64,000 nt of DNA from Rhizobium sp. Pop5 (lineage in GTDB: Bacteria > Pseudomonadota > Alphaproteobacteria > Rhizobiales > Rhizobiaceae): the NCBI RefSeq assembly GCF_024721175.1, contig NZ_CP099399.1, forward strand, positions 3,952,001-4,016,000, written 5' to 3'. Positions 1 to 64,000 of the stretch are shown here, one piece after another. Within the stretch, counting starts at the first letter, position 1. Every line of letters starts with the position of its first letter. The notes below the pieces were generated by a model. That model searched no databases. It saw nothing but the letters and a program-made list of their open reading frames with translations, and was not told the origin of the DNA. The position numbers were made by a program, and so were the translations under genes.

Positions 1-350
1 TTTGCCCAGCCCCGCCGGTTGCACGGATAGGCGAGGATATCAGGCGTTCCATCGCAAAAGACGAGACGGGCGCCCGGCTGAACCCGGATAGGATCGAGGA
101 TTACCTCCTTTTTTCCTTCCTTCTTAGCCTGGGCCAGAATCTCTTCTCTGTTCCTGTATTTCTCCTGAAGCTGTTCTGCCTGTGCATGCGCCCGCACCAC
201 ACCGGCAACCGAATTCCGGTCCGCAATGCCGAGCCCTCCAAGCTTCAGATAAGCGGCCTGCACGACCATCTCCTCAGGGCTGGAGGCGCCTTCGAGGAAC
301 GAAAAATTCGTTCGTGTACCGATCTCGAAGAATGCGCGTACGGGTTTCAT
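1..350 (-). CDS. dnaE2: Error-prone DNA polymerase DnaE2 (N-terminal part, cut by window edge)
   Basis: Catalytic polymerase of the ImuA-ImuB-DnaE2 translesion mutasome, a C-family DNA polymerase III alpha paralogue. Only the first ~116 codons are inside the window. They read as the start of a PHP domain: an aromatic [16 protein letters not shown] stretch, then [14 protein letters not shown], as in other DnaE2 proteins. The ATG at 348-350 overlaps the imuB stop as ATGA (347-350), so the two genes are translationally coupled. It is last in an SOS operon whose LexA box lies at 2784-2798. The family length (~1,080 residues) is inferred; the rest lies beyond position 1. Confidence 0.93.
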
Positions 351-1960
351 GCAAAAACTCCGTGCATGAACCAGCGGGGATCGAGTTCCTCACCATAAAA
401 ACCGCGGCGATAGATCCAAAAGCGATGCCCGGCCTCATCCTCAATACGGAAATAATCACGTGCCTCGGCGTCGCTTCCGTCGATCCACCACTCCATGGCA
501 ATCCGCTCCGGACCTTCGCTTTTTGCCACCTGATGCTGCATGCGCCGCCAACGAAAAACTTGCGGGGGACCATCGGGCACTTCGGCGAGCACAGTCTCGA
601 CAGGCTCCGGCGTTGCAAAAAGCCGCAACGGCCGCTCTTCACGGAAGGGAAGAGGACTGTCCCGCTCCGCCTTCCGCCGTCTCGAAAGATTGTCCATCGC
701 CGGAACCGTGATGACGGCACGTTCCGGCACGTGGCTCTCGCGGAGCTGAAAGCTTTGCAAGCAATCCGCACCAAGCCGGGCCGAAACCCGATCGACGAAA
801 ACAGAAAGCGAGATTTCCCCCTGGCGGTCGCCTTCGAAATCACCTTGCGCCTCGTTGAACGGCTCATGCCGCAACACATTCAGCCGGAGGATCTCGAAAC
901 CATAGCCAGCATCGATATCGTCATAGACCGCCTGCAATCGCTCGGAAAAAAGCCCGGCGATGAATTTCGGTTCGCGAAGCGGCTGCGAAGCGCCGACGGA
1001 AATGCGAAAAACCCTGCCGTCGACGCGGAACAGGACCAGTTCGAACACACGCCCGCCGGCTCCCCGCGCCTCCAGCGACGGCTGCAGCGACACGGCGACC
1101 TGTCTGGTGACGGAGAGGATCTGCTCTTCCGTGCCGATGGGCTCGATCAGCCGGCTTTCGGCCGAGAGGCTGGCGACGGGACGCCGGGGCGACACCGGCT
1201 CCTCTTCGCGTCCCAGCGCCTGGTCGAGACGCAGGAGCAGCTCCGGGCCGAATCGGCGGGTCAGCGGCGCTCGCGGCGCATTGATGACGTCACCGACATA
1301 TTTGAGACCGAGCTTCTTCAGGGCATCGACGGTTTGCCCTTCCAGCCGCAAGGCAGCGACCGGCAGAGGCGCCAGCACAGTATCGGTTTCCTCATCCCCA
1401 ATCACACCGCCTTGCCCGAAGCGGGACATTGCCCAGGAAAGGCCCGGAGACGATGAGATCGCTCCCCGTGCATCGAACCCCATGTGAAAGAGGCGCGCCA
1501 GCACATCCTTGAGAAGCGCCTTTTCACCACCGAAAAGATGGGCGCAACCGGTAATGTCGAGAAACAGGCCATCCTTGCCGTCGAACGCCACCAGCGGCGT
1601 ATAACGGTCGCACCAATCGGCAATTGCCTCCAGCAACCGACGGTCGGCCGCAGGATCTTCTTCCACGACATCGAGCGCCGGATACATGGCGTGTGCTTCG
1701 GCAACGCCCTGCTCCTTCTTCAGCCCCAGCCTCTCGGCCAACTCGTCCAGTGCCGTCAGCCGCATGGCATTGTTGAGCTTGCCGGAACAGACGATCGGCG
1801 GCTCCTCAGGACGCCCTCTCGAACGCCAGGAGAGCCCCCATCGCCTGCGAGCGATGCGATCTGTTGGCAGATGCGGAAAGCTGAGCGCCAGAATGCGCTG
1901 ACTGTTCGCCTGGAGGACGAGCGAAGCCTGGTTCGGCAACAGGGAGAAATTCGCGTTCAT
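347..1960 (-). CDS. imuB: ImuB, Y-family polymerase-like mutasome subunit
   Basis: Adaptor of the SOS mutasome: a catalytically inactive Y-family polymerase fold that, in studied bacteria, links DnaE2 to the sliding clamp. About 537 residues. The family opening [15 protein letters not shown] is near residue 22. The segment that would hold the polymerase acidic pair reads [13 protein letters not shown], lacking the usual catalytic DE. The ATG at 1960 is the last start upstream of the conserved opening, so the gene must begin inside the 3' end of imuA (overlap 1806-1960). The longer frame to 2155 would add only unconserved Arg-rich sequence. It is coupled to dnaE2 downstream by ATGA. Confidence 0.92.
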
Positions 1961-2771
1961 GGGGATTCCACTCCAGAAGAAAGGAGAGCGGGGCCGGATT
2001 GCGGCTCTTCTCCAGCGTGAGACGGAAAATCGGATTGCCGATGCTGCCGGAAAGCTTCGATCTGTCCGGCAGCGGCCGCAGACCTGATGGCGCGGATTCG
2101 ACATGCAGACGAAAGGCCGCACTGCTCGCCTCTTCCTCGCCGGCCTGCCGGACAAGAAAGAGCGGACGGCGGGCAGCCCGCGTCCTGAGATTGAGCCTGC
2201 GGCTTTCCGTCAAACCGAAATGCGCAGGATTGCCCCGCACTTCGAAGACGACGGCCGAGAAGGCAGCGCTTTCCACCGCGGTCTCGGCAAGCCAGAGGGC
2301 TTCGCCCAGCTTGCGCGGCGCCGCATGAAGAAATCGTTCCGGGTTCAGCCCGAAATCCAGAAGCCCTGGAGCATAGGGGCGGCCGGCCTCCAGCGTGCCG
2401 ATGGCATCGCCGATCCAGAGCAGCGGCAGAAGCCTGCCGGCATCCGCCTCCCGTTTCTGAAGCCGCGCGGCAACGGCCATCGCCAGCCCGCTTGCCGGAC
2501 CTGCATCGCGTGACAGAGACGCGCGGAATTCGATGATCGCATCGAGCGGCAGGCCACCTTCCATCGCCTCGTCGAGCGGTGCGACGCCGAACGGCAGACG
2601 AAGCCCGCAGCCGTTCCGTTCGACAGCCTGTCGCCCGACCTTTCCCGACGCCAGGGCTTCCCGCTCCGCTGCCGCAAGCGCCGGCGCGGACTTTCCTTCT
2701 AGCTTGGCGATGGTTTCGCGGAGCGCAAAAAGCCGCTCGCGCGCCAGGGCGGTCTGCGCCATGGCGTTCAC
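1806..2771 (-). CDS. imuA: ImuA, RecA/SulA-like mutasome protein
   Basis: First gene of the damage-inducible imuA-imuB-dnaE2 operon. ImuA proteins are distant RecA/SulA-like factors needed for ImuB/DnaE2 mutagenesis. About 321 residues, with LDEAMEGGLPLDAIIEFRA early, as in ImuA proteins. The start is GTG at 2771 or ATG at 2762; I give the longer. The last ~50 codons overlap imuB in another frame. A LexA box at 2784-2798 lies 13 bp upstream, so expression is very likely SOS controlled. Family assignment rests on position and the N-terminal motif and is good; biochemical detail is inferred. Confidence 0.88.
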   Translation of the reverse strand: MNAMAQTALARERLFALRETIAKLEGKSAPALAAAEREALASGKVGRQAVERNGCGLRLPFGVAPLDEAMEGGLPLDAIIEFRASLSRDAGPASGLAMAVAARLQKREADAGRLLPLLWIGDAIGTLEAGRPYAPGLLDFGLNPERFLHAAPRKLGEALWLAETAVESAAFSAVVFEVRGNPAHFGLTESRRLNLRTRAARRPLFLVRQAGEEEASSAAFRLHVESAPSGLRPLPDRSKLSGSIGNPIFRLTLEKSRNPAPLSFLLEWNPHEREFLPVAEPGFARPPGEQSAHSGAQLSASANRSHRSQAMGALLAFERAS

Positions 2772-2783
2772 TCCGTTCGTCTT

Positions 2784-2798
2784 GTTCCTGTTATGTTC
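2784..2798. promoter_or_regulatory. SOS box (LexA operator) of imuA-imuB-dnaE2
   Basis: GTTC CTGTTAT GTTC: an exact match to the alphaproteobacterial LexA consensus GTTC-N7-GTTC, 13 bp upstream of the imuA GTG. The other neighbour, the metallopeptidase gene starting at 2925, is divergent and 126 bp away, so the operator most likely serves imuA. Confidence 0.85.
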
Positions 2799-2924
2799 TT
2801 ATGGATTCCAGAGAGCCGAAGAAGAGTCAACAACCATTTTCTATGAATTTATTCCTGCCTTTGATTCCGCACTCGAAAATCGGCGATAAAGGTTCTATAT
2901 GGGCCCGCAAAGGAAGGAATATTC

Positions 2925-3362
2925 ATGGCCCGCATAGACCAGAGCGATGATTGGCGGGACCGCCATGCGCCGACGATCAGCACTTTCGAGTCGCTGGCCA
3001 TGGAGGCCTACAGCCATCTGCCGGATGAATTCCGCCAGCTGACGACCAACCTCACGATCGAGATCGAGGATTTCCCCGATGACGACGTTTTCGAGGACAT
3101 GGCGCTGGAAACCCCCTTCGATCTGCTCGGCCTTTTCGAGGGAAGGGGCATTTCCGAACGCTTCACGGTAGAAACCGGCGAGATGCCGAACCGCATCCGC
3201 CTCTACCGGCGTCCCATCCTCGATTACTGGGCCGAAAACGACGAGACGCTCGGCGATATCATCACCCACGTCCTGATCCACGAGATCGGCCACCATTTCG
3301 GCCTGAGCGACGACGACATGGAGCGGATCGAGGCAAGTGCCGAGGAAGCCGCCGAGCGCTAA
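2925..3362 (+). CDS. Small zincin-like metallopeptidase family protein (MMP-like domain)
   Basis: A 145-residue cytosolic protein of the short bacterial metallopeptidase family with an MMP-like domain. HEIGHHFGLSD at 119-129 is a zincin motif (HExxH plus a downstream Asp) close to the C terminus, as usual for the family. There is no signal peptide or membrane segment. The start is ATG 2925 with AGGAAGG at 2911-2917. Substrate is unknown. It stands alone: divergent from imuA, with its stop codon abutting a palindromic repeat at 3362-3410. Confidence 0.85.
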   Translation: MARIDQSDDWRDRHAPTISTFESLAMEAYSHLPDEFRQLTTNLTIEIEDFPDDDVFEDMALETPFDLLGLFEGRGISERFTVETGEMPNRIRLYRRPILDYWAENDETLGDIITHVLIHEIGHHFGLSDDDMERIEASAEEAAER

Positions 3363-3410
3363 TGCATGTCGCCCGGAAGTGTGCAGCGGTTCCGGGACAA
3401 CGACATGCAT
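3362..3410. repeat. Rhizobial intergenic palindrome
   Basis: Arms ATGCATGTCG (3362-3371) and CGACATGCAT (3401-3410) are exact inverted repeats. An inner pair CCCGGAA (3372-3378) / TTCCGGG (3390-3396) extends the dyad around GTGTGCAGCGG. This matches a short palindromic element I recall as common between rhizobial genes. It begins at the stop codon of the metallopeptidase gene and may serve as a bidirectional terminator, since the next gene converges; there is no clear T-tract. Confidence 0.7.
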
Positions 3411-3439
3411 AAAACAAGCCGCGCGTTCGGCAGAACGCG

Positions 3440-3646
3440 CTACTGCTCGGAGAGCTTCATCTCGGGATCGTAATCCTTGCCTTCGACCTCCTTGACGACG
3501 GCCTGACCGCATTGCATCGCGCCGGTCGCGGCATTGAAGGCATAGGTCGGCGAGCCCTCCAGCGACCAGCCCTTGTTGAGGGCGGCGGTGACCTTGTGGC
3601 AGAAGGAGGCGTCGTCGGGACCGGTCAGGAAGCGGTAGAGTTTCAT
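3440..3646 (-). CDS. DUF1737 domain-containing protein
   Basis: A 68-residue protein with the DUF1737 pattern: MKLYRFLTGPDDASFCHKV at the start, then LNKGWSLEGSPTYAF. The family has no known function. Its ATG (3644-3646) shares one base with the TGA stop of the upstream CoA-ester lyase (TGATG), so the pair is translationally coupled. Small, soluble, without signal peptide. Confidence 0.82.
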   Translation of the reverse strand: MKLYRFLTGPDDASFCHKVTAALNKGWSLEGSPTYAFNAATGAMQCGQAVVKEVEGKDYDPEMKLSEQ

Positions 3647-4551
3647 CAGGCTGGCTTTCTTGCAGAAATCAGGCGAGCTTTATGAACCAGAGCTTCGGCC
3701 TGGACAAGATGCAGCCGCTCGATCATCCGCCCGTCCGCAGTGATGACGTTGCGGCCCTCGGCAGCCGGATCGGCAAAGGCAGCAATGATCGCCTCGGCTT
3801 CCGTTATCTCCTGCGTGCTCGGCCCGAAATGCCGGTTGGCGGCTGCAATCTGCAAGGGGTGGATCAGCATCTTGCCGGCAAAACCCATGGCGCGGCCCTG
3901 TCCGCATTCGGCATCGAAGCCTTCGCCATCCTGGAAATCGTTGAAGACACTGTCGAGCGCATCGAGCCCGTAGGCCTTGACCGCCAGGATCACCTGCATC
4001 AGCCATGGCACTAGGTAGGTCCGTCCCGGCTGCGGCAAGACGCCCGTTTCCTTGCGCAGGTCGTTGAGGCCGACGACGAGGCAATCGAGCCGCGATCCCG
4101 GCGTGCGGCCGGCTTCGGCGATTGCGCCGACATTCAGCACGCCGCGCGGCGTCTCGATCATCGCCCAGATGCGCAGTTCTTCCGGCGCATCCGCTTCCGC
4201 CAGCAGGTCGCTGATGTCGGTGACATTCTGAGGTTCGTCCACCTTCGGCAACAGAACGGCATCGGGCAAAACGTCCTTGACCAGATCGAGATCCGCCGGC
4301 CCGAACTCGGATGACAAAGAATTGATACGAATGATCCTTTCCTTGCCCTCGAGCGCCGGCCCGGCAAAAAAACGTCTCAGATTTTCCCGCGCTTCTCCCT
4401 TCTTCACCGGCGCTACCGAATCCTCCAGATCGAAAATAACGGCATCGCAATCAAGGGAATGGCTCTTTTCGAGCGCCCGCGCATTAATGGCGGGTACGCT
4501 CAGCACCGAGCGGCGCAGGCGCAGAGAACGGAGAGATCTGGTTCGGTTCAT
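3646..4551 (-). CDS. HpcH/HpaI aldolase / citrate lyase beta-like CoA-ester lyase
   Basis: A 301-residue member of the CitE-like CoA-ester lyase family (malyl-CoA, beta-methylmalyl-CoA or citramalyl-CoA type). Visible signatures are FDLEDSVAP at 40-48 and WAMIETPRGVLN and VGLNDL further on, which carry the Mg2+-binding acidic residues in this family, and GFAGKMLIHPLQI near the C terminus. No citrate lyase alpha or gamma genes are nearby, so it is probably a stand-alone malyl/citramalyl-CoA lyase rather than a citrate lyase subunit; exact substrate unknown. The ATG sits within a perfect palindrome GGTTCATGAACC (4545-4556). Coupled to the DUF1737 gene downstream. Confidence 0.85.
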   Translation of the reverse strand: MNRTRSLRSLRLRRSVLSVPAINARALEKSHSLDCDAVIFDLEDSVAPVKKGEARENLRRFFAGPALEGKERIIRINSLSSEFGPADLDLVKDVLPDAVLLPKVDEPQNVTDISDLLAEADAPEELRIWAMIETPRGVLNVGAIAEAGRTPGSRLDCLVVGLNDLRKETGVLPQPGRTYLVPWLMQVILAVKAYGLDALDSVFNDFQDGEGFDAECGQGRAMGFAGKMLIHPLQIAAANRHFGPSTQEITEAEAIIAAFADPAAEGRNVITADGRMIERLHLVQAEALVHKARLISARKPA

Positions 4552-4664
4552 GAACCATTAGTGCCAAGCTTCGCAAAGCCCGGCAAGACACCAAAAAGCC
4601 ATGCTTACCTTGCAGAGAGGAAAAAGAAGGACCACATTCCTTTCTGAAGAAAGGTCTCAAACCA

Positions 4665-4898
4665 ATGCAGAACATTCGCTCCATCTTCATCATGCTTGCC
4701 GGCGCCACCTTTTTCGTGGCCATGCTGCTTCTCACCTTCTCGGTGACGCTCGCCGTCGGCGGCATTCTGACCGTACTGATGGTCGGCCGTGCACTTTCGA
4801 TGAAGATGAAGCCCGCTCCGGTGCGTGCCAAGGCAAATAACGGCCAACGCGAGATGCGCATCTGGAACGACGGCCGCGGCACGATCATCGACCTCTAA
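4665..4898 (+). CDS. Small inner-membrane protein, unknown function
   Basis: A 77-residue protein. Residues ~5-45 form a long hydrophobic stretch that could be two short membrane helices split by GG; a basic tail ending in REMRIWNDGRGTIIDL follows. A GAAGAAAGG ribosome site precedes ATG 4665. I do not recognise a characterised family. It stands alone between a leftward lyase and a rightward VOC gene. It reads as a real gene because of the ribosome site and the coherent hydrophobic-then-basic layout. Confidence 0.6.
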   Translation: MQNIRSIFIMLAGATFFVAMLLLTFSVTLAVGGILTVLMVGRALSMKMKPAPVRAKANNGQREMRIWNDGRGTIIDL

Positions 4899-5007
4899 GC
4901 AGCTTACGCCCAAAAAATGAACTGACACTGTCGGATCATGCTTCCATGATACGTCCTTTGAAGCAGCCAGGCATTCAGCCGGCGCTCAAAAACGATGGAG
5001 GACGAGC

Positions 5008-5430
5008 ATGGATACGACGACGGAAAACAATCCGGTCAAAATGCCGCCGGTCAAGAATGGCCTGCTGCCTTATCTGACGGTCGGCGGCGCGGTGAAGGCC
5101 GCGGAATTCTACCAGAAGGCTTTCGGCGCCGAAGAAGCCTACAGGGTGCCGGTCGACGAGAGCGGCCGGACGATGCATGTGCATCTCTATATCAACGGCA
5201 GCTCCCTCATGCTGTCGGATGCCTATCCCGAATACGGCCATCCCTTCAAAGGCCATGAAGGCTTCGCCATCCAGCTTGTTATCGACGACATCGATTTCTG
5301 GTGGGACCGGGCGGTCGCTGCCGGTGCCGAAGTCGTCATGCCGGTCGAACTGATGTTCTGGGGCGACCGCTATGGCCAGCTTCGCGATCCCTTCGGCGTC
5401 CTTTGGGGTCTCAACGCACCGACCAAGTAA
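5008..5430 (+). CDS. VOC/glyoxalase superfamily protein (PhnB-like)
   Basis: A 140-residue VOC-fold protein of the PhnB/3-demethylubiquinone-methyltransferase-like group. It opens LPYLTVGGAVKAAEFYQKAFGAEE and closes with GDRYGQLRDPFGVLWGL, the hallmark ends of this family. A strong GGAGG lies 7 bp upstream of ATG 5008. Catalytic function cannot be read from the sequence; members range from metal-dependent enzymes to binding proteins. Apparently monocistronic, 133 bp ahead of leuD. Confidence 0.82.
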   Translation: MDTTTENNPVKMPPVKNGLLPYLTVGGAVKAAEFYQKAFGAEEAYRVPVDESGRTMHVHLYINGSSLMLSDAYPEYGHPFKGHEGFAIQLVIDDIDFWWDRAVAAGAEVVMPVELMFWGDRYGQLRDPFGVLWGLNAPTK

Positions 5431-5563
5431 CGGGCGTGTACAACGGCAGGCCGCGCGAAACGTCGCGTGGCCACTATTTTAGAAAGATTCTCCTTCATTT
5501 CGACGAAAAACTGGACTAGATGCAAATTCCAGAAAGTACGTTTGCTGAAATGGAGCATGGGTC

Positions 5564-6172
5564 ATGGATAAATTCGTGAAGCTCACGGGCGTTGCAGCGC
5601 CCTTGCCGGTCGTCAATATCGACACCGACATGATCATTCCGAAGGACTATCTGAAGACCATCAAGCGCACCGGTCTCGGCAAGGGTCTTTTCGCCGAAGC
5701 CCGCTACAACGAAGACGGCTCCGAAAACCCCGATTTCGTGCTGAACAAGCCGGCCTATCGCGATGCCAAGATCCTGGTCGCCGGCGACAATTTCGGCTGC
5801 GGCTCCTCGCGCGAGCATGCTCCGTGGGCACTGCTCGATTTCGGCATCCGCTGCGTGATTTCCACCAGCTTCGCCGACATTTTCTACAACAACTGCTTCA
5901 AGAACGGCATCCTGCCGATCAAGGTCAGCCAGGAAGATCTCGACAAGCTGATGGACGACGCTGAGCGTGGCTCCAACGCCATCCTGACCGTCGATCTTGA
6001 GAGCCTTGAGATCACTGGTCCCGATGGCGGCTCGATCAAGTTCGACCTCGACGAGTTCAAGCGCCACTGCCTGCTGAACGGCCTCGACGATATCGGCCTG
6101 ACGATGGAAAAGGGCAAAGCGATCGACGAGTTCGAAAAGAAGAACGCCGCTTCGCACCCCTGGGCTGCCTGA
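5564..6172 (+). CDS. leuD: 3-isopropylmalate dehydratase small subunit LeuD
   Basis: Small subunit of isopropylmalate isomerase (LeuC-LeuD), which interconverts 2- and 3-isopropylmalate in leucine biosynthesis. 202 residues, full length. [13 protein letters not shown] (18-30) and [17 protein letters not shown] (74-90) are diagnostic of the swivelling domain. leuC is not in the window. leuB follows 1.2 kb downstream, separated by a leftward dehydratase gene, so the leu genes are not one operon here. A hairpin terminator follows at 6196-6219. Confidence 0.97.
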
Positions 6173-6195
6173 GCCCATCCAACGGATTATCGACC

Positions 6196-6223
6196 AAGCC
6201 GGGCTTCGCCCGGCTTTTTCTTT
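6196..6223 (+). terminator. Rho-independent terminator of leuD
   Basis: Perfect 9-bp stem AAGCCGGGC / GCCCGGCTT with a TTC loop (6196-6216), followed by a T-run to 6219. It lies 24 bp after the leuD stop and just before the convergent dehydratase gene. Confidence 0.85.
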
Positions 6224-6238
6224 AAAGGCCGTTTCTGG

Positions 6239-7171
6239 TCAGAGAAATTTCTCTTTCCAAAGCCTCAGCTTTTCGAGCGACACGCCGATGCCGCCGCAGA
6301 CTTCGATCAGCGGATTGTCGAAGCGCTGAAGAAGCCCGGCATGTACATCGGCAACGGCAAGAGCCGCGCCGCAGGCCGGCTCGACCAGAATGCGATGGGC
6401 ATCGGCAAATTTCAGGCAGGCGGCGACGGCATCGGCGTCGCTGACGACAACGCTTTCGATCGGATGCTGTTTCGGCAGGTCAAAGACATGCTGCGCCACC
6501 CGCCGTGCGCCGAGCGACGTCGCGATCGAGGTGATCGCCGGAAGCGAGATGCGCTCATTGGCCTTGAGGCTGGCATGGAATGAAGCCGCCCCTTCGGTTT
6601 CGACGGCGATGACGGGCACATCTGAAAGCCCGTTCCGTTTCAGCCCCTCGACAATGCCGGCAAGCAACCCTCCGCCGCCGACGCTGGTGATGACGCAATC
6701 GAATTTTGCGCCCTTCGCTATCACCTCGTCGATCAGCGTGGCATGACCATCCCACAGAAGCGGATGATCGAAGGGATGAACATAGGTCGCCTTGCGGATC
6801 TCCGCGAGTTCAACCGCATGAGCGTTGGCTTCATCGAAAGCCGATCCATGGACCAGGACATTCGCGCCGGTTGCGGCAATCGTCTGCCGGACATCGGCTG
6901 CCGTGGTCTCTGGCACGACGATCGTGACCGGCACTCCGAGCGCGCGGCCGGCATAAGCCGCGGCGATGCCGGCATTGCCGCCGGAGGCGCAGAAGATCTC
7001 GCGCGCACCATTTTCCACCTCGTGCTGGCAAAGCCGGCCGACGCCGCGCAGCTTGAAGCTGCCGGAAGGCTGCAGCGCATCGAGCTTCAACCAGAGCGGC
7101 TTGCCGCTGGCGCTATAACCAGGCGATGTCCGAACCAGGGGCGTGTCGAGATGAAGGGGTGCTGAAGTCAT
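6239..7171 (-). CDS. PLP-dependent serine/threonine dehydratase-like enzyme (fold type II)
   Basis: A 310-residue fold-type II PLP enzyme resembling catabolic serine/threonine deaminases. PSGSFKLRG places the PLP lysine at K40; ASGGNAG binds the substrate carboxylate; SVGGGGLLAG is the phosphate-binding Gly loop. There is no C-terminal ACT regulatory domain, so it is unlike biosynthetic IlvA. The ATG at 7171 gives the family N terminus; the longer frame to 7414 would run across the leuB start. Activity may instead be a racemase or another ammonia-lyase. Divergent from leuB. Confidence 0.83.
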   Translation of the reverse strand: MTSAPLHLDTPLVRTSPGYSASGKPLWLKLDALQPSGSFKLRGVGRLCQHEVENGAREIFCASGGNAGIAAAYAGRALGVPVTIVVPETTAADVRQTIAATGANVLVHGSAFDEANAHAVELAEIRKATYVHPFDHPLLWDGHATLIDEVIAKGAKFDCVITSVGGGGLLAGIVEGLKRNGLSDVPVIAVETEGAASFHASLKANERISLPAITSIATSLGARRVAQHVFDLPKQHPIESVVVSDADAVAACLKFADAHRILVEPACGAALAVADVHAGLLQRFDNPLIEVCGGIGVSLEKLRLWKEKFL

Positions 7172-7337
7172 GGGAACATCCAGGAAATAAACGTGAGACA
7201 ACCGTTCTAATCCGTTTGCGGGCACGGGAGCAACCATCGCAAGGGAAAGCGAAGCGTACCGATTCAGCTCTTCTCTCGCTTGAAATGCCCATTTCCGGGG
7301 TCTAAGAAACCGCAACTTGTTTATCCAGGAGGGTTTC

Positions 7338-8450
7338 ATGACAGCGCGCAATCTTTTCCTGCTGCCGGGTGACGGCATCGGTCCCGAGGCCATGGGCGAG
7401 GTCCGCAACATCATCGCCTATATGAATGAGGCGATGAATGCCGGTTTCGTCACCGACGAGGGCCTTGTTGGCGGCTCTGCCTATGATGCCCATGGCGCGG
7501 CGATCTCCGAAGCCGATATGCAGAAGGCGCTTGCCGCCGATGCCGTTCTTTTCGGCGCCGTCGGCGGCCCGAAATGGGATAGCGTGCCTTACGAAGTACG
7601 CCCGGAAGCCGGCCTGCTTCGCCTGCGCAAGGATCTGCAGCTTTTCGCCAACCTGCGCCCGGCCATCTGCTATCCGGCCCTTGCTTCGGCCTCCTCGCTG
7701 AAGCCGGAACTGGTCGAAGGCCTTGATATCCTGATCATCCGCGAGTTGACCGGCGGTGTCTATTTCGGCGAGCCGAAGGAGATCATCGACCTCGGCAACG
7801 GCCAGAAGCGCGGCATCGACACGCAGGTCTACGATACCTACGAGATCGAGCGTATCGCCGGCGTCGCCTTCGAAATGGCCCGCACGCGGCAGAACCGCGT
7901 CTGCTCAATGGAAAAGCGCAATGTCATGAAGTCGGGCGTGCTCTGGAACCAGGTCGTGACCGAGACGCACAAGGCGAAATATTCCGACGTCCAGCTCGAA
8001 CATATGCTCGCCGATGCCGGCGGCATGCAGCTTGTGCGCCAGCCCAAGCAGTTCGACGTCATCGTCACCGATAATCTTTTTGGCGACATGCTTTCGGACG
8101 TCGCCGCCATGCTGACCGGTTCGCTCGGCATGCTGCCGTCTGCCTCGCTCGGCGCGCCTGACGGCAAGACCGGCAAGCGCAAGGCGCTCTATGAGCCGGT
8201 GCACGGCTCGGCTCCCGACATTGCCGGCAAGGGCGTCGCCAATCCGATCGCCATGATCGCCTCCTTCGCCATGTGCCTGCGTTACTCCTTCAACCTGGTG
8301 AAGGAAGCCGACGACCTGGAAAAGGCGATCGCCAATGTGCTCGACAAGGGCATCCGCACCGGCGACATTATGGCCAACGGCTGCAAGCAGGTCGGCACCG
8401 TCGAAATGGGCGATGCGATCCTCGCCGAGTTCAAGGCGCTGTCCGCCTGA
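7338..8450 (+). CDS. leuB: 3-isopropylmalate dehydrogenase LeuB
   Basis: Oxidises 3-isopropylmalate to 2-oxoisocaproate with NAD+, the third step of the leucine branch. 370 residues, full length. GDGIGPE is at 11-17; the [14 protein letters not shown] segment carries Mg2+-binding Asp residues; [18 protein letters not shown] is the adenine-binding loop of LeuB. ATG 7338 has AGGAGGG at 7328-7334; the upstream in-frame ATG at 7317 lacks such a site. A parS-like sequence and then a terminator lie directly after the stop. Confidence 0.97.
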
Positions 8451-8452
8451 TA

Positions 8453-8468
8453 TATTTCACGTGAAACA
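8453..8468. promoter_or_regulatory. parS-like ParB binding site (15/16)
   Basis: TATTTCACGTGAAACA, differing from TGTTTCACGTGAAACA at position 2 only. It sits 3 bp after the leuB stop, about 46 kb from the proposed origin. Confidence 0.65.
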
Positions 8469-8475
8469 GCATCCG

Positions 8476-8507
8476 GCCCTTCGCATCGCGCATGCGGAGG
8501 GCTTTTT
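8476..8507 (+). terminator. Rho-independent terminator of leuB
   Basis: GCCCTTCGCAT (8476-8486) pairs with ATGCGGAGGGC (8492-8502), with one G-U wobble and a 5-nt loop, followed by TTTTT. It lies 26 bp after the leuB stop and just behind the parS-like site. Confidence 0.8.
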
Positions 8508-8628
8508 CGTCAAAGGCCGAGAAGCCTGAACGCGGTCGGTCGAATTCTCCGAAACGGACTATTCTCGGCCACAATCTCGTGTATTTTTGCGCCGAATTTT
8601 AACCCGGCAAATTCGAACGGACGGCAGG

Positions 8629-9378
8629 ATGCGGGCATTTTGGGCTTCCCTGGACAGGCGCTGGCGCCGGAGCGGTGTCGGCATGCCGCCTTTGCGCTGG
8701 CAGGCCTGCCTCTTCGTCACGCTCAATGCCGTGCTCCTTTCCATGCTGCTCTTCGACGCGCCGGTCGGCGCCAGCGAAGTTCCCGCGCCTGTGAAGCAAC
8801 TCGGCGAGATACTGACCAATTTCGGCGATTCCGCCTGGCTGATCTACACCAGCATCCTGCTCTTCTTTCAGGGCAGGGCGGGCTACAAGCTTTTGAAGAC
8901 AGCCCGCTCCAAGGCGCAGGCGCTCTATGTCAGCTGGATCGGCGCCTATCTCTTCACTACGATCGTCTTCTCCGGCCTTCTCGCCAATCTGCTGAAACGG
9001 GCGATCGGCAGGGCGCGCCCCGAGCATTTCCACGACTACGGCATCTTTTCCTTCACGCCCTTTTCAGGTCATGCCGCTTTCGAAAGCTTTCCATCAGGAC
9101 ATTCCACCACCGTCGGCGCCTTCTTCGCCGCCTTTGCCCTGCTGTTCCCACGCTACCGCGTTGCCTTTATCGTTTGCGCCATCTGGCTAGCCATGACGCG
9201 CGTCATGGTCGGCGCCCATTATCCGAGCGACGTCATCGCCGGCCTTGCCCTGGGCGCCTGGTTCTCGCTGCAGACGGCAGTCGTCTTTGCCCGTTGCGGC
9301 CTGCTGTTCAAACTGGCGCAGGATGGCTGGCCGCTTGCCAAACGCCTGTTTCCGGACATGGAAAAGCCCGGCGCCTAG
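8629..9378 (+). CDS. PAP2-family membrane phosphatase
   Basis: An integral membrane lipid phosphatase of the PAP2 superfamily, ~249 residues with several hydrophobic helices. The three motifs are present: KRAIGRARP (~123-131), PSGHS (~155-159) and TRVMVGAHYPSD (~190-201), giving catalytic His157 and His197 with Asp201. Candidate substrates are undecaprenyl pyrophosphate, phosphatidate or lipid A phosphates (LpxE/LpxF are this type); I cannot choose. The start is uncertain: ATG 8629 has GGCAGG immediately next to it, and a TTG at 8587 is in frame. Monocistronic. Confidence 0.82.
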   Translation: MRAFWASLDRRWRRSGVGMPPLRWQACLFVTLNAVLLSMLLFDAPVGASEVPAPVKQLGEILTNFGDSAWLIYTSILLFFQGRAGYKLLKTARSKAQALYVSWIGAYLFTTIVFSGLLANLLKRAIGRARPEHFHDYGIFSFTPFSGHAAFESFPSGHSTTVGAFFAAFALLFPRYRVAFIVCAIWLAMTRVMVGAHYPSDVIAGLALGAWFSLQTAVVFARCGLLFKLAQDGWPLAKRLFPDMEKPGA

Positions 9379-9420
9379 CGCATCGGCCCGAAAATCGGAA
9401 TCGATTTTCGGGCCGATGCG
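9379..9420. repeat. 19-bp palindromic intergenic repeat
   Basis: CGCATCGGCCCGAAAATCG (9379-9397) and its exact complement at 9402-9420 flank GAAT. This resembles a rhizobial intergenic palindrome. It starts right at the end of the PAP2 gene, between convergent genes, so it may end transcripts from both sides. Confidence 0.7.
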
Positions 9421-9446
9421 TAGATTCAAAATGTAGAACGTCCTTT

Positions 9447-9500
9447 GTGTGTCCGAAAGGACGCACGGCGCTCTATTGAGCGCCGGGCCTTTTTCGCGAG
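9447..9500. repeat. Second intergenic dyad plus terminator-like hairpin
   Basis: GTGTGTCC (9447-9454) pairs with GGACGCAC (9459-9466) around a short A-rich loop. Next, GGCGCTC / GAGCGCC form a 7-bp stem with a TATT loop, followed by GGGCCTTTTT. The first dyad with its trailing GGCGCT resembles the sequence at 14062-14086, suggesting one small repeat family. Confidence 0.55.
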
Positions 9501-9522
9501 TTTCTCACGTTCGACCGCGCAA

Positions 9523-11409
9523 TTAATCCATCGCGTGGATATCCCTGTTCTTCGTTTCCGGCAGGAAGATCAGGCCGATCACCAGCGTGATCGCCGCAAA
9601 GACGATCGGATACCAGAGACCGTAGTAGATATCACCCGCAGCAGCGCTCATCGCGAAGGCCGTCGCCGGCAGCAGGCCGCCGAACCAGCCGTTGCCGATG
9701 TGATAGGGCAGCGACATGCCGGTATAGCGGATGCGGGTCGGGAAGAGCTCGACCAGAAGCGCTGCGATCGGGCCGTAGACCATCGTCACATAGATGACGA
9801 GGACGAACAGGACGGCGATCGTGCCGACCCAGTTGACACGGGCGGGATCGGCGACCATGGCAAAGCTGCCGCCATTGGCGATGTTATAGACCGCCATGTC
9901 GCTGACGCCATTGGCCTCATCCGCCGTCAGCAGCTTGCCTTCGACCAACTTGGCCGCCGGCATGGTTTCCTTCTCGCCGGCGCGCACGGCCTCGGCATTG
10001 AGCGCCAGTTCCGGATTGGCTGCGATGAAGGCATCGAGCTTGGTATCCGGTACCTTGGCGACACCGCGCTTCAGCGGATAGCCGGCGTCGTGGAGGGCGA
10101 TGTTGACGCCCTTTTCGAAGGCGGCAGTCATGCCCTTCGCCTTGTCGCCGGCTGCAACGGCGTCGAAGCTGGTGATCGTCCCGTTGCCGACCTTCACCGT
10201 TGCCGGCTGTCCGGCAGGACCGGGGACGACGTCATAAGGCACCGAGTTCTTCGTCAGGAATGCCGTCGCTACGTCGCAGGAGCTGGTGAACTTCGACGTG
10301 CCAGTCGGGTTGAACTGGAATTTGCAATCCGCCGGATCGGCCGTGACCGTTGCGCGGATCGAGGCCTGCGCTTCGGCAAGCGCCGGATTGGCCGTCCAGG
10401 TCATCGCCTTGAACAGCGGATTATAGGTTACCGCCGCGATGAGAAGGCCCGCCATGATGATCGGCTTGCGGCCGATCTTGTCGGAGAGGCCACCGAAGAT
10501 GACGAAGAACGGCGTGCCGAGGAAGAGCGCGATGGCAACCATGACATTGGCCGAAAACAGATCGACCTTCAGCACGTTCTGCAGGAAGAACAGTGCATAG
10601 AACTGGCCACCGTACCAGACGACTGCCTGGCCCATGGTGGCGCCGAGAAGCGCGATGAGCGCGATTTTGGCGTTCTTCCACTGGCCGAAAGCTTCGGTCA
10701 GCGGCGCCTTGGAGCCCTTGCCTTCCGCCTTCATGCGCTGGAACGCCGGCGATTCGTTCATCTTCAGACGAATCCAGACCGAAATGCCCAGCAGGACGAC
10801 CGAGACCAGGAACGGAATGCGCCAGCCCCAGGCGGCGAATTGAACCGGGCCCATCAGAGACTGAACCACGATGATGACGATCAGCGACAGGAACAGGCCG
10901 AGCGTCGCCGTCGTCTGAATCCACGAGGTGAAATAGCCGCGGCGCCCATTCGGCGCATGCTCGGCGACATAGGTCGCCGCGCCGCCATATTCACCGCCGA
11001 GCGCCAGGCCCTGGAGCAGGCGCAAGCCGATCAGGATGATCGGCGCCGCGATGCCGATGGTGGCCGCTCCCGGCAGGATACCGACGAGGAAGGTCGACAT
11101 ACCCATGATCAGGATCGTTATCAGGAAGGTATATTTGCGGCCGACGAGATCGCCGAGACGGCCGAACACCAGAGCGCCGAAGGGGCGCACCAGGAAACCG
11201 GCGGCAAAGGCGAGCAGCGTGAAGATGTTGCGCGTTGCCTCAGGATATTGGGTGAAGTAGGTCGCGCCGATATAGGTAGCGAGCGAACCGTAAAGATAGA
11301 AATCGTACCATTCGAAAACGGTGCCAAGCGAAGATGCGAAGATGACCTTCTTCTCCTCGCCCGTCATCGGACCGGCCTTCGCGCCGTCGATGCTTGCGAC
11401 ATTTGCCAT
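9523..11409 (-). CDS. MFS metabolite:H+ symporter with a large inserted periplasmic domain
   Basis: A 628-residue Major Facilitator of the metabolite:H+ symporter type (ProP/ShiA/KgtP-like). FEWYDFYLYG and RLGDLVGRKYTF (loop 2-3) are near the N terminus, with GLRLLQGLALGGEYGGAATYVAEHAP further on. Members are usually ~430-450 residues. Here ~195 residues (~330-523) with two Cys are inserted between predicted helices 9 and 10, on the periplasmic side; the last helices and GLIFLPETKNRDI follow normally. Substrate unknown, probably a carboxylate or amino-acid derivative. ATG 11409 has GGAGG upstream; the frame to 11517 lacks one. Monocistronic. Confidence 0.88.
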   Translation of the reverse strand: MANVASIDGAKAGPMTGEEKKVIFASSLGTVFEWYDFYLYGSLATYIGATYFTQYPEATRNIFTLLAFAAGFLVRPFGALVFGRLGDLVGRKYTFLITILIMGMSTFLVGILPGAATIGIAAPIILIGLRLLQGLALGGEYGGAATYVAEHAPNGRRGYFTSWIQTTATLGLFLSLIVIIVVQSLMGPVQFAAWGWRIPFLVSVVLLGISVWIRLKMNESPAFQRMKAEGKGSKAPLTEAFGQWKNAKIALIALLGATMGQAVVWYGGQFYALFFLQNVLKVDLFSANVMVAIALFLGTPFFVIFGGLSDKIGRKPIIMAGLLIAAVTYNPLFKAMTWTANPALAEAQASIRATVTADPADCKFQFNPTGTSKFTSSCDVATAFLTKNSVPYDVVPGPAGQPATVKVGNGTITSFDAVAAGDKAKGMTAAFEKGVNIALHDAGYPLKRGVAKVPDTKLDAFIAANPELALNAEAVRAGEKETMPAAKLVEGKLLTADEANGVSDMAVYNIANGGSFAMVADPARVNWVGTIAVLFVLVIYVTMVYGPIAALLVELFPTRIRYTGMSLPYHIGNGWFGGLLPATAFAMSAAAGDIYYGLWYPIVFAAITLVIGLIFLPETKNRDIHAMD

Positions 11410-11593
11410 TGTCTGTCCTCCACAGAGTGATGAGCAACGCGCGCGACCTGCCCTCCTCAAAGCAATCCCTGGCCGCAACACGCCTGACGAGAGTGTGCCA
11501 GAAAACATAGGCCGCAAAGAGAGATGCTTTGGGATTATGACTTTAGTCTAACGACAGGCGCGTCTTGGATATCCAAGACGTGCGCCTCTGCGG

Positions 11594-12865
11594 CTACGCC
11601 CTCAGCGCCTGCGCCGGCGATTGCCGGTAGGCGAGCACCGCCGGCAACGCGGCGAGCAGTGCGGCAAAGGCGAGCAACACCCCTGCAAGCCCGCCATCTT
11701 CGCGGGCGAAGCCCACCGGCATGGCGATGCCGCTCGTCTGAGAGAACACGCCCGACAAGGTCAGGGCCGCGACAAACCCGAGTGCGAATCCAAGCCCGAT
11801 CCCCACCGCCACGAGGGCAAAAAATTCCAGCCACACGATACCGAAGATCGCGCCGCGCGGAGCGCCGAAGGCTCTCAGCGCGCCGATCTGGCGGCGGCGC
11901 TGGCCGACATGAATAACCGTGACCAGCACCAGCGAAGCTGCGACGAGCGCCTGCGCGCCGGAAGCGACCGCGACGAGAATCTGCTTGGCGTCGCCGAGCG
12001 TGGCGTAGAGATTGGTCAGCACCTCGCCGGGAAAGACGGCGACGGTATTGCCGCTGCGATAGTCCTGCCGCAGCTTATAAGCGTCGGCGATCGTCTTCGG
12101 CTTGACGAGGATGGCGGGAAGGCCGGGAGCATCCGCCGTCCAATTCTCGTTCAGCGTCGCATCCGGGTCGATTTCGCCGCGATGCTCATGCGTATCGTGT
12201 TGGGTGACGGGCTGCGCGTGATCGTGCCCGGCCTCCTCCGCGCCTTCCGCATGCTCTCCCGCGCCCAGGCCATGAATATGCCAGACGGCCTGGATTGGAA
12301 CGAGAATGGCCCGGTCCCAGGCGGTGCCGGTCGGCCGCAGGCGGCCGGCGATATGATAGACGAGTTCGGTATGGGTCTCGCCCCCTTCTTCTACCGAACC
12401 GTGCATCGGCTTGATCTCGCCGCCGAGCGAAAGCTTGACCGCCGAGCCGATCACCGCCTCTCCCTCGCGCGCGAAAACCTGGCCCTCGGCAAAATCGCCG
12501 GACAATTTACCCGCCAACGTCGCCGTCGTGCCGACGATTGGATAGCCGGAGAAGGAATCGCCTAAGCCAATCGGGGCCGCCCAGTCGACGCGGGGATCAG
12601 CCGCAAGCCTGGCCAGGACTTCGCCCGGCATCAACGGCAAGGGCGAAGGCTGCAGGAAGACGGAGGAGAGCACCAGCTGCGTCTCGCTGCCGCCGGCGCC
12701 GATGACCAGATCGAACTTGTCGGCGGCGCGCGCGCTGCCGAGGCGAAGCGCCCGCTCCTGCAGCACGACGGAAACGCCGAGCGCGGTCGCGAGCGCCACC
12801 AGCAGCACGACGACAAGCGAACCCGCCCAGAGGCGGCGAAGATCGGCGAGGATGAAGCGGATCAT
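11594..12865 (-). CDS. FtsX/MacB-type ABC transporter permease with His-rich loop
   Basis: A 423-residue permease. One N-terminal membrane helix (~12-35) is followed by a ~250-residue periplasmic region and three C-terminal helices with QRRRQIGALRAFGAPRGAIFG, typical of FtsX-like permeases. Residues ~193-229 of the periplasmic part are rich in His, Asp and Glu (HDH, HDTHEH), suggesting metal binding. It overlaps the ATPase gene by ATGA at 12862-12865. Third gene of a leftward cassette with the ATPase and a Tat-exported protein. Such permeases usually act as mechanotransmission or lipoprotein/metal-handling systems rather than classical importers. Confidence 0.86.
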   Translation of the reverse strand: MIRFILADLRRLWAGSLVVVLLVALATALGVSVVLQERALRLGSARAADKFDLVIGAGGSETQLVLSSVFLQPSPLPLMPGEVLARLAADPRVDWAAPIGLGDSFSGYPIVGTTATLAGKLSGDFAEGQVFAREGEAVIGSAVKLSLGGEIKPMHGSVEEGGETHTELVYHIAGRLRPTGTAWDRAILVPIQAVWHIHGLGAGEHAEGAEEAGHDHAQPVTQHDTHEHRGEIDPDATLNENWTADAPGLPAILVKPKTIADAYKLRQDYRSGNTVAVFPGEVLTNLYATLGDAKQILVAVASGAQALVAASLVLVTVIHVGQRRRQIGALRAFGAPRGAIFGIVWLEFFALVAVGIGLGFALGFVAALTLSGVFSQTSGIAMPVGFAREDGGLAGVLLAFAALLAALPAVLAYRQSPAQALRA

Positions 12866-13548
12866 GCGGCCTCCCCGGCGGCAGTGTCTTCGCTGATCCG
12901 GCCGGCGCCAAAGGTGATCTGCCGGTCGAGGCGGCCGGCGAGACGCTGATCATGCGACACGACGATCAGCGTACTGCCTTCGGCAATGGCAAGATCGAGG
13001 ATGAGATCACCGACGGCCTCGCCGCTTTCGGCATCGAGGCTGGCGGTCGGCTCGTCGGCGATGATGACGCCGGGCTTGCGCAGCAGCGCCCGGGCGATCG
13101 CCACGCGCTGCATCTCGCCTCGCGACATGGTCTCGATCTTCTGGCCGGAACGGGAAAGGCCGACGGTGCTGAGCAGCGCATGCGCCCGCTCGATGATATC
13201 AACCGTGGCGGCACCTGCAAGGCGGGCGGGCAGAAGCACGTTTTCCAGCGCCGACAGGCCGGGAAAAAGATGGAATTCCTGCATGACGAGGCCGATATTG
13301 GCGGCGCGGAACCGGTCGCGGCGGCTTTCGGAAAAACCCGCTATATCCTCGCCGTTCCAGCGGATGCGGCCCTGCCGCGTCCGCTCCAGCCCGGTGATGG
13401 CATTGACGAAGGTGCTCTTGCCGGAGCCGGACGCGCCGGTGATGGCGACCCTGCTGCCGGCATCGATCGACAGGCGGCCGATCGCCAGCGCCGGCGAGGA
13501 CAGACCCGGGAAGTTGACGGCAAGATTTTCGATATCGAGAGCGAGCAT
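12862..13548 (-). CDS. ABC transporter ATP-binding protein (LolD/MacB type)
   Basis: A 228-residue nucleotide-binding subunit. Walker A GASGSGKST is at 38-46, Q-loop VMQEFHLFPGLSA at 88-100, signature MSRGEMQ at 141-147 in place of canonical LSGGQ, and Walker B VIIADEP at 161-167, followed by the switch His in VVSHDQ. It pairs with the FtsX-type permease that overlaps its stop. It starts 6 bp beyond the stop of the Tat-exported protein gene, so the three form one operon. Confidence 0.92.
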   Translation of the reverse strand: MLALDIENLAVNFPGLSSPALAIGRLSIDAGSRVAITGASGSGKSTFVNAITGLERTRQGRIRWNGEDIAGFSESRRDRFRAANIGLVMQEFHLFPGLSALENVLLPARLAGAATVDIIERAHALLSTVGLSRSGQKIETMSRGEMQRVAIARALLRKPGVIIADEPTASLDAESGEAVGDLILDLAIAEGSTLIVVSHDQRLAGRLDRQITFGAGRISEDTAAGEAA

Positions 13549-13554
13549 ATTGGT

Positions 13555-14016
13555 TCAGACGGCCGAATATTCGGCCTGGCGAATGCGCAGCAGGCTGACG
13601 AAGCCGGTTTCCGGATCCGTCCAGGAGCCGTATTCCAGCGTGCCGCGCACTTCGATCGTCTGGCGCGGCTGCACGAAGGTCTGCTTTTCCGAGAGATAGA
13701 CAACGACGATATTGTCAGGCCAGTCGGCATCCGAGGAGCAGAAGGGGCAGAGCGACATCGGCACTTCGGTGAGCACGAAGAACTGCGCCTCGGCCTTCAG
13801 CGGCGGCGCCATGAAGCCTTTCATGCTAATTTCCTGGCCGGCAAGGCGCTTCACCTTGTCGGAGAATTCGAGGCCGAGCACGCCGAACTTGCCGTAGAGT
13901 TCATTGAAACTCAGTGACGGATCGGCGGCACGAACGAAGGAAGCGGTGAAGGGAAGCGCGACGGCAGCGCCGATCAGCCGACGGCGGCTGAGATGCAGCG
14001 AAGAGAATATGTCCAT
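13555..14016 (-). CDS. Tat-exported periplasmic protein with CxxC, DUF3299-like
   Basis: A 153-residue exported protein. The N terminus has a twin-arginine signal (SRR at 10-12, hydrophobic 14-25, cleavage near VRAAD). The mature part has MKGFMAPPLKAEAQFFVL and a CPFC pair (C90, C93), likely metal- or redox-active. It resembles DUF3299-type partners of FtsX-like ABC systems, an assignment made from memory of the pattern and of moderate confidence. ATG 14016 has GGAGG; the frame to 14052 does not. First gene of the ABC cassette. Confidence 0.72.
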   Translation of the reverse strand: MDIFSSLHLSRRRLIGAAVALPFTASFVRAADPSLSFNELYGKFGVLGLEFSDKVKRLAGQEISMKGFMAPPLKAEAQFFVLTEVPMSLCPFCSSDADWPDNIVVVYLSEKQTFVQPRQTIEVRGTLEYGSWTDPETGFVSLLRIRQAEYSAV

Positions 14017-14061
14017 GGCGACCTCCAGGAAGCAAATCCTGGCCTCTAGCATCGTGCTTTT

Positions 14062-14086
14062 GCGCGTCTGAAAGACGCGCGGCGCT
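14062..14086. repeat. Short intergenic dyad, second copy of repeat
   Basis: GCGCGTCT (14062-14069) / AGACGCGC (14073-14080) with a GAA loop, followed by GGCGCT. Similar in layout to the dyad at 9447-9472. It lies between phoA and the ABC cassette, both leftward, and could terminate phoA. Confidence 0.45.
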
Positions 14087-14156
14087 GTAATCGGCCGGGA
14101 TCAGGATCGATGAAAGGGGCAGGACCGGCAAGCGGTCCTGCAGGATCGACTTCAGG

Positions 14157-15911
14157 TCAGTTCGTCTGCTTGACGCCGAGCGCAAAGGTGTCGGCAAGCA
14201 CGCGATAGACGTCGCTCTGTTCCATGTAGCCATGGAATTCTTCCGAACCCGGACCGGCCGACTGCAATACGACGTCGTCGACCGCATGGACGCCGCTTTC
14301 GCTGCCCTTGGGAAGGTTGCCCTGGACGAAGACCGCGCCGGGAACATCCTTGTACTGCTCGTTGGCGACATATTCCTTCTTTTCGTTCTGGACAGCCGGA
14401 ACGAACGGACCGTCGAGCTTCGGACGGAAGGTCTCGTAGTGGTCAGGGCCGTTGTTAGCGCTCAGGAACAGACGGCGGCTGACGTCGACCTTGTCGGGGT
14501 AGCCATCGCCGTTTTCATCCTTGTAGTTCGGGAAGCCGGCTTCGGCGTAGGTCCCGACCTTTTCGCGCATCTCAGTGCCGGGCTTCTCGTCATCGACAGT
14601 GCCGATGATCGATACGCCATGGGTGTGGTCGCCGGTGACGACGATCAGCGTATCGGGATGGGCCTTCTGAAATTCGCGGGCAACGCCGATCGCCTGGTCG
14701 AATTCGATGGTTTCGAAGACGGCGCGATCCCAATCGAGCGGATGGGACATCTTGTCGATCGAGGAGCCTTCGACCATCAGGAAGAAACCTTCCGGATTCT
14801 TCGAGAGGCGGTCGAGCGCAACCTTAGTCATTTCGACGAGGCCCGGCTGGTTCGGGAACTTGTCGACGGTGCCCTTCTTCAGGAATTCGCGATCGAGCGT
14901 AACGTCCATGTTGCCGGTGTGGAAGAGACCGAGGAGTTTGCCTTCAGCCGATGCGTTGGCTGCAAGTTCGTTCCTGTCGGTAGCGAGCTTGTAACCGGCA
15001 TCCTGGAACAGCTTGATGTAATCCTGGTTGTCCTTGCGCTTGGAACCGGCGACCTCTTTGCCGAGGAAATAGGCCGAGCCACCGCCGAGCAGGACTTCCG
15101 GCTTGACGTCGAGCAGCATGCCGACGACCTCGGCCTTGTCGCTGCGGTTGCGGGTATGGGAAACGACTGCAGCCGGCGTGGCGTCTTCGACCTCAGCCGT
15201 CGCAACGATGCCGATCGACTTCTTGGTCGTGCGGCGAAGAGCTTCCGCGAAGGTTTCGACACGCGGATCGTCGAGCGAGGCCGGCGTGCGGTCCGCATAG
15301 ACGCCGAGCGCGTTGACGGCGGTCTTGTGACCCGTCATGTAGGCCGACATCGTATTGGCCGAGTCCGTGGAAACCGCGTTCGTCGCCGACGTGCCGATGA
15401 AGGCCATATGGTCGAGGTCGTCCATGTTCAGGCGGCCGTTGGCCTTACCCTCGGTCATGCCCTTGGACATGATGCGGGCGGCGGTGCGGTGCGCGACGGA
15501 AAGGCCGTCGCCGAGCAGGAAGATGATGTTCTTGGCCTTCGGCTGGCCGGCGGTCTCGTAAACGTTCCAGGTGACGGACTTCGTCTCGTCGCCGGCGGCG
15601 ACCTCGACCTTGTAGGCGCCGGGAGCAGAAATCTTCAGGCCGCGCAGCAGGAGAGCGGAGCCGAGAGCCTTGTCTTCCTTACCCTTTTCCAACTCGACGA
15701 ACTGCGCCTCGCCCCCGAGAACGGTCTTGTAATCCTGGCCGTTGACCGTGATCTTCACGTCTTCAGGCTTGACCTGCTTGTTGAGCTCGACCTTGAAGTC
15801 GAACGGCGAGCCGACGAGAATCGTGGCGCGGTCAAGCGGATAGACCGTCGTCGCCTCAGCGGCGCCCGCGAGGATGGTGGTGGCCGCAAAGGCGGCGAGA
15901 AGCGTACGCAT
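14157..15911 (-). CDS. phoA: Alkaline phosphatase (PhoA family), periplasmic
   Basis: A 584-residue exported phosphomonoesterase releasing phosphate under starvation. A Sec signal peptide (MRTLLAAFAATTILAGAAEA) is followed by a ~100-residue extra N-terminal segment and then the catalytic domain: IIFLLGDGLS metal site, DSANTMSAYMTGHKT with the nucleophilic Ser near residue 180, and VTGDHTHG carrying His/Asp Zn ligands. ATG 15911 is chosen for the signal peptide; the frame to 16190 adds uncleavable sequence. The PHO box at 15970-15987 implies PhoB control. Much longer than E. coli PhoA (~470), but the family varies. Confidence 0.9.
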   Translation of the reverse strand: MRTLLAAFAATTILAGAAEATTVYPLDRATILVGSPFDFKVELNKQVKPEDVKITVNGQDYKTVLGGEAQFVELEKGKEDKALGSALLLRGLKISAPGAYKVEVAAGDETKSVTWNVYETAGQPKAKNIIFLLGDGLSVAHRTAARIMSKGMTEGKANGRLNMDDLDHMAFIGTSATNAVSTDSANTMSAYMTGHKTAVNALGVYADRTPASLDDPRVETFAEALRRTTKKSIGIVATAEVEDATPAAVVSHTRNRSDKAEVVGMLLDVKPEVLLGGGSAYFLGKEVAGSKRKDNQDYIKLFQDAGYKLATDRNELAANASAEGKLLGLFHTGNMDVTLDREFLKKGTVDKFPNQPGLVEMTKVALDRLSKNPEGFFLMVEGSSIDKMSHPLDWDRAVFETIEFDQAIGVAREFQKAHPDTLIVVTGDHTHGVSIIGTVDDEKPGTEMREKVGTYAEAGFPNYKDENGDGYPDKVDVSRRLFLSANNGPDHYETFRPKLDGPFVPAVQNEKKEYVANEQYKDVPGAVFVQGNLPKGSESGVHAVDDVVLQSAGPGSEEFHGYMEQSDVYRVLADTFALGVKQTN

Positions 15912-15969
15912 GGAAAACCCCCGTTTTCGTTGCAGACAATTGCCAATCGGGCCGGGATACCTGCCGGGG

Positions 15970-15987
15970 ATGACAGCGGGATGACAA
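15970..15987 (-). promoter_or_regulatory. PHO box (PhoB binding site) of phoA
   Basis: On the minus strand TTGTCAT-CCCG-CTGTCAT: two direct repeats of the PhoB half-site (CTGTCAT) 11 bp apart, one with a single mismatch. It lies 59 bp upstream of the phoA ATG. The remaining ~330 bp to asd (15988-16323) show no gene; only the asd ribosome site (GAGAGAAGAGAAAGAGAG, 16301-16318) is clear there. Confidence 0.82.
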
Positions 15988-16323
15988 AAGGTCGCAGGAC
16001 CTAGGCCGCTCCTCCCGACCGCGAACACTCCAAGCAAAAACCTTGACTCCTGTGGAAAACCTTCTAAGAGCAACAGCGGAAAAGGAATCTCCATGGTTCG
16101 CGACGAACACGCCATTGCCGAATGCAATGACCGGGCACGGGTTGCTGGGGTGGATATTGCCGTTCCGGTTTCTTCCAAAACCAAGGCCAAAACGACGACG
16201 AAAACCGTCTGACGTCTCTGGCCTGCCGCTCTCTCCCCGGCTCGGCTGGGGACAGGAAGACGCGATTATTCGCGCCTTTCCCCCTCACCGGACAGAGGAG
16301 AGAAGAGAAAGAGAGCTTGAGAA

Positions 16324-17358
16324 ATGGGTTTCAAAGTAGCAGTTGCGGGAGCCACCGGAAATGTCGGCCGGGAGATGCTCAACATCCTCTCCGAACGAGG
16401 CTTCCCCGCCGATGAGGTCGTGGCGCTCGCCTCCGCGCGTTCGCAGGGCACCGAAGTTTCCTACGGTGACCGGACGCTGAAGGTCTCCAATCTGGAAAAT
16501 TACGATTTCTCCGATACCGATATCTGCCTGATGTCGGCTGGCGGCGAGGTCTCCAAGAAGTTCTCGCCGAAGATCGGTCAGCAGGGCTGCGTCGTCATCG
16601 ACAATTCCTCGGCCTGGCGCTACGACGCCGATGTACCGCTGATCGTGCCGGAAGTGAACCCCGACGCCATCACGCAGTTTACCAAGCGTAACATCATCGC
16701 CAACCCGAATTGCTCGACCGCCCAGCTGGTGGTCGCGCTGAAGCCGCTGCACGACTTCGCCAAGATCAAGCGCGTCGTCGTATCGACTTACCAGTCGGTC
16801 TCCGGCGCCGGCAAGGACGGCATGGATGAGCTGTTCAACCAGACGCGCGCCGTCTTCGTTGCCGATCCGATCGAGAACAAAAAGTTCACCAAGCGCATCG
16901 CCTTCAACGTCATCCCGCACATCGACTCCTTCATGGAGGACGGCTACACGAAGGAAGAGTGGAAGGTGCTGGCCGAGACGAAGAAGATGCTCGACCCGAA
17001 GATCAAGGTAACCTGCACGGCGGTGCGCGTTCCTGTCTTCATCGGCCATTCGGAATCGGTCAACATCGAGTTCGAAAACGAGATCACCGCCGACCAGGCC
17101 CGCGACATCCTGCGCGACGCACCCGGCTGCCTCGTCATCGACAAGCGCGAGAACGGCGGCTATATCACGCCGTATGAATCCGCCGGCGAGGACGCGACCT
17201 ATATCTCGCGCATCCGCGAGGACGCGACTGTTGAAAACGGCCTCAACATGTGGGTGGTCTCCGACAACCTGCGCAAGGGCGCGGCGCTGAATGCCATCCA
17301 GATCGCCGAGCTGCTCGTCAATCGCGGCCTCGTCAAGCCGCGCAAGCAGGCAGCCTGA
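16324..17358 (+). CDS. asd: Aspartate-semialdehyde dehydrogenase
   Basis: Reduces beta-aspartyl phosphate to aspartate semialdehyde with NADPH, the branch point to lysine/diaminopimelate, threonine and methionine. 344 residues, full length. The Rossmann start VAVAGATGNVGREML is at 5-19, catalytic Cys130 in NPNCST, and the active-site His in RVPVFIGHSES. A purine-rich ribosome site precedes ATG 16324. A hairpin terminator follows at 17384-17410. Monocistronic, divergent from phoA. Confidence 0.97.
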   Translation: MGFKVAVAGATGNVGREMLNILSERGFPADEVVALASARSQGTEVSYGDRTLKVSNLENYDFSDTDICLMSAGGEVSKKFSPKIGQQGCVVIDNSSAWRYDADVPLIVPEVNPDAITQFTKRNIIANPNCSTAQLVVALKPLHDFAKIKRVVVSTYQSVSGAGKDGMDELFNQTRAVFVADPIENKKFTKRIAFNVIPHIDSFMEDGYTKEEWKVLAETKKMLDPKIKVTCTAVRVPVFIGHSESVNIEFENEITADQARDILRDAPGCLVIDKRENGGYITPYESAGEDATYISRIREDATVENGLNMWVVSDNLRKGAALNAIQIAELLVNRGLVKPRKQAA

Positions 17359-17383
17359 TACCATTTGTAAACCATAAGATGCT

Positions 17384-17410
17384 AAGCCCTGCTCGACGAG
17401 CGGGGCTTTT
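17384..17410 (+). terminator. Rho-independent terminator of asd
   Basis: AAGCCCTGCTCG (17384-17395) pairs with CGAGCGGGGCTT (17397-17408) with one wobble and a very small loop, followed by TT. It lies 25 bp after the asd stop. Confidence 0.75.
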
Positions 17411-17525
17411 CGGCCAGATGCAGCCGTATAAGTGCTTGCTAAAAGGTGATCGTGACAAAATCGCGAGTGGCTGGCATTCTCTTGCCCGGCCAAAAAGCTA
17501 TGCAGATCGAGAGCGGGGTTTCTCA

Positions 17526-18347
17526 ATGCGCATGACAAAATTGATTCTGGCGGCCGCCGCGGCAATGGGCGTCCTCCATGCGGTACCGGCGTTCGCGCAG
17601 GGCGCGCAATGCGGCAATACCAGCGCCGGCTTTGACGCCTGGGTTGCCGATTTCAAGCAGACGGCAGCGGCCAACGGCGTCAGCCAATCGGTCCTTAGCC
17701 GAGCCTTCGCCAATGTCAGCTATAACAAGCCGACGATCGCCGCCGACCGCGGTCAGAAAAGCTTCAAGCTTTCCTTCGACGCTTTCATGCAGAAGCGCGG
17801 CGGTGCAGCCGTCATTTCCCGCGGCCGTTCGATGAAAGCCGCCAACCAGGCGCTCTTCGCCTCGATCGAGCGCCGTTTCGGCGTTCCGGCCGGCCCGCTG
17901 ATCGCAATTTGGGGCATGGAGACCGGTTTCGGCAGCTACATGGGCAACCAACATACGATGTCGGCTGTATCAACCCTTGCCTATGACTGCCGCCGTTCGG
18001 AATATTTCACCGACCAGCTCTATGCGGCACTCCAGCTCGTTTCCGAGGGTTATCTCAGCCCGCAGGCCAGGGGCGCTGCCCATGGTGAAATCGGCCAGAC
18101 GCAGTTCCTGCCGCGCAACGTCGTACGCTTCGGCGCCGATGGCGATGGCGATGGCCGCGTCGATATGGTCGGTTCCCGCGCCGATGCGCTCGCCTCGACC
18201 GCAAATTTCCTCAAGGGCCATGGCTGGCGCGCCGGCGCCGGCTATCAGCCGGGAGAACCGAATTTCGTTGCTATTCAGGGCTGGAACGCCGCAAGCGTCT
18301 ACCAACAGGCGATCGCCTATATCGGCCAGCAGATCGACGGCAGATAA
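17526..18347 (+). CDS. Lytic murein transglycosylase, MltB family
   Basis: A 273-residue periplasmic enzyme cleaving the MurNAc-GlcNAc bond of peptidoglycan to 1,6-anhydro ends. The signal peptide MRMTKLILAAAAAMGVLHAVPAFA ends at an AFA cleavage site, without a lipobox, so it is probably soluble. The catalytic Glu is E132 in GMETGFGSYMGN; GEIGQTQFLPRNVVRFG is the usual downstream motif. No C-terminal peptidoglycan-binding repeat. ATG 17526 is chosen for the signal peptide; the same frame open back to 17250 runs into asd. Terminator at 18371-18399. Confidence 0.9.
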   Translation: MRMTKLILAAAAAMGVLHAVPAFAQGAQCGNTSAGFDAWVADFKQTAAANGVSQSVLSRAFANVSYNKPTIAADRGQKSFKLSFDAFMQKRGGAAVISRGRSMKAANQALFASIERRFGVPAGPLIAIWGMETGFGSYMGNQHTMSAVSTLAYDCRRSEYFTDQLYAALQLVSEGYLSPQARGAAHGEIGQTQFLPRNVVRFGADGDGDGRVDMVGSRADALASTANFLKGHGWRAGAGYQPGEPNFVAIQGWNAASVYQQAIAYIGQQIDGR

Positions 18348-18370
18348 GCCTTTATCGATAGTGACACCTC

Positions 18371-18399
18371 AAAACGCCGCTGCGATATGCGGCGTTTTT
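18371..18399. terminator. Terminator between convergent transglycosylase and GGDEF genes
   Basis: AAACGCCGC (18372-18380) / GCGGCGTTT (18389-18397), loop TGCGATAT, with T-run on the plus strand and A-run before the stem. It lies 24 bp after the transglycosylase stop and touches the end of the convergent diguanylate cyclase gene; likely bidirectional. Confidence 0.85.
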
Positions 18400-20018
18400 C
18401 ATATGCGAGAATCGAAACCACCGCCGGACGCCGTCTTGCGTCGTTCTTCCTGTGGCGCCACCGGCACGGTCGGTCCCGACACGACGCAATTGCGGCCAGA
18501 GGCTTTGGCGGCGTAGAGCGCCAGATCGGCGCGCTTAACCAGGTCCTCGAAATTCCGGTTGAAGGCGTCATTTGCCCGACCGGCGCATCCGAAGCTCGCC
18601 GTGACCTTGAGAAGTTCGCCGCTCGGCAAGGGAATTTCCGCAGCCTCGATCGCCAGCCGCACGCACTCGGCAACGATTGCGGCATCGTCAGGCGTCGAAT
18701 CCGGCAGAAGCGCCAGGAACTCCTCGCCGCCATGGCGCACCAGCAGATCGAAGAAGCGGAAATTCTCGCGCGCGACGCCCGCGACATGCCGTAGCACGGC
18801 ATCGCCGGCATCATGACCGTAGGCGTCGTTGACCTTCTTGAAATGATCAAGGTCGAAAAGCACCACGGAAATCCAGCGCGAGCCATGCTCGGCCTGTGTG
18901 AGGAGCGCAGATGCCGCGACCTCGAAGCCGCGCCTGTTGTAAAGGCCTGTTAGAAGATCGATTTGAGCGGCGTTGCGCAATTCGCCTACCAACATCTCGC
19001 GGTCCCGCGTCAACCGGTCGATCAAGCGCAGGCCCCTTGCCGCCAGCAGCATCACCAATGTGGCGAGAATGAGCAGGCCGGCGCACAGCGACAGGATCAG
19101 CGTCAGGTGAATGTGCGAGCGCGTCGAAAGGCTTTCGCCGGTCTCGTGAATATCTTTTGCGGCTTCGACCATCTTCTGCTGCAGAAAGGCCATGCGTTCG
19201 CTCTGCGCAGTGGCCCAGACGTCGCGCACTTCACGCGTCGGCCGCGATCCGGCAAGGATGGCATCGGTGATCGCATTCGCCTTCACCTGGTCGCTGCGGC
19301 CGAGATAGGCAACGATATCGCGCACGATCGGCGCCGTTGAATGGAAGACCATGTGATCCATGCCCTCACCGAGCATGACTTTGCCCTGTATGAACAACTC
19401 CACCGGAAATCTGGCAGAGACGCCATGATCAAGGTAGCGGGTGCCGACGCCGGTAATCAGCCTTTCGCCGTAATAGGTCAGCAGGATACCCATCAGCTGG
19501 TTGGATTTTTCGAGCAGCACCGGATCGCTGATCCGTGGTGAAAGCGCATCGACAACGGCAAGCTGCTTGAGGGCCGCATACCAATAGATAGAGCCGGGAT
19601 CGCTACCGGCGTAAAGGCCCTGGTCGACGGCGCTACGTGCGGCGACGATGCGGCTATAGGCAAGGCTGAGAATCGATAATTCGCCCGCGAGCCCCTCCTC
19701 GAGCGTATCGCGGGGGGGCAGGCTGGCATAGAAGGCGCTGCGCTCGCGATCGAGCATCACCCGGCTTCTCTGCATGTCGGCGGCAGTGCTGCTATTGGGA
19801 CGTGCGAGGTAGAGGCGGGTGGCGCCAATTTCACTGAGGATCTCCGTGGCGGCGATGGACCCGCCGCGGGCGAGCACGTCGGCGAACTGCCGGTCCTTTT
19901 CGAGATCCCTGTATTGTCTGAGCGAAGAGCGGATGACGACGACGCCTTCAATCAGCATGAAGACGAAAGGCAGCATGATGGCGGCCAGGATGACCCTTTT
20001 GATGGTTTCGAACTTCAT
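18399..20018 (-). CDS. Membrane-bound diguanylate cyclase (GGDEF)
   Basis: A 539-residue c-di-GMP synthase. The N-terminal helix (~8-30) and a second helix (~300-325) bracket a ~270-residue periplasmic sensor, mostly helical in appearance, possibly nitrate/nitrite-sensor-like. The C-terminal GGDEF domain has DLLTGLYNRRGFE, DLDHFKKVND and RHGGEEF near residue 427, so the active site is intact. No EAL domain. ATG 20018 is preferred to an in-frame TTG at 20024. Monocistronic. The input signal cannot be read from sequence. Confidence 0.9.
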   Translation of the reverse strand: MKFETIKRVILAAIMLPFVFMLIEGVVVIRSSLRQYRDLEKDRQFADVLARGGSIAATEILSEIGATRLYLARPNSSTAADMQRSRVMLDRERSAFYASLPPRDTLEEGLAGELSILSLAYSRIVAARSAVDQGLYAGSDPGSIYWYAALKQLAVVDALSPRISDPVLLEKSNQLMGILLTYYGERLITGVGTRYLDHGVSARFPVELFIQGKVMLGEGMDHMVFHSTAPIVRDIVAYLGRSDQVKANAITDAILAGSRPTREVRDVWATAQSERMAFLQQKMVEAAKDIHETGESLSTRSHIHLTLILSLCAGLLILATLVMLLAARGLRLIDRLTRDREMLVGELRNAAQIDLLTGLYNRRGFEVAASALLTQAEHGSRWISVVLFDLDHFKKVNDAYGHDAGDAVLRHVAGVARENFRFFDLLVRHGGEEFLALLPDSTPDDAAIVAECVRLAIEAAEIPLPSGELLKVTASFGCAGRANDAFNRNFEDLVKRADLALYAAKASGRNCVVSGPTVPVAPQEERRKTASGGGFDSRI

Positions 20019-20114
20019 CGCCAATCGCCACGGTGATCAAAACGTCGGTCATGCGCGACCAATAGACCGCAACCTTAGCATCAATTGTTAAAAAACTGAT
20101 AAAGCGGCAAGTCC

Positions 20115-20756
20115 CTAAATTTCGGGACGAATGAAATCGCGCGTCTCGGCGTCCATGACCCAGAGCTCGCCCGTCGAAATATCGAACCAGGCGCCGTGAA
20201 GATGCATTTTTCCTGCTTCTTCGAGCGCCTTGATATCGGGGAAGGTCCTGAGATTGTTGATGGAATTGCGGATGGAGACACGCTCCAGCGCCGTCTGCCG
20301 CTCGGCGGCCGTCATCACATCGTTGCTCTGGATCTGCTCAGCGGCGGGCTTGACCAGCGACATCCAGCGGCCGATGAAATCGCCGGGAGACAGGGGCTCG
20401 GCATTCGGGTCGAGCGCTGCACGGATGCCGCCGCAGCGGCCATGACCCATCACGACGATATCGGAGACTTTCAGCGCCTGAACGGCAAATTCAAGTGCGG
20501 CCGATGTCGAATGGAAATGACCGTCCGGCTCGTAGGGCGGCACCATGTTGGCGACGTTGCGGATGACGAAGAGTTCGCCCGGGCCGGCATCAAAGATCAG
20601 CTCCGGCGCCGCACGCGAGTCCGAACAGGCAATGACCAGGGTGCTCGGGCTCTGGCCGTTTTCGGCAAGCTGCCGATACCTGTCGCGGGCGTCGGCATAA
20701 CGCCCGTTCATGAAGTTGCGATAGCCGTCCAGAAGAAGTGTTGGAAAACGCTGCAT
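20115..20756 (-). CDS. Beta-class carbonic anhydrase
   Basis: Interconverts CO2 and bicarbonate in the cytosol, supplying bicarbonate to carboxylases. 213 residues. The Zn ligands are visible: C44 with the D46-R48 dyad in ACSDSR, and H105/C108 in GHGRCGG. ATG 20756 with AGAAGG upstream gives the family N terminus; the open frame to 20813 adds unconserved residues. Divergence from the family is low. Monocistronic, followed by the leftward GGDEF gene. Confidence 0.94.
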   Translation of the reverse strand: MQRFPTLLLDGYRNFMNGRYADARDRYRQLAENGQSPSTLVIACSDSRAAPELIFDAGPGELFVIRNVANMVPPYEPDGHFHSTSAALEFAVQALKVSDIVVMGHGRCGGIRAALDPNAEPLSPGDFIGRWMSLVKPAAEQIQSNDVMTAAERQTALERVSIRNSINNLRTFPDIKALEEAGKMHLHGAWFDISTGELWVMDAETRDFIRPEI

Positions 20757-20828
20757 GCCTTCTGGATTAGCGCGCACGGACGATAAGATCAACTGCTGCA
20801 CTGCAAAATGCATGCATCGACAAATGCG

Positions 20829-21704
20829 TCATTTTTTCCGCCGCTGCGCCGGATGCACGAGCCGGCGCATCTGCACCATGGCCATCGGCGTCGAAAGGCT
20901 GGACGCGTCGCTTGCCAGCATCAGCTCGTTGCTGCCGCGTTTGACGGCGCGGGCAAGCACTTCAAAGACGCTGGCGGTGGCAAGTTGCAGCGCCTTTTCG
21001 TCCTCGAGGCCGGAAAGCAGGCGCGACAAGAAGACCGCGGCAAGCAGATCGCCGAGACCGTTCGGCGGGTTCTCGACGACGCGGTGCTCGGCAAGAAGTG
21101 CGTGACGGCCGGAGAGATAGAGATTGCCGGTACCACCAGCCATCATCGGCACGGCCGACGTGACGAGCATGCGCGACGGCCCGAGTGCTAGCGCCGCCTC
21201 CATGATCGCGCTATTGTCTTCGAGGGCCGCCCCCGAAAGCCAGGCGAGTTCGTAACGGTTCGGCGTTGCGAGCGAGGCGAGCGGGATGAGATGGTCGCGA
21301 ATGGCCTCTGCCGTTGCTTCCGGCACGTAGAGGCCTCCGAGATCGCCCATGACGGGGTCACAGACATAGAGCAATTCGGGATTGTCTTGTCTCAGCGCCC
21401 CGACCAGCCGGGCGACGGAGCGCGCCTGGGCGGCATTGCCGAAATAACCGGAAAGCACCGCCTTGACTTCGCCGATCCAGGGCGCGCGGATAAGATCGTC
21501 GACCGCCGCGTCGAAATCGGCTTCCGCGAATGTCAACCGCGTCGAGCGGCCGTGACCGGGATGCCAGGGCAGCACGACTGTTGGAAGCGCCCAGACCGGA
21601 TGACCGAGCGTCTCCAGCGCAAAGACGGCCGCCCGGTTGCCGACTGAGCCGCGCACCACGTGGCTCGAGATGACGATGACTGCGCCCGCTGCATTTTCCG
21701 ACAT
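20829..21704 (-). CDS. pdxY: Pyridoxal kinase PdxY-like
   Basis: Phosphorylates pyridoxal to PLP in vitamin B6 salvage; ribokinase superfamily. 291 residues. ISSHVVRGSVGNRAAVFALETLGHPVWALPTVVLPWHPGHG is unmistakably the pyridoxal kinase N terminus, here with SSHVVRGSVGNRA at ~13-25. The catalytic loop reads NGLGD where the superfamily has GTGD, with the base Asp kept. It ends in a basic QRRKK tail. Divergent from the glutamate dehydrogenase gene across a 277-bp AT-rich gap with no other gene seen. Confidence 0.9.
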   Translation of the reverse strand: MSENAAGAVIVISSHVVRGSVGNRAAVFALETLGHPVWALPTVVLPWHPGHGRSTRLTFAEADFDAAVDDLIRAPWIGEVKAVLSGYFGNAAQARSVARLVGALRQDNPELLYVCDPVMGDLGGLYVPEATAEAIRDHLIPLASLATPNRYELAWLSGAALEDNSAIMEAALALGPSRMLVTSAVPMMAGGTGNLYLSGRHALLAEHRVVENPPNGLGDLLAAVFLSRLLSGLEDEKALQLATASVFEVLARAVKRGSNELMLASDASSLSTPMAMVQMRRLVHPAQRRKK

Positions 21705-21981
21705 GATATCAAGGTCCGAATGATGTTCGCGTTTGATGATCTTTTTGACGCCGCACTGTCAACCATTCTTCACGTGAGCATGGAAATGTCTGGCGAAACG
21801 AAATACCCGAAAATGGCCGTTTCTGTTCGTTTTGGCCACGAAAGCGGAAAAATCTCTAACAATTTCCCATTTCTAGCGTCAAAAAAGCATCAAAACGGTC
21901 CTTCAGACCTCTATTTTAGAGATTTTTTCGAGGAATCTTCTGCTAGCTTGCAGAAAATCAGTCCATTGCGGGAGGCGATCT

Positions 21982-24900
21982 ATGGCTGCGAGAAACAATC
22001 CGAAACGAGAAAAACAGATCGAAAGCGCGCAGAAGATCGCCAAGGCGACGGGCGAGGCGCATCTCGATCCGGAAATTCTCTTCGGCCGGGCCAGCAATGA
22101 CGATCTCGAACTCTATACGCCCGAGATGCTGGCGCTTTCCGCCGTGCATTCGGCCAAGGAACTCGCCGCTTGGAACGGCAAGACGCCACGCGTCAGCATC
22201 GACACCATTGCCGAGGTGACGCCTGACGGCACCGCCGTTGCGGTGCTTTCGGTCACCGACCAGAACATGCCTTTCCTCTATGAATCGGTCATGGGCGAGG
22301 TGACGAGCACCCACCGCGATCTCTTCATGGCCGTCCATCCCATTCTGGTGATGGAAAAGGGCAAGGAAGCCGCGCTCTATTCCGCCGATCATCAGAGCGA
22401 TCCGGCCACACGCGTCAGCCATATCCAGCTTCATATCGCGCCGCTCAATTCCAGCCAGGCCGCCGATCTCGTCAAACGCATCCAGACCGTGCTCGAGCAG
22501 GTGCGCCTTTCGGTCTCGGACTGGAAGCCGATGCTCGCCAAGCTCGACGGCGTGATCGCCGAGCTTGCGGCGAACGGCGCCGGCCGCAGGAAGGCCGAGC
22601 ATGCCGAGGCGATCGCGTTTCTGAGCTGGCTGCGCGACGAGAACTTCACCTTCCTTGGCATGCGCGAATATGTCTATTCCGGCAAGGGCGCCGACGCCAA
22701 GGTCGAGCGCGACAAGGGCGCCGGCCTCGGCATCCTCTCCAACCCCGATGTTCTCGTCCTGCGCACCGGCAAGGACGCCGTGACCACGACGCCCGAGATC
22801 CTCGCCTTCCTCGATGGCCCCGATTTCCTCATCGTCACCAAGGCGAATGTGAAATCGATCGTCCATCGCCGCGCCTATATGGATTATGTCGGCGTCAAGC
22901 GCTTCGATGCTCAGGGCAACGTCACCGGCGAGCTGCGCATTGTCGGGCTTTTCACGTCGACGGCCTATACTTCGCTCGCCTCCGAAATCCCGCTGCTGCG
23001 TTCCAAGATCGAAAAGGTGAAGGAACATTTCGGCTTCGACCCGATGAGCCATTCCGGCCGCATGCTCGACAACACGCTGGAATCCTACCCGCGCGACGAC
23101 CTCTTCCAGATCGACACGACTTTGCTTGCAAGCTTTGCCGAACAGATCAACGATCTCGCCGATCGGCCGCGCGTGCGCGCGCTCCCGCGCATCGACCATT
23201 TCGACCGCTTCGTCTCGGTGATCGTCTACGTGCCGCGCGAGGAATATGACTCGATCGTGCGCGAACGCATCGGCACCTATCTGAAGACCGTTTATGACGG
23301 CCGTGTCTCCGCCTATTACCCGGCTTTCCCGGAAGGCGGCGTGGCGCGCGTGCATTTCATCATCGGCCGCTCCGGCGGCAAGACGCCGCGCATTCCGCAG
23401 GCGAAGCTGGAACAGACGATCCGTGAAATTACCGCACGCTGGGACGACCGCTTCGAAGCATTGGCCGGACCCAAGGCCCCGAAACTGGCGGTCGATCAGG
23501 CCTTCCAGGACTCCTTCACCCCCGAAGAAACCGTGGCCGACCTCGCCGATATCGGCGCTTGTGCGGCCGGCGAGCCCCTTCGCATCCAGTTCTATCATCG
23601 CAAAGAGGAACAAGGCCGCGTCCTGTCGCTGAAAATCTTCCATGGCGGCGGCCAGCTGGCGCTGTCGCGCCGTGTCCCGCTTCTGGAAAACCTCGGTTTC
23701 AACGTCGTCAGCGAACGCACCTTCGACATCGGAGTGCCGGCTGCCGGTGGAGAAACGAAACTCGTCGTGCTGCACGACATGGAACTCGAGACCCGCAACG
23801 GCAGTGAAATCGACCTGCATCGCTACGGCGCCGCCCTCGAGGAAGCTTTCGTCGCCGCCTTTGCCGGCACGATCGACAATGACAGTTTCAACCGGCTGAT
23901 CCTCTCGGCCGGGCTCTCGGCGCGCGAAGCCAATGTGCTGCGCGCCTATGCGCGTTATCTCCGCCAGGCCGGTATCGCCTATTCGCAGGATTATATCGCA
24001 ACGACCCTCGACAAATATCCGAGGATCGCCGCCGCCATCTTCCGCCTCTTCCACGACACGCTCGACATCAAGCTTTCGGAAAAGGCCCGCGTGAAGAAAC
24101 TTGCCGAGCTGCACCAGGCGATCGAGGCCCAGCTCGCCGACGTGCCGAGCCTTGACGACGACCGTATCCTGCGCCGTTACGTCAATATCGTCGACGCGAC
24201 GCTGCGCACCAATTATTTCCAGAAGAACGCCGACGGTTCGCCGAGGCCGATGCTTGCCTTCAAGCTCGATCCACATCTCGTCGACGGGCTGCCAGACCCT
24301 AAGCCCTTCCGCGAGATGTTCGTCTACGGCGTCGAAGTCGAAGGCGTGCATCTGCGTTTCGGCAAAGTGGCGCGCGGCGGCCTGCGCTGGTCTGATCGTG
24401 CCGAGGATTACCGCACCGAGGTGCTCGGCCTCGTCAAGGCGCAGCAGGTGAAGAATGCCGTCATCGTGCCGGTCGGCGCCAAGGGCGGCTTCTATCCGAA
24501 GAAGCTCCCGGTCGGCGGCAGTCGCGACGAAATCTTCAATGCCGGCCGCGAAGCTTACAAGACCTATATCCGCACGCTGCTGTCGATCACCGACAACATC
24601 GCGGGCGCCGATATCGTGCCGCCGAAGGATACGGTGAGGCTTGATGGCGACGACCCTTATTTTGTAGTCGCCGCCGATAAGGGCACGGCAACGTTCTCCG
24701 ACACCGCCAATGCGCTCGCCCAGGAAGCCGGCTTCTGGCTGGACGATGCTTTCGCCTCCGGCGGCTCTGCCGGTTACGACCACAAGAAGATGGGCATCAC
24801 CGCCCGCGGCGCCTGGGAAACGGTGAAACGCCATTTCCGCGAAATGGACATCGACATTCAGACGACGCCCTTCACCGTCGCCGGCGTCGGCGACATGTCG

Positions 24901-26757
24901 GGCGACGTCTTCGGCAACGGCATGCTGCTTTCTCCCAAGATCCGGCTCATTGCTGCCTTCGATCACCGTGACATCGTCATCGATCCCGATCCGGACATGG
25001 AAAAGACGCTTGCCGAGCGGCAGCGTCTCTTCAACCTGCCGCGTTCGAGCTGGCAGGATTTCGACAAGGGCGTGCTTTCGAAAGGGGCGATGATCATTTC
25101 CCGCTCGGCGAAATCGGTCACGCTGACACCCGAAGCGGTTGCCGCGATCGGCATCGACAAGGCGGTCGCCACGCCCTTCGAGATCATGACGGCGATCCTG
25201 AAGAGCCCGGTCGATCTGCTGTGGTTCGGCGGCATCGGCACCTATGTGAAGGCTCCCTCGGAAACCGATGCCGAAGTCGGCGACCGCGCCAACGACCCGA
25301 TCCGTGTTACCGCGACGGAGGTCCGCGCCAAGGTGATCGGCGAAGGCGCAAACCTTGGCGTCACCCAGAAGGGCCGCATCGCCTACGGCCTCAACGGCGG
25401 ACGCTGCAACTCCGACGCCATCGACAATTCGGCCGGCGTCAACACCTCGGACGTCGAAGTCAACATCAAGATCGCGCTGGCGGCCGCCATGCATGACGGG
25501 CGCCTGACGCGCGCAAAACGTGACCAGCTTCTTTCGTCGATGACCGACGAAGTGGCGGTCCTCGTGCTGCGCAACAACTACCTGCAGTCGCTGGCGATCT
25601 CGCTGACATCGCGCAAGGGTACGGCAAACGGCCTGGAGCTAGCGCGCTTCATGACCGTTCTCGAAGGCGCCAAACAGTTGAACCGCAAGGTCGAGACCCT
25701 GCCTGACGACTCAACGCTTTCCGAGCGCTATGCCGCCGGCAAGCCACTGACCCGGCCGGAAATCGGCGTGCTACTGTCCTATGCCAAGATCGTGCTCTTC
25801 GATGCTCTGGCCGCAAGCGACCTTCCTGACGATCCCTATTTCATCGCAACGCTTTCGAACTATTTCCCTGTGAAGATGCAGAAGTCGAATGGCGGCGATA
25901 TCGCCAGCCATAGGCTGAGGCGGGAAATCATCGCGACCGTGCTTGCCAACGAAGCTATCAACCGCGGCGGACCGAGTTTCATCGTCACCATGATGGATGC
26001 GACGGCGGCGTCTGCGCCGGAAGTGGTGCGCGCCGCGATCGTCGCCCGCGACGGTTTCGACCTGACCCGACTTTGGAGCGAAACGGATGGCCTCGACGGC
26101 AAGGTTTCCGGTGAGATGCAGAACCGCATCTACGAGGAGATCAGCCATAGCTTCATCGTACTGACGCGCCTGCTTCTGAAGACCGGCATGGGCAAGGCCG
26201 ATATGGCGGAAGTGATTAGCCGGCTGCAGGCGGCGCTAAAGAAACTCAAGCCCGCTTTCGCCGAACAATCGGCCGGCGACGCCGCCGCGCGACAGGCGGA
26301 ATTGAGCCAGGCCGGCGTGCCGGAAAAACTCGCCGCCGAGATCGCCAATCTCCCGAGCTTCGCGCTGGTGCCCGAGATCATGCAGATCGCAGAGCGCACC
26401 GGTGAGCCATTGGTGCGCGCCGCCGAAAACTACTTCGCGGTTTCGCAGACCTTCCGTATTGCCAGGCTGCTGGCTGCCGGCGGGCGGATCCTCACTTCCG
26501 ATCACTACGAAAACCTGGCGCTTGCCCGCAGCATCGACCAGATCGCCAGCGCGAGACGCGATATCGTCATCTCCGCCCTTTCCGATCACGGCAAGGAGAA
26601 GCTTCCCGTCCAGGCCTGGCATGCGCAGGATCGCATCCGGATCAACCGCATCGTCGAGGAACTTTCGAGCCTCAGCGACGGCGGCGATCCCAACCTTGCC
26701 CGGATCACCGTTGCCGCAGGTATACTGACCGATCTTGCGCGCGACCGGGCGAGGTGA
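21982..26757 (+). CDS. gdh: Large NAD-specific glutamate dehydrogenase (180-kDa class)
   Basis: Oxidative deamination of glutamate to 2-oxoglutarate, a catabolic NAD-GDH. 1,591 residues, the usual length for this class. An N-terminal ~700-residue region with ACT-like folds precedes the catalytic domain: VARGGLRWSDRAEDYRTEVLGL, then PVGAKGGFYPKK with K834, then the Rossmann region (VAGVGDMSGDVFGNGML). A C-terminal ~450-residue helical region follows. ATG 21982 has GGGAGG upstream. Antisense frames through it reach 1,178 codons, but they are composition shadows. Confidence 0.95.
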   Translation: MAARNNPKREKQIESAQKIAKATGEAHLDPEILFGRASNDDLELYTPEMLALSAVHSAKELAAWNGKTPRVSIDTIAEVTPDGTAVAVLSVTDQNMPFLYESVMGEVTSTHRDLFMAVHPILVMEKGKEAALYSADHQSDPATRVSHIQLHIAPLNSSQAADLVKRIQTVLEQVRLSVSDWKPMLAKLDGVIAELAANGAGRRKAEHAEAIAFLSWLRDENFTFLGMREYVYSGKGADAKVERDKGAGLGILSNPDVLVLRTGKDAVTTTPEILAFLDGPDFLIVTKANVKSIVHRRAYMDYVGVKRFDAQGNVTGELRIVGLFTSTAYTSLASEIPLLRSKIEKVKEHFGFDPMSHSGRMLDNTLESYPRDDLFQIDTTLLASFAEQINDLADRPRVRALPRIDHFDRFVSVIVYVPREEYDSIVRERIGTYLKTVYDGRVSAYYPAFPEGGVARVHFIIGRSGGKTPRIPQAKLEQTIREITARWDDRFEALAGPKAPKLAVDQAFQDSFTPEETVADLADIGACAAGEPLRIQFYHRKEEQGRVLSLKIFHGGGQLALSRRVPLLENLGFNVVSERTFDIGVPAAGGETKLVVLHDMELETRNGSEIDLHRYGAALEEAFVAAFAGTIDNDSFNRLILSAGLSAREANVLRAYARYLRQAGIAYSQDYIATTLDKYPRIAAAIFRLFHDTLDIKLSEKARVKKLAELHQAIEAQLADVPSLDDDRILRRYVNIVDATLRTNYFQKNADGSPRPMLAFKLDPHLVDGLPDPKPFREMFVYGVEVEGVHLRFGKVARGGLRWSDRAEDYRTEVLGLVKAQQVKNAVIVPVGAKGGFYPKKLPVGGSRDEIFNAGREAYKTYIRTLLSITDNIAGADIVPPKDTVRLDGDDPYFVVAADKGTATFSDTANALAQEAGFWLDDAFASGGSAGYDHKKMGITARGAWETVKRHFREMDIDIQTTPFTVAGVGDMSGDVFGNGMLLSPKIRLIAAFDHRDIVIDPDPDMEKTLAERQRLFNLPRSSWQDFDKGVLSKGAMIISRSAKSVTLTPEAVAAIGIDKAVATPFEIMTAILKSPVDLLWFGGIGTYVKAPSETDAEVGDRANDPIRVTATEVRAKVIGEGANLGVTQKGRIAYGLNGGRCNSDAIDNSAGVNTSDVEVNIKIALAAAMHDGRLTRAKRDQLLSSMTDEVAVLVLRNNYLQSLAISLTSRKGTANGLELARFMTVLEGAKQLNRKVETLPDDSTLSERYAAGKPLTRPEIGVLLSYAKIVLFDALAASDLPDDPYFIATLSNYFPVKMQKSNGGDIASHRLRREIIATVLANEAINRGGPSFIVTMMDATAASAPEVVRAAIVARDGFDLTRLWSETDGLDGKVSGEMQNRIYEEISHSFIVLTRLLLKTGMGKADMAEVISRLQAALKKLKPAFAEQSAGDAAARQAELSQAGVPEKLAAEIANLPSFALVPEIMQIAERTGEPLVRAAENYFAVSQTFRIARLLAAGGRILTSDHYENLALARSIDQIASARRDIVISALSDHGKEKLPVQAWHAQDRIRINRIVEELSSLSDGGDPNLARITVAAGILTDLARDRAR

Positions 26758-26781
26758 GACAGTCCGCGAAAAAAGGAGCGG

Positions 26782-28170
26782 ATGTTGAATCGTATCGACT
26801 GGACAGGAACACAGCCCCCGAAAGCCACGGAGAAGGGCATCTGGGGGTGGATGTTCTTCGACTGGGCGGCCCAGCCTTTTTTCACGGTGGTCACGACCTT
26901 CATCTTCGGGCCCTACTTCGTCTCGCGCCTGACCGCTGACCCGGTTTCCGCCCAGACGACGTGGAGCAACATGGCGACGATCTCTTCGGTGATTATCGCC
27001 TTGCTCTCGCCCGTTCTCGGCTCGATCGCCGACCAGTCCGGCTCCCGAAAACCCTGGATCGGCTTTTTCGCCATCATCAAGATCGCGAGCCTTTTCTGCT
27101 TGTGGTTCGCAGCCCCCGGTTCTCCGGTCATTTATCCCGCGATCTTCATGATCCTCGCCTCGATCTCGGCCGAGTTTTCGATCGTCTTCAACGATTCGAT
27201 GATGCCGCGCCTTGTCCCCAAGGAGGAGATCGGCAGGCTATCCAATACGGCGTGGGGGCTCGGCTATCTCGGCGGCATGATCGTGCTCATCGCCGTCGTG
27301 ACGCTCTTGGCGGCAAACCCCGAGAGCGGCAAGACCATCCTCGGTCTCGATCCGCTTTTCGGCCTTGATCCCAAGACCGGCGAGGATGCGCGCATCACCG
27401 GGCCGATCTCGGCTGTCTGGTACCTGATCTTCATCCTTCCGATGTTCTTCTTTACACCGGATGTTCGCCGGGGTCTTCCCTTCATCAGTGCCGTGCGCTT
27501 CGGCCTGCGGGAACTGAGAAACACGCTCGGCGAACTCAAGGAGCGCCGCGGGATCTTAAGATTCCTCATCGCCCGGATGATCTACCAGGACGGCGTCAAC
27601 GGCCTGCTGATCCTCGGCGGCGTTTTCGCCGCCGGCATGTTCGGCTGGGCGACGATCGAAATCGGCATCTATGGCATCATCCTGAATATCGTCGCGATCC
27701 TCGGCTGCCTGCTGGCCGGCCGCATCGACAAGGCTGTGGGCTCGAAGACGACCGTCGTCATCAGCCTCACCATGCTGCTTCTCGCCACCCTCGGCATCAT
27801 TTCGACAGGACCGGGTTATACCCTCTTCGGCCTGATGCCACTGCCGACAGCGGATTCCGGCGGTCTCTTCGGCACCGCGGCGGAAAAAGCCTATATCCTC
27901 TACGGCCTGCTGATCGGGCTCGCTTTCGGGCCGGTGCAGGCTTCGTCGCGATCCTATCTCGCCCGCAGCGTCAGCCTGGAGGAGGCCGGCCGCTATTTCG
28001 GCATCTACGCGCTTTCGGGCCGCGCCACGAGTTTCATGGCGACGCTGCTCTTCTCGCTGGTAACTTATCTGAGCGGATCGCCGCGGCTCGGAATGGCGAC
28101 GCTGATCCTGTTCCTCGCCGGCGGCCTGGTGCTGCTGGTCCGCACGCCCTATCCGGCCGACCGCGCGTAG
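26782..28170 (+). CDS. MFS transporter, UMF1 (Atg22-like) family
   Basis: A 462-residue, 12-helix carrier resembling the UMF1/Atg22 family, typically with the DWAAQPFFTVVTTFIFGPYF opening (residues ~29-48, here after WGWMFF). ADQSGSRKPWIGFF lies at loop 2-3. Transport substrate unknown; family members include vacuolar amino-acid exporters in yeast. A ribosome site AAAGGAGCGG precedes ATG 26782, 24 bp after the gdh stop, so co-transcription with gdh is likely. Convergent with purH. Confidence 0.87.
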   Translation: MLNRIDWTGTQPPKATEKGIWGWMFFDWAAQPFFTVVTTFIFGPYFVSRLTADPVSAQTTWSNMATISSVIIALLSPVLGSIADQSGSRKPWIGFFAIIKIASLFCLWFAAPGSPVIYPAIFMILASISAEFSIVFNDSMMPRLVPKEEIGRLSNTAWGLGYLGGMIVLIAVVTLLAANPESGKTILGLDPLFGLDPKTGEDARITGPISAVWYLIFILPMFFFTPDVRRGLPFISAVRFGLRELRNTLGELKERRGILRFLIARMIYQDGVNGLLILGGVFAAGMFGWATIEIGIYGIILNIVAILGCLLAGRIDKAVGSKTTVVISLTMLLLATLGIISTGPGYTLFGLMPLPTADSGGLFGTAAEKAYILYGLLIGLAFGPVQASSRSYLARSVSLEEAGRYFGIYALSGRATSFMATLLFSLVTYLSGSPRLGMATLILFLAGGLVLLVRTPYPADRA

Positions 28171-28208
28171 AAAACGCTACGCACGGCCGGAGGTGATGAA
28201 GTATCGGG

Positions 28209-29825
28209 TCAGTGCCGGAAATGGCGCATGCCGGTGAAGACCATGGCGACGCCGTGTTCGTTGGCGGCATCAATAACGTCCTGGTCGCGCATCGAACCGC
28301 CGGGCTGAATGACCGCAGTCGCGCCTGCGGCGATCATCGACAGAAGGCCGTCGGCGAACGGCAGGAAGGCTTCGGAAGCGACCGCCGAGCCCTTTGTCAT
28401 CGGAACCGCAAGGCCGAGCGCCTTGGCGGCCTCTTCGGCCTTCAACGCGGCGATGCGGGCGGAATCGACCCGGCTCATCTGACCAGCGCCGATGCCAGCC
28501 GTCTGGCCGTCCTTGGCATAGACCACGGCATTCGATTTCACATGCTTGCCGACCTTGAAGGCGAACTTCATATCATCAAGTTCCTGCGCCGTCGGCGCAC
28601 GCTTGGTGACAACCTTGAGTTCCAGGTCCTCGACCATGCCATTGTCACGGCTCTGGACGAGCAAGCCGCCGGAAACGGTCTTCGCCGTCAGGCCCGCAGC
28701 GCGCGGATCGGGCAGACCGCCGGCCGACAGAAGCCGCAGGTTCGGCTTGCGGGCGACGATCGCCTTCGCCTCTTCGGTTACATCGGGCGCGATGATGACT
28801 TCGGTGAACAGCTTGACGATCTCCTCGGCCGTTTCGGCATCCAGAATCTGGTTCAGTGCGATGATGCCGCCGAAGGCCGAAACGGAATCGCAGGCGAGCG
28901 CCCGCCGATAGGCCTCGACCAGGCTCGATCCGGTGGCAACGCCGCAAGGGTTGGCATGTTTGATGATGGCGCAGGCCGGCGCCTTCTCCGGCAGGAACTC
29001 GGCAACGAGTTCGTAAGCGGCATCGGTGTCATTGATATTGTTGTAGGAGAGCTGCTTGCCCTGGAGAAGCGCAGCCGTGGAAACGCCCGGGCGCTTCTCG
29101 CCGGTCACATAGAAGGCCGCCTTCTGGTGCGGGTTTTCGCCGTAGCGCATCTCCTCCTTGAGCGCGCCGCCGATGACGCGGTGACGCGGCGTGTCGATCG
29201 ACAGCGCCTCGGCAAACCAGTTGGAAATCATCGCGTCATAGGCCGCGGTGCGTGCATAGGCCTTGGCGGCCATGCGCTGGCGGAAGGCATAGGCGGTCTT
29301 GCCGTCGCCAGCGGAGAGCTGCTCCAGGAACTCGGCATAATCGGCCGGATCGGTCAGGATCGTCACATAGGCATGGTTCTTGGCCGATGCGCGGATCATC
29401 GCCGGACCGCCGATATCGATATTCTCCAAGGTCGTGGGGTAGTCGCCACCGGCCGCGCGCACTTCTTCGAAGGGGTAAAGGTTGATGACGGCGAGATCGA
29501 TACCCTCGATGCCGTGCTTTTTCATCGCCTCCTGGTGCTCGTTGTCGTCGCGGATCGCCAGCAGGCCGCCATGCACCGTCGGATGCAGCGTCTTGACGCG
29601 CCCGTCCATGATTTCGGGAAAACCGGTAATTTCGGAGACATCGGTGACGGCAAGGCCGGCAGCGGCGATCGCCTTATAGGTACCGCCGGTCGACAGCAGC
29701 CGCACACCTCGCTCCGACAATGAGCGCGCAAGTTCGACGACCCCGGTCTTGTCGAAGACGGAGAGGAGGGCGGTCTTGATTTCGACCTTGTCGGGGGCGG
29801 GGATCTTCTTGGAAATGACGGCCAT
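28209..29825 (-). CDS. purH: Bifunctional AICAR transformylase / IMP cyclohydrolase PurH
   Basis: Last two steps of de novo IMP synthesis. 538 residues. The N-terminal IMP cyclohydrolase (MGS-like fold) has [17 protein letters not shown] and STGGTYKAI; the C-terminal transformylase has [11 protein letters not shown] and the end [10 protein letters not shown] with the catalytic Lys-His (KH) pair of the former motif. ATG 29825 has GAGAAGG upstream; the frame to 30032 overlaps the heparinase gene and is unconserved. It follows rsmB and the heparinase-like gene on the same strand. Confidence 0.97.
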
Positions 29826-29931
29826 GAAACCTTCTCCGTTCGGGCTTCGGGAGACGTCACAACGGACGTCTATACGCTGGCGCCGCGTTAGCACAGCTTT
29901 GCCGCCGCGCAAACAGGCCTCAGCATATGAT

Positions 29932-31605
29932 CTAGCCTTTGCGGGACAAGAACCAGCGGATTTCCGTCTTATCGGCGAGATCGAAGTCGATCTCGATCTG
30001 GTCCGAACCGCAAATGCCGGAGCTATCGGCAAAGAAGATGTCTTCGGTGATCAGCACTTCGTTGCCGGGCGCGGAGAACAGCCAGCTTTCGCCGTCCGGC
30101 GCCATCAGCAGCACGGACTCGCTGTCGCTCTGCTGCAAGACGATCGCGGGATGGATATGAAAGCGGGCGACTGCCTTCAGCGGCTCGTCATTCTGATATC
30201 CATCCTGGACGACAAGCCGGTCGCGGCCCGTCACGATCGAGCCGGTGGCATTGAGGGTCAGCTCCCGCTCGTGCAGCACGCCGAACGCCCTCAGATAACC
30301 GTCATGACTGAGCTTGATGCCATCGCGTCCGTCCTCGGTTTCGGCCCGCTCGACGGCGACTGATTTGACCGGCTCGATGATCGCGTGACCGAGGAAGGGC
30401 GAGGGCGAAAAACGACTGGAGGACGTGTCGTTGAGAATGACGGTCGAATGCGCCGCCGTCGTGCGCGCCATCTGGATGTAACGGTGCCCGGCGAATTTCG
30501 GCGAGCCGGAATTGACGATGAAGCGATGGCGGCCGGACGACATTTCGAAGGAGAGGCTGCCGGCATGCGCCGTGCGCCGCGCGCCTCCCGAAGGCGGCGT
30601 GCCCGTATCGGCGATGATCACCGTCTTTCCCCCGGCCAGCCGCTGATAGCGCGAATGCGGCAGAGCCTTGAACGGCTGGCCGGCAGTCTCATCATATCTG
30701 AGCACGGACATCAGCTCGTTTGCGAGCGTCGAAGTCGCTCCGTTGAAGAGCGCCAGATCCCCGTCCTGATGGCGAAAGAACCGCAATGCCGGATACATGC
30801 GGTCGATGCCGGAGATCAGTTTCTGCGGCAGGTCATGGCCGAGATTGACGTAGGTTTGCCGCAGCGGCAGCAGATCGAGCAGCAATTCCAGACCGACGCG
30901 CGGATTGCGCGAGACATGGCCGCCATCGGCCAGAATCTGGCTATCGAATTCGCGGTCGAGCGCCTGTGCCGCCCTTTTGAGCGTGGATGCGCGGGTCGGC
31001 ATGGCGACGGAAGCCATGGCGAGCGCGATGCGCAGCCGAAACAGTTCCAGCCCACCCAGTGTATACGGCGCCACGCGGTGCAGGAACCGGACCTGGAACG
31101 CCAGCGATTTCATGAAGCGGCGATAAAAGCCGCGATCGGCGTTCTGCAGCACGACGGGCGAATGCGACAACCACGCAATGACGCGCTGAGCGGTCACATC
31201 GATTTCCCAGGCAATCCCTTCCATGCGGCCGGCATGGATGGAAAGCCAGCTGTCGACGATCGCGCGGGCGGCGGCCGAACTGCGCTCCGTCTTGTTCGCC
31301 CGCATGTGCCGCAGCCAGCCGAAGCTGTGCAGGCGGATCGCGAAAGGGCGCGAGGGCAGGGTGAAGGTAAAGGGTGATTTCCCGCCGGTTTCGAGCATGC
31401 GCCCGGCGAGCAGAAAACGTCCGTTGAGGATCTCGTCGGCCACATGCGGGTCGATGCTGCGAAGGTCGGTCGGCGCGACGATCAGGCGCTCGGGCGGCTT
31501 GATCGAATGGCGGGAGAGCTTCAGGCGCAGCAACGCGACGCGGCGCAAGGCGCGCCGCCAAGCTTCCCGAACATACATGCTCGCAAAACGCCGACCGGAC
31601 TGCAT
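29932..31605 (-). CDS. Heparinase II/III-like family protein
   Basis: A 557-residue protein with the heparinase II/III arrangement: a helical toroid (first ~320 residues) followed by a beta-sandwich with [29 protein letters not shown], containing the His expected in the lyase site. Heparinase-type enzymes are polysaccharide lyases, but glycosaminoglycans are absent from rhizobia, so the substrate may be a surface polysaccharide. No signal peptide is seen; the N terminus is Arg-rich. The alternative start is ATG 31578. Between rsmB and purH on the same strand, 106 bp ahead of purH. Confidence 0.82.
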
Positions 31606-31753
31606 ATTCTATTGTCTATTGACCCTCGTGGTTAAGAATAGGTGAAAAGTGGCCGATTTCATCGCCCGCAATGAATTAATTCGTGACAAGGTTCGAATAT
31701 ACTCAAATTCATGCGCACCGCCGGAAATTATGCGGCGGTACTGGAAGCTGCGA

Positions 31754-33142
31754 TTAGGCTGTTCGTCGCAGCACGGCTGCATAGAAGCCGTCGAGGCCGG
31801 AGGCAAAACCGTCAGGCATTTTCAGCATCGTGGGAAGCGTGCGGAACTCGCCGAGCGGCGTGATCGCCGCTTCAAGACCGGGCCAGTCGCCAGCGCCGAT
31901 CGCCACACGCTCAAGCCCCTCCGTATCGGAAAGAACGCGGGCGACGACCTCCTCGCCCTCGGCGGGGTCGAGAGAGCAATTCGAGAAAACCAGCGTGCCG
32001 CCCGGTTTCAGCAATGTCAGCGCGTGACGCAGCAGCCGCTCCTGCAGCGCGGCCAGCCTGGCAATGTCCTCGGGACCTTTGGTCCAGAGCACGTCGGGAT
32101 GGCGCCGGGTCGTCCCGGTTGAGGAGCAGGGGGCATCCAGCAGGATCGCGTCGAAGCGCTGCGCCGGTTCGAATTTCGTGAGATCCGCCGCGATCGTCTC
32201 CGCCTTCAGGCCGAGCCGGTCGAGATTCGATCGCAGCCGTCTGAGCCGGCTTTCCGATTGATCGAGGGCGGTGACGGTGGCGCCGGCAAGGATGACCTGC
32301 GCCGTCTTGCCGCCAGGCGCAGCACAGAGATCGGCGGCTCTCTTGCCGGAGAGATCACCGAAAAGCTTGGCCGGAATGCTCGCCGCCGCATCCTGCACCC
32401 ACCATGCGCCCTCGTCGAAGCCCTCGAGCGAAGGAATGCCGCCCTCAAAGGTCGCAAGACGCACCCCGCCGGTCGGCAGGACAACCCCGTTCAGCCGTTT
32501 TGCCCAATCTTCGGGATCGGATTTGACGGTCAGATCGATCGCCGCCGGCTCGAGCTGGGACTCCGAAATCGCCAGCGCCACTTCGCGGCCATAGGCCTTT
32601 TCCAGCCTCGCAATGAACCAGGCCGGCATCGGCGCGACCTTGCCGATCTCTTCCAGCACCGCATCCTTTTCGCGGCCGAGACGACGGAGGATAGCATTGA
32701 CCAGCTTGGCAAAACGGCGATTGCGCGGATCCTGATTGGCCTGTTCGACGGCAAGGTCGACGGCCGAATGATCGGGCACGTCGAGATAGAGGATCTGCGC
32801 CGCGCCGATCGCGAGAACGTGGTGCAGCGCCCGCGCGCCTTCCGGCAGCGGCGAATCCAAGAGCGCGGCAATTGCCGCATCGATGCGCGGCAGATGGCGC
32901 AGCGTCGTGTTCAGCATGGCGCGAACAAGCGCCCGGTCGCCTTCGCCGAGCGCCTTATAGGCCGGATTGCCATGCTCATGATCGAGCGCACCATCGAGCG
33001 GCAGCTTGCGGTCGACGACCGCCGCCAGGATTTTCGCCGCCGCGGCCCGCGCCTGCAGGCCGGGCTTGGCTGGCGCCGATCGTGGAGCGGAGGGCTTCTG
33101 TTTGCGGAATGGCTTCTTCGTGCCGTCTGAATTCAAGACCAC
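31754..33142 (-). CDS. rsmB: 16S rRNA m5C methyltransferase RsmB family
   Basis: A NOP2/Sun-family RNA cytosine-C5 methyltransferase, probably modifying 16S C967. 462 residues. An N-terminal NusB-like RNA-binding domain (~25-165) precedes the SAM domain: [27 protein letters not shown] (first Cys) and [12 protein letters not shown] (nucleophilic Cys). A basic N-terminal tail precedes. The GTG start at 33142 overlaps the htpX stop by 10 bp, so the pair is coupled. A 148-bp gap with no clear gene separates it from the heparinase gene. Confidence 0.92.
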
Positions 33143-34089
33143 GGACCTTTTGGCGGTTGCGAACCACCGCGACCCGTATTCGGAACAGAGCGCGATTTGC
33201 GCGACGGATTAGCAGCACGAACCGGTCCCGTCGAGACATTCATGCCACCCTGTGCCATCTCCTGCAGCGCGGCGATGCGGTTTTCCGTGTTCGGATGGGT
33301 CGAAAACAGGTTGTCCATGCGCTCCCCGGAGAGCGGATTGATGATGAACATATGCGCCGTCGCCGGATTGCGCTCGGCATCTTCGTTTGGCACCTGGGCG
33401 GCACCCCGCGCAATCTTCCCGAGCGCCGAGGCGAGCCAGAGCGGATTGCCGCAGATCTCGGCGCCGCGTCGGTCCGCCGAATATTCGCGGGTGCGGCTGA
33501 TCGCCATCTGCACCAGCATGGCGGCGAGCGGCGCCACGATCATGGCGACGAGGACCCCGACGAAGCCGAGCGGATTGTTGTTGTTCTCGCGGTTGCCGCC
33601 GAAGAAGAAGGCGAAGTTGCCGAGCATCGAGATCGCGCCGGCAAGCGTTGCGGTGATCGTCATGGTCAGCGTGTCGCGGTTCTGGATGTGGGCAAGCTCA
33701 TGCGCCATCACGCCGGCAACTTCCTCGGGAGACAATGCCCTTAGAAGACCTGTCGAGGCAGCGACCGCGGCGTTTTCAGGATTACGGCCGGTAGCAAACG
33801 CGTTCGGCTGCGGGCTATCATAGAGATAGACCTTCGGCATCGGCAGCCCGGCATTGCGGACGAGATCGCGCACGATCCGGAAGAATTCCGGCGCATTGCG
33901 CTCATCGACCTCCTGGGCGCGATAGGCCGAAAGCACCAAACGATCGGAGTTCCAGTAGGAGAAGAAATTCATGCCGGCGGCAATGAGGAATGCAATCATC
34001 ATGCCTGCCCGGCCGCCGATCAGGAAGCCGACAAACATGAAAAGCGCCGTCATGAAGGCAAGCAACATGGCAGTGCGAACGAGGTTCAT
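33133..34089 (-). CDS. htpX: Membrane zinc metalloprotease HtpX
   Basis: An M48 inner-membrane protease for quality control of misfolded membrane proteins. 318 residues. Two N-terminal helices (~5-25, 28-46) precede the active site HELAH at 130-134, two further hydrophobic segments (~145-160 and ~175-195) follow, then [14 protein letters not shown] with the third Zn-ligand Glu. The C-terminal ~30 residues are Pro/Ser/Arg-rich and variable. Upstream of and overlapping rsmB. Often heat-shock induced; no promoter is evident here. Confidence 0.95.
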
Positions 34090-34200
34090 TGCTGATCTCC
34101 ATCTCCGATTTCGGCGTCAGAAGCTTTAAATCCCGGCGCCGGCGCATTATGATTTGGTTATTCGCCGGCCATTTTCAATGTTTTCCGGCAGGAGAAGCCA

Positions 34201-34425
34201 ATGCAGGAAGCCGATAACGACAATAGCGAAACCGCGGCAACCGAGGGATCGGAGCCGCCGCGCAAGATGCTGTCGCCGGCTGCCAAACGTGCCCTTGCCG
34301 AAGCCGAGGAACGGCGGAAGAACCAGAAGCCTCTCGAATTGCCGCCGGAAACCGGCGGCCGCGGGGGAGCTGAACCGGCGCGCTTCGGGGACTATGAGAT
34401 CAATGGCCGGGCGATCGATTTTTGA
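34201..34425 (+). CDS. DUF1674 protein, SDHAF4-like succinate dehydrogenase assembly factor
   Basis: A 74-residue protein whose C-terminal half is the DUF1674/SDHAF4 signature: ETGGRGGAEPARFGDYEING, then RAIDF. In mitochondria SDHAF4 binds flavinated SdhA during complex II assembly. The N-terminal half is charged and Ala-rich. No sdh genes are nearby. GCAGGAG precedes ATG 34201. Short, but the motif makes the assignment firm; a role in SDH assembly here is inferred. Confidence 0.85.
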   Translation: MQEADNDNSETAATEGSEPPRKMLSPAAKRALAEAEERRKNQKPLELPPETGGRGGAEPARFGDYEINGRAIDF

Positions 34426-34484
34426 TTCGGCTCGGGGAGCCAAAGCGCCGCTTAAAAGCAGCGGCATTTCCCGCGCGGAAAAAT

Positions 34485-34517
34485 AAGGCCGCTCCGACAA
34501 GAGGGAGCGGCCTTGTC
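34485..34517. terminator. Bidirectional terminator between DUF1674 gene and acsA
   Basis: Perfect 11-bp stem AAGGCCGCTCC (34485-34495) / GGAGCGGCCTT (34504-34514). It sits between convergent genes, ending 3 bp before the acsA stop, with A-rich and T-rich flanks. Confidence 0.85.
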
Positions 34518-34519
34518 GT

Positions 34520-36475
34520 TTAAGCAGTCACCTTGTTCTGCCGGTTGGCGATCAGATCGTCGACGACAGCGGGATCGGCGAGCGTCGAAGTGTCGCCGAG
34601 AGCGCCGAAATCGTCTTCGGCGATCTTGCGCAGGATGCGGCGCATGATCTTGCCGGAACGGGTCTTCGGCAGGCCCGGCGCGAACTGGATCTTATCGGGG
34701 GCAGCGATCGGCCCGATTTCGGCGCGGACATGTTTCACCAGCTCCTGGCGAAGCGTATCGGTGCCTTCGTGGCCGGCCATCAAAGTCACATAGCAATAGA
34801 TGCCCTGGCCCTTGATCGGATGCGGATAACCGACGACGGCCGCTTCCGAAACCAGATTGTGCGAGACGAGCGCCGATTCCACTTCCGCGGTCCCCAGCCG
34901 GTGGCCGGAGACGTTGAGCACGTCGTCGACGCGGCCGGTGATCCAGTAATAGCCGTCGGCATCGCGCCGGCAGCCGTCGCCGGTGAAATATTTCCCCTTG
35001 TAGGTGGAAAAATAGGTCTGGATGAAGCGCTCGTGATCGCCATAGACCGTGCGCATCTGGCCCGGCCAGCTGTCGGTGATGCAGAGATTGCCGTCGGCGG
35101 CACCCTCCAGCACCTTGCCTTCATTGTCGACCAGCTGCGGCTTGACGCCGAAGAACGGTGTCGTCGCCGAACCGGGCTTCAGATCGGTGGCGCCCGGCAG
35201 CGGCGTGATCATATGGCCGCCGGTTTCCGTCTGCCACCAGGTATCGATGACGGGGCAGCGCTTGTCGCCGACGACGTTGTAGTACCATTCCCAGGCTTCC
35301 GGGTTGATCGGTTCGCCCACAGTGCCGAGCAGGCGCAGCGAGGAGCGCGAGGACCGCGTGACGAATTCGTCGCCTGCACCCATAAGCGAGCGGATCGCCG
35401 TCGGCGCGGTATAGAAGATATTGACCTTGTGTTTGTCGATGACTTCCCAGAACCGGCCCTGGTCGGGGAAATTCGGCACGCCCTCGAACATCAGCGTCGT
35501 TGCGCAATTCGCAAGCGGCCCATAGACGATATAGGAGTGGCCGGTGACCCAGCCGACATCGGCCGTGCACCAGTAGACGTCGCCGTGATGGTAGTCGAAG
35601 ACATATTCATGCGTCATCGAGGCATAGACGAGGTAGCCGCCCGTGGTGTGCAGCACGCCCTTCGGCTTGCCTGTCGAGCCCGACGTATAAAGGATGAAGA
35701 GCGGATCTTCCGCTTTCATCTTCACCGGCGGGCATTCCGCCTTCACGCTGGCGACCTCCTGATGATACCAGAGGTCGCGGCCGGGCGCCCAGCCGGTCTT
35801 GCCGCCGGTGCGGCGAACGACCAGAACCTTCTCCACGATCACGTGCTGGCGTGCTGCAATATGAATTGCAGTATCGGTATTGTCCTTCAGCGGCACCGGC
35901 TTGCCGCCACGCACGCCTTCGTCGCAGGTGATGACGAAGGTGGACTCGCAGTCGACGATGCGCCCGGCCAGCGCTTCGGGCGAGAAACCGCCGAAGACGA
36001 CCGAATGCACCGCGCCGATGCGGGCGCAGGCAAGCATCGCATAGGCCGCCTCCGGGATCATCGGCATGTAGATGGTGACGCGATCGCCCTTCTTGACGCC
36101 GTGCTTCTTCAAGACGTTCGCCATTCGGCAGACATGCTCGTAGAGCTCGTTATAGGTGACCTTGTTGTCGACGTAGGGGTTGTCGCCTTCCCAGATGATC
36201 GCCACCTGGTCGCCATTGGTTTTCAGATGGCGGTCGATGCAATTATAGGAGACGTTCGTCTGGCCGTCCTCAAACCACTTGATCGAGACCTTGCCGGTAA
36301 AAGACGTGTTCTTGACCTTGGTATAGGGCTTGAACCAGTCGATCCGCTTGCCGTGCTTGCCCCAGAACTTGTCCGGGTTCTCGACGCTTTCCTCGTACCA
36401 TTTCAGGTACTTATCCTTATCGATCAGGGCACGCGCCTTCACCGGCTTCTGCACCGGATAGATCTTCTCCGACAT
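34520..36475 (-). CDS. acsA: Acetyl-CoA synthetase
   Basis: Activates acetate to acetyl-CoA via acetyl-AMP. 651 residues, the family length. [18 protein letters not shown] is the AMP-binding P-loop; [16 protein letters not shown] and [11 protein letters not shown] follow, the last carrying the catalytic Lys that is commonly acetylated. ATG 36475 lies 4 bp after GAGGAG; the in-frame start at 36490 is weaker. Monocistronic, with a terminator at its end. A second acyl-CoA synthetase (38566-40476) is nearby but not adjacent. Confidence 0.97.
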
Positions 36476-36601
36476 GGAACTCCTCCTCATAGGACATGCG
36501 ACGGGCCAAGCGATCTATGAGGCCCGGATTCAAATCAGGGCAATTCATAGCAGGTCGCATCGACACGGCAATTAGACGAAGGTCATTTCATTTCGGAAGA
36601 A

Positions 36602-36630
36602 TTGCAATTCTGCGACAGTACGGTTATATA
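36602..36630 (+). promoter_or_regulatory. Candidate promoter of the DUF1013 gene
   Basis: TTGCAA (36602-36607), 17-bp spacer, TATATA (36625-36630), ~75 bp upstream of ATG 36705. A fair sigma-70-type match read by eye only. Confidence 0.4.
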
Positions 36631-36704
36631 GCGGCATATTTCCCGGACATTGTGGTGACAATCCACGGACCGCGACCGGCGCGGACGATAGAAGGACTAT
36701 ATCC

Positions 36705-37406
36705 ATGGCTCAAACACTGCTCATGCCGAAGGCGACCGCCATCTGGCTCGTCGACAACACGGCACTGTCTTTCGATCAGATCGCGCAGTTCTGCAAACTG
36801 CATCCGCTCGAAGTCAAGGCGATCGCCGACGGCGAAGCGGCGCAGGGCATCAAGGGCCTCGACCCGATCTCGACCGGCCAGCTTTCGCGCGACGAGATTG
36901 CCCGTGCCGAAGCCAACCCGAACCACAAGCTCAAGCTTTCCGAGCCGAAGGTGCGCGTACCGGAATCCAAGCGCCGCGGCCCACGTTATACGCCGGTTTC
37001 CAAGCGCCAGGATCGCCCGAACGCCATTCTCTGGCTCGTCCGCAACCACCCGGAACTGAAGGACGCGCAGATTTCCCGCCTCGTCGGAACGACGAAATCG
37101 ACGATCGAGCAGATCCGCGAGCGCACCCACTGGAACTCCGCCAATCTGGCGCCGATGGATCCGGTGACACTCGGCCTCTGCAGCCAGATCGATCTCGATA
37201 TGGAAGTGGAAAAGGCATCCAAGGGCCGTCCGCTGCCCACCGCCGCCGAACTCGGCGCAACGCTGCAATCGGCTCAGGAGACGGAACGCCTGACCCCGAG
37301 CTACGAGCGCGAAGAGGAAAAGGAAATCGACGCCGACGCCGTCTTCCGCAAGCTGAGCTCGCTGCGTTCGGCCCCGAAGGACGAAGAAGAAGACGATCAG
37401 TACTGA
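36705..37406 (+). CDS. DUF1013 protein, TrcR-like transcriptional regulator
   Basis: A 233-residue protein conserved across Alphaproteobacteria. It starts MAQTLLMPKATAIWLVDNTALSFDQIA and contains a second helix-turn-helix-like block, NAILWLVRNHPELKDAQISRLVGTT, near 105-129. An acidic tail (EEEKEIDADAVF... DEEEDDQY) ends it. I recall DUF1013 members described as cell-cycle transcription factors that associate with RNA polymerase (TrcR); a role in this organism is inferred. Cytosolic, single-gene unit with its own terminator. Confidence 0.85.
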   Translation: MAQTLLMPKATAIWLVDNTALSFDQIAQFCKLHPLEVKAIADGEAAQGIKGLDPISTGQLSRDEIARAEANPNHKLKLSEPKVRVPESKRRGPRYTPVSKRQDRPNAILWLVRNHPELKDAQISRLVGTTKSTIEQIRERTHWNSANLAPMDPVTLGLCSQIDLDMEVEKASKGRPLPTAAELGATLQSAQETERLTPSYEREEEKEIDADAVFRKLSSLRSAPKDEEEDDQY

Positions 37407-37424
37407 GATACCAGCCATCTCGTC

Positions 37425-37453
37425 AAAACCCCGCCGAACCGGCGGGGTTTTTT
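37425..37453 (+). terminator. Rho-independent terminator of DUF1013 gene
   Basis: CCCCGCC (37429-37435) / GGCGGGG (37441-37447), extended by flanking A/T pairs, loop GAACC, then TTTTTT. The flagellin gene converges onto it and may use the other strand. Confidence 0.9.
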
Positions 37454-37474
37454 GTTGGGGTTGCCTGCTTCGAA

Positions 37475-38410
37475 TTAGCTGCGGAACAGGGTGAGGATGT
37501 TCTGTGCGGAGCTATTGGCGATCGAGAGCGACTGGACGGCGAGCTGCTGTTGCGTCTGCAGCGCCGAGAGCTTGCTCGATTCCTCTTCCATATCGGCATC
37601 GACGAGACGACCGACGCCTGAATCGATCGAATTATGAAGGCCGCTGACGAAGTTTTCCTGCAGCTGTATCCGGGTCGAGATCGAACCGAGAGCCGAGCCG
37701 GCCGCTGTCATGGCGCCAAAAACAAGTTCGACGCCGGTCAAGGCTCCATCAAGCTGACCCTGCGTGAAAGTGCTGATGTCGAGGGCATAGATTGACGGCA
37801 TGACGATTGCGACGCCGCCGTAGGTTCCGTTGAATGCCGTACCGATGATGCCGCTGGTGGTCTCGATCGCGCCGGTGGAGGTCATGCCGAAGAGCACGTT
37901 TCCGAGTGTTCCTGAATCCAGTACGTAATCGGTCATCTTGACCGATACAGCATTGCTGCCGTCGCGAACGAAGGACGAGACGACGCTCTTGGTGCCGGAA
38001 GCACCGGCGACCCAGTTTTCGCCGGAGAAGGAAGCCGATTGGGCGATGCTCAGCAGCTGCTGCTGCAGCTGGCTGATTTCCTGCTGGATCTTCGTCTTGT
38101 CGACGCCCTTTTCGGTGGCGGCAACGATCTTCGCCTTGATTTCGCTGACGACGTCGATCGCGCTGCTCATGGCTGAATAGGCGGTATCGACCTTGGCTGC
38201 GCCGAGGCCGAGAGCATCGGAGACTGCCGAAAGCGCCTTGTTGTCGGAGCGCATGGTCGTTGCGATCGACCAGTAGGCGGCGTTGTCGGCTGCTTTTTCG
38301 ACACGATAACCGGAGGAAACGCGACCCTGGGTGTCCTTGAGGCTATCGTTTACACCGCGCAAAGTCTGCAGCGCTGCCATGGCAGCGTTGTTTGTGAGGA
38401 TGCTTGTCAT
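37475..38410 (-). CDS. Flagellin
   Basis: A 311-residue flagellin of the short rhizobial type. The N-terminal D0/D1 helix TNNAAMAALQTLRGVNDSL with RVSSGYRVEKAADNAAYWSIA, and the C-terminal coil DADMEEESSKLSALQTQQQLAVQSLSIANSSAQNILTLFR, are both intact; the middle is the variable outer domain. No other flagellar genes are near, so this is a paralogue away from the main flagellar cluster, like flaE/flaH of R. leguminosarum. ATG 38410. A CtrA-like half-site lies upstream at 38524-38531. Confidence 0.93.
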   Translation of the reverse strand: MTSILTNNAAMAALQTLRGVNDSLKDTQGRVSSGYRVEKAADNAAYWSIATTMRSDNKALSAVSDALGLGAAKVDTAYSAMSSAIDVVSEIKAKIVAATEKGVDKTKIQQEISQLQQQLLSIAQSASFSGENWVAGASGTKSVVSSFVRDGSNAVSVKMTDYVLDSGTLGNVLFGMTSTGAIETTSGIIGTAFNGTYGGVAIVMPSIYALDISTFTQGQLDGALTGVELVFGAMTAAGSALGSISTRIQLQENFVSGLHNSIDSGVGRLVDADMEEESSKLSALQTQQQLAVQSLSIANSSAQNILTLFRS

Positions 38411-38523
38411 GATCCGTTCCACAGTCTGAGAGAAAGGGGCATTCCGGACTAGGCCGGTAACGGCGACTGCATCATGCAAAGCCTGCTATGCAAGCCATCG
38501 CCGTTAACAAATCCTTGCGCAAG

Positions 38524-38531
38524 ATGGTTAA
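38524..38531 (-). promoter_or_regulatory. CtrA-like half-site upstream of flagellin
   Basis: On the minus strand TTAACCAT, the 8-bp CtrA half-site sequence known from Caulobacter. It is ~115 bp upstream of the flagellin ATG. The neighbouring TTAA at 38504-38507 is not at the 7-bp spacing of a full CtrA box. Confidence 0.3.
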
Positions 38532-38565
38532 CAATTTCTCAATCAGGCTTATCGAAAGCTTAATT

Positions 38566-40476
38566 TCACATTGGCAGGGAGCCGAAACCACGCCTGCGAA
38601 GCGCCTCGGCGATCTCCTCCAGAATCGCCGGATCGTCAATGGTTGCAGGCATTTTCCAGGGTATGCCGTCGGCAATTTTCTGCATCGTGCCGCGCAGGAT
38701 TTTGCCGGAGCGCGTTTTCGGCAATCTGTTAACGGTGATGGCGGTTTTGAAGGCTGCGACAGGCCCGATTGATTCGCGAATCATCGCGACGACCTCTGAT
38801 TCGACCGCCGCCGTTTCACGGGAAACATGCCGTTTCAGTACTAGGAAACCGCAGGGTGCCTGCCCCTTCAGCGGGTCATTCACGCCGATGACCGCGCATT
38901 CGGCGACATCGGGATGGCGCGCGCAGACCTCCTCCATCGCTCCGGTCGAAAGCCGATGACCAGCGCAATTGATGATGTCGTCAGTGCGCGACATGATGAA
39001 GAGGTAGCCGTCCTCATCGACATAGCCGGCGTCGGCCGTCTTGTAGTAGCCGGGAAACTCGTTGAGATAGGCCGATCGGAAGCGATCGTCCGCCTCCCAG
39101 AGGGTGGGCAGGCAGCCGGGCGGCAGCGGCAACTTCACGACGATATTGCCGAGCGTTCCCGCCTCGATCGGATGGCCGGCATCGTCGAATACCATAATCT
39201 CGTAACCGGGCATTGGCAGCGTCGGCGATCCGTGTTTGACGGGAAGGGCGCCGAGACCGAGCGGATTTGCTGCGATCGGCCAGCCGGTCTCCGTCTGCCA
39301 CCAATGATCGATGACCGGTACGCCAAGCATGCGCTCCGCCCATTTCAGCGTCTCGGGATCGGCCCTTTCGCCGGCGAGAAACAGTGCCCGGAAATCCGGC
39401 ATGGGATAATTCCGCAGCAGTTCGCCTTCACCGTCTTCCCGCCGGATGGCGCGGAACGCGGTCGGCGCCGTGAAGAGCACGCGCACCTTGTATTCCGAAA
39501 CGATCCGCCAGAACGCACCGGCATCGGGAGTGCCGACCGGCTTTCCCTCGAAGATCAGTGTCGTCACACCCGCGATCAGCGGGGCATAGACGATATAGGA
39601 ATGACCGACGACCCAGCCGATATCGGAAGCCGTCCAGAAGACCTCGCCCGGCGTCAGGCCGTAAATATTCCGCATCGACCAGCTGAGCGCGACCATATGA
39701 CCGCCATTGTCGCGCACGACGCCCTTCGGCTGGCCGGTCGTGCCGGAGGTGTAGAGGATGTAGAGCGGATCGGTCGCCTTGACGGGAACGCAGGCGACCT
39801 CTGCGCCGCGATGGCGCGCGACCGCCATCTCGAAATCCTGATCGCGGCCGCTGACGAGATCGGCCTGAAGCTGCGGCCGCTGCAGCACCAGGCAGTGCAC
39901 CGGCTTTACCCGCGCGATCTCGATCGCCTGGTCAACCAGCGGCTTGTAGGCAACGACGCGGCCGGGCTCGAGCCCGCAACTCGCGGTGATCACCAGCTTG
40001 GCGCCGCTGTCGTCGATGCGCGCCGCAAGCTCACTAGCGGCAAAACCGCCGAAAACGACGGAATGAACCGCGCCGATGCGGGCGCATGCGAGCATGGAGA
40101 ACACCGCCTGCGGCACCATCGGCATATAGAGGATCACACGATCACCCTTGCCGATACCAAGCTCGAGCAATACCGCAGCGATGGCCCTCACCTCGGCGAG
40201 CGCCTCGTCATAAGTGTAACGGCGTTTCTCGCCGGTCATCGCGCTGTCGAAGATGATCGCCGTTTCGCTACCGCGTCCTGAAATCACATGCCGGTCCAGG
40301 CAGTTGGCGCAGGTATTGGTCTCGGCCTCTGGAAACCATCGGCCATAGACGCCCTCTTCAGGCGAGAATATCCGCTCCGGCGGCGTGAACCAGTCGATTT
40401 CGGCGGCGGCTTCGCGCCAGAATGCTTCCGGATCACGTTTCCAGGCGGCATAGGCCTGATGATAACCGTTCTGCAT
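38566..40476 (-). CDS. prpE: Propionyl-CoA synthetase (PrpE-like acyl-CoA synthetase)
   Basis: An AMP-forming acyl-CoA synthetase of the PrpE type, 636 residues. Relative to the AcsA in this window it has YTSGTTGQPKGVVRDNGGHMVAL and WWQTETGWPIAANPLGLG, both typical of propionyl-CoA synthetases, and [12 protein letters not shown] with the catalytic Lys. It lacks any methylcitrate-cycle genes beside it. ATG 40476 has GGAGCAG upstream. The degenerate parS-like sequence at 38812-38827 lies in the region encoding HVSRETA. Confidence 0.88.
   Translation of the reverse strand: MQNGYHQAYAAWKRDPEAFWREAAAEIDWFTPPERIFSPEEGVYGRWFPEAETNTCANCLDRHVISGRGSETAIIFDSAMTGEKRRYTYDEALAEVRAIAAVLLELGIGKGDRVILYMPMVPQAVFSMLACARIGAVHSVVFGGFAASELAARIDDSGAKLVITASCGLEPGRVVAYKPLVDQAIEIARVKPVHCLVLQRPQLQADLVSGRDQDFEMAVARHRGAEVACVPVKATDPLYILYTSGTTGQPKGVVRDNGGHMVALSWSMRNIYGLTPGEVFWTASDIGWVVGHSYIVYAPLIAGVTTLIFEGKPVGTPDAGAFWRIVSEYKVRVLFTAPTAFRAIRREDGEGELLRNYPMPDFRALFLAGERADPETLKWAERMLGVPVIDHWWQTETGWPIAANPLGLGALPVKHGSPTLPMPGYEIMVFDDAGHPIEAGTLGNIVVKLPLPPGCLPTLWEADDRFRSAYLNEFPGYYKTADAGYVDEDGYLFIMSRTDDIINCAGHRLSTGAMEEVCARHPDVAECAVIGVNDPLKGQAPCGFLVLKRHVSRETAAVESEVVAMIRESIGPVAAFKTAITVNRLPKTRSGKILRGTMQKIADGIPWKMPATIDDPAILEEIAEALRRRGFGSLPM
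38812..38827. promoter_or_regulatory. Degenerate parS-like sequence inside prpE (14/16)
   Basis: CGTTTCACGGGAAACA differs from TGTTTCACGTGAAACA at two positions, one of them in the central CACGTG. Probably weak or non-functional. Confidence 0.3.
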
Positions 40477-40558
40477 CTGCTCCTCCCCAGGACATCGCAA
40501 ACGTCGATATCAATTTAGACGGGGTGGGGGAGGACGGGAAGCCCGACCAAAGCAGGTA

Positions 40559-41218
40559 TCAGCGCGCGCCGAAAATCGCGGATCCGACACGCACGCTGGT
40601 GGCGCCGAATGCGATCGCTGTCTCGTAGTCGCCCGACATGCCCATGGAGAGTTTTTCGACGCCGCATTTGCGGGCAAGCTTTGCCAGCAGTGCGAAATGC
40701 GGCCCGGGATTTTCCTCGGCCGGCGGAATGCACATCAACCCGTCGATGGATAGGCCAAGCACTTTGCGGCAAAGAGCGACGAAATCGGGCGTATCGGCCG
40801 GAGCGATGCCCGCCTTCTGCGGCTCGAGCCCGGTATTGACCTGGACGTAAAGCCGCGGCGTTTTGCCCTGCCGCTTCATCTCCTCGGCAAGCGCGCGGGC
40901 GATCTTTTCCCTGTCCACTGTCTCGATCACGTCGAAAAGCGCCACCGCATCCGCCGCCTTGTTCGATTGCAGCGGCCCGATCAGGTGCAGCTCTATGTCA
41001 GGATGCTCAGCCTTCAGATCAGGCCATTTGCCCTGGCTTTCCTGCACCCGGTTCTCGCCGAAGACGCGCTGGCCGGCGTCGATCGCCGGGTGGATCGCAT
41101 CCGCCTCGAAGGTCTTCGACACGGCGACGAGCTGAACGGAGCCAGCCGGGCGGCCTGCCGCGCGTTCGCCTGCCGCAATCCGCGACCATACCTCGTTCAA
41201 GCGCTCTTGAAGTTCCAT
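40559..41218 (-). CDS. YggS-family PLP homeostasis protein
   Basis: A 219-residue PLP-binding protein of the YggS/PROSC family, alanine-racemase-like barrel, with no known enzymatic activity; it buffers PLP. VAVSKTF at 32-38 places the PLP Lys at K35; HLIGPLQSNK and SMGMSGDYETAIAFGATSVRVGSAIFG are the conserved phosphate-binding and C-terminal blocks. ATG 41218 is preferred to the in-frame start at 41242, giving the family N terminus. Divergent from leuS. Confidence 0.93.
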   Translation of the reverse strand: MELQERLNEVWSRIAAGERAAGRPAGSVQLVAVSKTFEADAIHPAIDAGQRVFGENRVQESQGKWPDLKAEHPDIELHLIGPLQSNKAADAVALFDVIETVDREKIARALAEEMKRQGKTPRLYVQVNTGLEPQKAGIAPADTPDFVALCRKVLGLSIDGLMCIPPAEENPGPHFALLAKLARKCGVEKLSMGMSGDYETAIAFGATSVRVGSAIFGAR

Positions 41219-41419
41219 CGTTTCGTCTCGACATACCTGCATGAAAGAATTGGCAATGAACTAACCGTCCCTTCTGTGCTTGCCAAGACCCGCCTTTGGC
41301 GAAATCGCCCGGCCAGTATTGAGATCGGACGCCTGCGGCGCCTGCAAAACTTGACGCTACGGTGGTTTCATGGTGAAGGTCTCGGCCAACTCCCCTGATT
41401 TTCCGGAATTTCGAATACC

Positions 41420-44050
41420 ATGGCCACCGAACGTTATAATCCGCGCGATGCCGAGCCCCGCTGGCAGCAGAAATGGAACGAAGACAAGGTCTTTGAGACA
41501 GACAACGCCGATCCGCGCGAAAAATACTACGTCCTCGAAATGTTCCCCTATCCGTCGGGGCGCATCCACATGGGCCATGTCCGCAACTACGCCATGGGCG
41601 ACGTCGTCGCCCGCTACAAGCGCGCCCGCGGCTACAACGTCCTGCATCCGATGGGCTGGGACGCCTTCGGCATGCCGGCGGAAAACGCCGCAATGGAGCG
41701 CGGCGTTCATCCCGCCTCCTGGACCTATCAGAACATCGCCTCGATGAAGGCGCAGCTGAAGGCCATGGGCCTTTCGCTGGACTGGAGCCGCGAATTCGCC
41801 ACCTGCGATGTCGAATATTACCAGCATCAGCAGCATCTGTTCCTGGATTTCCTGGAGAAGGGACTGGTCTACCGCAAGCAGTCGAAGGTGAACTGGGATC
41901 CTGTCGACAATACCGTGCTCGCCAACGAGCAGGTGATCGACGGCCGCGGCTGGCGTTCCGGCGCGCTGGTCGAACAGCGTGAGCTGACGCAGTGGTTCTT
42001 CAAGATCACCGATTTCAGCCAGGATCTGCTGGACGCGCTCGACACGCTCGATCAGTGGCCGGAAAAAGTGCGCCTGATGCAGAAGAACTGGATCGGCCGC
42101 TCGGAAGGCTTGACGATCCGCTGGGAGATCGTGCCGGAAACGGCGCCTGCTGGCGAGGCCGAAATCACGGTCTATACGACCCGGCCGGATACGCTGTTCG
42201 GCGCCTCCTTCCTGGCGATTTCAGCCGATCATCCGCTGGCAAAGGATGCCGCGGCGAAGACCCCTGAGATCGAAGCCTTCTGCGAGGAATGCCGCCGCGC
42301 CGGCACGTCGCTCGCTGCACTCGAGACCGCCGAAAAGAAGGGCCTGGATACCGGCATCCGCGTCCGGCATCCGCTCGACCCCTCCTGGGAGCTGCCCGTA
42401 TACATCGCCAATTTCGTCCTGATGGATTACGGCACGGGCGCGATCTTCGGCTGCCCCTCCGGCGACCAGCGCGACCTCGACTTTGCCCGGAAATACGGCT
42501 TGCCGGTCGTGCCCGTCGTCATGCCGAGTGATGGCGATGCCGCAAGCTTTGCCGTGGGCGACACCGCCTATGACGGTGATGGCGTGATGATCAATTCGCG
42601 CTTCCTCGACGGCAAGACGACCGAGGAGGCCTTCAATATCGTCGCCGACCAGCTGTCGGCCGCCTCGCTCGGCAATACGCCGCAGGGCGAGCGGAAGACC
42701 AATTTCCGCCTGCGCGATTGGGGTATTTCGCGCCAGCGTTATTGGGGCTGCCCGATCCCGGTCATTCACTGCGATGCTTGCGGCGTCGTACCGGTGCCGA
42801 AGAAGGATCTTCCGGTCAAGCTGCCTGAAGACGTGACCTTCGACCAGCCCGGCAATCCGCTCGACCGCCATCCGACCTGGCGTCATGTCTCCTGCCCGAA
42901 CTGCGGCAAGGATGCCCGCCGCGAGACGGACACGATGGACACGTTCGTCGATTCGAGCTGGTATTTCACTCGCTTCACCGCGCCCTGGGAAGGAAAGCCG
43001 ACCGATCCTGAGGCGGCTAACCGTTGGCTGCCGGTCGATCAATATATTGGCGGCATCGAGCATGCGATCCTGCACCTGCTCTATTCCCGCTTCTTTACCC
43101 GCGCCATGCGCGAGACCGGGCATGTAGCCGCTACCGAGCCTTTCAAGGGTCTTTTCACCCAGGGCATGGTGGTCCACGAGACTTACAGCCGTGGCGCTGG
43201 CTCCAGCCGTGACTGGGTAGCGCCTGCCGACATCCGCATCGAAGAAATCGACGGCAAACGCCGCGCTTTCCTGCTGGCGACCAATGAGGAAGTCTCGATC
43301 GGTTCGATCGAGAAGATGTCGAAATCGAAGAAGAATGTCGTCGATCCCGACGACATCATCGCCTCCTACGGCGCCGATACCGCCCGCTTCTTCGTTCTCT
43401 CCGACTCGCCGCCGGAGCGCGACGTCATCTGGTCGGAAGCTGGCGTAGAGGGCGCCCATCGTTTCACCCAGCGCCTGTGGCGTCTGATTTCCGAAGCGGC
43501 GGAAGCCTTGTCTGCTGTTGCGCCGGCGCCTGCTGGTGAAGGGGAAGCGCTGGCGATCTCCCAGGCCGCCCACAAGACTCTGAAGGCTGTCCAGAACGAC
43601 TACGACAAGCTCTGGTTCAACAAGGCCGTTGCCCGCATTTATGAACTGGTCAATGCGCTCGCCGCGCCGCTGACGAAGGTCGCTGCCGGCGAGGGTGATG
43701 CCGCCTATCGCGCGGCGGCGCGAGATGCCGCGGAAATCCTGATCCAGCTCGTCGCACCGATGACCCCGCATCTTGCGGAAGAGTGCTGGGCAGCACTCGG
43801 CAACGACGGGCTGCTCGCCCGCACTGGCTGGCCGCGCTACGACGAGACGCTCGTGATGGAAAACGACGTCGTCCTGCCCGTGCAGATCAACGGCAAGAAG
43901 CGCGCTGAATTGACAATTTCTCGCGACGCAGATCAGAATGCCGTCACCAACGCCGTGCTGGATCTGGAGGCGGTGAAGAACGCGCTGAATGGGCAGGCAC
44001 CGAAGAAAATCATCGTGGTTCCCCAAAGGATTGTGAACATTGTCGTCTGA
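41420..44050 (+). CDS. leuS: Leucyl-tRNA synthetase
   Basis: Charges tRNA-Leu; class Ia. 876 residues, full length. [10 protein letters not shown] ends with the HIGH variant HMGH at 50-53. The CP1 editing domain is inserted (~225-420), and KMSKS is at 632-636. The C-terminal extension ends [13 protein letters not shown], which is typical of the bacterial type. The stop overlaps the TTG start of lptE by 11 bp, so leuS-lptE-holA is an operon. Confidence 0.98.
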
Positions 44051-44561
44051 TATCGCTTGCAAGCTGGCCCGCAATGCCGGCATCGCCATGATCCTTGCCT
44101 CCGCGGCTTTTCTCTCTGCCTGCCAGGTTCGGCCGCTTTACTCCGAAAGCTCCGGCGTCGTTGAGAAGCTTTCCTCGGTCGGGTTTTCCGAGGCAACAAG
44201 CCGGGTCGAGCAGCAGGTTCGCAACCGGCTAATCTTCCTCGCCTCACGTGGCGCCGGCGAAGCGGTCAACCCGCAATATCAGGTCGAGCTGCGCGCCGCT
44301 TCCGCTGTGGCCGAAACGCTGCTGGCGAAATCGGGCGATACGTCGAAAGCCGGTCGCGTGACTGTCAACGTCATCTACACGCTGCATGCCACGACCGACG
44401 GACACGTGATCAAAGCCGGCAGCCGCCAGGCCACGGCGCTCGTGGATTTCTCCGAACAGCGATTCGCCAAGCAAAGGGCGATCCGCGATGCGGAAAACCG
44501 CGCTGCGGACCAGGCCGCGGAATTCGTAGGAGCCGATATCGCCGCCGCCCTCAGCCGCTGA
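44040..44561 (+). CDS. lptE: LPS assembly lipoprotein LptE-like
   Basis: An outer-membrane lipoprotein plugging LptD during LPS insertion. 173 residues. The signal peptide holds the lipobox LSAC with C28 as the acylated residue, and QVRPLYSES follows. The TTG start at 44040 gives a basic n-region (CKLARN) before the hydrophobic core; an ATG at 44088 would leave too short a signal. The position between leuS and holA is the usual lptE context, which supports the assignment more than sequence similarity alone. Confidence 0.87.
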
Positions 44562-44571
44562 GGGCGGGGAT

Positions 44572-45612
44572 GTGGCAGAGATAAAATCCCACGAATTCGA
44601 AAGCTTTCTGCAGAAATCCGCGCAGAACTATCGGATCTTCGTCATTTACGGCCCGGATCGCGGCCTCGTATCCGAACGCGCGGGCCTGCTCGCCGGCAAG
44701 ACCGGCGTCGCTCTGGATGACCCGTTCTCACTGACGAAACTCGACATTAGCGATTTGCAGAAGGATCCGGGGCGGCTGGTCGACGAAGCCCAATCGATCG
44801 GTCTGTTCGGTGGCGAGAAGTTGATTTGGGTCCGCGGCGCCGCCAACGAAAAATATCTAGTCGATTCGCTCACGCTGCTAGCCGACAAGCCGCTCGAAGC
44901 CGCCTATCTGATCGTCGAGGCGGGCGACCTCAAGAAGGGTTCCCTGCTTCGCAAGGCCGCAGAAGCGGCACGCTCCATCATGACGATCCCCTCTTATGCC
45001 GATGACAGCCGCGCGCTGAACGGCTTGATCGACGCCGAACTTGGCGCCGAAAAGCTTGCCATAACACCAGCCGCGCGTCAGGCGTTGGTGGCATTGATCG
45101 GCGGCGACCGGATCGCCTCCCGCAACGAAGTGCGAAAGCTTGCGCTTTATTGCCGCGGTCTCAACACGATCGAGGAACATCACGTTACCGAAATAATTGG
45201 CGACGCTAGCGCAATCTCGGTCGATGACGCTGTGGACGCTATTCTCGGTGGTGACCTAAACGCTTTTCTGCACGCTATGCAGAAGATAAGCAGCTCAAAA
45301 ACCGCGATCTTTCTTGTGCTGCAGGCATGTCTGAAGCAATTCCAGCTACTGGATATGATGCGCGCTGAAATGGAAGAAAAACGCGTACAGGTGCCGCAAA
45401 TCATGCAGACGATGGGCCGGCATCTTCACTTCCGCCGTAAGCCGATCATCGAGCAGGCGCTGCGCCACTGGACCGCCGAGAGCATTGCGCGTGAATCCAA
45501 TCGCCTGCAGGCGGCAATTCTGCAAAGCCGGCGGCGGCAGGTGCTGGAAGATAGCGTTGCGATGCAAACGCTACTTTCCACCACCCTTCAATCCGGCCGC
45601 AGATCAGCCTGA
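44572..45612 (+). CDS. holA: DNA polymerase III subunit delta
   Basis: Clamp-loader delta subunit, which opens the beta clamp. 346 residues with the HolA layout: FLQKSAQNYRIFVIYGPDRGLVSERA at the N terminus (the degenerate ATP-site-like part), a helical lid region and the C-terminal collar. The start is GTG 44572 with GGGCGGGG just upstream, 10 bp after the lptE stop; the adjacent ATG is out of frame. Convergent with parB, whose stop codon starts at the next base (45613). Confidence 0.92.
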   Translation: MAEIKSHEFESFLQKSAQNYRIFVIYGPDRGLVSERAGLLAGKTGVALDDPFSLTKLDISDLQKDPGRLVDEAQSIGLFGGEKLIWVRGAANEKYLVDSLTLLADKPLEAAYLIVEAGDLKKGSLLRKAAEAARSIMTIPSYADDSRALNGLIDAELGAEKLAITPAARQALVALIGGDRIASRNEVRKLALYCRGLNTIEEHHVTEIIGDASAISVDDAVDAILGGDLNAFLHAMQKISSSKTAIFLVLQACLKQFQLLDMMRAEMEEKRVQVPQIMQTMGRHLHFRRKPIIEQALRHWTAESIARESNRLQAAILQSRRRQVLEDSVAMQTLLSTTLQSGRRSA

Positions 45613-46494
45613 TTACCGTCTTTCTAGCAAACGGCAGATCTCTTCGAGCTGCTCAAGGGATTTGTAGGAAATTTTAATCTGGCCGCCGCTTGCCTTGTGA
45701 TTGATCGCAACGTCAAGACCGAGTGCGTCGGAAAGAGTGCGCTCCAAAGCAAGCGTGTCGGAATCCTTCTGATCCCGCCGCAAGGCCGACTGCTGGGGTT
45801 CCGATTGCGCCTTGATGTTGTTCTGCGCGAGCTTTTCGGCGTCGCGTACCGACATGCCCTTGGCAACGATCGTGCGGGCCAGGCTAACAGGATCCGGTGT
45901 TGAAACAAGCGCACGGGCGTGGCCCGCCGACAGGCTCCCCGCAGCAAGCAGATCGCGAACCGGATCGGGCAACTTCAACAGGCGCAAAGAGTTGGCGACA
46001 TGACTCCGGCTTTTGCCGATAATTTCACCGAGATCGTTCTGGGTATAACCATATTCCGCGATCAGCTGGTCATATCCCAAAGCCTCTTCGAGGGGATTGA
46101 GGTCGGCTCGTTGAACGTTTTCGACAATGGCGATTTCGAGTGCCGTCTTGTCATCGACGTCGCGGATAATGACCGGGATCTCGATCAGCCCGGCAAGCTG
46201 GGCTGCGCGCCAGCGTCGCTCACCGGCAATGATTTCATATTGATCTCGCGACATCGTCCGCACCACGATCGGCTGAACGATCCCGTGCTGGCGAATAGAA
46301 CTGGCAAGATCGTGGAGTTCCGTGTCATCGAAGAAACGACGGGGATTGCGAGGGTTGCGGCTGACGAATTCGATCGGGATCATCCTGTCGGCGCTGACAG
46401 CCCGCTCGGCCTCCACCGGAACCGGTTGATCCATTTCGCCGATCAGCGCCGCAAGGCCGCGCCCCAGGCGTCTTTTCGATACATCGTCATTCAT
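45613..46494 (-). CDS. parB: Chromosome partitioning protein ParB
   Basis: Binds parS and, as a CTP-dependent clamp, spreads along DNA to form the segregation complex. 293 residues, full length. KRRLGRGLAALIG at 7-19 is the ParA-interacting N-terminal motif; GERRWRA at 91-97 belongs to the CTP-binding site; ALGYDQLIAEYGYTQNDLGEIIGKSRSHVANSLRLL is the parS-recognising HTH, written here only by its ends (ALGYDQ to LRLL, ~136-170). Downstream of parA with a 30-bp gap. Its targets are visible in this window. Confidence 0.97.
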   Translation of the reverse strand: MNDDVSKRRLGRGLAALIGEMDQPVPVEAERAVSADRMIPIEFVSRNPRNPRRFFDDTELHDLASSIRQHGIVQPIVVRTMSRDQYEIIAGERRWRAAQLAGLIEIPVIIRDVDDKTALEIAIVENVQRADLNPLEEALGYDQLIAEYGYTQNDLGEIIGKSRSHVANSLRLLKLPDPVRDLLAAGSLSAGHARALVSTPDPVSLARTIVAKGMSVRDAEKLAQNNIKAQSEPQQSALRRDQKDSDTLALERTLSDALGLDVAINHKASGGQIKISYKSLEQLEEICRLLERR

Positions 46495-46524
46495 GACCTA
46501 AACCCTACACTTCATGCAATGATA

Positions 46525-47319
46525 TCAGGCCGCCAGCCTCTGGCGTTCCCGCTGGATGACTTCGGAGGCCAGCTGCAGATAGGCCTGACTGCCCGCACAT
46601 TTCAGATCATAAAGAATAGCAGGCTTGCCGTAGGACGGCGCCTCCGAAACCCGAACGTTGCGCGGAATTAACGTATGATAAACCTTCTCCCCGAGATGGG
46701 TGCGCACATCATTGACCACCTGCTGAGCAAGGTTGTTGCGTGCATCGAACATCGTCAAGACGATGCCCTGAATATCCAGCCTCGGATTGACAGTCCGGCG
46801 AACCTGGCTGACGGTCTCCAGTAGTTGGCTCAAACCTTCCAGCGCAAAGAATTCACATTGCAACGGCACCAGCACCGAGTGGGCGGCGGCCATGGCGTTC
46901 ATCGTCAGCAGATTGAACGAGGGCGGGCAATCCAGAAGGATGTAGGAAAATGCCATCGCTTCGGGAGAGGACAATGCTTTCCGCAGCTTGAAAACACGAT
47001 CGCTCTGCTGCGCGATCTCCATCTCCACGCCAAGCAGATCCATCGTCGACGGAATGATGAAGAGGTTAGGCACGGCGGTTTCCAGCGTGACATCGCTGAT
47101 GCCGTGATCACCAACCATCAGATCATAGGAAGAGAGTTTGCGATTGCGGCGGTCAATACCGAGGCCGGTGCTGGCATTGCCCTGGGGATCGAGATCCACG
47201 ATCAGGACACGCTCGCCAATGGCGGCCAGCGCCGTTGCCAGGTTGATGGCGGTGGTCGTTTTTCCAACCCCACCCTTCTGATTTGCGATGGTGATAATCC
47301 GATGTCGTTCGCCAGCCAT
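46525..47319 (-). CDS. parA: Chromosome partitioning ATPase ParA
   Basis: A deviant Walker-A ATPase driving origin segregation with ParB. 264 residues, full length. KGGVGKTT at 15-22 has the signature extra Lys; DLDPQGNAS and LLDCPPSFNLLT are the Walker A' and B regions. It precedes parB and follows rsmG by 19 bp, the classical gidA-gidB-parA-parB order. Confidence 0.97.
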   Translation of the reverse strand: MAGERHRIITIANQKGGVGKTTTAINLATALAAIGERVLIVDLDPQGNASTGLGIDRRNRKLSSYDLMVGDHGISDVTLETAVPNLFIIPSTMDLLGVEMEIAQQSDRVFKLRKALSSPEAMAFSYILLDCPPSFNLLTMNAMAAAHSVLVPLQCEFFALEGLSQLLETVSQVRRTVNPRLDIQGIVLTMFDARNNLAQQVVNDVRTHLGEKVYHTLIPRNVRVSEAPSYGKPAILYDLKCAGSQAYLQLASEVIQRERQRLAA

Positions 47320-47338
47320 TGCCGCAATATCCGATCTG

Positions 47339-47956
47339 TTAAACCAAGCGCCGGAGATTTGATATTTCCAAAATGACAGATTCCTGCTCGACGGCGCTCT
47401 TATGTTCTAACAGATCGAATTCCCACCGACCACGTGCTTTGTCGATTTCCCTCAGGTAATCCCGGCCTTTATGAAAGAAGGCACGACAATTTTCCTTGCC
47501 AAGCATCCAGGGCGCTGAATATCCAATGAGCCCCTCGAGATCGGCCAGCGCGCGTGCCGAGATCGCCGCGCATTCGCCGATTTGGGCATGGGCATCTTCG
47601 ATTCGAACGGCGTGCACGCTGCCTCGCGCATCGGTCTCTCGTAGCGCTGTCCGCAGAAAGGCCGCCTTCTTATGGTTGCTCTCGACCAGATGCACCCATC
47701 CGCCCTGCAGCTCAGCCAGAAAAATAGCTGTAATGACGCCGGGAAAACCACCGCCGCTTCCCAGATCGACCCAAGTAACCGGCTCCGGATAGATCTGGAA
47801 GATCTGGCTGCTATCGGCCATATGCCGGCGCCATAAATCGTCGAGGGTGGACGGAGCCACCAGATTGATCGTTTTCGCCCATTTTTGAAAGAGCGCTGCG
47901 AAATGCTGAAGTCGCTCTTGTGTTTCACGTGAAACACGCAAACCGTTTAATTCCAT
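47339..47956 (-). CDS. rsmG: 16S rRNA m7G527 methyltransferase RsmG (GidB)
   Basis: SAM-dependent N7-methylation of 16S G527; loss gives low-level streptomycin resistance in other bacteria. 205 residues. [10 protein letters not shown] is the SAM motif. The N terminus [13 protein letters not shown] contains a perfect parS: VSRET at 8-12 is encoded by it. Between mnmG and parA in the same direction. Confidence 0.96.
47921..47936. promoter_or_regulatory. Perfect parS site inside rsmG
   Basis: TGTTTCACGTGAAACA, identical over 16 bp to the chromosomal parS consensus, within codons ~7-12 of rsmG. Confidence 0.93.
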
Positions 47957-47980
47957 TATGACGGACTCTCAAATTTTGTA

Positions 47981-49858
47981 TCAGGCGCTCTGCCGGTCGG
48001 AGGCGTTTAGTCGACGCAAATGCACCAGCAACAACGCAATCGCCGCGGGTGTCATGCCCTCCACAACGGCCGCCTGGGAGATATTAAAGGGTCGGGCTGC
48101 GTCAAGCTTGGCCTTCAGCTCGTTGGAGAGCCCGGAGAGGGCGCCATAATTAAAGTCTGGCGGAATCTGCCGCTGCTCGTCACGCTGCTGGTCGGCGATC
48201 GCTGTGGCCTGCCGATCCATATAGACCGAATAACCCGCCTCGATCTCCAATGCCTCCGCGACCTTTGGCGTAACTGGTCCAAGAACCTCCGGCCAAACCC
48301 GTTGAAGCTCCGCAAAATCGTAGTTTGGATAAGACAGGAGATCGTAAGCGCTACGGCGTTGCCCATCCAGGTTGATATTCAGGCCGGCATGCCGCGCCTG
48401 GTTCGGGGTCACCGTCAGCGACTTCAAGAGCGCGCGACCAGCTCCAACTTCCGCCTGATAGGATGTGAATCGCTGTGCGCGCTCTTCGCTCACGCAGCCA
48501 AGCTGCATCGCCAGCGGCGTCAATCGCATGTCGGCATTATCTGCACGCAGGGTCAGCCGGTACTCGGCTCGCGATGTAAACATCCGATACGGTTCCGTAA
48601 CACCTCGGGAAATCAAGTCGTCGATCATCACGCCGATATAGGAATTCGTCCGACTGAAATGGAACGGATCCGAATCGCTACTTTGCAATGCAGCATTCAA
48701 GCCTGCTGCAAGCCCCTGTGCCCCGGCTTCTTCGTAGCCGGTGGTGCCGTTAATTTGACCAGCCAGAAACAGCCCCTTCAGCCGCTTGACCTCTAGCGAC
48801 GGCGTCAATTCTCTCGGATCGACATGATCATATTCGATCGCATAGCCCGGCTGCAGAATTCTTGCGGCCTCGAGACCCGGGATGGTCCGGATGAAGTCGG
48901 CTTGAACATCTGCCGGCAACGAGGTTGAAATCCCATTCGGGTAAACCGTGTCGTCATCCAGCCCCTCCGGTTCAAGAAAGACCTGGTGTCCATCCCGCTC
49001 TCCGAACTTGACCAGCTTATCCTCGATCGAAGGACAATATCTCGGCCCGACGCCCTCGATCTGTCCGGAATACATCGCCGAACGCATAATATTGTCGACA
49101 ATGATGCGATGTGTCGCTTCAGTCGTCCGGGTCACACCGCATTCGATCTGTGGGGTTGTAATCGCATCTGTCATAAACGAGAAGGGAACAAGTTCTTCGT
49201 CGGCGCCTTGTCTGCCGACAGATTGCCAATCGATCGTCTTCCCGTCCAGCCGGGCAGGGGTGCCGGTCTTCAAACGACCCAACCGCAAACCAAGTCGCGC
49301 GAGGGTGGAAGACAATCCGAGCGAAGGTGCTTCCCCCACACGGCCGGCTGGCGTCTTGTCCGAGCCGATATGAATGAGACCTCGAAGAAATGTTCCCGTC
49401 GTCAGAACCACCGCCGGCGTCTTGAACGTACGGCCATCCTTCATGATCACTCCGGCGACACGACCATCGACGACGTCCAGGTCGAATGCATCACCTTCTA
49501 TAATATCCAACCCCGGTGTTGCCTCGATCGCCGCCAGCATCGCCAAACGGTAAAGCTTTCTGTCAGCCTGCGTCCGCGGTCCCCGGACGGCTGCGCCTTT
49601 CTTCTTGTTCAGCATTCTGAATTGAATACCCGCGGCATCCGCGATACGGCCCATCAGGCCGCCCATGGCATCGATCTCGCGAACGAGATGACCTTTTCCA
49701 AGGCCGCCAATGGCAGGATTGCAGGACATGACGCCGATCGTGTCACGTCTATGTGTAACCAGGGCCGTTCTTGCACCAAGACGCGCGGCGGCACTGGCGG
49801 CCTCGGACCCCGCGTGGCCGCCACCAATCACGATGACATCATAGACTTTATCGGTCAT
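47981..49858 (-). CDS. mnmG: tRNA uridine-34 carboxymethylaminomethyl synthase subunit MnmG (GidA)
   Basis: A FAD protein working with MnmE to form cmnm5U34 in tRNAs. 625 residues, full length. [14 protein letters not shown] at 8-21 is the FAD dinucleotide motif; [30 protein letters not shown], conserved in GidA, is in the middle; the C-terminal helical MnmE-binding part is intact. It starts 73 bp after the mnmE stop; the gap carries two parS-like sites. Confidence 0.97.
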
Positions 49859-49881
49859 TTCAAGACTCCAGATCCGGCCGG

Positions 49882-49897
49882 CGTTTCACGTGAAACC
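49882..49897. promoter_or_regulatory. parS-like site in the mnmE-mnmG gap (14/16)
   Basis: CGTTTCACGTGAAACC: the 14-bp core GTTTCACGTGAAAC is a perfect palindrome and matches parS; only the two outer bases differ. Confidence 0.8.
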
Positions 49898-49918
49898 TAT
49901 AGGTGGCCTGAGCCAAAA

Positions 49919-49934
49919 GGTTTCACGTGAATCA
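49919..49934. promoter_or_regulatory. parS-like site at the end of mnmE (14/16)
   Basis: GGTTTCACGTGAATCA, with mismatches at positions 1 and 14. It overlaps the mnmE stop codon (49932-49934), 22 bp from the previous parS-like site. Confidence 0.65.
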
Positions 49935-51251
49935 TTTGCCGATACAAAACTCCGAGAAGATCACTCCAAGCAGCTGTTCAACATCCACCCGTCCGGTAAT
50001 TCTTCCGAGATAGTCGGCGGCAATTCGAAGCTGTTCAGTCCGCAATTCAAGATTCAGATCCGTTTGTGAAACTGCCGCTTTTACCGCGGCTAAACATTTC
50101 GCCAGCGAATCTTTATGACGTTGCCGGCTGGGGATCGCCAGGGACAAGCCGCCGAAACGCTGTGCAACGATGCCGCCGATCAGCTGCCGCAGTTCCTCTA
50201 AACCCTCACCGGTCGTCGCCGAAATTTGCAGGTCATATTGATCCGAGGCGCTATCGATGAGATCACTCTTCGTCCCAACAGTAACATGGTGAGAACTAGC
50301 CTCCAAGTCGGCAGGCATCTCGGGGCGAGTCATATCAATGAGCAACAGAACAAGATCGGCGTCGCGAAGCGCAACACGGGCGCGCCGCACCCCTTCCATC
50401 TCAACCCTGTCGTCCGCGTCTCTAAGGCCAGCGGTATCATAGAGCTTGATCAGGTAGCCATCTATGTCGAGGTCCACCTGCAGCACGTCGCGTGTGGTTC
50501 CTGCGATATCGGTTACAATCGCCACATCACGACGCGCCAGGGCGTTGAGAAGGCTAGATTTGCCGGCATTTGGCGCACCGGCGATGACGACCTTGAAACC
50601 ATCCCTGATGATCTCTCCCGTCGAAGCGGCCTGCAAATGCTGTTCGATATCGCGGCAGAGCTTTTCCATATCGTCCCAGACCAGGTCCGATACCGAACCT
50701 GGAATATCGTCCTCATCGGCGAAATCAAGCTCCGCCTCGATCAGAGCGCGGGCTCGCGTCAATCGTTCCGCCCACGAATCGTAAATTGCCGAAAGCCCGC
50801 CTGCACTATGCTCGACGGCCAGCCGGCGCTGCATTTCAGTCTCCGCGCCAATGAGATCAGCAAGCCCTTCAACCTCAACGAGGTCGAGCTTGCCGTTCTC
50901 GAAGGCTCGGCGGGAGAATTCTCCCTCGACGGCCATTCGAACTCCCGGAATATCGTCGAGCGCGTGAAACAACGCTGCCAGCACGGCCTTGCTGCCATGG
51001 ATCTGCAATTCGGCAACATCCTCGCCGGTAAATGAGTTGGGCGCGGGAAAAAACAATGCCAGACCACTGTCTATCGGCTGGTTGTTACGAGTCCGAATCG
51101 TTCGATAGGCGGCCGTTCGACCGACGGGAACAGAGCCGATAAGGCTCGCCAATACCTCTCCGGTCAGTGGTCCGCTGATGCGAACAACCGAAACACCCGA
51201 GGGCGGCGCGCCGCTGGAAAGGGCATATATGGTGTCATTCATCATGGCCAT
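49932..51251 (-). CDS. mnmE: tRNA modification GTPase MnmE (TrmE)
   Basis: GTPase partner of MnmG in U34 modification, a folate-binding dimer. 439 residues, full length. [22 protein letters not shown] starts the folate-binding domain; the GTPase P-loop GAPNAGKSS is at 225-233; [11 protein letters not shown] and [10 protein letters not shown] follow; the C-terminal motif CIGK ends the protein. Three close starts exist (ATG at 51251, 51245 and 51242). It follows rho, from which it is separated by a terminator at 51291-51333. Confidence 0.96.
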
Positions 51252-51290
51252 GCCATCTGATCTGTCGGTTCGGGTCCGAATCGGTCTCTC

Positions 51291-51333
51291 TTAAATAGAA
51301 AAGCTGGCGGCATCACGACGACGCCACCAGCTT
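51291..51333 (-). terminator. Terminator of rho
   Basis: On the minus strand AAGCTGGTGGC / GCCGCCAGCTT (51323-51333 and 51301-51311) form an 11-bp stem with one G-U pair, followed by TTCTATTT. It lies between rho and mnmE, so these are separate transcripts. Confidence 0.85.
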
Positions 51334-51357
51334 GCAATAATTGAATCCGGCTAAGGA

Positions 51358-52623
51358 TTACGTGTTCATAGAATCGAAGAAGTCGGAATTGTTCTTCGTC
51401 TGCTTGAGCTTGTCGATGAGGAATTCGATCGCATCGGTCGTGCCCATCGGCGCAAGGATGCGGCGGAGCACGAAGATCTTCTGCAGATCCTGGCGTGGAA
51501 CGAGGAGATCTTCCTTACGCGTGCCGGACTTGAGAATATCCATGGCCGGGAAGATACGCTTGTCGGCAACCTTGCGGTCGAGGACGATTTCCGAGTTGCC
51601 GGTACCCTTGAACTCTTCGAAGATGACTTCATCCATGCGGCTGCCGGTGTCGATCAGCGCCGTCGCAATGATCGTCAGAGAACCGCCTTCCTCGATATTA
51701 CGGGCGGCACCGAAGAAGCGCTTCGGGCGTTGAAGCGCATTGGCGTCGACACCACCGGTCAGCACCTTGCCGGAAGAGGGAACGACCGTGTTGTAGGCGC
51801 GGCCGAGGCGTGTGATCGAATCGAGCAGGATGACAACGTCGCGCCCATGCTCGACCAGTCGCTTCGCTTTTTCGATGACCATTTCAGCCACCTGGACGTG
51901 ACGCACGGCCGGTTCGTCAAAGGTCGAGGAGATAACCTCGCCTCGAACCGAGCGCTGCATATCAGTCACTTCCTCGGGACGCTCGTCGATGAGGAGAACG
52001 ATGAGATAGCACTCCGGATGGTTCGCCGTGATCGAATGCGCGATGTTCTGCAGGAGCACAGTCTTACCGGTGCGCGGCGGTGCCACGATCAATCCGCGCT
52101 GACCCTTGCCGAGCGGCGCCACGAGATCGATCACGCGCGGCGACAGATCCTTGGATGTCGGAATATCGAGTTCCATCTTGAAGCGCTCGTTCGGATAGAG
52201 CGGCGTCAGATTGTCGAAATGAACCTTGTGACGGATCTTTTCCGGATCGTCGAAATTGATGGTGTTGACCTTGAGCAGCGCGAAATAACGCTCGCCTTCC
52301 TTCGGACCGCGGATCGGCCCTTCGACCGTATCGCCCGTCTTCAGCGAGAAACGGCGGATCTGCGACGGGGAGATATAGATATCGTCCGGACCCGGCAGGT
52401 AGTTGGCATTGGCGGAACGCAGAAAACCGAACCCATCCTGCAGCACTTCGACGACGCCTTCGCCGATGATTTCAACATCTTGGCTGGCAAGCATCTTGAG
52501 GATCGCAAACATCAGCTCCTGCTTGCGCATGGTGCTCGCATTTTCGACCTCGAGCGATTCGGCGAAAGCCAGAAGATCCGTCGGGGATTTGCTCTTAAGT
52601 TCCTGAAGCTTCATTTCAGCCAT
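51358..52623 (-). CDS. rho: Transcription termination factor Rho
   Basis: Hexameric RNA helicase/ATPase terminating transcription at C-rich RNA. 421 residues, full length. [21 protein letters not shown] opens the N-terminal domain, [31 protein letters not shown] is the RNA-binding cold-shock part, and the ATPase has APPRTGKT near residue 183 (Walker A). ATG 52623 gives the family N terminus; the frame to 52722 adds unconserved residues. Transcribed away from the origin, 200 bp after hemJ. Confidence 0.98.
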
Positions 52624-52822
52624 GAAGTGACCAATACTCTTTTCAATTTCGAAGGGGAAAGGCGATGTTGGGTCGTTTTCGGTACTGCGAAAGGGGCTCG
52701 CAGACGACTGAACTCTACACACATGCCACGAAGATGAGATGCGCGGAAAATAGCGACTCGTTATCGCTGCCGCAAGGGGGCTGCTTAAAATGAAGCAAAT
52801 TTAACCTGAGGACGATTTGCCC

Positions 52823-53359
52823 TCAGAACGGCTTCACCACGACGAGGATAACGATCAGGATCATCAGCAAAGTCGGGGCCTCGTTCATGAATCGCCAATA
52901 GCGCGCGGAGCGGCGATTTTCATCTCGTTCAAACGCCCTGACGGCACGGCTGAAAAACATATGAACACCGGTCAGCAGTACGACGAGGCCAATTTTCGCA
53001 TGCAGCCAGCCGCCGTGAAATCCATAGACCGACCAGGCGAGGTAGAGACCGAAAATCCAGGTCAGCATCATCGCCGGCGTCATGATGATCCGCAGCAACC
53101 GGCGCTCCATCACCTTGAACGTTTCCGATTGCACCGATCCTGGCTCGGCATCGGTGTGGTAGATGAAGAGCCGCGGCATATAGAACAAACCGGCCATCCA
53201 GGAGATGACCGCAATGATGTGCAGCGCCTTGATCCAGAGATAGAGATTGTCAGGGTTCCAGGCGAAAAGTCCGACCGCTATCAGCGCGAAGAAGGCCAGC
53301 GCAAAATGGGCGCGCCGTCGGGCATAGGCGCCTTGTTTCCGGTCCGTCTGCTTTTCCAT
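52823..53359 (-). CDS. hemJ: Protoporphyrinogen IX oxidase HemJ
   Basis: The membrane enzyme oxidising protoporphyrinogen IX in bacteria without HemG/HemY. 178 residues, 4-5 helices. LWIKALHIIAVISWMAGLFYMPRLFIYH is the diagnostic first-helix region, with the conserved His in KALH and YH; HAKIGLVVLLTGVH carries the conserved Lys. ATG 53359 starts 2 bp after the hemE stop, so the two heme genes are co-transcribed. An upstream in-frame extension lies inside hemE and is a shadow. Confidence 0.93.
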   Translation of the reverse strand: MEKQTDRKQGAYARRRAHFALAFFALIAVGLFAWNPDNLYLWIKALHIIAVISWMAGLFYMPRLFIYHTDAEPGSVQSETFKVMERRLLRIIMTPAMMLTWIFGLYLAWSVYGFHGGWLHAKIGLVVLLTGVHMFFSRAVRAFERDENRRSARYWRFMNEAPTLLMILIVILVVVKPF

Positions 53360-53361
53360 CG

Positions 53362-54393
53362 TCACTTCAGGCCTCGTACGCGATCGACCAGCACACGCAC
53401 ATGCTCCGGGTCCGCCTGCGGCGTGATGCCGTGACCGAGATTGAAGATAAGCGGACCATTGCCGAGATGCTGGAGAATGTCGTCGATACCTTCTTCCATC
53501 GCCCGACCGCCGGCAACGACGCGCATCGGGTCGAGATTGCCCTGAACTGGCCCGTCCTTCTGAAGCTCGGCAGCAAAAGCCAGTGGGACCGACCAATCGA
53601 GGCCGATCGCATCCGCGCCTGTCTTTTGTCGGTAGGTTTTCAGCTGGTAACCTGCACCTTTCGCAAAAGCGATGATGCGGGCATGCGGCCGCCGCGATTT
53701 GATCGAAGCAATCATCCGCGCGACCGGCCTGATTGCGAACGCCTCGAATTCCTTCTCGCCAAGAACGCCAGCCCACGAATCGAAGATCTGCACCGCATCG
53801 GCGCCGGCATCGATCTGAGCGACGAGATAATCAGCCGACACATCCGCCAGCAGCATCAAAAGATGCTCGAAGGCCCTTGGGCGCTTGTAGGCGAAGAGGC
53901 GGGCAGGAGCCTGATCCGGCGTACCGTGACCGGCGATCATATAGGTCGCAACCGTCCAGGGCGCACCGCAGAAGCCGAGCAGCGTCGTCTCCCCAGGCAG
54001 CGCATCGCGCAACCGCCGCACCGTTTCCAGAACGGGCTGGAGGTAATCAACGATCCCTTCTCCATCCAATCTTCCAATGCCGGCTTCGTCGATCGGATCC
54101 ATTTCAGGGCCATGCCCCTCTGTGAAACGAACGTTCCGCTTCATCGCATCGGGAATGACGAGAATATCGGAAAACAGGATCGCCGCATCGAAACCGTAGC
54201 GGCGGATCGGCTGCAATGTCACTTCGACGGCGTAATCGGGGGTGTAGCAGAGATCAAGAAAGCTCCCAGCCTTTGCCCGCGTCTCTCTGTATTCTGGGAG
54301 ATAACGTCCTGCCTGTCTCATCAGCCAGAGAGGAGGCGGGGAGAGGTTTTCGCCATCGAGAACCCTCATGATCTTTCGGCGCGTGTCGCTCAA
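53362..54393 (-). CDS. hemE: Uroporphyrinogen decarboxylase
   Basis: Decarboxylates uroporphyrinogen III to coproporphyrinogen III. 343 residues, full length. [18 protein letters not shown] at ~20-37 is the HemE signature; [14 protein letters not shown] follows. The start is TTG at 54393 ([15 protein letters not shown] in literal reading); the next ATG at 54369 would drop eight residues. It is the first gene left of the proposed origin, matching the hemE-oriC linkage known in Caulobacter and Sinorhizobium. Confidence 0.96.
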
Positions 54394-54792
54394 GCGCTTC
54401 TTCCCTATAAAAAATCAAAGATATTTAAAAGGTTTCTATTTCTTAGAGTCGGTGTCTATCAAGGATTAAAATCCATCCACCGCCGATGCCATTTGTCGCG
54501 CGCGCGCAGAGATCGGCGAAAGGATTCGCCAGTTGCACGCAAAGTTTGGGGAGAAGCCGAATCCGAAAATGATTCCAGCCTCTTCGGGACGAATGATTTT
54601 GTTCCTGCTTGTGGATAGGCTGTGGACCTGATCTAAAGAAGCTGAGCTGTTCCCCATCATCCACAGGGCCCGATGAAACCGATCTGCAAAATTCCAAATG
54701 TGGATAAGGCGGCATGTTTTCCCTTGCCCGGGACCGACCCGGCGCCTTAGCTCCCCATCATCCAGTCTTTTCAACAGGCAGCGGAAAATAGC
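54394..54792. other. oriC: Chromosomal replication origin (oriC), proposed
   Basis: A 399-bp non-coding gap between divergent hemE and ppsR. It holds an AT-rich block (~54408-54475), a dyad GGCGAA/TTCGCC (54515-54530), and a cluster of DnaA boxes: a perfect TTATCCACA on the minus strand at 54699-54707, CTATCCACA at 54610-54618 (minus) and TCATCCACA at 54657-54665 (plus), each one mismatch from consensus, plus a weaker box at 54621-54629. Three GANTC (CcrM) sites fall at 54446, 54523 and 54571. Flanking genes run outward and parAB lies 7 kb left. DnaA itself is not in the window. Confidence 0.85.
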
Positions 54793-55614
54793 GTGGAGAA
54801 CAGAACGAACTTCTTTCATCTGCATCTGATTTCTGACTCGACGGGAGAGACTCTCATCTCGGCCGGCCGCGCCGCATCGGCTCAATTCAGATCCGCCCAG
54901 CCGATCGAGCATGTCTATCCCCTGATCCGCAATCGCAAGCAGCTGCTGCCGGTTTTGCAGGCGATCGATGAAGCACCCGGCATCGTGCTCTACACGATCG
55001 TCGATCGAGAGCTTGCGAACCTCATCGACGAGCGTTGCGCTGAAATGGGTGTTGCTTCGGTCAATGTGCTGGAGCCTGTCATGGGCGCGTTCCAGATTTA
55101 TCTCGGTGCGCCGTCGCGCCGTCGCGTCGGGGCGCAGCACGTGATGAATGCCGGTTATTTCGCGCGCATCGAAGCGCTGAATTTCACCATGGATCACGAC
55201 GACGGTCAGATGCCGGACGATTATAATGACGCCGATGTCGTTATCATCGGGATCAGCCGCACCTCGAAGACGCCGACCAGCATCTACCTTGCCAACCGCG
55301 GCATCAAGACGGCGAACATTCCGATCGTCTATGGCGTACCCCTGCCGGAGAGCCTGTTTGCTGCAACGAAACCGCTGATCGTCTGTCTCATCGCCACCAC
55401 CGACCGCATCTCCCAGGTCCGGGAAAACCGCATCCTCGGAACGACGCAAGGCTTCGACCGCGAACATTATACGGATCGCGCCGCGATCTCCGAGGAGTTG
55501 AAATATGCCCGTTCGATCTGCTCCCGCCACAACTGGCCGCTGATCGACGTCACCCGCCGCTCGATCGAGGAAACGGCGGCGGCAATTGTTGCTCTGCGCC
55601 CGAAGCTGCGCTAA
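54793..55614 (+). CDS. Pyruvate, phosphate dikinase regulatory protein (DUF299 kinase/phosphorylase)
   Basis: A bifunctional ADP-dependent kinase/Pi-dependent phosphorylase controlling PPDK or PEP synthetase by threonine phosphorylation. 273 residues. [14 protein letters not shown] at ~8-21 opens the family; [15 protein letters not shown] at ~153-167 is its P-loop. GTG start at 54793. It is the gene right of the origin, as the homologue is in Caulobacter. Which of the two targets it serves is not decidable here. Confidence 0.93.
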
Positions 55615-55647
55615 GCGCTGACGAAACGCCGGCACGCCGAGGAGCCC

Positions 55648-56247
55648 ATGACAATAAAACTCATCCTTGCATCGTCGAGCCCCTTTCGACGGGCACTGAT
55701 GGAAAATGCCGGACTGTCCTTCGAGGCACACGCTGCCCGGATCGATGAAAGGGCAGTGGAAGCCCCGATGGAAAATGCCGGAGCCGAGCCAGATGCGGTC
55801 GCACTCGTCCTGGCCAAGGCCAAAGCCGAGGAGGTCAGTAGCCGTTTTCCCGACAGCCTGGTCATCGGCTCTGATCAGACGATGTCGCTCGGTGAGCGAG
55901 TCTTCCACAAGCCGAAGGACATGGCCGAGGCTGCAAACCATCTTGTGACTCTTTCGGGGGCAACCCATCGATTGAACAGCGCCGTTGCGATCGTCCGCGA
56001 TGGCGTGGTCGTGTGGGAACATCTTGCCCATGCGGAGTTGACGATGCGGGCGTTGACCGCGGATTTCATTGCCGGGCATCTCGCACGGGTCGGCGAACGA
56101 GCGCTTTCCAGCGTCGGCGCCTATCAATTGGAAGGGGAGGGCATTCAGCTGTTCGAGAAAATCGAAGGCGACTATTTCACGATTCTCGGTCTGCCGATGC
56201 TGCCGCTTCTGAAAGAACTGCGAGATCTCGGGGCAATCGATGGATGA
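55648..56247 (+). CDS. maf: Maf family nucleotide pyrophosphatase
   Basis: A Maf-like nucleoside triphosphate pyrophosphatase acting on non-canonical or modified nucleotides. 199 residues. [20 protein letters not shown] is the family's first motif (residues ~6-25, with SSSPFRR), and VIGSDQTM and [26 protein letters not shown] near the end are the substrate and catalytic motifs. Its stop overlaps the aroE start by 8 bp, so they are coupled. Confidence 0.93.
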
Positions 56248-57097
56248 TTCACGTGAAACACTCGGGCCGAAGGCGTTTGTCACCGGCTTTCCCATCAAGC
56301 ATTCGCGCTCGCCTCTGATCCATGGATACTGGCTGAAGACGCTCGGCCTGCCGGGCAGCTATCGCGCCCATGAGGTGGCGCCGGATGCTTTTGCGGATTT
56401 CATTGCCTCGCTCAAGGACGGCCGTTCCGGTTTTGTCGGCGGCAATGTCACCATCCCTCACAAGGAAATGGCGTTTCGACTTGCCGATCGGCCCGATCAG
56501 CTGTCGCGCGAGCTCGGCGCTTCCAACACCCTCTGGCTGGAAGACGGGCTCCTGCACGCGACCAATACCGATGGTCGTGGCTTCACCGCCAATCTCGACG
56601 AACGCCACCCCAGTTGGGATCGGCATGATACCGCCGTCGTCTTCGGCGCCGGCGGCGCCAGCCGTGCGATCATCCAGGCGGTTCGCGATCGCGGCTTCAA
56701 GGAGATCCATGTTGTCAACCGCACCGTCGAACGCGCACGCGAACTGGCCGATCGCTTCGGACCCAGAATTCGCGCTCACCCGGTCGGGGCGCTTGGCGAA
56801 GTCATGAGTGGTGCTGGCCTTTTCATCAATACCACCTCGCTCGGCATGGACGGCGAGGCTGCGCCGCAACTTGATTTTACGACCCTTGCAGCAGATGCCG
56901 TCGTCACCGATATCGTCTATGTCCCGTTGAAGACGCCCATCCTGACGCAGGCGGAGGAGCAGGGCTTTTCCATCGTCGACGGTCTCGGCATGCTGCTGCA
57001 TCAGGCGGTGCCTGGCTTCGAGAAATGGTTCGGAAAGCGCCCGGTGGTCGATGCGGCGCTCCGCGCGCTCATCGTCGCAGATATGGAAGCACATTGA
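56240..57097 (+). CDS. aroE: Shikimate dehydrogenase AroE
   Basis: NADPH-dependent reduction of 3-dehydroshikimate in aromatic amino-acid synthesis. 285 residues. [16 protein letters not shown] is the substrate site; [11 protein letters not shown] carries the catalytic Lys; [11 protein letters not shown] is the nucleotide motif. The N terminus MDDSRET is partly encoded by a parS-like sequence (56245-56260). Coupled to maf upstream; coaE starts 1 bp after its stop. Confidence 0.96.
56245..56260. promoter_or_regulatory. parS-like site inside aroE (15/16)
   Basis: TGATTCACGTGAAACA, one mismatch (position 3) from the parS consensus, at codons ~2-7 of aroE, 1.5 kb right of the proposed origin. 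Confidence 0.75.
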
Positions 57098-57098
57098 G

Positions 57099-57710
57099 AT
57101 GTTGAGGATTGGCCTCACCGGCTCCATCGGCATGGGAAAATCGACGGCGGGAAAACTTTTCGCCGATGCCGGAATTCCGTTGAACGACTCCGATGCCGTG
57201 GTTCACGACCTCTATGCCGGCGAGGCAGCGCCATTGGTGGATGCCGCCTTCCCAGGCACGATGAAGGATGGAGCGGTCGACCGGCATGAACTCGGCCGCC
57301 AGCTCGCCCTCGATCCCGACGGTTTCAAACGCCTGGAATCGATCGTTCACCCGCTGGTCCGCAAACGCGAAGAGGAATTTCTGGCCCGGCAGCGCGCTGC
57401 CGGCGCCGAGATGGTTCTGCTCGATATTCCCTTGCTCTTCGAAACTGGCGCCTGGGAAAGAGTGGATGTCATCGTCGTCGTCAGCACCGATCCACAGATT
57501 CAGCGTCAGAGGGTGCTTGCGCGAGAAGACATGACCGAGGAAAAATTCGACATGATTCTTTCCCGCCAGACGCCGGACGCGGAAAAGCGACGCCGTGCCG
57601 ATTATCTGATCGATACCAGTCACAGCATTGCTGAGACGAGGGAACGAGTGCTCGAAATCATCGCCGAGCTGAAATTGCGGATTGCCAAGGGAGATTTCCG
57701 GAATGCGTGA
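57099..57710 (+). CDS. coaE: Dephospho-CoA kinase CoaE
   Basis: Phosphorylates dephospho-CoA, the last step of CoA synthesis. 204 residues. Walker A GLTGSIGMGKST is at 5-16; NDSDAVVHDLY and LLDIPLLFETGAW are typical CoaE motifs. ATG 57099 is chosen because it gives the family N terminus; the frame opens back to 57051 only within aroE. Stop overlaps dnaQ by 8 bp. Confidence 0.95.
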   Translation: MLRIGLTGSIGMGKSTAGKLFADAGIPLNDSDAVVHDLYAGEAAPLVDAAFPGTMKDGAVDRHELGRQLALDPDGFKRLESIVHPLVRKREEEFLARQRAAGAEMVLLDIPLLFETGAWERVDVIVVVSTDPQIQRQRVLAREDMTEEKFDMILSRQTPDAEKRRRADYLIDTSHSIAETRERVLEIIAELKLRIAKGDFRNA

Positions 57711-58425
57711 GATCATTTTCGATACGGAAACCACCGGCCTCGACAACCGGACGGACCGCATCATCGAAATCGGCGGCATCGAACTCTTCAACCATTTCCC
57801 AACCGGCAACACGATCCATATCTTCATCAATCCAGGAGACCAAAAGGTCCACCCGGATGCACTTGCGGTGCATGGAATCACCGATGAATTCCTGAAGGAC
57901 AAGCAGCCTTTCGCGGAGGTGGCCGAAAAGATCCTCACCTTTTTCGGTGACGCGAAGTGGATTGCTCATAACGCCACCTTCGACATGGGCTTCATCAACG
58001 CCGAATTCGCACGCATCGGCTTGCCGCCGATTCTGCCGGAACGAGTGGTCGATACCCTCTCGATGGCGCGGCGCAAACATCCGATGGGGCCGAATTCGCT
58101 CGACGCGCTCTGCCGACGTTACGGCATCGATAATTCGCACCGTACCAAACACGGCGCGTTGCTCGACTCCGAACTGCTTGCCGAGGTCTATATCGAGATG
58201 ATCGGCGGCAGGCAGGCAGCCCTCGGCCTCGGCATGTCAGGTCAATCCGGCCAGGGGGCTCGCGGCGAAACGGCGAGCGACGACGATGCGGTGATGCCAG
58301 CGGTGCTTCAGCGCCCGCGCCCGCTCGCGCCCCGCATCAGCCAGACCGAAGCGCAGGCGCACGAGGCGCTGGTCGCCAAGCTCGGCGAAAAAGGCATCTG
58401 GGCGAAATACGCCAATCCCAATTGA
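57703..58425 (+). CDS. dnaQ: DNA polymerase III subunit epsilon (proofreading)
   Basis: The 3'-5' proofreading exonuclease of the replicase. 240 residues. Exo I FDTETTGLDN gives D7/E9, Exo II HNATFDMGFINAEF carries the second Asp, and Exo III HGALLDSELL carries the last. The C-terminal tail, Gly/Pro-rich, would include the clamp- and alpha-binding part. ATG 57703 gives the family start. Confidence 0.96.
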   Translation: MREIIFDTETTGLDNRTDRIIEIGGIELFNHFPTGNTIHIFINPGDQKVHPDALAVHGITDEFLKDKQPFAEVAEKILTFFGDAKWIAHNATFDMGFINAEFARIGLPPILPERVVDTLSMARRKHPMGPNSLDALCRRYGIDNSHRTKHGALLDSELLAEVYIEMIGGRQAALGLGMSGQSGQGARGETASDDDAVMPAVLQRPRPLAPRISQTEAQAHEALVAKLGEKGIWAKYANPN

Positions 58426-58442
58426 GTTACCTCCAATTGAAA

Positions 58443-58465
58443 ATGCCCGGGACTTGCCCGGGCAT
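58443..58465. terminator. Terminator between convergent dnaQ and secB
   Basis: Perfect 9-bp stem ATGCCCGGG (58443-58451) / CCCGGGCAT (58457-58465) with loop ACTTG. Weak T-run on either side, so termination may be incomplete. It lies 18 bp after the dnaQ stop and 27 bp before the secB stop. Confidence 0.75.
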
Positions 58466-58491
58466 CCGTATTTCAAACCTGAAAGATTCGA

Positions 58492-58971
58492 TCAGTTCGG
58501 AACGGCTTGAACCTTGGCGCGGGCCTGTTCTTCGGCAACACGCTGAGCGAACATCTGCGTGAAGTCGATCGGGTCGATCATTAGCGGCGGGAAACCGCCG
58601 TTGCGGGTAACGTCGGCGATAATCTGACGGGCGAACGGGAAGAGCATGCGCGGGCACTCGATGAAGAGGACCGGCAGCATGTGCTCCTGCGGGAAACCGG
58701 CAACGCGGAAGACGCCGCCATAGACGAGCTCAGTATGGAAGACCGTCTTGTCGCCGTCCTTGGCTTCGGCATTCAGCGACAGCACGACGTCGAAATCGGT
58801 ATCGGAAAGCGGATTGGCGTTGACGTTCACATTGATGTTGATCGTCGGCGCCTTGTCGCGGGCCTGCAGCGAACGCGGCGCGCCCGGATTTTCGAAGGAG
58901 AGGTCCTTGGTGTATTGCGCAAGGATCGAAAGAGTGGGGCTGGTCGCACCGTTGTTGTTATCGTCTGCCAT
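58492..58971 (-). CDS. secB: Protein-export chaperone SecB
   Basis: A homotetrameric cytosolic chaperone holding preproteins unfolded for SecA. 159 residues, full length. [18 protein letters not shown] at ~15-32 is the family's start block; [37 protein letters not shown] is split here as [18 protein letters not shown] and [16 protein letters not shown] 58971 is chosen over the frame start at 58992. Opposite to its neighbours dnaQ and timA. Confidence 0.97.
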
Positions 58972-59071
58972 TGGCTTTTCCTCAAAGGGCATGGAATGGT
59001 GCCGCCATCTACCATTTCAGCCAAGGGGTTACAACCCTGGGCGCTGGGCGCGGCTGATCCGCCGCAGAGCC

Positions 59072-59587
59072 TTAATCGCCGAGATGTTTGCCGGACCAGG
59101 GCGAGTTGGGGTTCGGCTCCCTATGATAATCCTCCTCGTCGAGATCGACCACCTTCGAATTCGGTTTGCGGTCGCGGAAGTCGCCTTGCGGGCCGCGAGA
59201 AGAGCCGCCTTCCGCATTGACGACGACGAAGCGCTTGGCGATCACCCGCCAGAGGAGGTCGCGCACCGGTGGAATGAGAATGAGGATCGCGACGATATCG
59301 GAGAGGAAGCCGGGAATGATCAGAAGCAGCGAAGCGATGACCTTCATTGCCGGCTGCAGCAGCTCGCGGCCCGGCATCACGCCATTTCGTCCCTCGGCCG
59401 ACATGCGCCGCAGGATGCCGATGCCCTGCTGGCGCAGCAGGATCACGCCGATGACGAAGCTCGCCATGACCAGCGCAAGCGTCAGCGCCAAGCCGATCGC
59501 CCTCCCGACGACGACGAAACCGGCAATTTCGGCGAGTGGCAGCAGCAGGACGAAAGCTGGCAGAATCGAAAAACGCATCGTCGTCAT
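59072..59587 (-). CDS. FxsA family membrane protein
   Basis: A 171-residue inner-membrane protein with three hydrophobic segments (~10-30, ~33-52, ~83-107) and the FxsA layout: PLAEIAGFVVVGRAIG, LLRQQGIGILRRM, GFLSDIVAILILIPPVR. FxsA was first linked to suppression of F-plasmid exclusion of phage T7; its normal role is unknown. A hydrophilic tail ends it. It lies upstream of secB in the same direction, with a 100-bp gap. Confidence 0.9.
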   Translation of the reverse strand: MTTMRFSILPAFVLLLPLAEIAGFVVVGRAIGLALTLALVMASFVIGVILLRQQGIGILRRMSAEGRNGVMPGRELLQPAMKVIASLLLIIPGFLSDIVAILILIPPVRDLLWRVIAKRFVVVNAEGGSSRGPQGDFRDRKPNSKVVDLDEEDYHREPNPNSPWSGKHLGD

Positions 59588-59710
59588 TTCCCCGGGCTTT
59601 GCCGGTCTCCTCTCTGGCGGGCGAAGATGCCAGCCATCATTTGAATCATCTGTATAGGCGGACTATATGGGAGTACAAATCAGAGATGTTAACGGCGGTT
59701 GCGATACGAT

Positions 59711-60415
59711 ATGAGTTCGAACGACTTCATCACTTTATTCTTCCTGGTGGCGGCGGTGCTGATTTTCTTTCAGCTTCGCTCCGTCCTCGGACGCCGCACG
59801 GGAAATGAGAAGCCGCCACGCGATCTCTATACGCCGCGGGATGCGGCTCCGGCCGAAGCTGCCGATGCCGGCAAGGTCGTGACGCTGCCCCGGCGCGACT
59901 CGACGGCCGAGGATGAGGATCGCTTCTCCGCCATCGATGCCGTCGCTGCACCCGGAACCCCGCTCAACGAATCGCTGCGCGCGCTGAACAAGGCCGATTC
60001 CTCGTTCAATCCCAAGGAATTTCTGAACGGTGCTCGTATGGCTTACGAGATGATCGTCATGGCCTATGCCGATGGCGATCGGAAAACGTTGAAGAACCTT
60101 TTGTCCCGCGAAGTCTATGACGGGTTCGAAGCGGCCATCGGCGAGCGCGAAACTCGCGGGGAGAAGGTGAAGTCCACCTTCGTCGGCATCGAAAAAGCCG
60201 AAATCACTCACGCGGAAACGAAGGGCAGCGAGGCCCAGATCACCGTTCGTATCGCCAGCCAGCTGATATCGGCCACCTATGACAAGGCAGACGCGCTGAT
60301 TGAGGGCGACGCCGAGAATGTCGCCGAGGTCAACGATCTCTGGACCTTCGCCCGCGACACCCGCTCGCGTGACCCGAACTGGAAACTTGTGGCGACCGAA
60401 TCGGAACATGAGTGA
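59711..60415 (+). CDS. timA: TimA/Tim44-like domain protein
   Basis: A 234-residue protein with an N-terminal membrane helix (~7-24) and a C-terminal Tim44-like domain (~85-234). In mitochondria Tim44 tethers Hsp70 to the import channel; bacterial homologues bind outer-membrane biogenesis factors. The cytoplasmic or periplasmic side of the domain is not decidable. ATG 59711. Its end overlaps the mltA start (ATG 60408), so the two genes are coupled. Confidence 0.88.
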   Translation: MSSNDFITLFFLVAAVLIFFQLRSVLGRRTGNEKPPRDLYTPRDAAPAEAADAGKVVTLPRRDSTAEDEDRFSAIDAVAAPGTPLNESLRALNKADSSFNPKEFLNGARMAYEMIVMAYADGDRKTLKNLLSREVYDGFEAAIGERETRGEKVKSTFVGIEKAEITHAETKGSEAQITVRIASQLISATYDKADALIEGDAENVAEVNDLWTFARDTRSRDPNWKLVATESEHE

Positions 60416-61547
60416 TCAGGCATCGGGCTTCGTCCTGCAGGCTCTAAGTTTCGACACTTTGGAAGGCTGGAAGGATGACGATCCCTCCGGCCTTTTTGAA
60501 GTCATGCGAAACTGCCGGCGGCAGATCACCGATGTCAAACCCTATCGTACGGGCTCGCTCGGTCTGAGTTCGGAAGACCTGCTTCCGCTGTTGGCCGCCG
60601 CCGAAGATTTCACTCCCTCGTCGCCGGCATCGGCGCGCGCCTTTTTCGAGACGCACTGTCGGCCCTTTCTGATCCGTCGAAAGGATGGAAATCCGGGCTT
60701 CGTTACCGCCTTCTACGAACCGGAGATCGAGGTGTCGGAAGAGCCGGATGAGATTTTCCGGTTTCCTTTCTACCGCCGTCCCGACGATCTGATCGATCTC
60801 AATGACGCCAATCGTCCCGCCGAGCTCGACGGGAGCTATGCCTTCGGCCGTCTGCATCAAGGTCGCATCAGCGCTTATCCGGATCGCCGCGCGATCGATG
60901 AGGGTTTTCTTGACGGTCGCGGCCTCGAAATCGCCTGGGCGAAATCAAAGATCGATGTCTTCTTCGTGCATGTCCAGGGCGCCGCGCGCCTCCGCTACAG
61001 GGATGGCCGCATCGGCCGCATCACCTATGCGGCGAAGGCTGGCCATGCTTTCTCAGCGATCGGCAAATTGCTGATCGAGCGCGGGGAAATCGACCGGGCC
61101 GAGATTTCGATGCAGTCGATCCGCGCCTGGCTGGCACGCAATCCCGAGCGCGTGGACGAGGTGCTGTGGCACAATCGCTCCTATATTTTCTTCAGGGAAA
61201 CGCCCTCGCGGGCTATCAGCCTGCGAACCGCCGATTCTGAAGCCGGCCCAGTCGCGGCCGCCAAGGTACCGCTTCTCGCCGGCCGCTCGCTCGCGGTCGA
61301 CCGGTTGATCCATACCTTCGGCTTTCCTTTCTTCATCCGTGCCGAGAGCCTTACCCATCTCGATCACGGCCGGCCCTTCCGTCGGCTGATGCTGGCGCTC
61401 GATACCGGCTCGGCGATCGTCGGCCCGGCGCGTGGCGATATCTTCACCGGCTCGGGGGACGCGGCGGGAGAAAGCGCCGGCACCGTCCGCAACGATGCCG
61501 ATTTCGTCATCCTCATTCCCAACGCCGCCGCCGGACAATTCGACTGA
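60408..61547 (+). CDS. mltA: Membrane-bound lytic transglycosylase A family (MltA), no visible signal peptide
   Basis: A 379-residue MltA/3D-domain enzyme cleaving peptidoglycan to anhydro-muropeptides. GFVTAFYEPEIEVSEEPDEIF is the MltA start (given from ~GFVTAFYEPEI), YPDRRAIDEG and HVQGAARLRY are further family blocks, and DTGSAIVGPARGDIF near the C terminus carries the catalytic Asp. Unlike E. coli MltA there is no signal peptide or lipobox at the N terminus, at 60408 or at any upstream in-frame start to 60300. The ATG overlaps timA by 8 bp, and smr starts in its stop codon. Confidence 0.9.
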   Translation: MSDQASGFVLQALSFDTLEGWKDDDPSGLFEVMRNCRRQITDVKPYRTGSLGLSSEDLLPLLAAAEDFTPSSPASARAFFETHCRPFLIRRKDGNPGFVTAFYEPEIEVSEEPDEIFRFPFYRRPDDLIDLNDANRPAELDGSYAFGRLHQGRISAYPDRRAIDEGFLDGRGLEIAWAKSKIDVFFVHVQGAARLRYRDGRIGRITYAAKAGHAFSAIGKLLIERGEIDRAEISMQSIRAWLARNPERVDEVLWHNRSYIFFRETPSRAISLRTADSEAGPVAAAKVPLLAGRSLAVDRLIHTFGFPFFIRAESLTHLDHGRPFRRLMLALDTGSAIVGPARGDIFTGSGDAAGESAGTVRNDADFVILIPNAAAGQFD

Positions 61548-62116
61548 TGGCCAGGGATCGCAAGCTCAGCGCGGATGAGAGGATACTCTGGGGCAAGGTG
61601 GCCCGCAGCACGCGGCCGATGCCCGGCAAAGCCGGTGAGCTCAGCGAACTCGATGCCTTTCTCGTCGAGACCGAAGCGACAGCCGAACGGGAGAAAGCCG
61701 AAAAGCAGATGCCTGCCCTGTCCGCGCCGGAACAGCCGGCAGCACCCTCGGCGTCGAAACGGCCGGGTGGAATGCATCAGCCGCTGGAACGGCCGGTCAA
61801 GCGCAAGATCGCCAAGGGCCGGCTCGCGCTCGAGGCGCGCATCGACCTGCACGGGCTGGTGCAGAGCGAAGCCCATGTCATCCTTCTCGATTTCCTGATC
61901 CGCGCCCACGAGCGCGGCATGCGCCATGTGCTCGTCATAACGGGCAAGGGCAGTTCGATGGGCAGCGAGGGGGCCTTGAAACGAGCCGTGCCCCTCTGGT
62001 TCTCGAAGCCGGAATTCCGCTACTTGATCTCCTCCTATGAGCCGGCCGCGCATCACCATGGCGGTGAGGGCGCGCTCTATATCCGCCTGTCCCGGCGGCA
62101 TGGGGAAAGGCCATGA
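61547..62116 (+). CDS. Smr domain protein (MutS2 C-terminal endonuclease type)
   Basis: A 189-residue stand-alone Smr protein. The first ~95 residues are charged and flexible. The Smr domain (~96-185) has ARIDLHGLVQSEAHVILLDF and HVLVITGKGSSMGSEGALK, the DxHG and GKG motifs of the nuclease fold. Role unknown; relatives nick DNA or cleave RNA on stalled ribosomes. The start ATG overlaps the mltA stop (TGATG), and its stop overlaps the next gene (ATGA). Confidence 0.9.
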   Translation: MARDRKLSADERILWGKVARSTRPMPGKAGELSELDAFLVETEATAEREKAEKQMPALSAPEQPAAPSASKRPGGMHQPLERPVKRKIAKGRLALEARIDLHGLVQSEAHVILLDFLIRAHERGMRHVLVITGKGSSMGSEGALKRAVPLWFSKPEFRYLISSYEPAAHHHGGEGALYIRLSRRHGERP

Positions 62117-62490
62117 CACCCTTCGGAGAGGCGGTCCGCAGGTTGAGAGCCCGCAAGGGCGTCTCGCAGAAGGAGATGGCGCAGGCGCTGAATGTCTCGC
62201 CCGCCTATCTTTCGGCGCTCGAACATGGAAAGCGCGGCCTGCCGACATTCGACCTGCTGCAGCGCATCGCCGGCTATTTCAACATCATCTGGGACGAGGC
62301 CGAGGAACTGTTCCTGCTTGCCCGCTCATCCGACCCGCGCGTCGTCATCGATACGTCAGGCCTGCCGCCGGAATATACCGAATTCGCCAACCGGCTGGCC
62401 CGCCAGATTCGCAGCCTTGACGGCGCCGAGATCGCCCGGTTATCCGCTCTTCTCGAAAATGGCGCCAAAGGCGACGGAAAAGCGTCATAA
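62113..62490 (+). CDS. XRE-type helix-turn-helix regulator
   Basis: A 125-residue DNA-binding protein. The first ~60 residues are a Cro/C1-type HTH: GEAVRRLRARKGVSQKEMAQALNVSPAYLSALEHGKRG (shown by its ends, GEAVRRLR to EHGKRG). The second half is Asp/Glu-rich and helical, with no recognisable effector domain. Start overlaps smr. It is directly upstream of gyrB by 135 bp; no target is known. Confidence 0.88.
   Translation: MTPFGEAVRRLRARKGVSQKEMAQALNVSPAYLSALEHGKRGLPTFDLLQRIAGYFNIIWDEAEELFLLARSSDPRVVIDTSGLPPEYTEFANRLARQIRSLDGAEIARLSALLENGAKGDGKAS

Positions 62491-64000
<1,510 letters not shown>

Follow-up and report, generated by a model that had tools for sequence, protein, structure and literature searches.

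A conserved block beside hemE as the probable opening module of a Rhizobium chromosomal origin

Sequence comparison indicates that the gap which separates hemE from ppsR, the PPDK-regulator gene, is very likely the chromosomal oriC of this Rhizobium strain, and that a strongly conserved block at its hemE edge probably serves as the opener, or unwinding module, of that origin. An oriC at the hemE/ppsR place is expected and is not new; the hemE-edge block, however, was absent from an earlier description of this DNA made from its letters (the sequence-only reading). The window, by which we mean the whole 64,000-nucleotide stretch that was analysed, spans bases 3,952,001–4,016,000 of contig C2 (4,430,159 bp) in a 6.74-Mb genome of five contigs.

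The gap lies exactly where the sequence-only reading had placed it. NCBIfam, by which flanking and neighbouring genes were named, identifies the genes at its edges as hemE and the DUF299 gene, and these are divergent, pointing away from the gap as had been claimed:

53362–54393, minus strand: hemE, start codon TTG at 54393 (TIGR01464)
54394–54792, unstranded: putative oriC gap, from hemE to the PPDK-regulator gene (ppsR), 399 bp
54793–55614, plus strand: PPDK/PEP synthase regulator gene (DUF299, ppsR), start codon GTG at 54793 (NF003742)

An alphaproteobacterial oriC of the hemE/ppsR type has hemE and the DUF299 gene diverging from a non-coding stretch of roughly 400 bp, and the same arrangement is found here, with 399 bp. 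The gap had been described as non-coding on both strands. Mechanical open reading frames do cross it, but we take it to be non-coding because its middle is poorly conserved in the alignment of relatives, among which its length is 398–405 bp. Rfam lists no RNA within the window at gathering thresholds, and the gap, folded as a single strand, does not outperform shuffles (z 0.07). The cluster of origin-linked genes said to surround the gap was recovered in part: NCBIfam supports parB, holA and dnaQ, but the ParA-type gene falls below the ParA/RepA cut-offs and gyrB is recognised by translation alone. Also near the gap are rho and hemJ (NCBIfam). The start of parB is about 8 kb from the gap, and a parB–origin distance of 8.5 kb is reported for A. 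tumefaciens (PMC5553026).

Within the gap, the three DnaA boxes claimed in 98 bp are present, one perfect and two with a single mismatch, as is the AT-rich block; a weak box at the ppsR edge had gone unmentioned. These elements, and the parS sites on either side of the gap, are as follows:

54394–54431, unstranded: AT-rich flank of the putative unwinding element, AT maximum starting at 54398
54610–54618, minus strand: DnaA box CTATCCACA, one mismatch
54657–54665, plus strand: DnaA box TCATCCACA, one mismatch
54699–54707, minus strand: DnaA box TTATCCACA, perfect
54768–54776, plus strand: weak DnaA box TTTTCAACA at the ppsR edge, two mismatches
47922–47935, unstranded: parS, perfect
49883–49896, unstranded: parS, perfect
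49920–49933, unstranded: parS, one mismatch
56246–56259, unstranded: parS, one mismatch

It is the clustering of the boxes, and not their number, that is unusual in the window, which holds an ordinary six sites with at most one mismatch (4.4 expected; 21 of 100 shuffles reach six). The genome as a whole contains 12 copies of the perfect TTATCCACA and 100 sites matching YYATCCACA, a pattern picked after the boxes had been seen; three such sites within 98 bp occur solely at the gap, and clusters of this kind are expected by chance at about 1e-4. AT content over 50 bp peaks at a segment beginning at 54398, which none of the 63,950 such segments in the window exceeds. The two marks of an oriC are thus both found, the box cluster being unusual genome-wide and the AT maximum having been tested within the window. 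A box with at most one mismatch is also present at the ppsR edge (last 70 nt) in 25 of 40 other Rhizobiaceae genera. Six parS-like sites with up to three mismatches lie in the window, a number equalled in 0 of 100 shuffles, and the parS offsets are similar in two further species, the −4.56 kb site being unmatched in one of them (G023). Separately, we noted extra one-mismatch parS-like sites left of the gap at 8454–8467 and 38813–38826, the first of which is found again, near −46 kb, in three species.

The sequence-only reading had further looked to a skew minimum at the gap. We sampled 61 stretches (about 1.25 of 4.43 Mb) and fitted two breakpoints, with 60 bootstrap resamples for each skew. 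The best origin position relative to the gap was −110 kb for GC skew (5–95% −343 to +20 kb) and +10 kb for TA skew (5–95% −75 to +150 kb). Both fits prefer the gap to dnaA: the sum of squares for GC is 0.3070 with the origin at the gap and 0.3298 with it at dnaA, the optimum being 0.3051, and the corresponding values for TA are 0.9742, 1.0255 and 0.9706. The minimum itself, however, is not at the gap: over a contiguous 240 kb the raw cumulative GC minimum lies 20.9 kb right of the hemE-edge block, and two relatives, each over 400 kb, have it 23.4 and 15.9 kb to the right. The skew is weak; it accords with an origin at the gap and speaks against dnaA, but it does not pinpoint the gap and gives no clean minimum there.

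These data bear on the alternative that replication starts elsewhere, at dnaA or up to about 100 kb from the gap, the gap being a relic or a regulatory region. In its favour, the contig starts with dnaA, the best GC break and the raw GC minimum are both displaced, and KOPS-like polarity prefers an origin at least 100 kb further left: among 168 GGGNAGGG sites, 25 point the wrong way if replication starts at the gap, 42 if it starts at dnaA and 17 if it starts 100 kb left. However, since dnaA sits at the contig start, 424 kb from the gap, that start appears to be a numbering convention, and dnaA fits worse by GC skew, TA skew and KOPS-like sites alike. Moreover, no second such DnaA-box cluster exists in the genome, the GC fit at the gap is near the best, and the TA optimum is 10 kb away. 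We therefore regard an origin elsewhere as highly improbable. The reading of the gap as oriC is supported by its neighbourhood, the unique box cluster, the AT-rich block, parS, conservation in the family and the published origin of Caulobacter, and the S. meliloti origin region is consistent with it. Two further observations were made to the left of the gap. The last eight GGGNAGGG sites there all point the wrong way (C2:3,906,920–4,001,252; window 3140–49252 and further left), a run that points to an origin about 100 kb or more left, with relatives giving a mixed picture. In addition, an inverted CCCTCCCC/GGGGAGGG cluster (L049 340–500; C2:3,890,340–3,890,500) is present in three species at roughly −115 to −117 kb and looks like an intergenic palindromic repeat.

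Alignment of 95 distinct gaps from Rhizobium and close kin showed that the best-conserved part is the hemE edge, 54432–54469, and not the box cluster. Each of the columns 54432–54450 and 54456–54469 is at least 95% identical, and positions 54434–54453 carry 1.93 of 2 bits of information against an average of 1.06. This block consists of four elements:

54432–54446, plus strand: T-rich tract GTT TCT ATT TCT TAG, in the DnaA-trio position
54446–54450, unstranded: GAGTC, a CcrM (GANTC) site where the tract adjoins the boxes
54451–54459, plus strand: candidate degenerate DnaA box 1 (GGTGTCTAT), proposed from alignment with TGTGGATAA of other orders
54460–54468, plus strand: candidate degenerate DnaA box 2 (CAAGGATTA), with TTAG-N16-GGATTA spacing

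The block thus runs GTT TCT ATT TCT TAG, AGTC (the preceding G completing GANTC), GGTGTCTAT, CAAGGATTA. An example from other Rhizobiaceae genera reads GAT TCT TCT GAT TCT TAG ACTC TGTTTGTAA TGTGGATTC; 36 of 40 such genera could be anchored, and 35 of these 36 have GANTC at the junction. A whole-genome search found the family motif TTCTNNTTCTNNGASTCKGT in 161 of 297 Rhizobiaceae genomes, compared with 4 of 297 for a reversed control (the four tallied by eye); the exact motif is missing from the other 136. In 20 of 20 hand-picked hits among the matches listed, hemE starts 34–59 bp, and once 130 bp, from the motif. No ppsR was seen in the fetched stretch in six of these 20, four of the loci having been selected because the ppsR search had found nothing there. 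The block would accordingly offer a sequence tag for the Rhizobiaceae chromosomal origin even where its ppsR neighbour is not found. Three side observations belong here. The ppsR protein was unmatched in 18 of 61 Rhizobiaceae genomes, at least four of which (G062, G074, G083 and G101) retain hemE and the origin motif. In three loci of other Hyphomicrobiales families (L099, L102 and L105) the distance from TTAG/CTAG to GGAT seems, by eye, to be either 5 or 16 bases, values that differ by one helical turn. Finally, AAG AAA TAG AAA on the minus strand was considered as a DnaA-trio array and dropped, the boxes being on the wrong side.

In Caulobacter, hemE promoters lie inside the origin. The gap might likewise be oriC while the hemE-edge block is mainly a hemE promoter or leader, its conservation reflecting transcription and not unwinding, and the short distance from the block to the hemE start in all 20 picked loci makes promoter placement possible. 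Against this, we found no sigma-70-type promoter or terminator consensus at 54300–54850, with the proviso that rhizobial promoters may differ. Furthermore, in one genome (G054, locus L109) no hemE was found in the 1.6 kb before ppsR, yet by eye it carries a T-rich block with GANTC; the S. meliloti oriC region is reported to be without transcription (PMC2245857); and the block holds the position that the trio and box occupy in other orders. We consider a promoter or leader an unlikely explanation of the block, and proceed with the reading of it as the probable opener.

That position was examined across the Alphaproteobacteria. ppsR loci were read in 36 of 37 matched Rhizobium-genus genomes (G013 left out), 40 of 41 other-genus matches (G108 left out; the named loci L117–L196 overlap this set), 14 of 21 other-family matches plus one added from a separate search, and 28 of 40 other-order matches; gap counts omit L109 and L304, whose stretches lack hemE, and L111, whose record starts inside the gap. 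At the same edge, other orders often have (TAG/TGG/TTG)n, a short spacer, and TGTGGATAA-like and CGGGGAT-like 9-mers side by side. This is how the basal unwinding system (BUS) of B. subtilis is laid out, with trio triplets beside DnaA boxes. The published BUS rule asks for three or more 3′-NAN-5′ triplets no further than 16 bp from a DnaA box, and broad conservation has been proposed from the 85% of 2070 origins that satisfy it as applied by its authors (PMC8287927). By a strict rule, set after looking, of at least three T[AGT]G triplets no more than 16 bp from a box with up to two mismatches, trios are present in 10 of 27 gaps from other orders and missing from the remaining 17. They occur in 0/14 gaps of other Hyphomicrobiales families, 0/40 of other Rhizobiaceae genera and 0/35 of Rhizobium, 0/89 together, and shuffles give 0. 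The gap under study itself fails the published rule, its longest NAN run being two whether boxes are allowed one mismatch or two. That published rule, looser than the strict one (NAN triplets, box with at most one mismatch), is passed by 12 of 40 Rhizobiaceae genera against 0.2 in shuffles and by 5 of 35 Rhizobium gaps against 1.0, in both cases at scattered boxes, and by 6 of 27 other-order gaps against 0.4. Simple trio loss is therefore disfavoured by the passes in Rhizobiaceae.

The triplet counts also bear on whether, in a gap that is oriC, melting is instead anchored at the 54699 box in the ppsR half, the hemE-edge block having another role. The TGTGGA core of that box (54699–54704) is at least 99% conserved in the 95 gaps, and several family gaps have NAN triplets beside a box that lies at the same distance from hemE, about 301–310. 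However, the gap under study has no three-NAN run at any box, and its ppsR half is less AT-rich than its hemE half. We judge melting from the 54699 box to be rather improbable, and opening at the hemE edge remains our preferred reading.

In B. subtilis DnaA, Asn187 touches the middle base of every trio, Ile190 and Ile193 flank the third, and Lys222 and Glu223 hold the strand at the fork; alanine at Asn187, Ile190 or Ile193 causes a severe growth defect (PMC10721633). We sought DnaA by BLAST in 60 genomes and read it in 59 (no match in G190). The loop of Lys222/Glu223 is one residue short in 38/38 Hyphomicrobiales and in 0/21 other Alphaproteobacteria, and alignment to 8btg places Trp and Ala at the Asn187 and Ile190 positions in 17/17 Rhizobiaceae and 0/42 others. 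The box-reading motif RDHTTVLHA is unchanged in Rhizobium DnaA. Among the 52 genomes in which both gap and DnaA were read, strict trios accompany a full loop in 10 of 21 and a short loop in 0 of 31. Since genomes share ancestry, this contrast counts few events: it is a clade-level one, of one or two events, and not dozens or 52 tests. The 187 position holds Tyr instead of Asn in most other Alphaproteobacteria, even in those with trios; this contact is therefore not kept with trios either, and Trp is a smaller step than it appears. The elements, their conservation and their co-occurrence with the DnaA changes are what we observe; that the opening mechanism was recoded, with matching changes in DnaA, is a tentative suggestion that we hold with less than even confidence.

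The genome encodes CcrM (E 1e-161 to 6pbd). The GANTC at 54446–54450 separates the last triplet from the boxes, and in the B. subtilis model the fork would begin opening at about this point. Counts of GANTC against shuffles were set aside, the site being palindromic and shuffles possibly treating the two strands differently. Effects of CcrM on the second origin have been reported in A. tumefaciens (PMC11514494).

These results suggest a model for initiation at this origin. DnaA would load on the boxes at 54610–54707, with the weak box at 54768, and nucleate at the two degenerate tandem boxes (54451–54468). It would then open the adjacent tract (54432–54446) and the AT-rich flank (54394–54431), where the helicase would be loaded; forks would depart both ways, and ParB at the flanking parS sites would segregate the origin. 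In many Alphaproteobacteria outside the Hyphomicrobiales the opener would resemble a B. subtilis-type BUS, with TAG/TGG/TTG next to TGTGGATAA. Across the Hyphomicrobiales, and with the greatest clarity in Rhizobiaceae, recoding may have replaced these triplets and boxes by a T-rich tract that ends in TAG and has a CcrM site at its junction, paired with changes in the DnaA residues that in B. subtilis contact opener DNA. From sequence we infer in this way origin function here, the start of melting, adaptation of DnaA to the new sequence and any effect of methylation. The fullest version, which we offer as at best a doubtful possibility, is that the Hyphomicrobiales recoded DnaA opening in steps, a short loop with loss of canonical trios being followed in Rhizobiaceae by Trp/Ala and the T-rich tract; since the junction is a CcrM site, its methylation state could then gate melting directly. 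If true, an entire order of bacteria, one that includes many plant symbionts, would use a diverged unwinding element and a diverged initiator, providing a natural, testable exception to, or recoding of, the DnaA-trio/BUS model, with bases and residues named for comparison. Among the papers listed in searches of largely open-access literature, none dealt with DnaA-trios in rhizobia; in the one paper that mentions both, DnaA-trio appears within a cited title only.

How does this origin compare with known ones? Cori of Caulobacter crescentus has the identical two flanking genes, 404 bp apart, with DnaA boxes and an AT-rich part, and the sequence-only reading named these Caulobacter origin neighbours correctly; five CtrA sites and one IHF site are also reported there (PMC1914354). 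Unlike Cori, the gap has no CtrA consensus TTAA-N7-TTAA with up to one mismatch, and it has no exact IHF consensus, where degenerate sites could remain.

The chromosomal oriC of S. meliloti was reportedly mapped by Sibley in 2006. An S. meliloti record opens with a stretch 88.7% identical to window 54410–54478, followed by a ppsR-type gene, 17% of the gap being aligned. The intergenic region sra01 is described as the S. meliloti oriC (PMC2245857). CtrA is reported not to bind the S. meliloti origin, with which the absence of its consensus here agrees (PMC4433202). As an aside, one S. meliloti record of 3.72 Mb that bears the title plasmid pSymB (L376, CP090106.1) opens with the chromosomal origin block and a ppsR-type gene, and may be a mislabelled chromosome.

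With the B. subtilis BUS the hemE edge shares its order: an AT-rich side, a tract ending in TAG, a short spacer and tandem boxes. It differs in that the gap studied here has no three-NAN run beside a box, its boxes are degenerate and the DnaA contacts are changed. E. coli oriC has other neighbours and another methylase, and the boxes in the gap are degenerate; in a match noticed post hoc, it carries TTAG-N16-GGATAA at its unwinding side where Rhizobium has TTAG-N16-GGATTA, both on the T-rich strand. In each case an adenine-methylation site follows TTAG, Dam GATC in E. coli and CcrM GANTC here, and the gating suggested for CcrM would have its parallel in the Dam sites that the unwinding element of E. 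coli contains.
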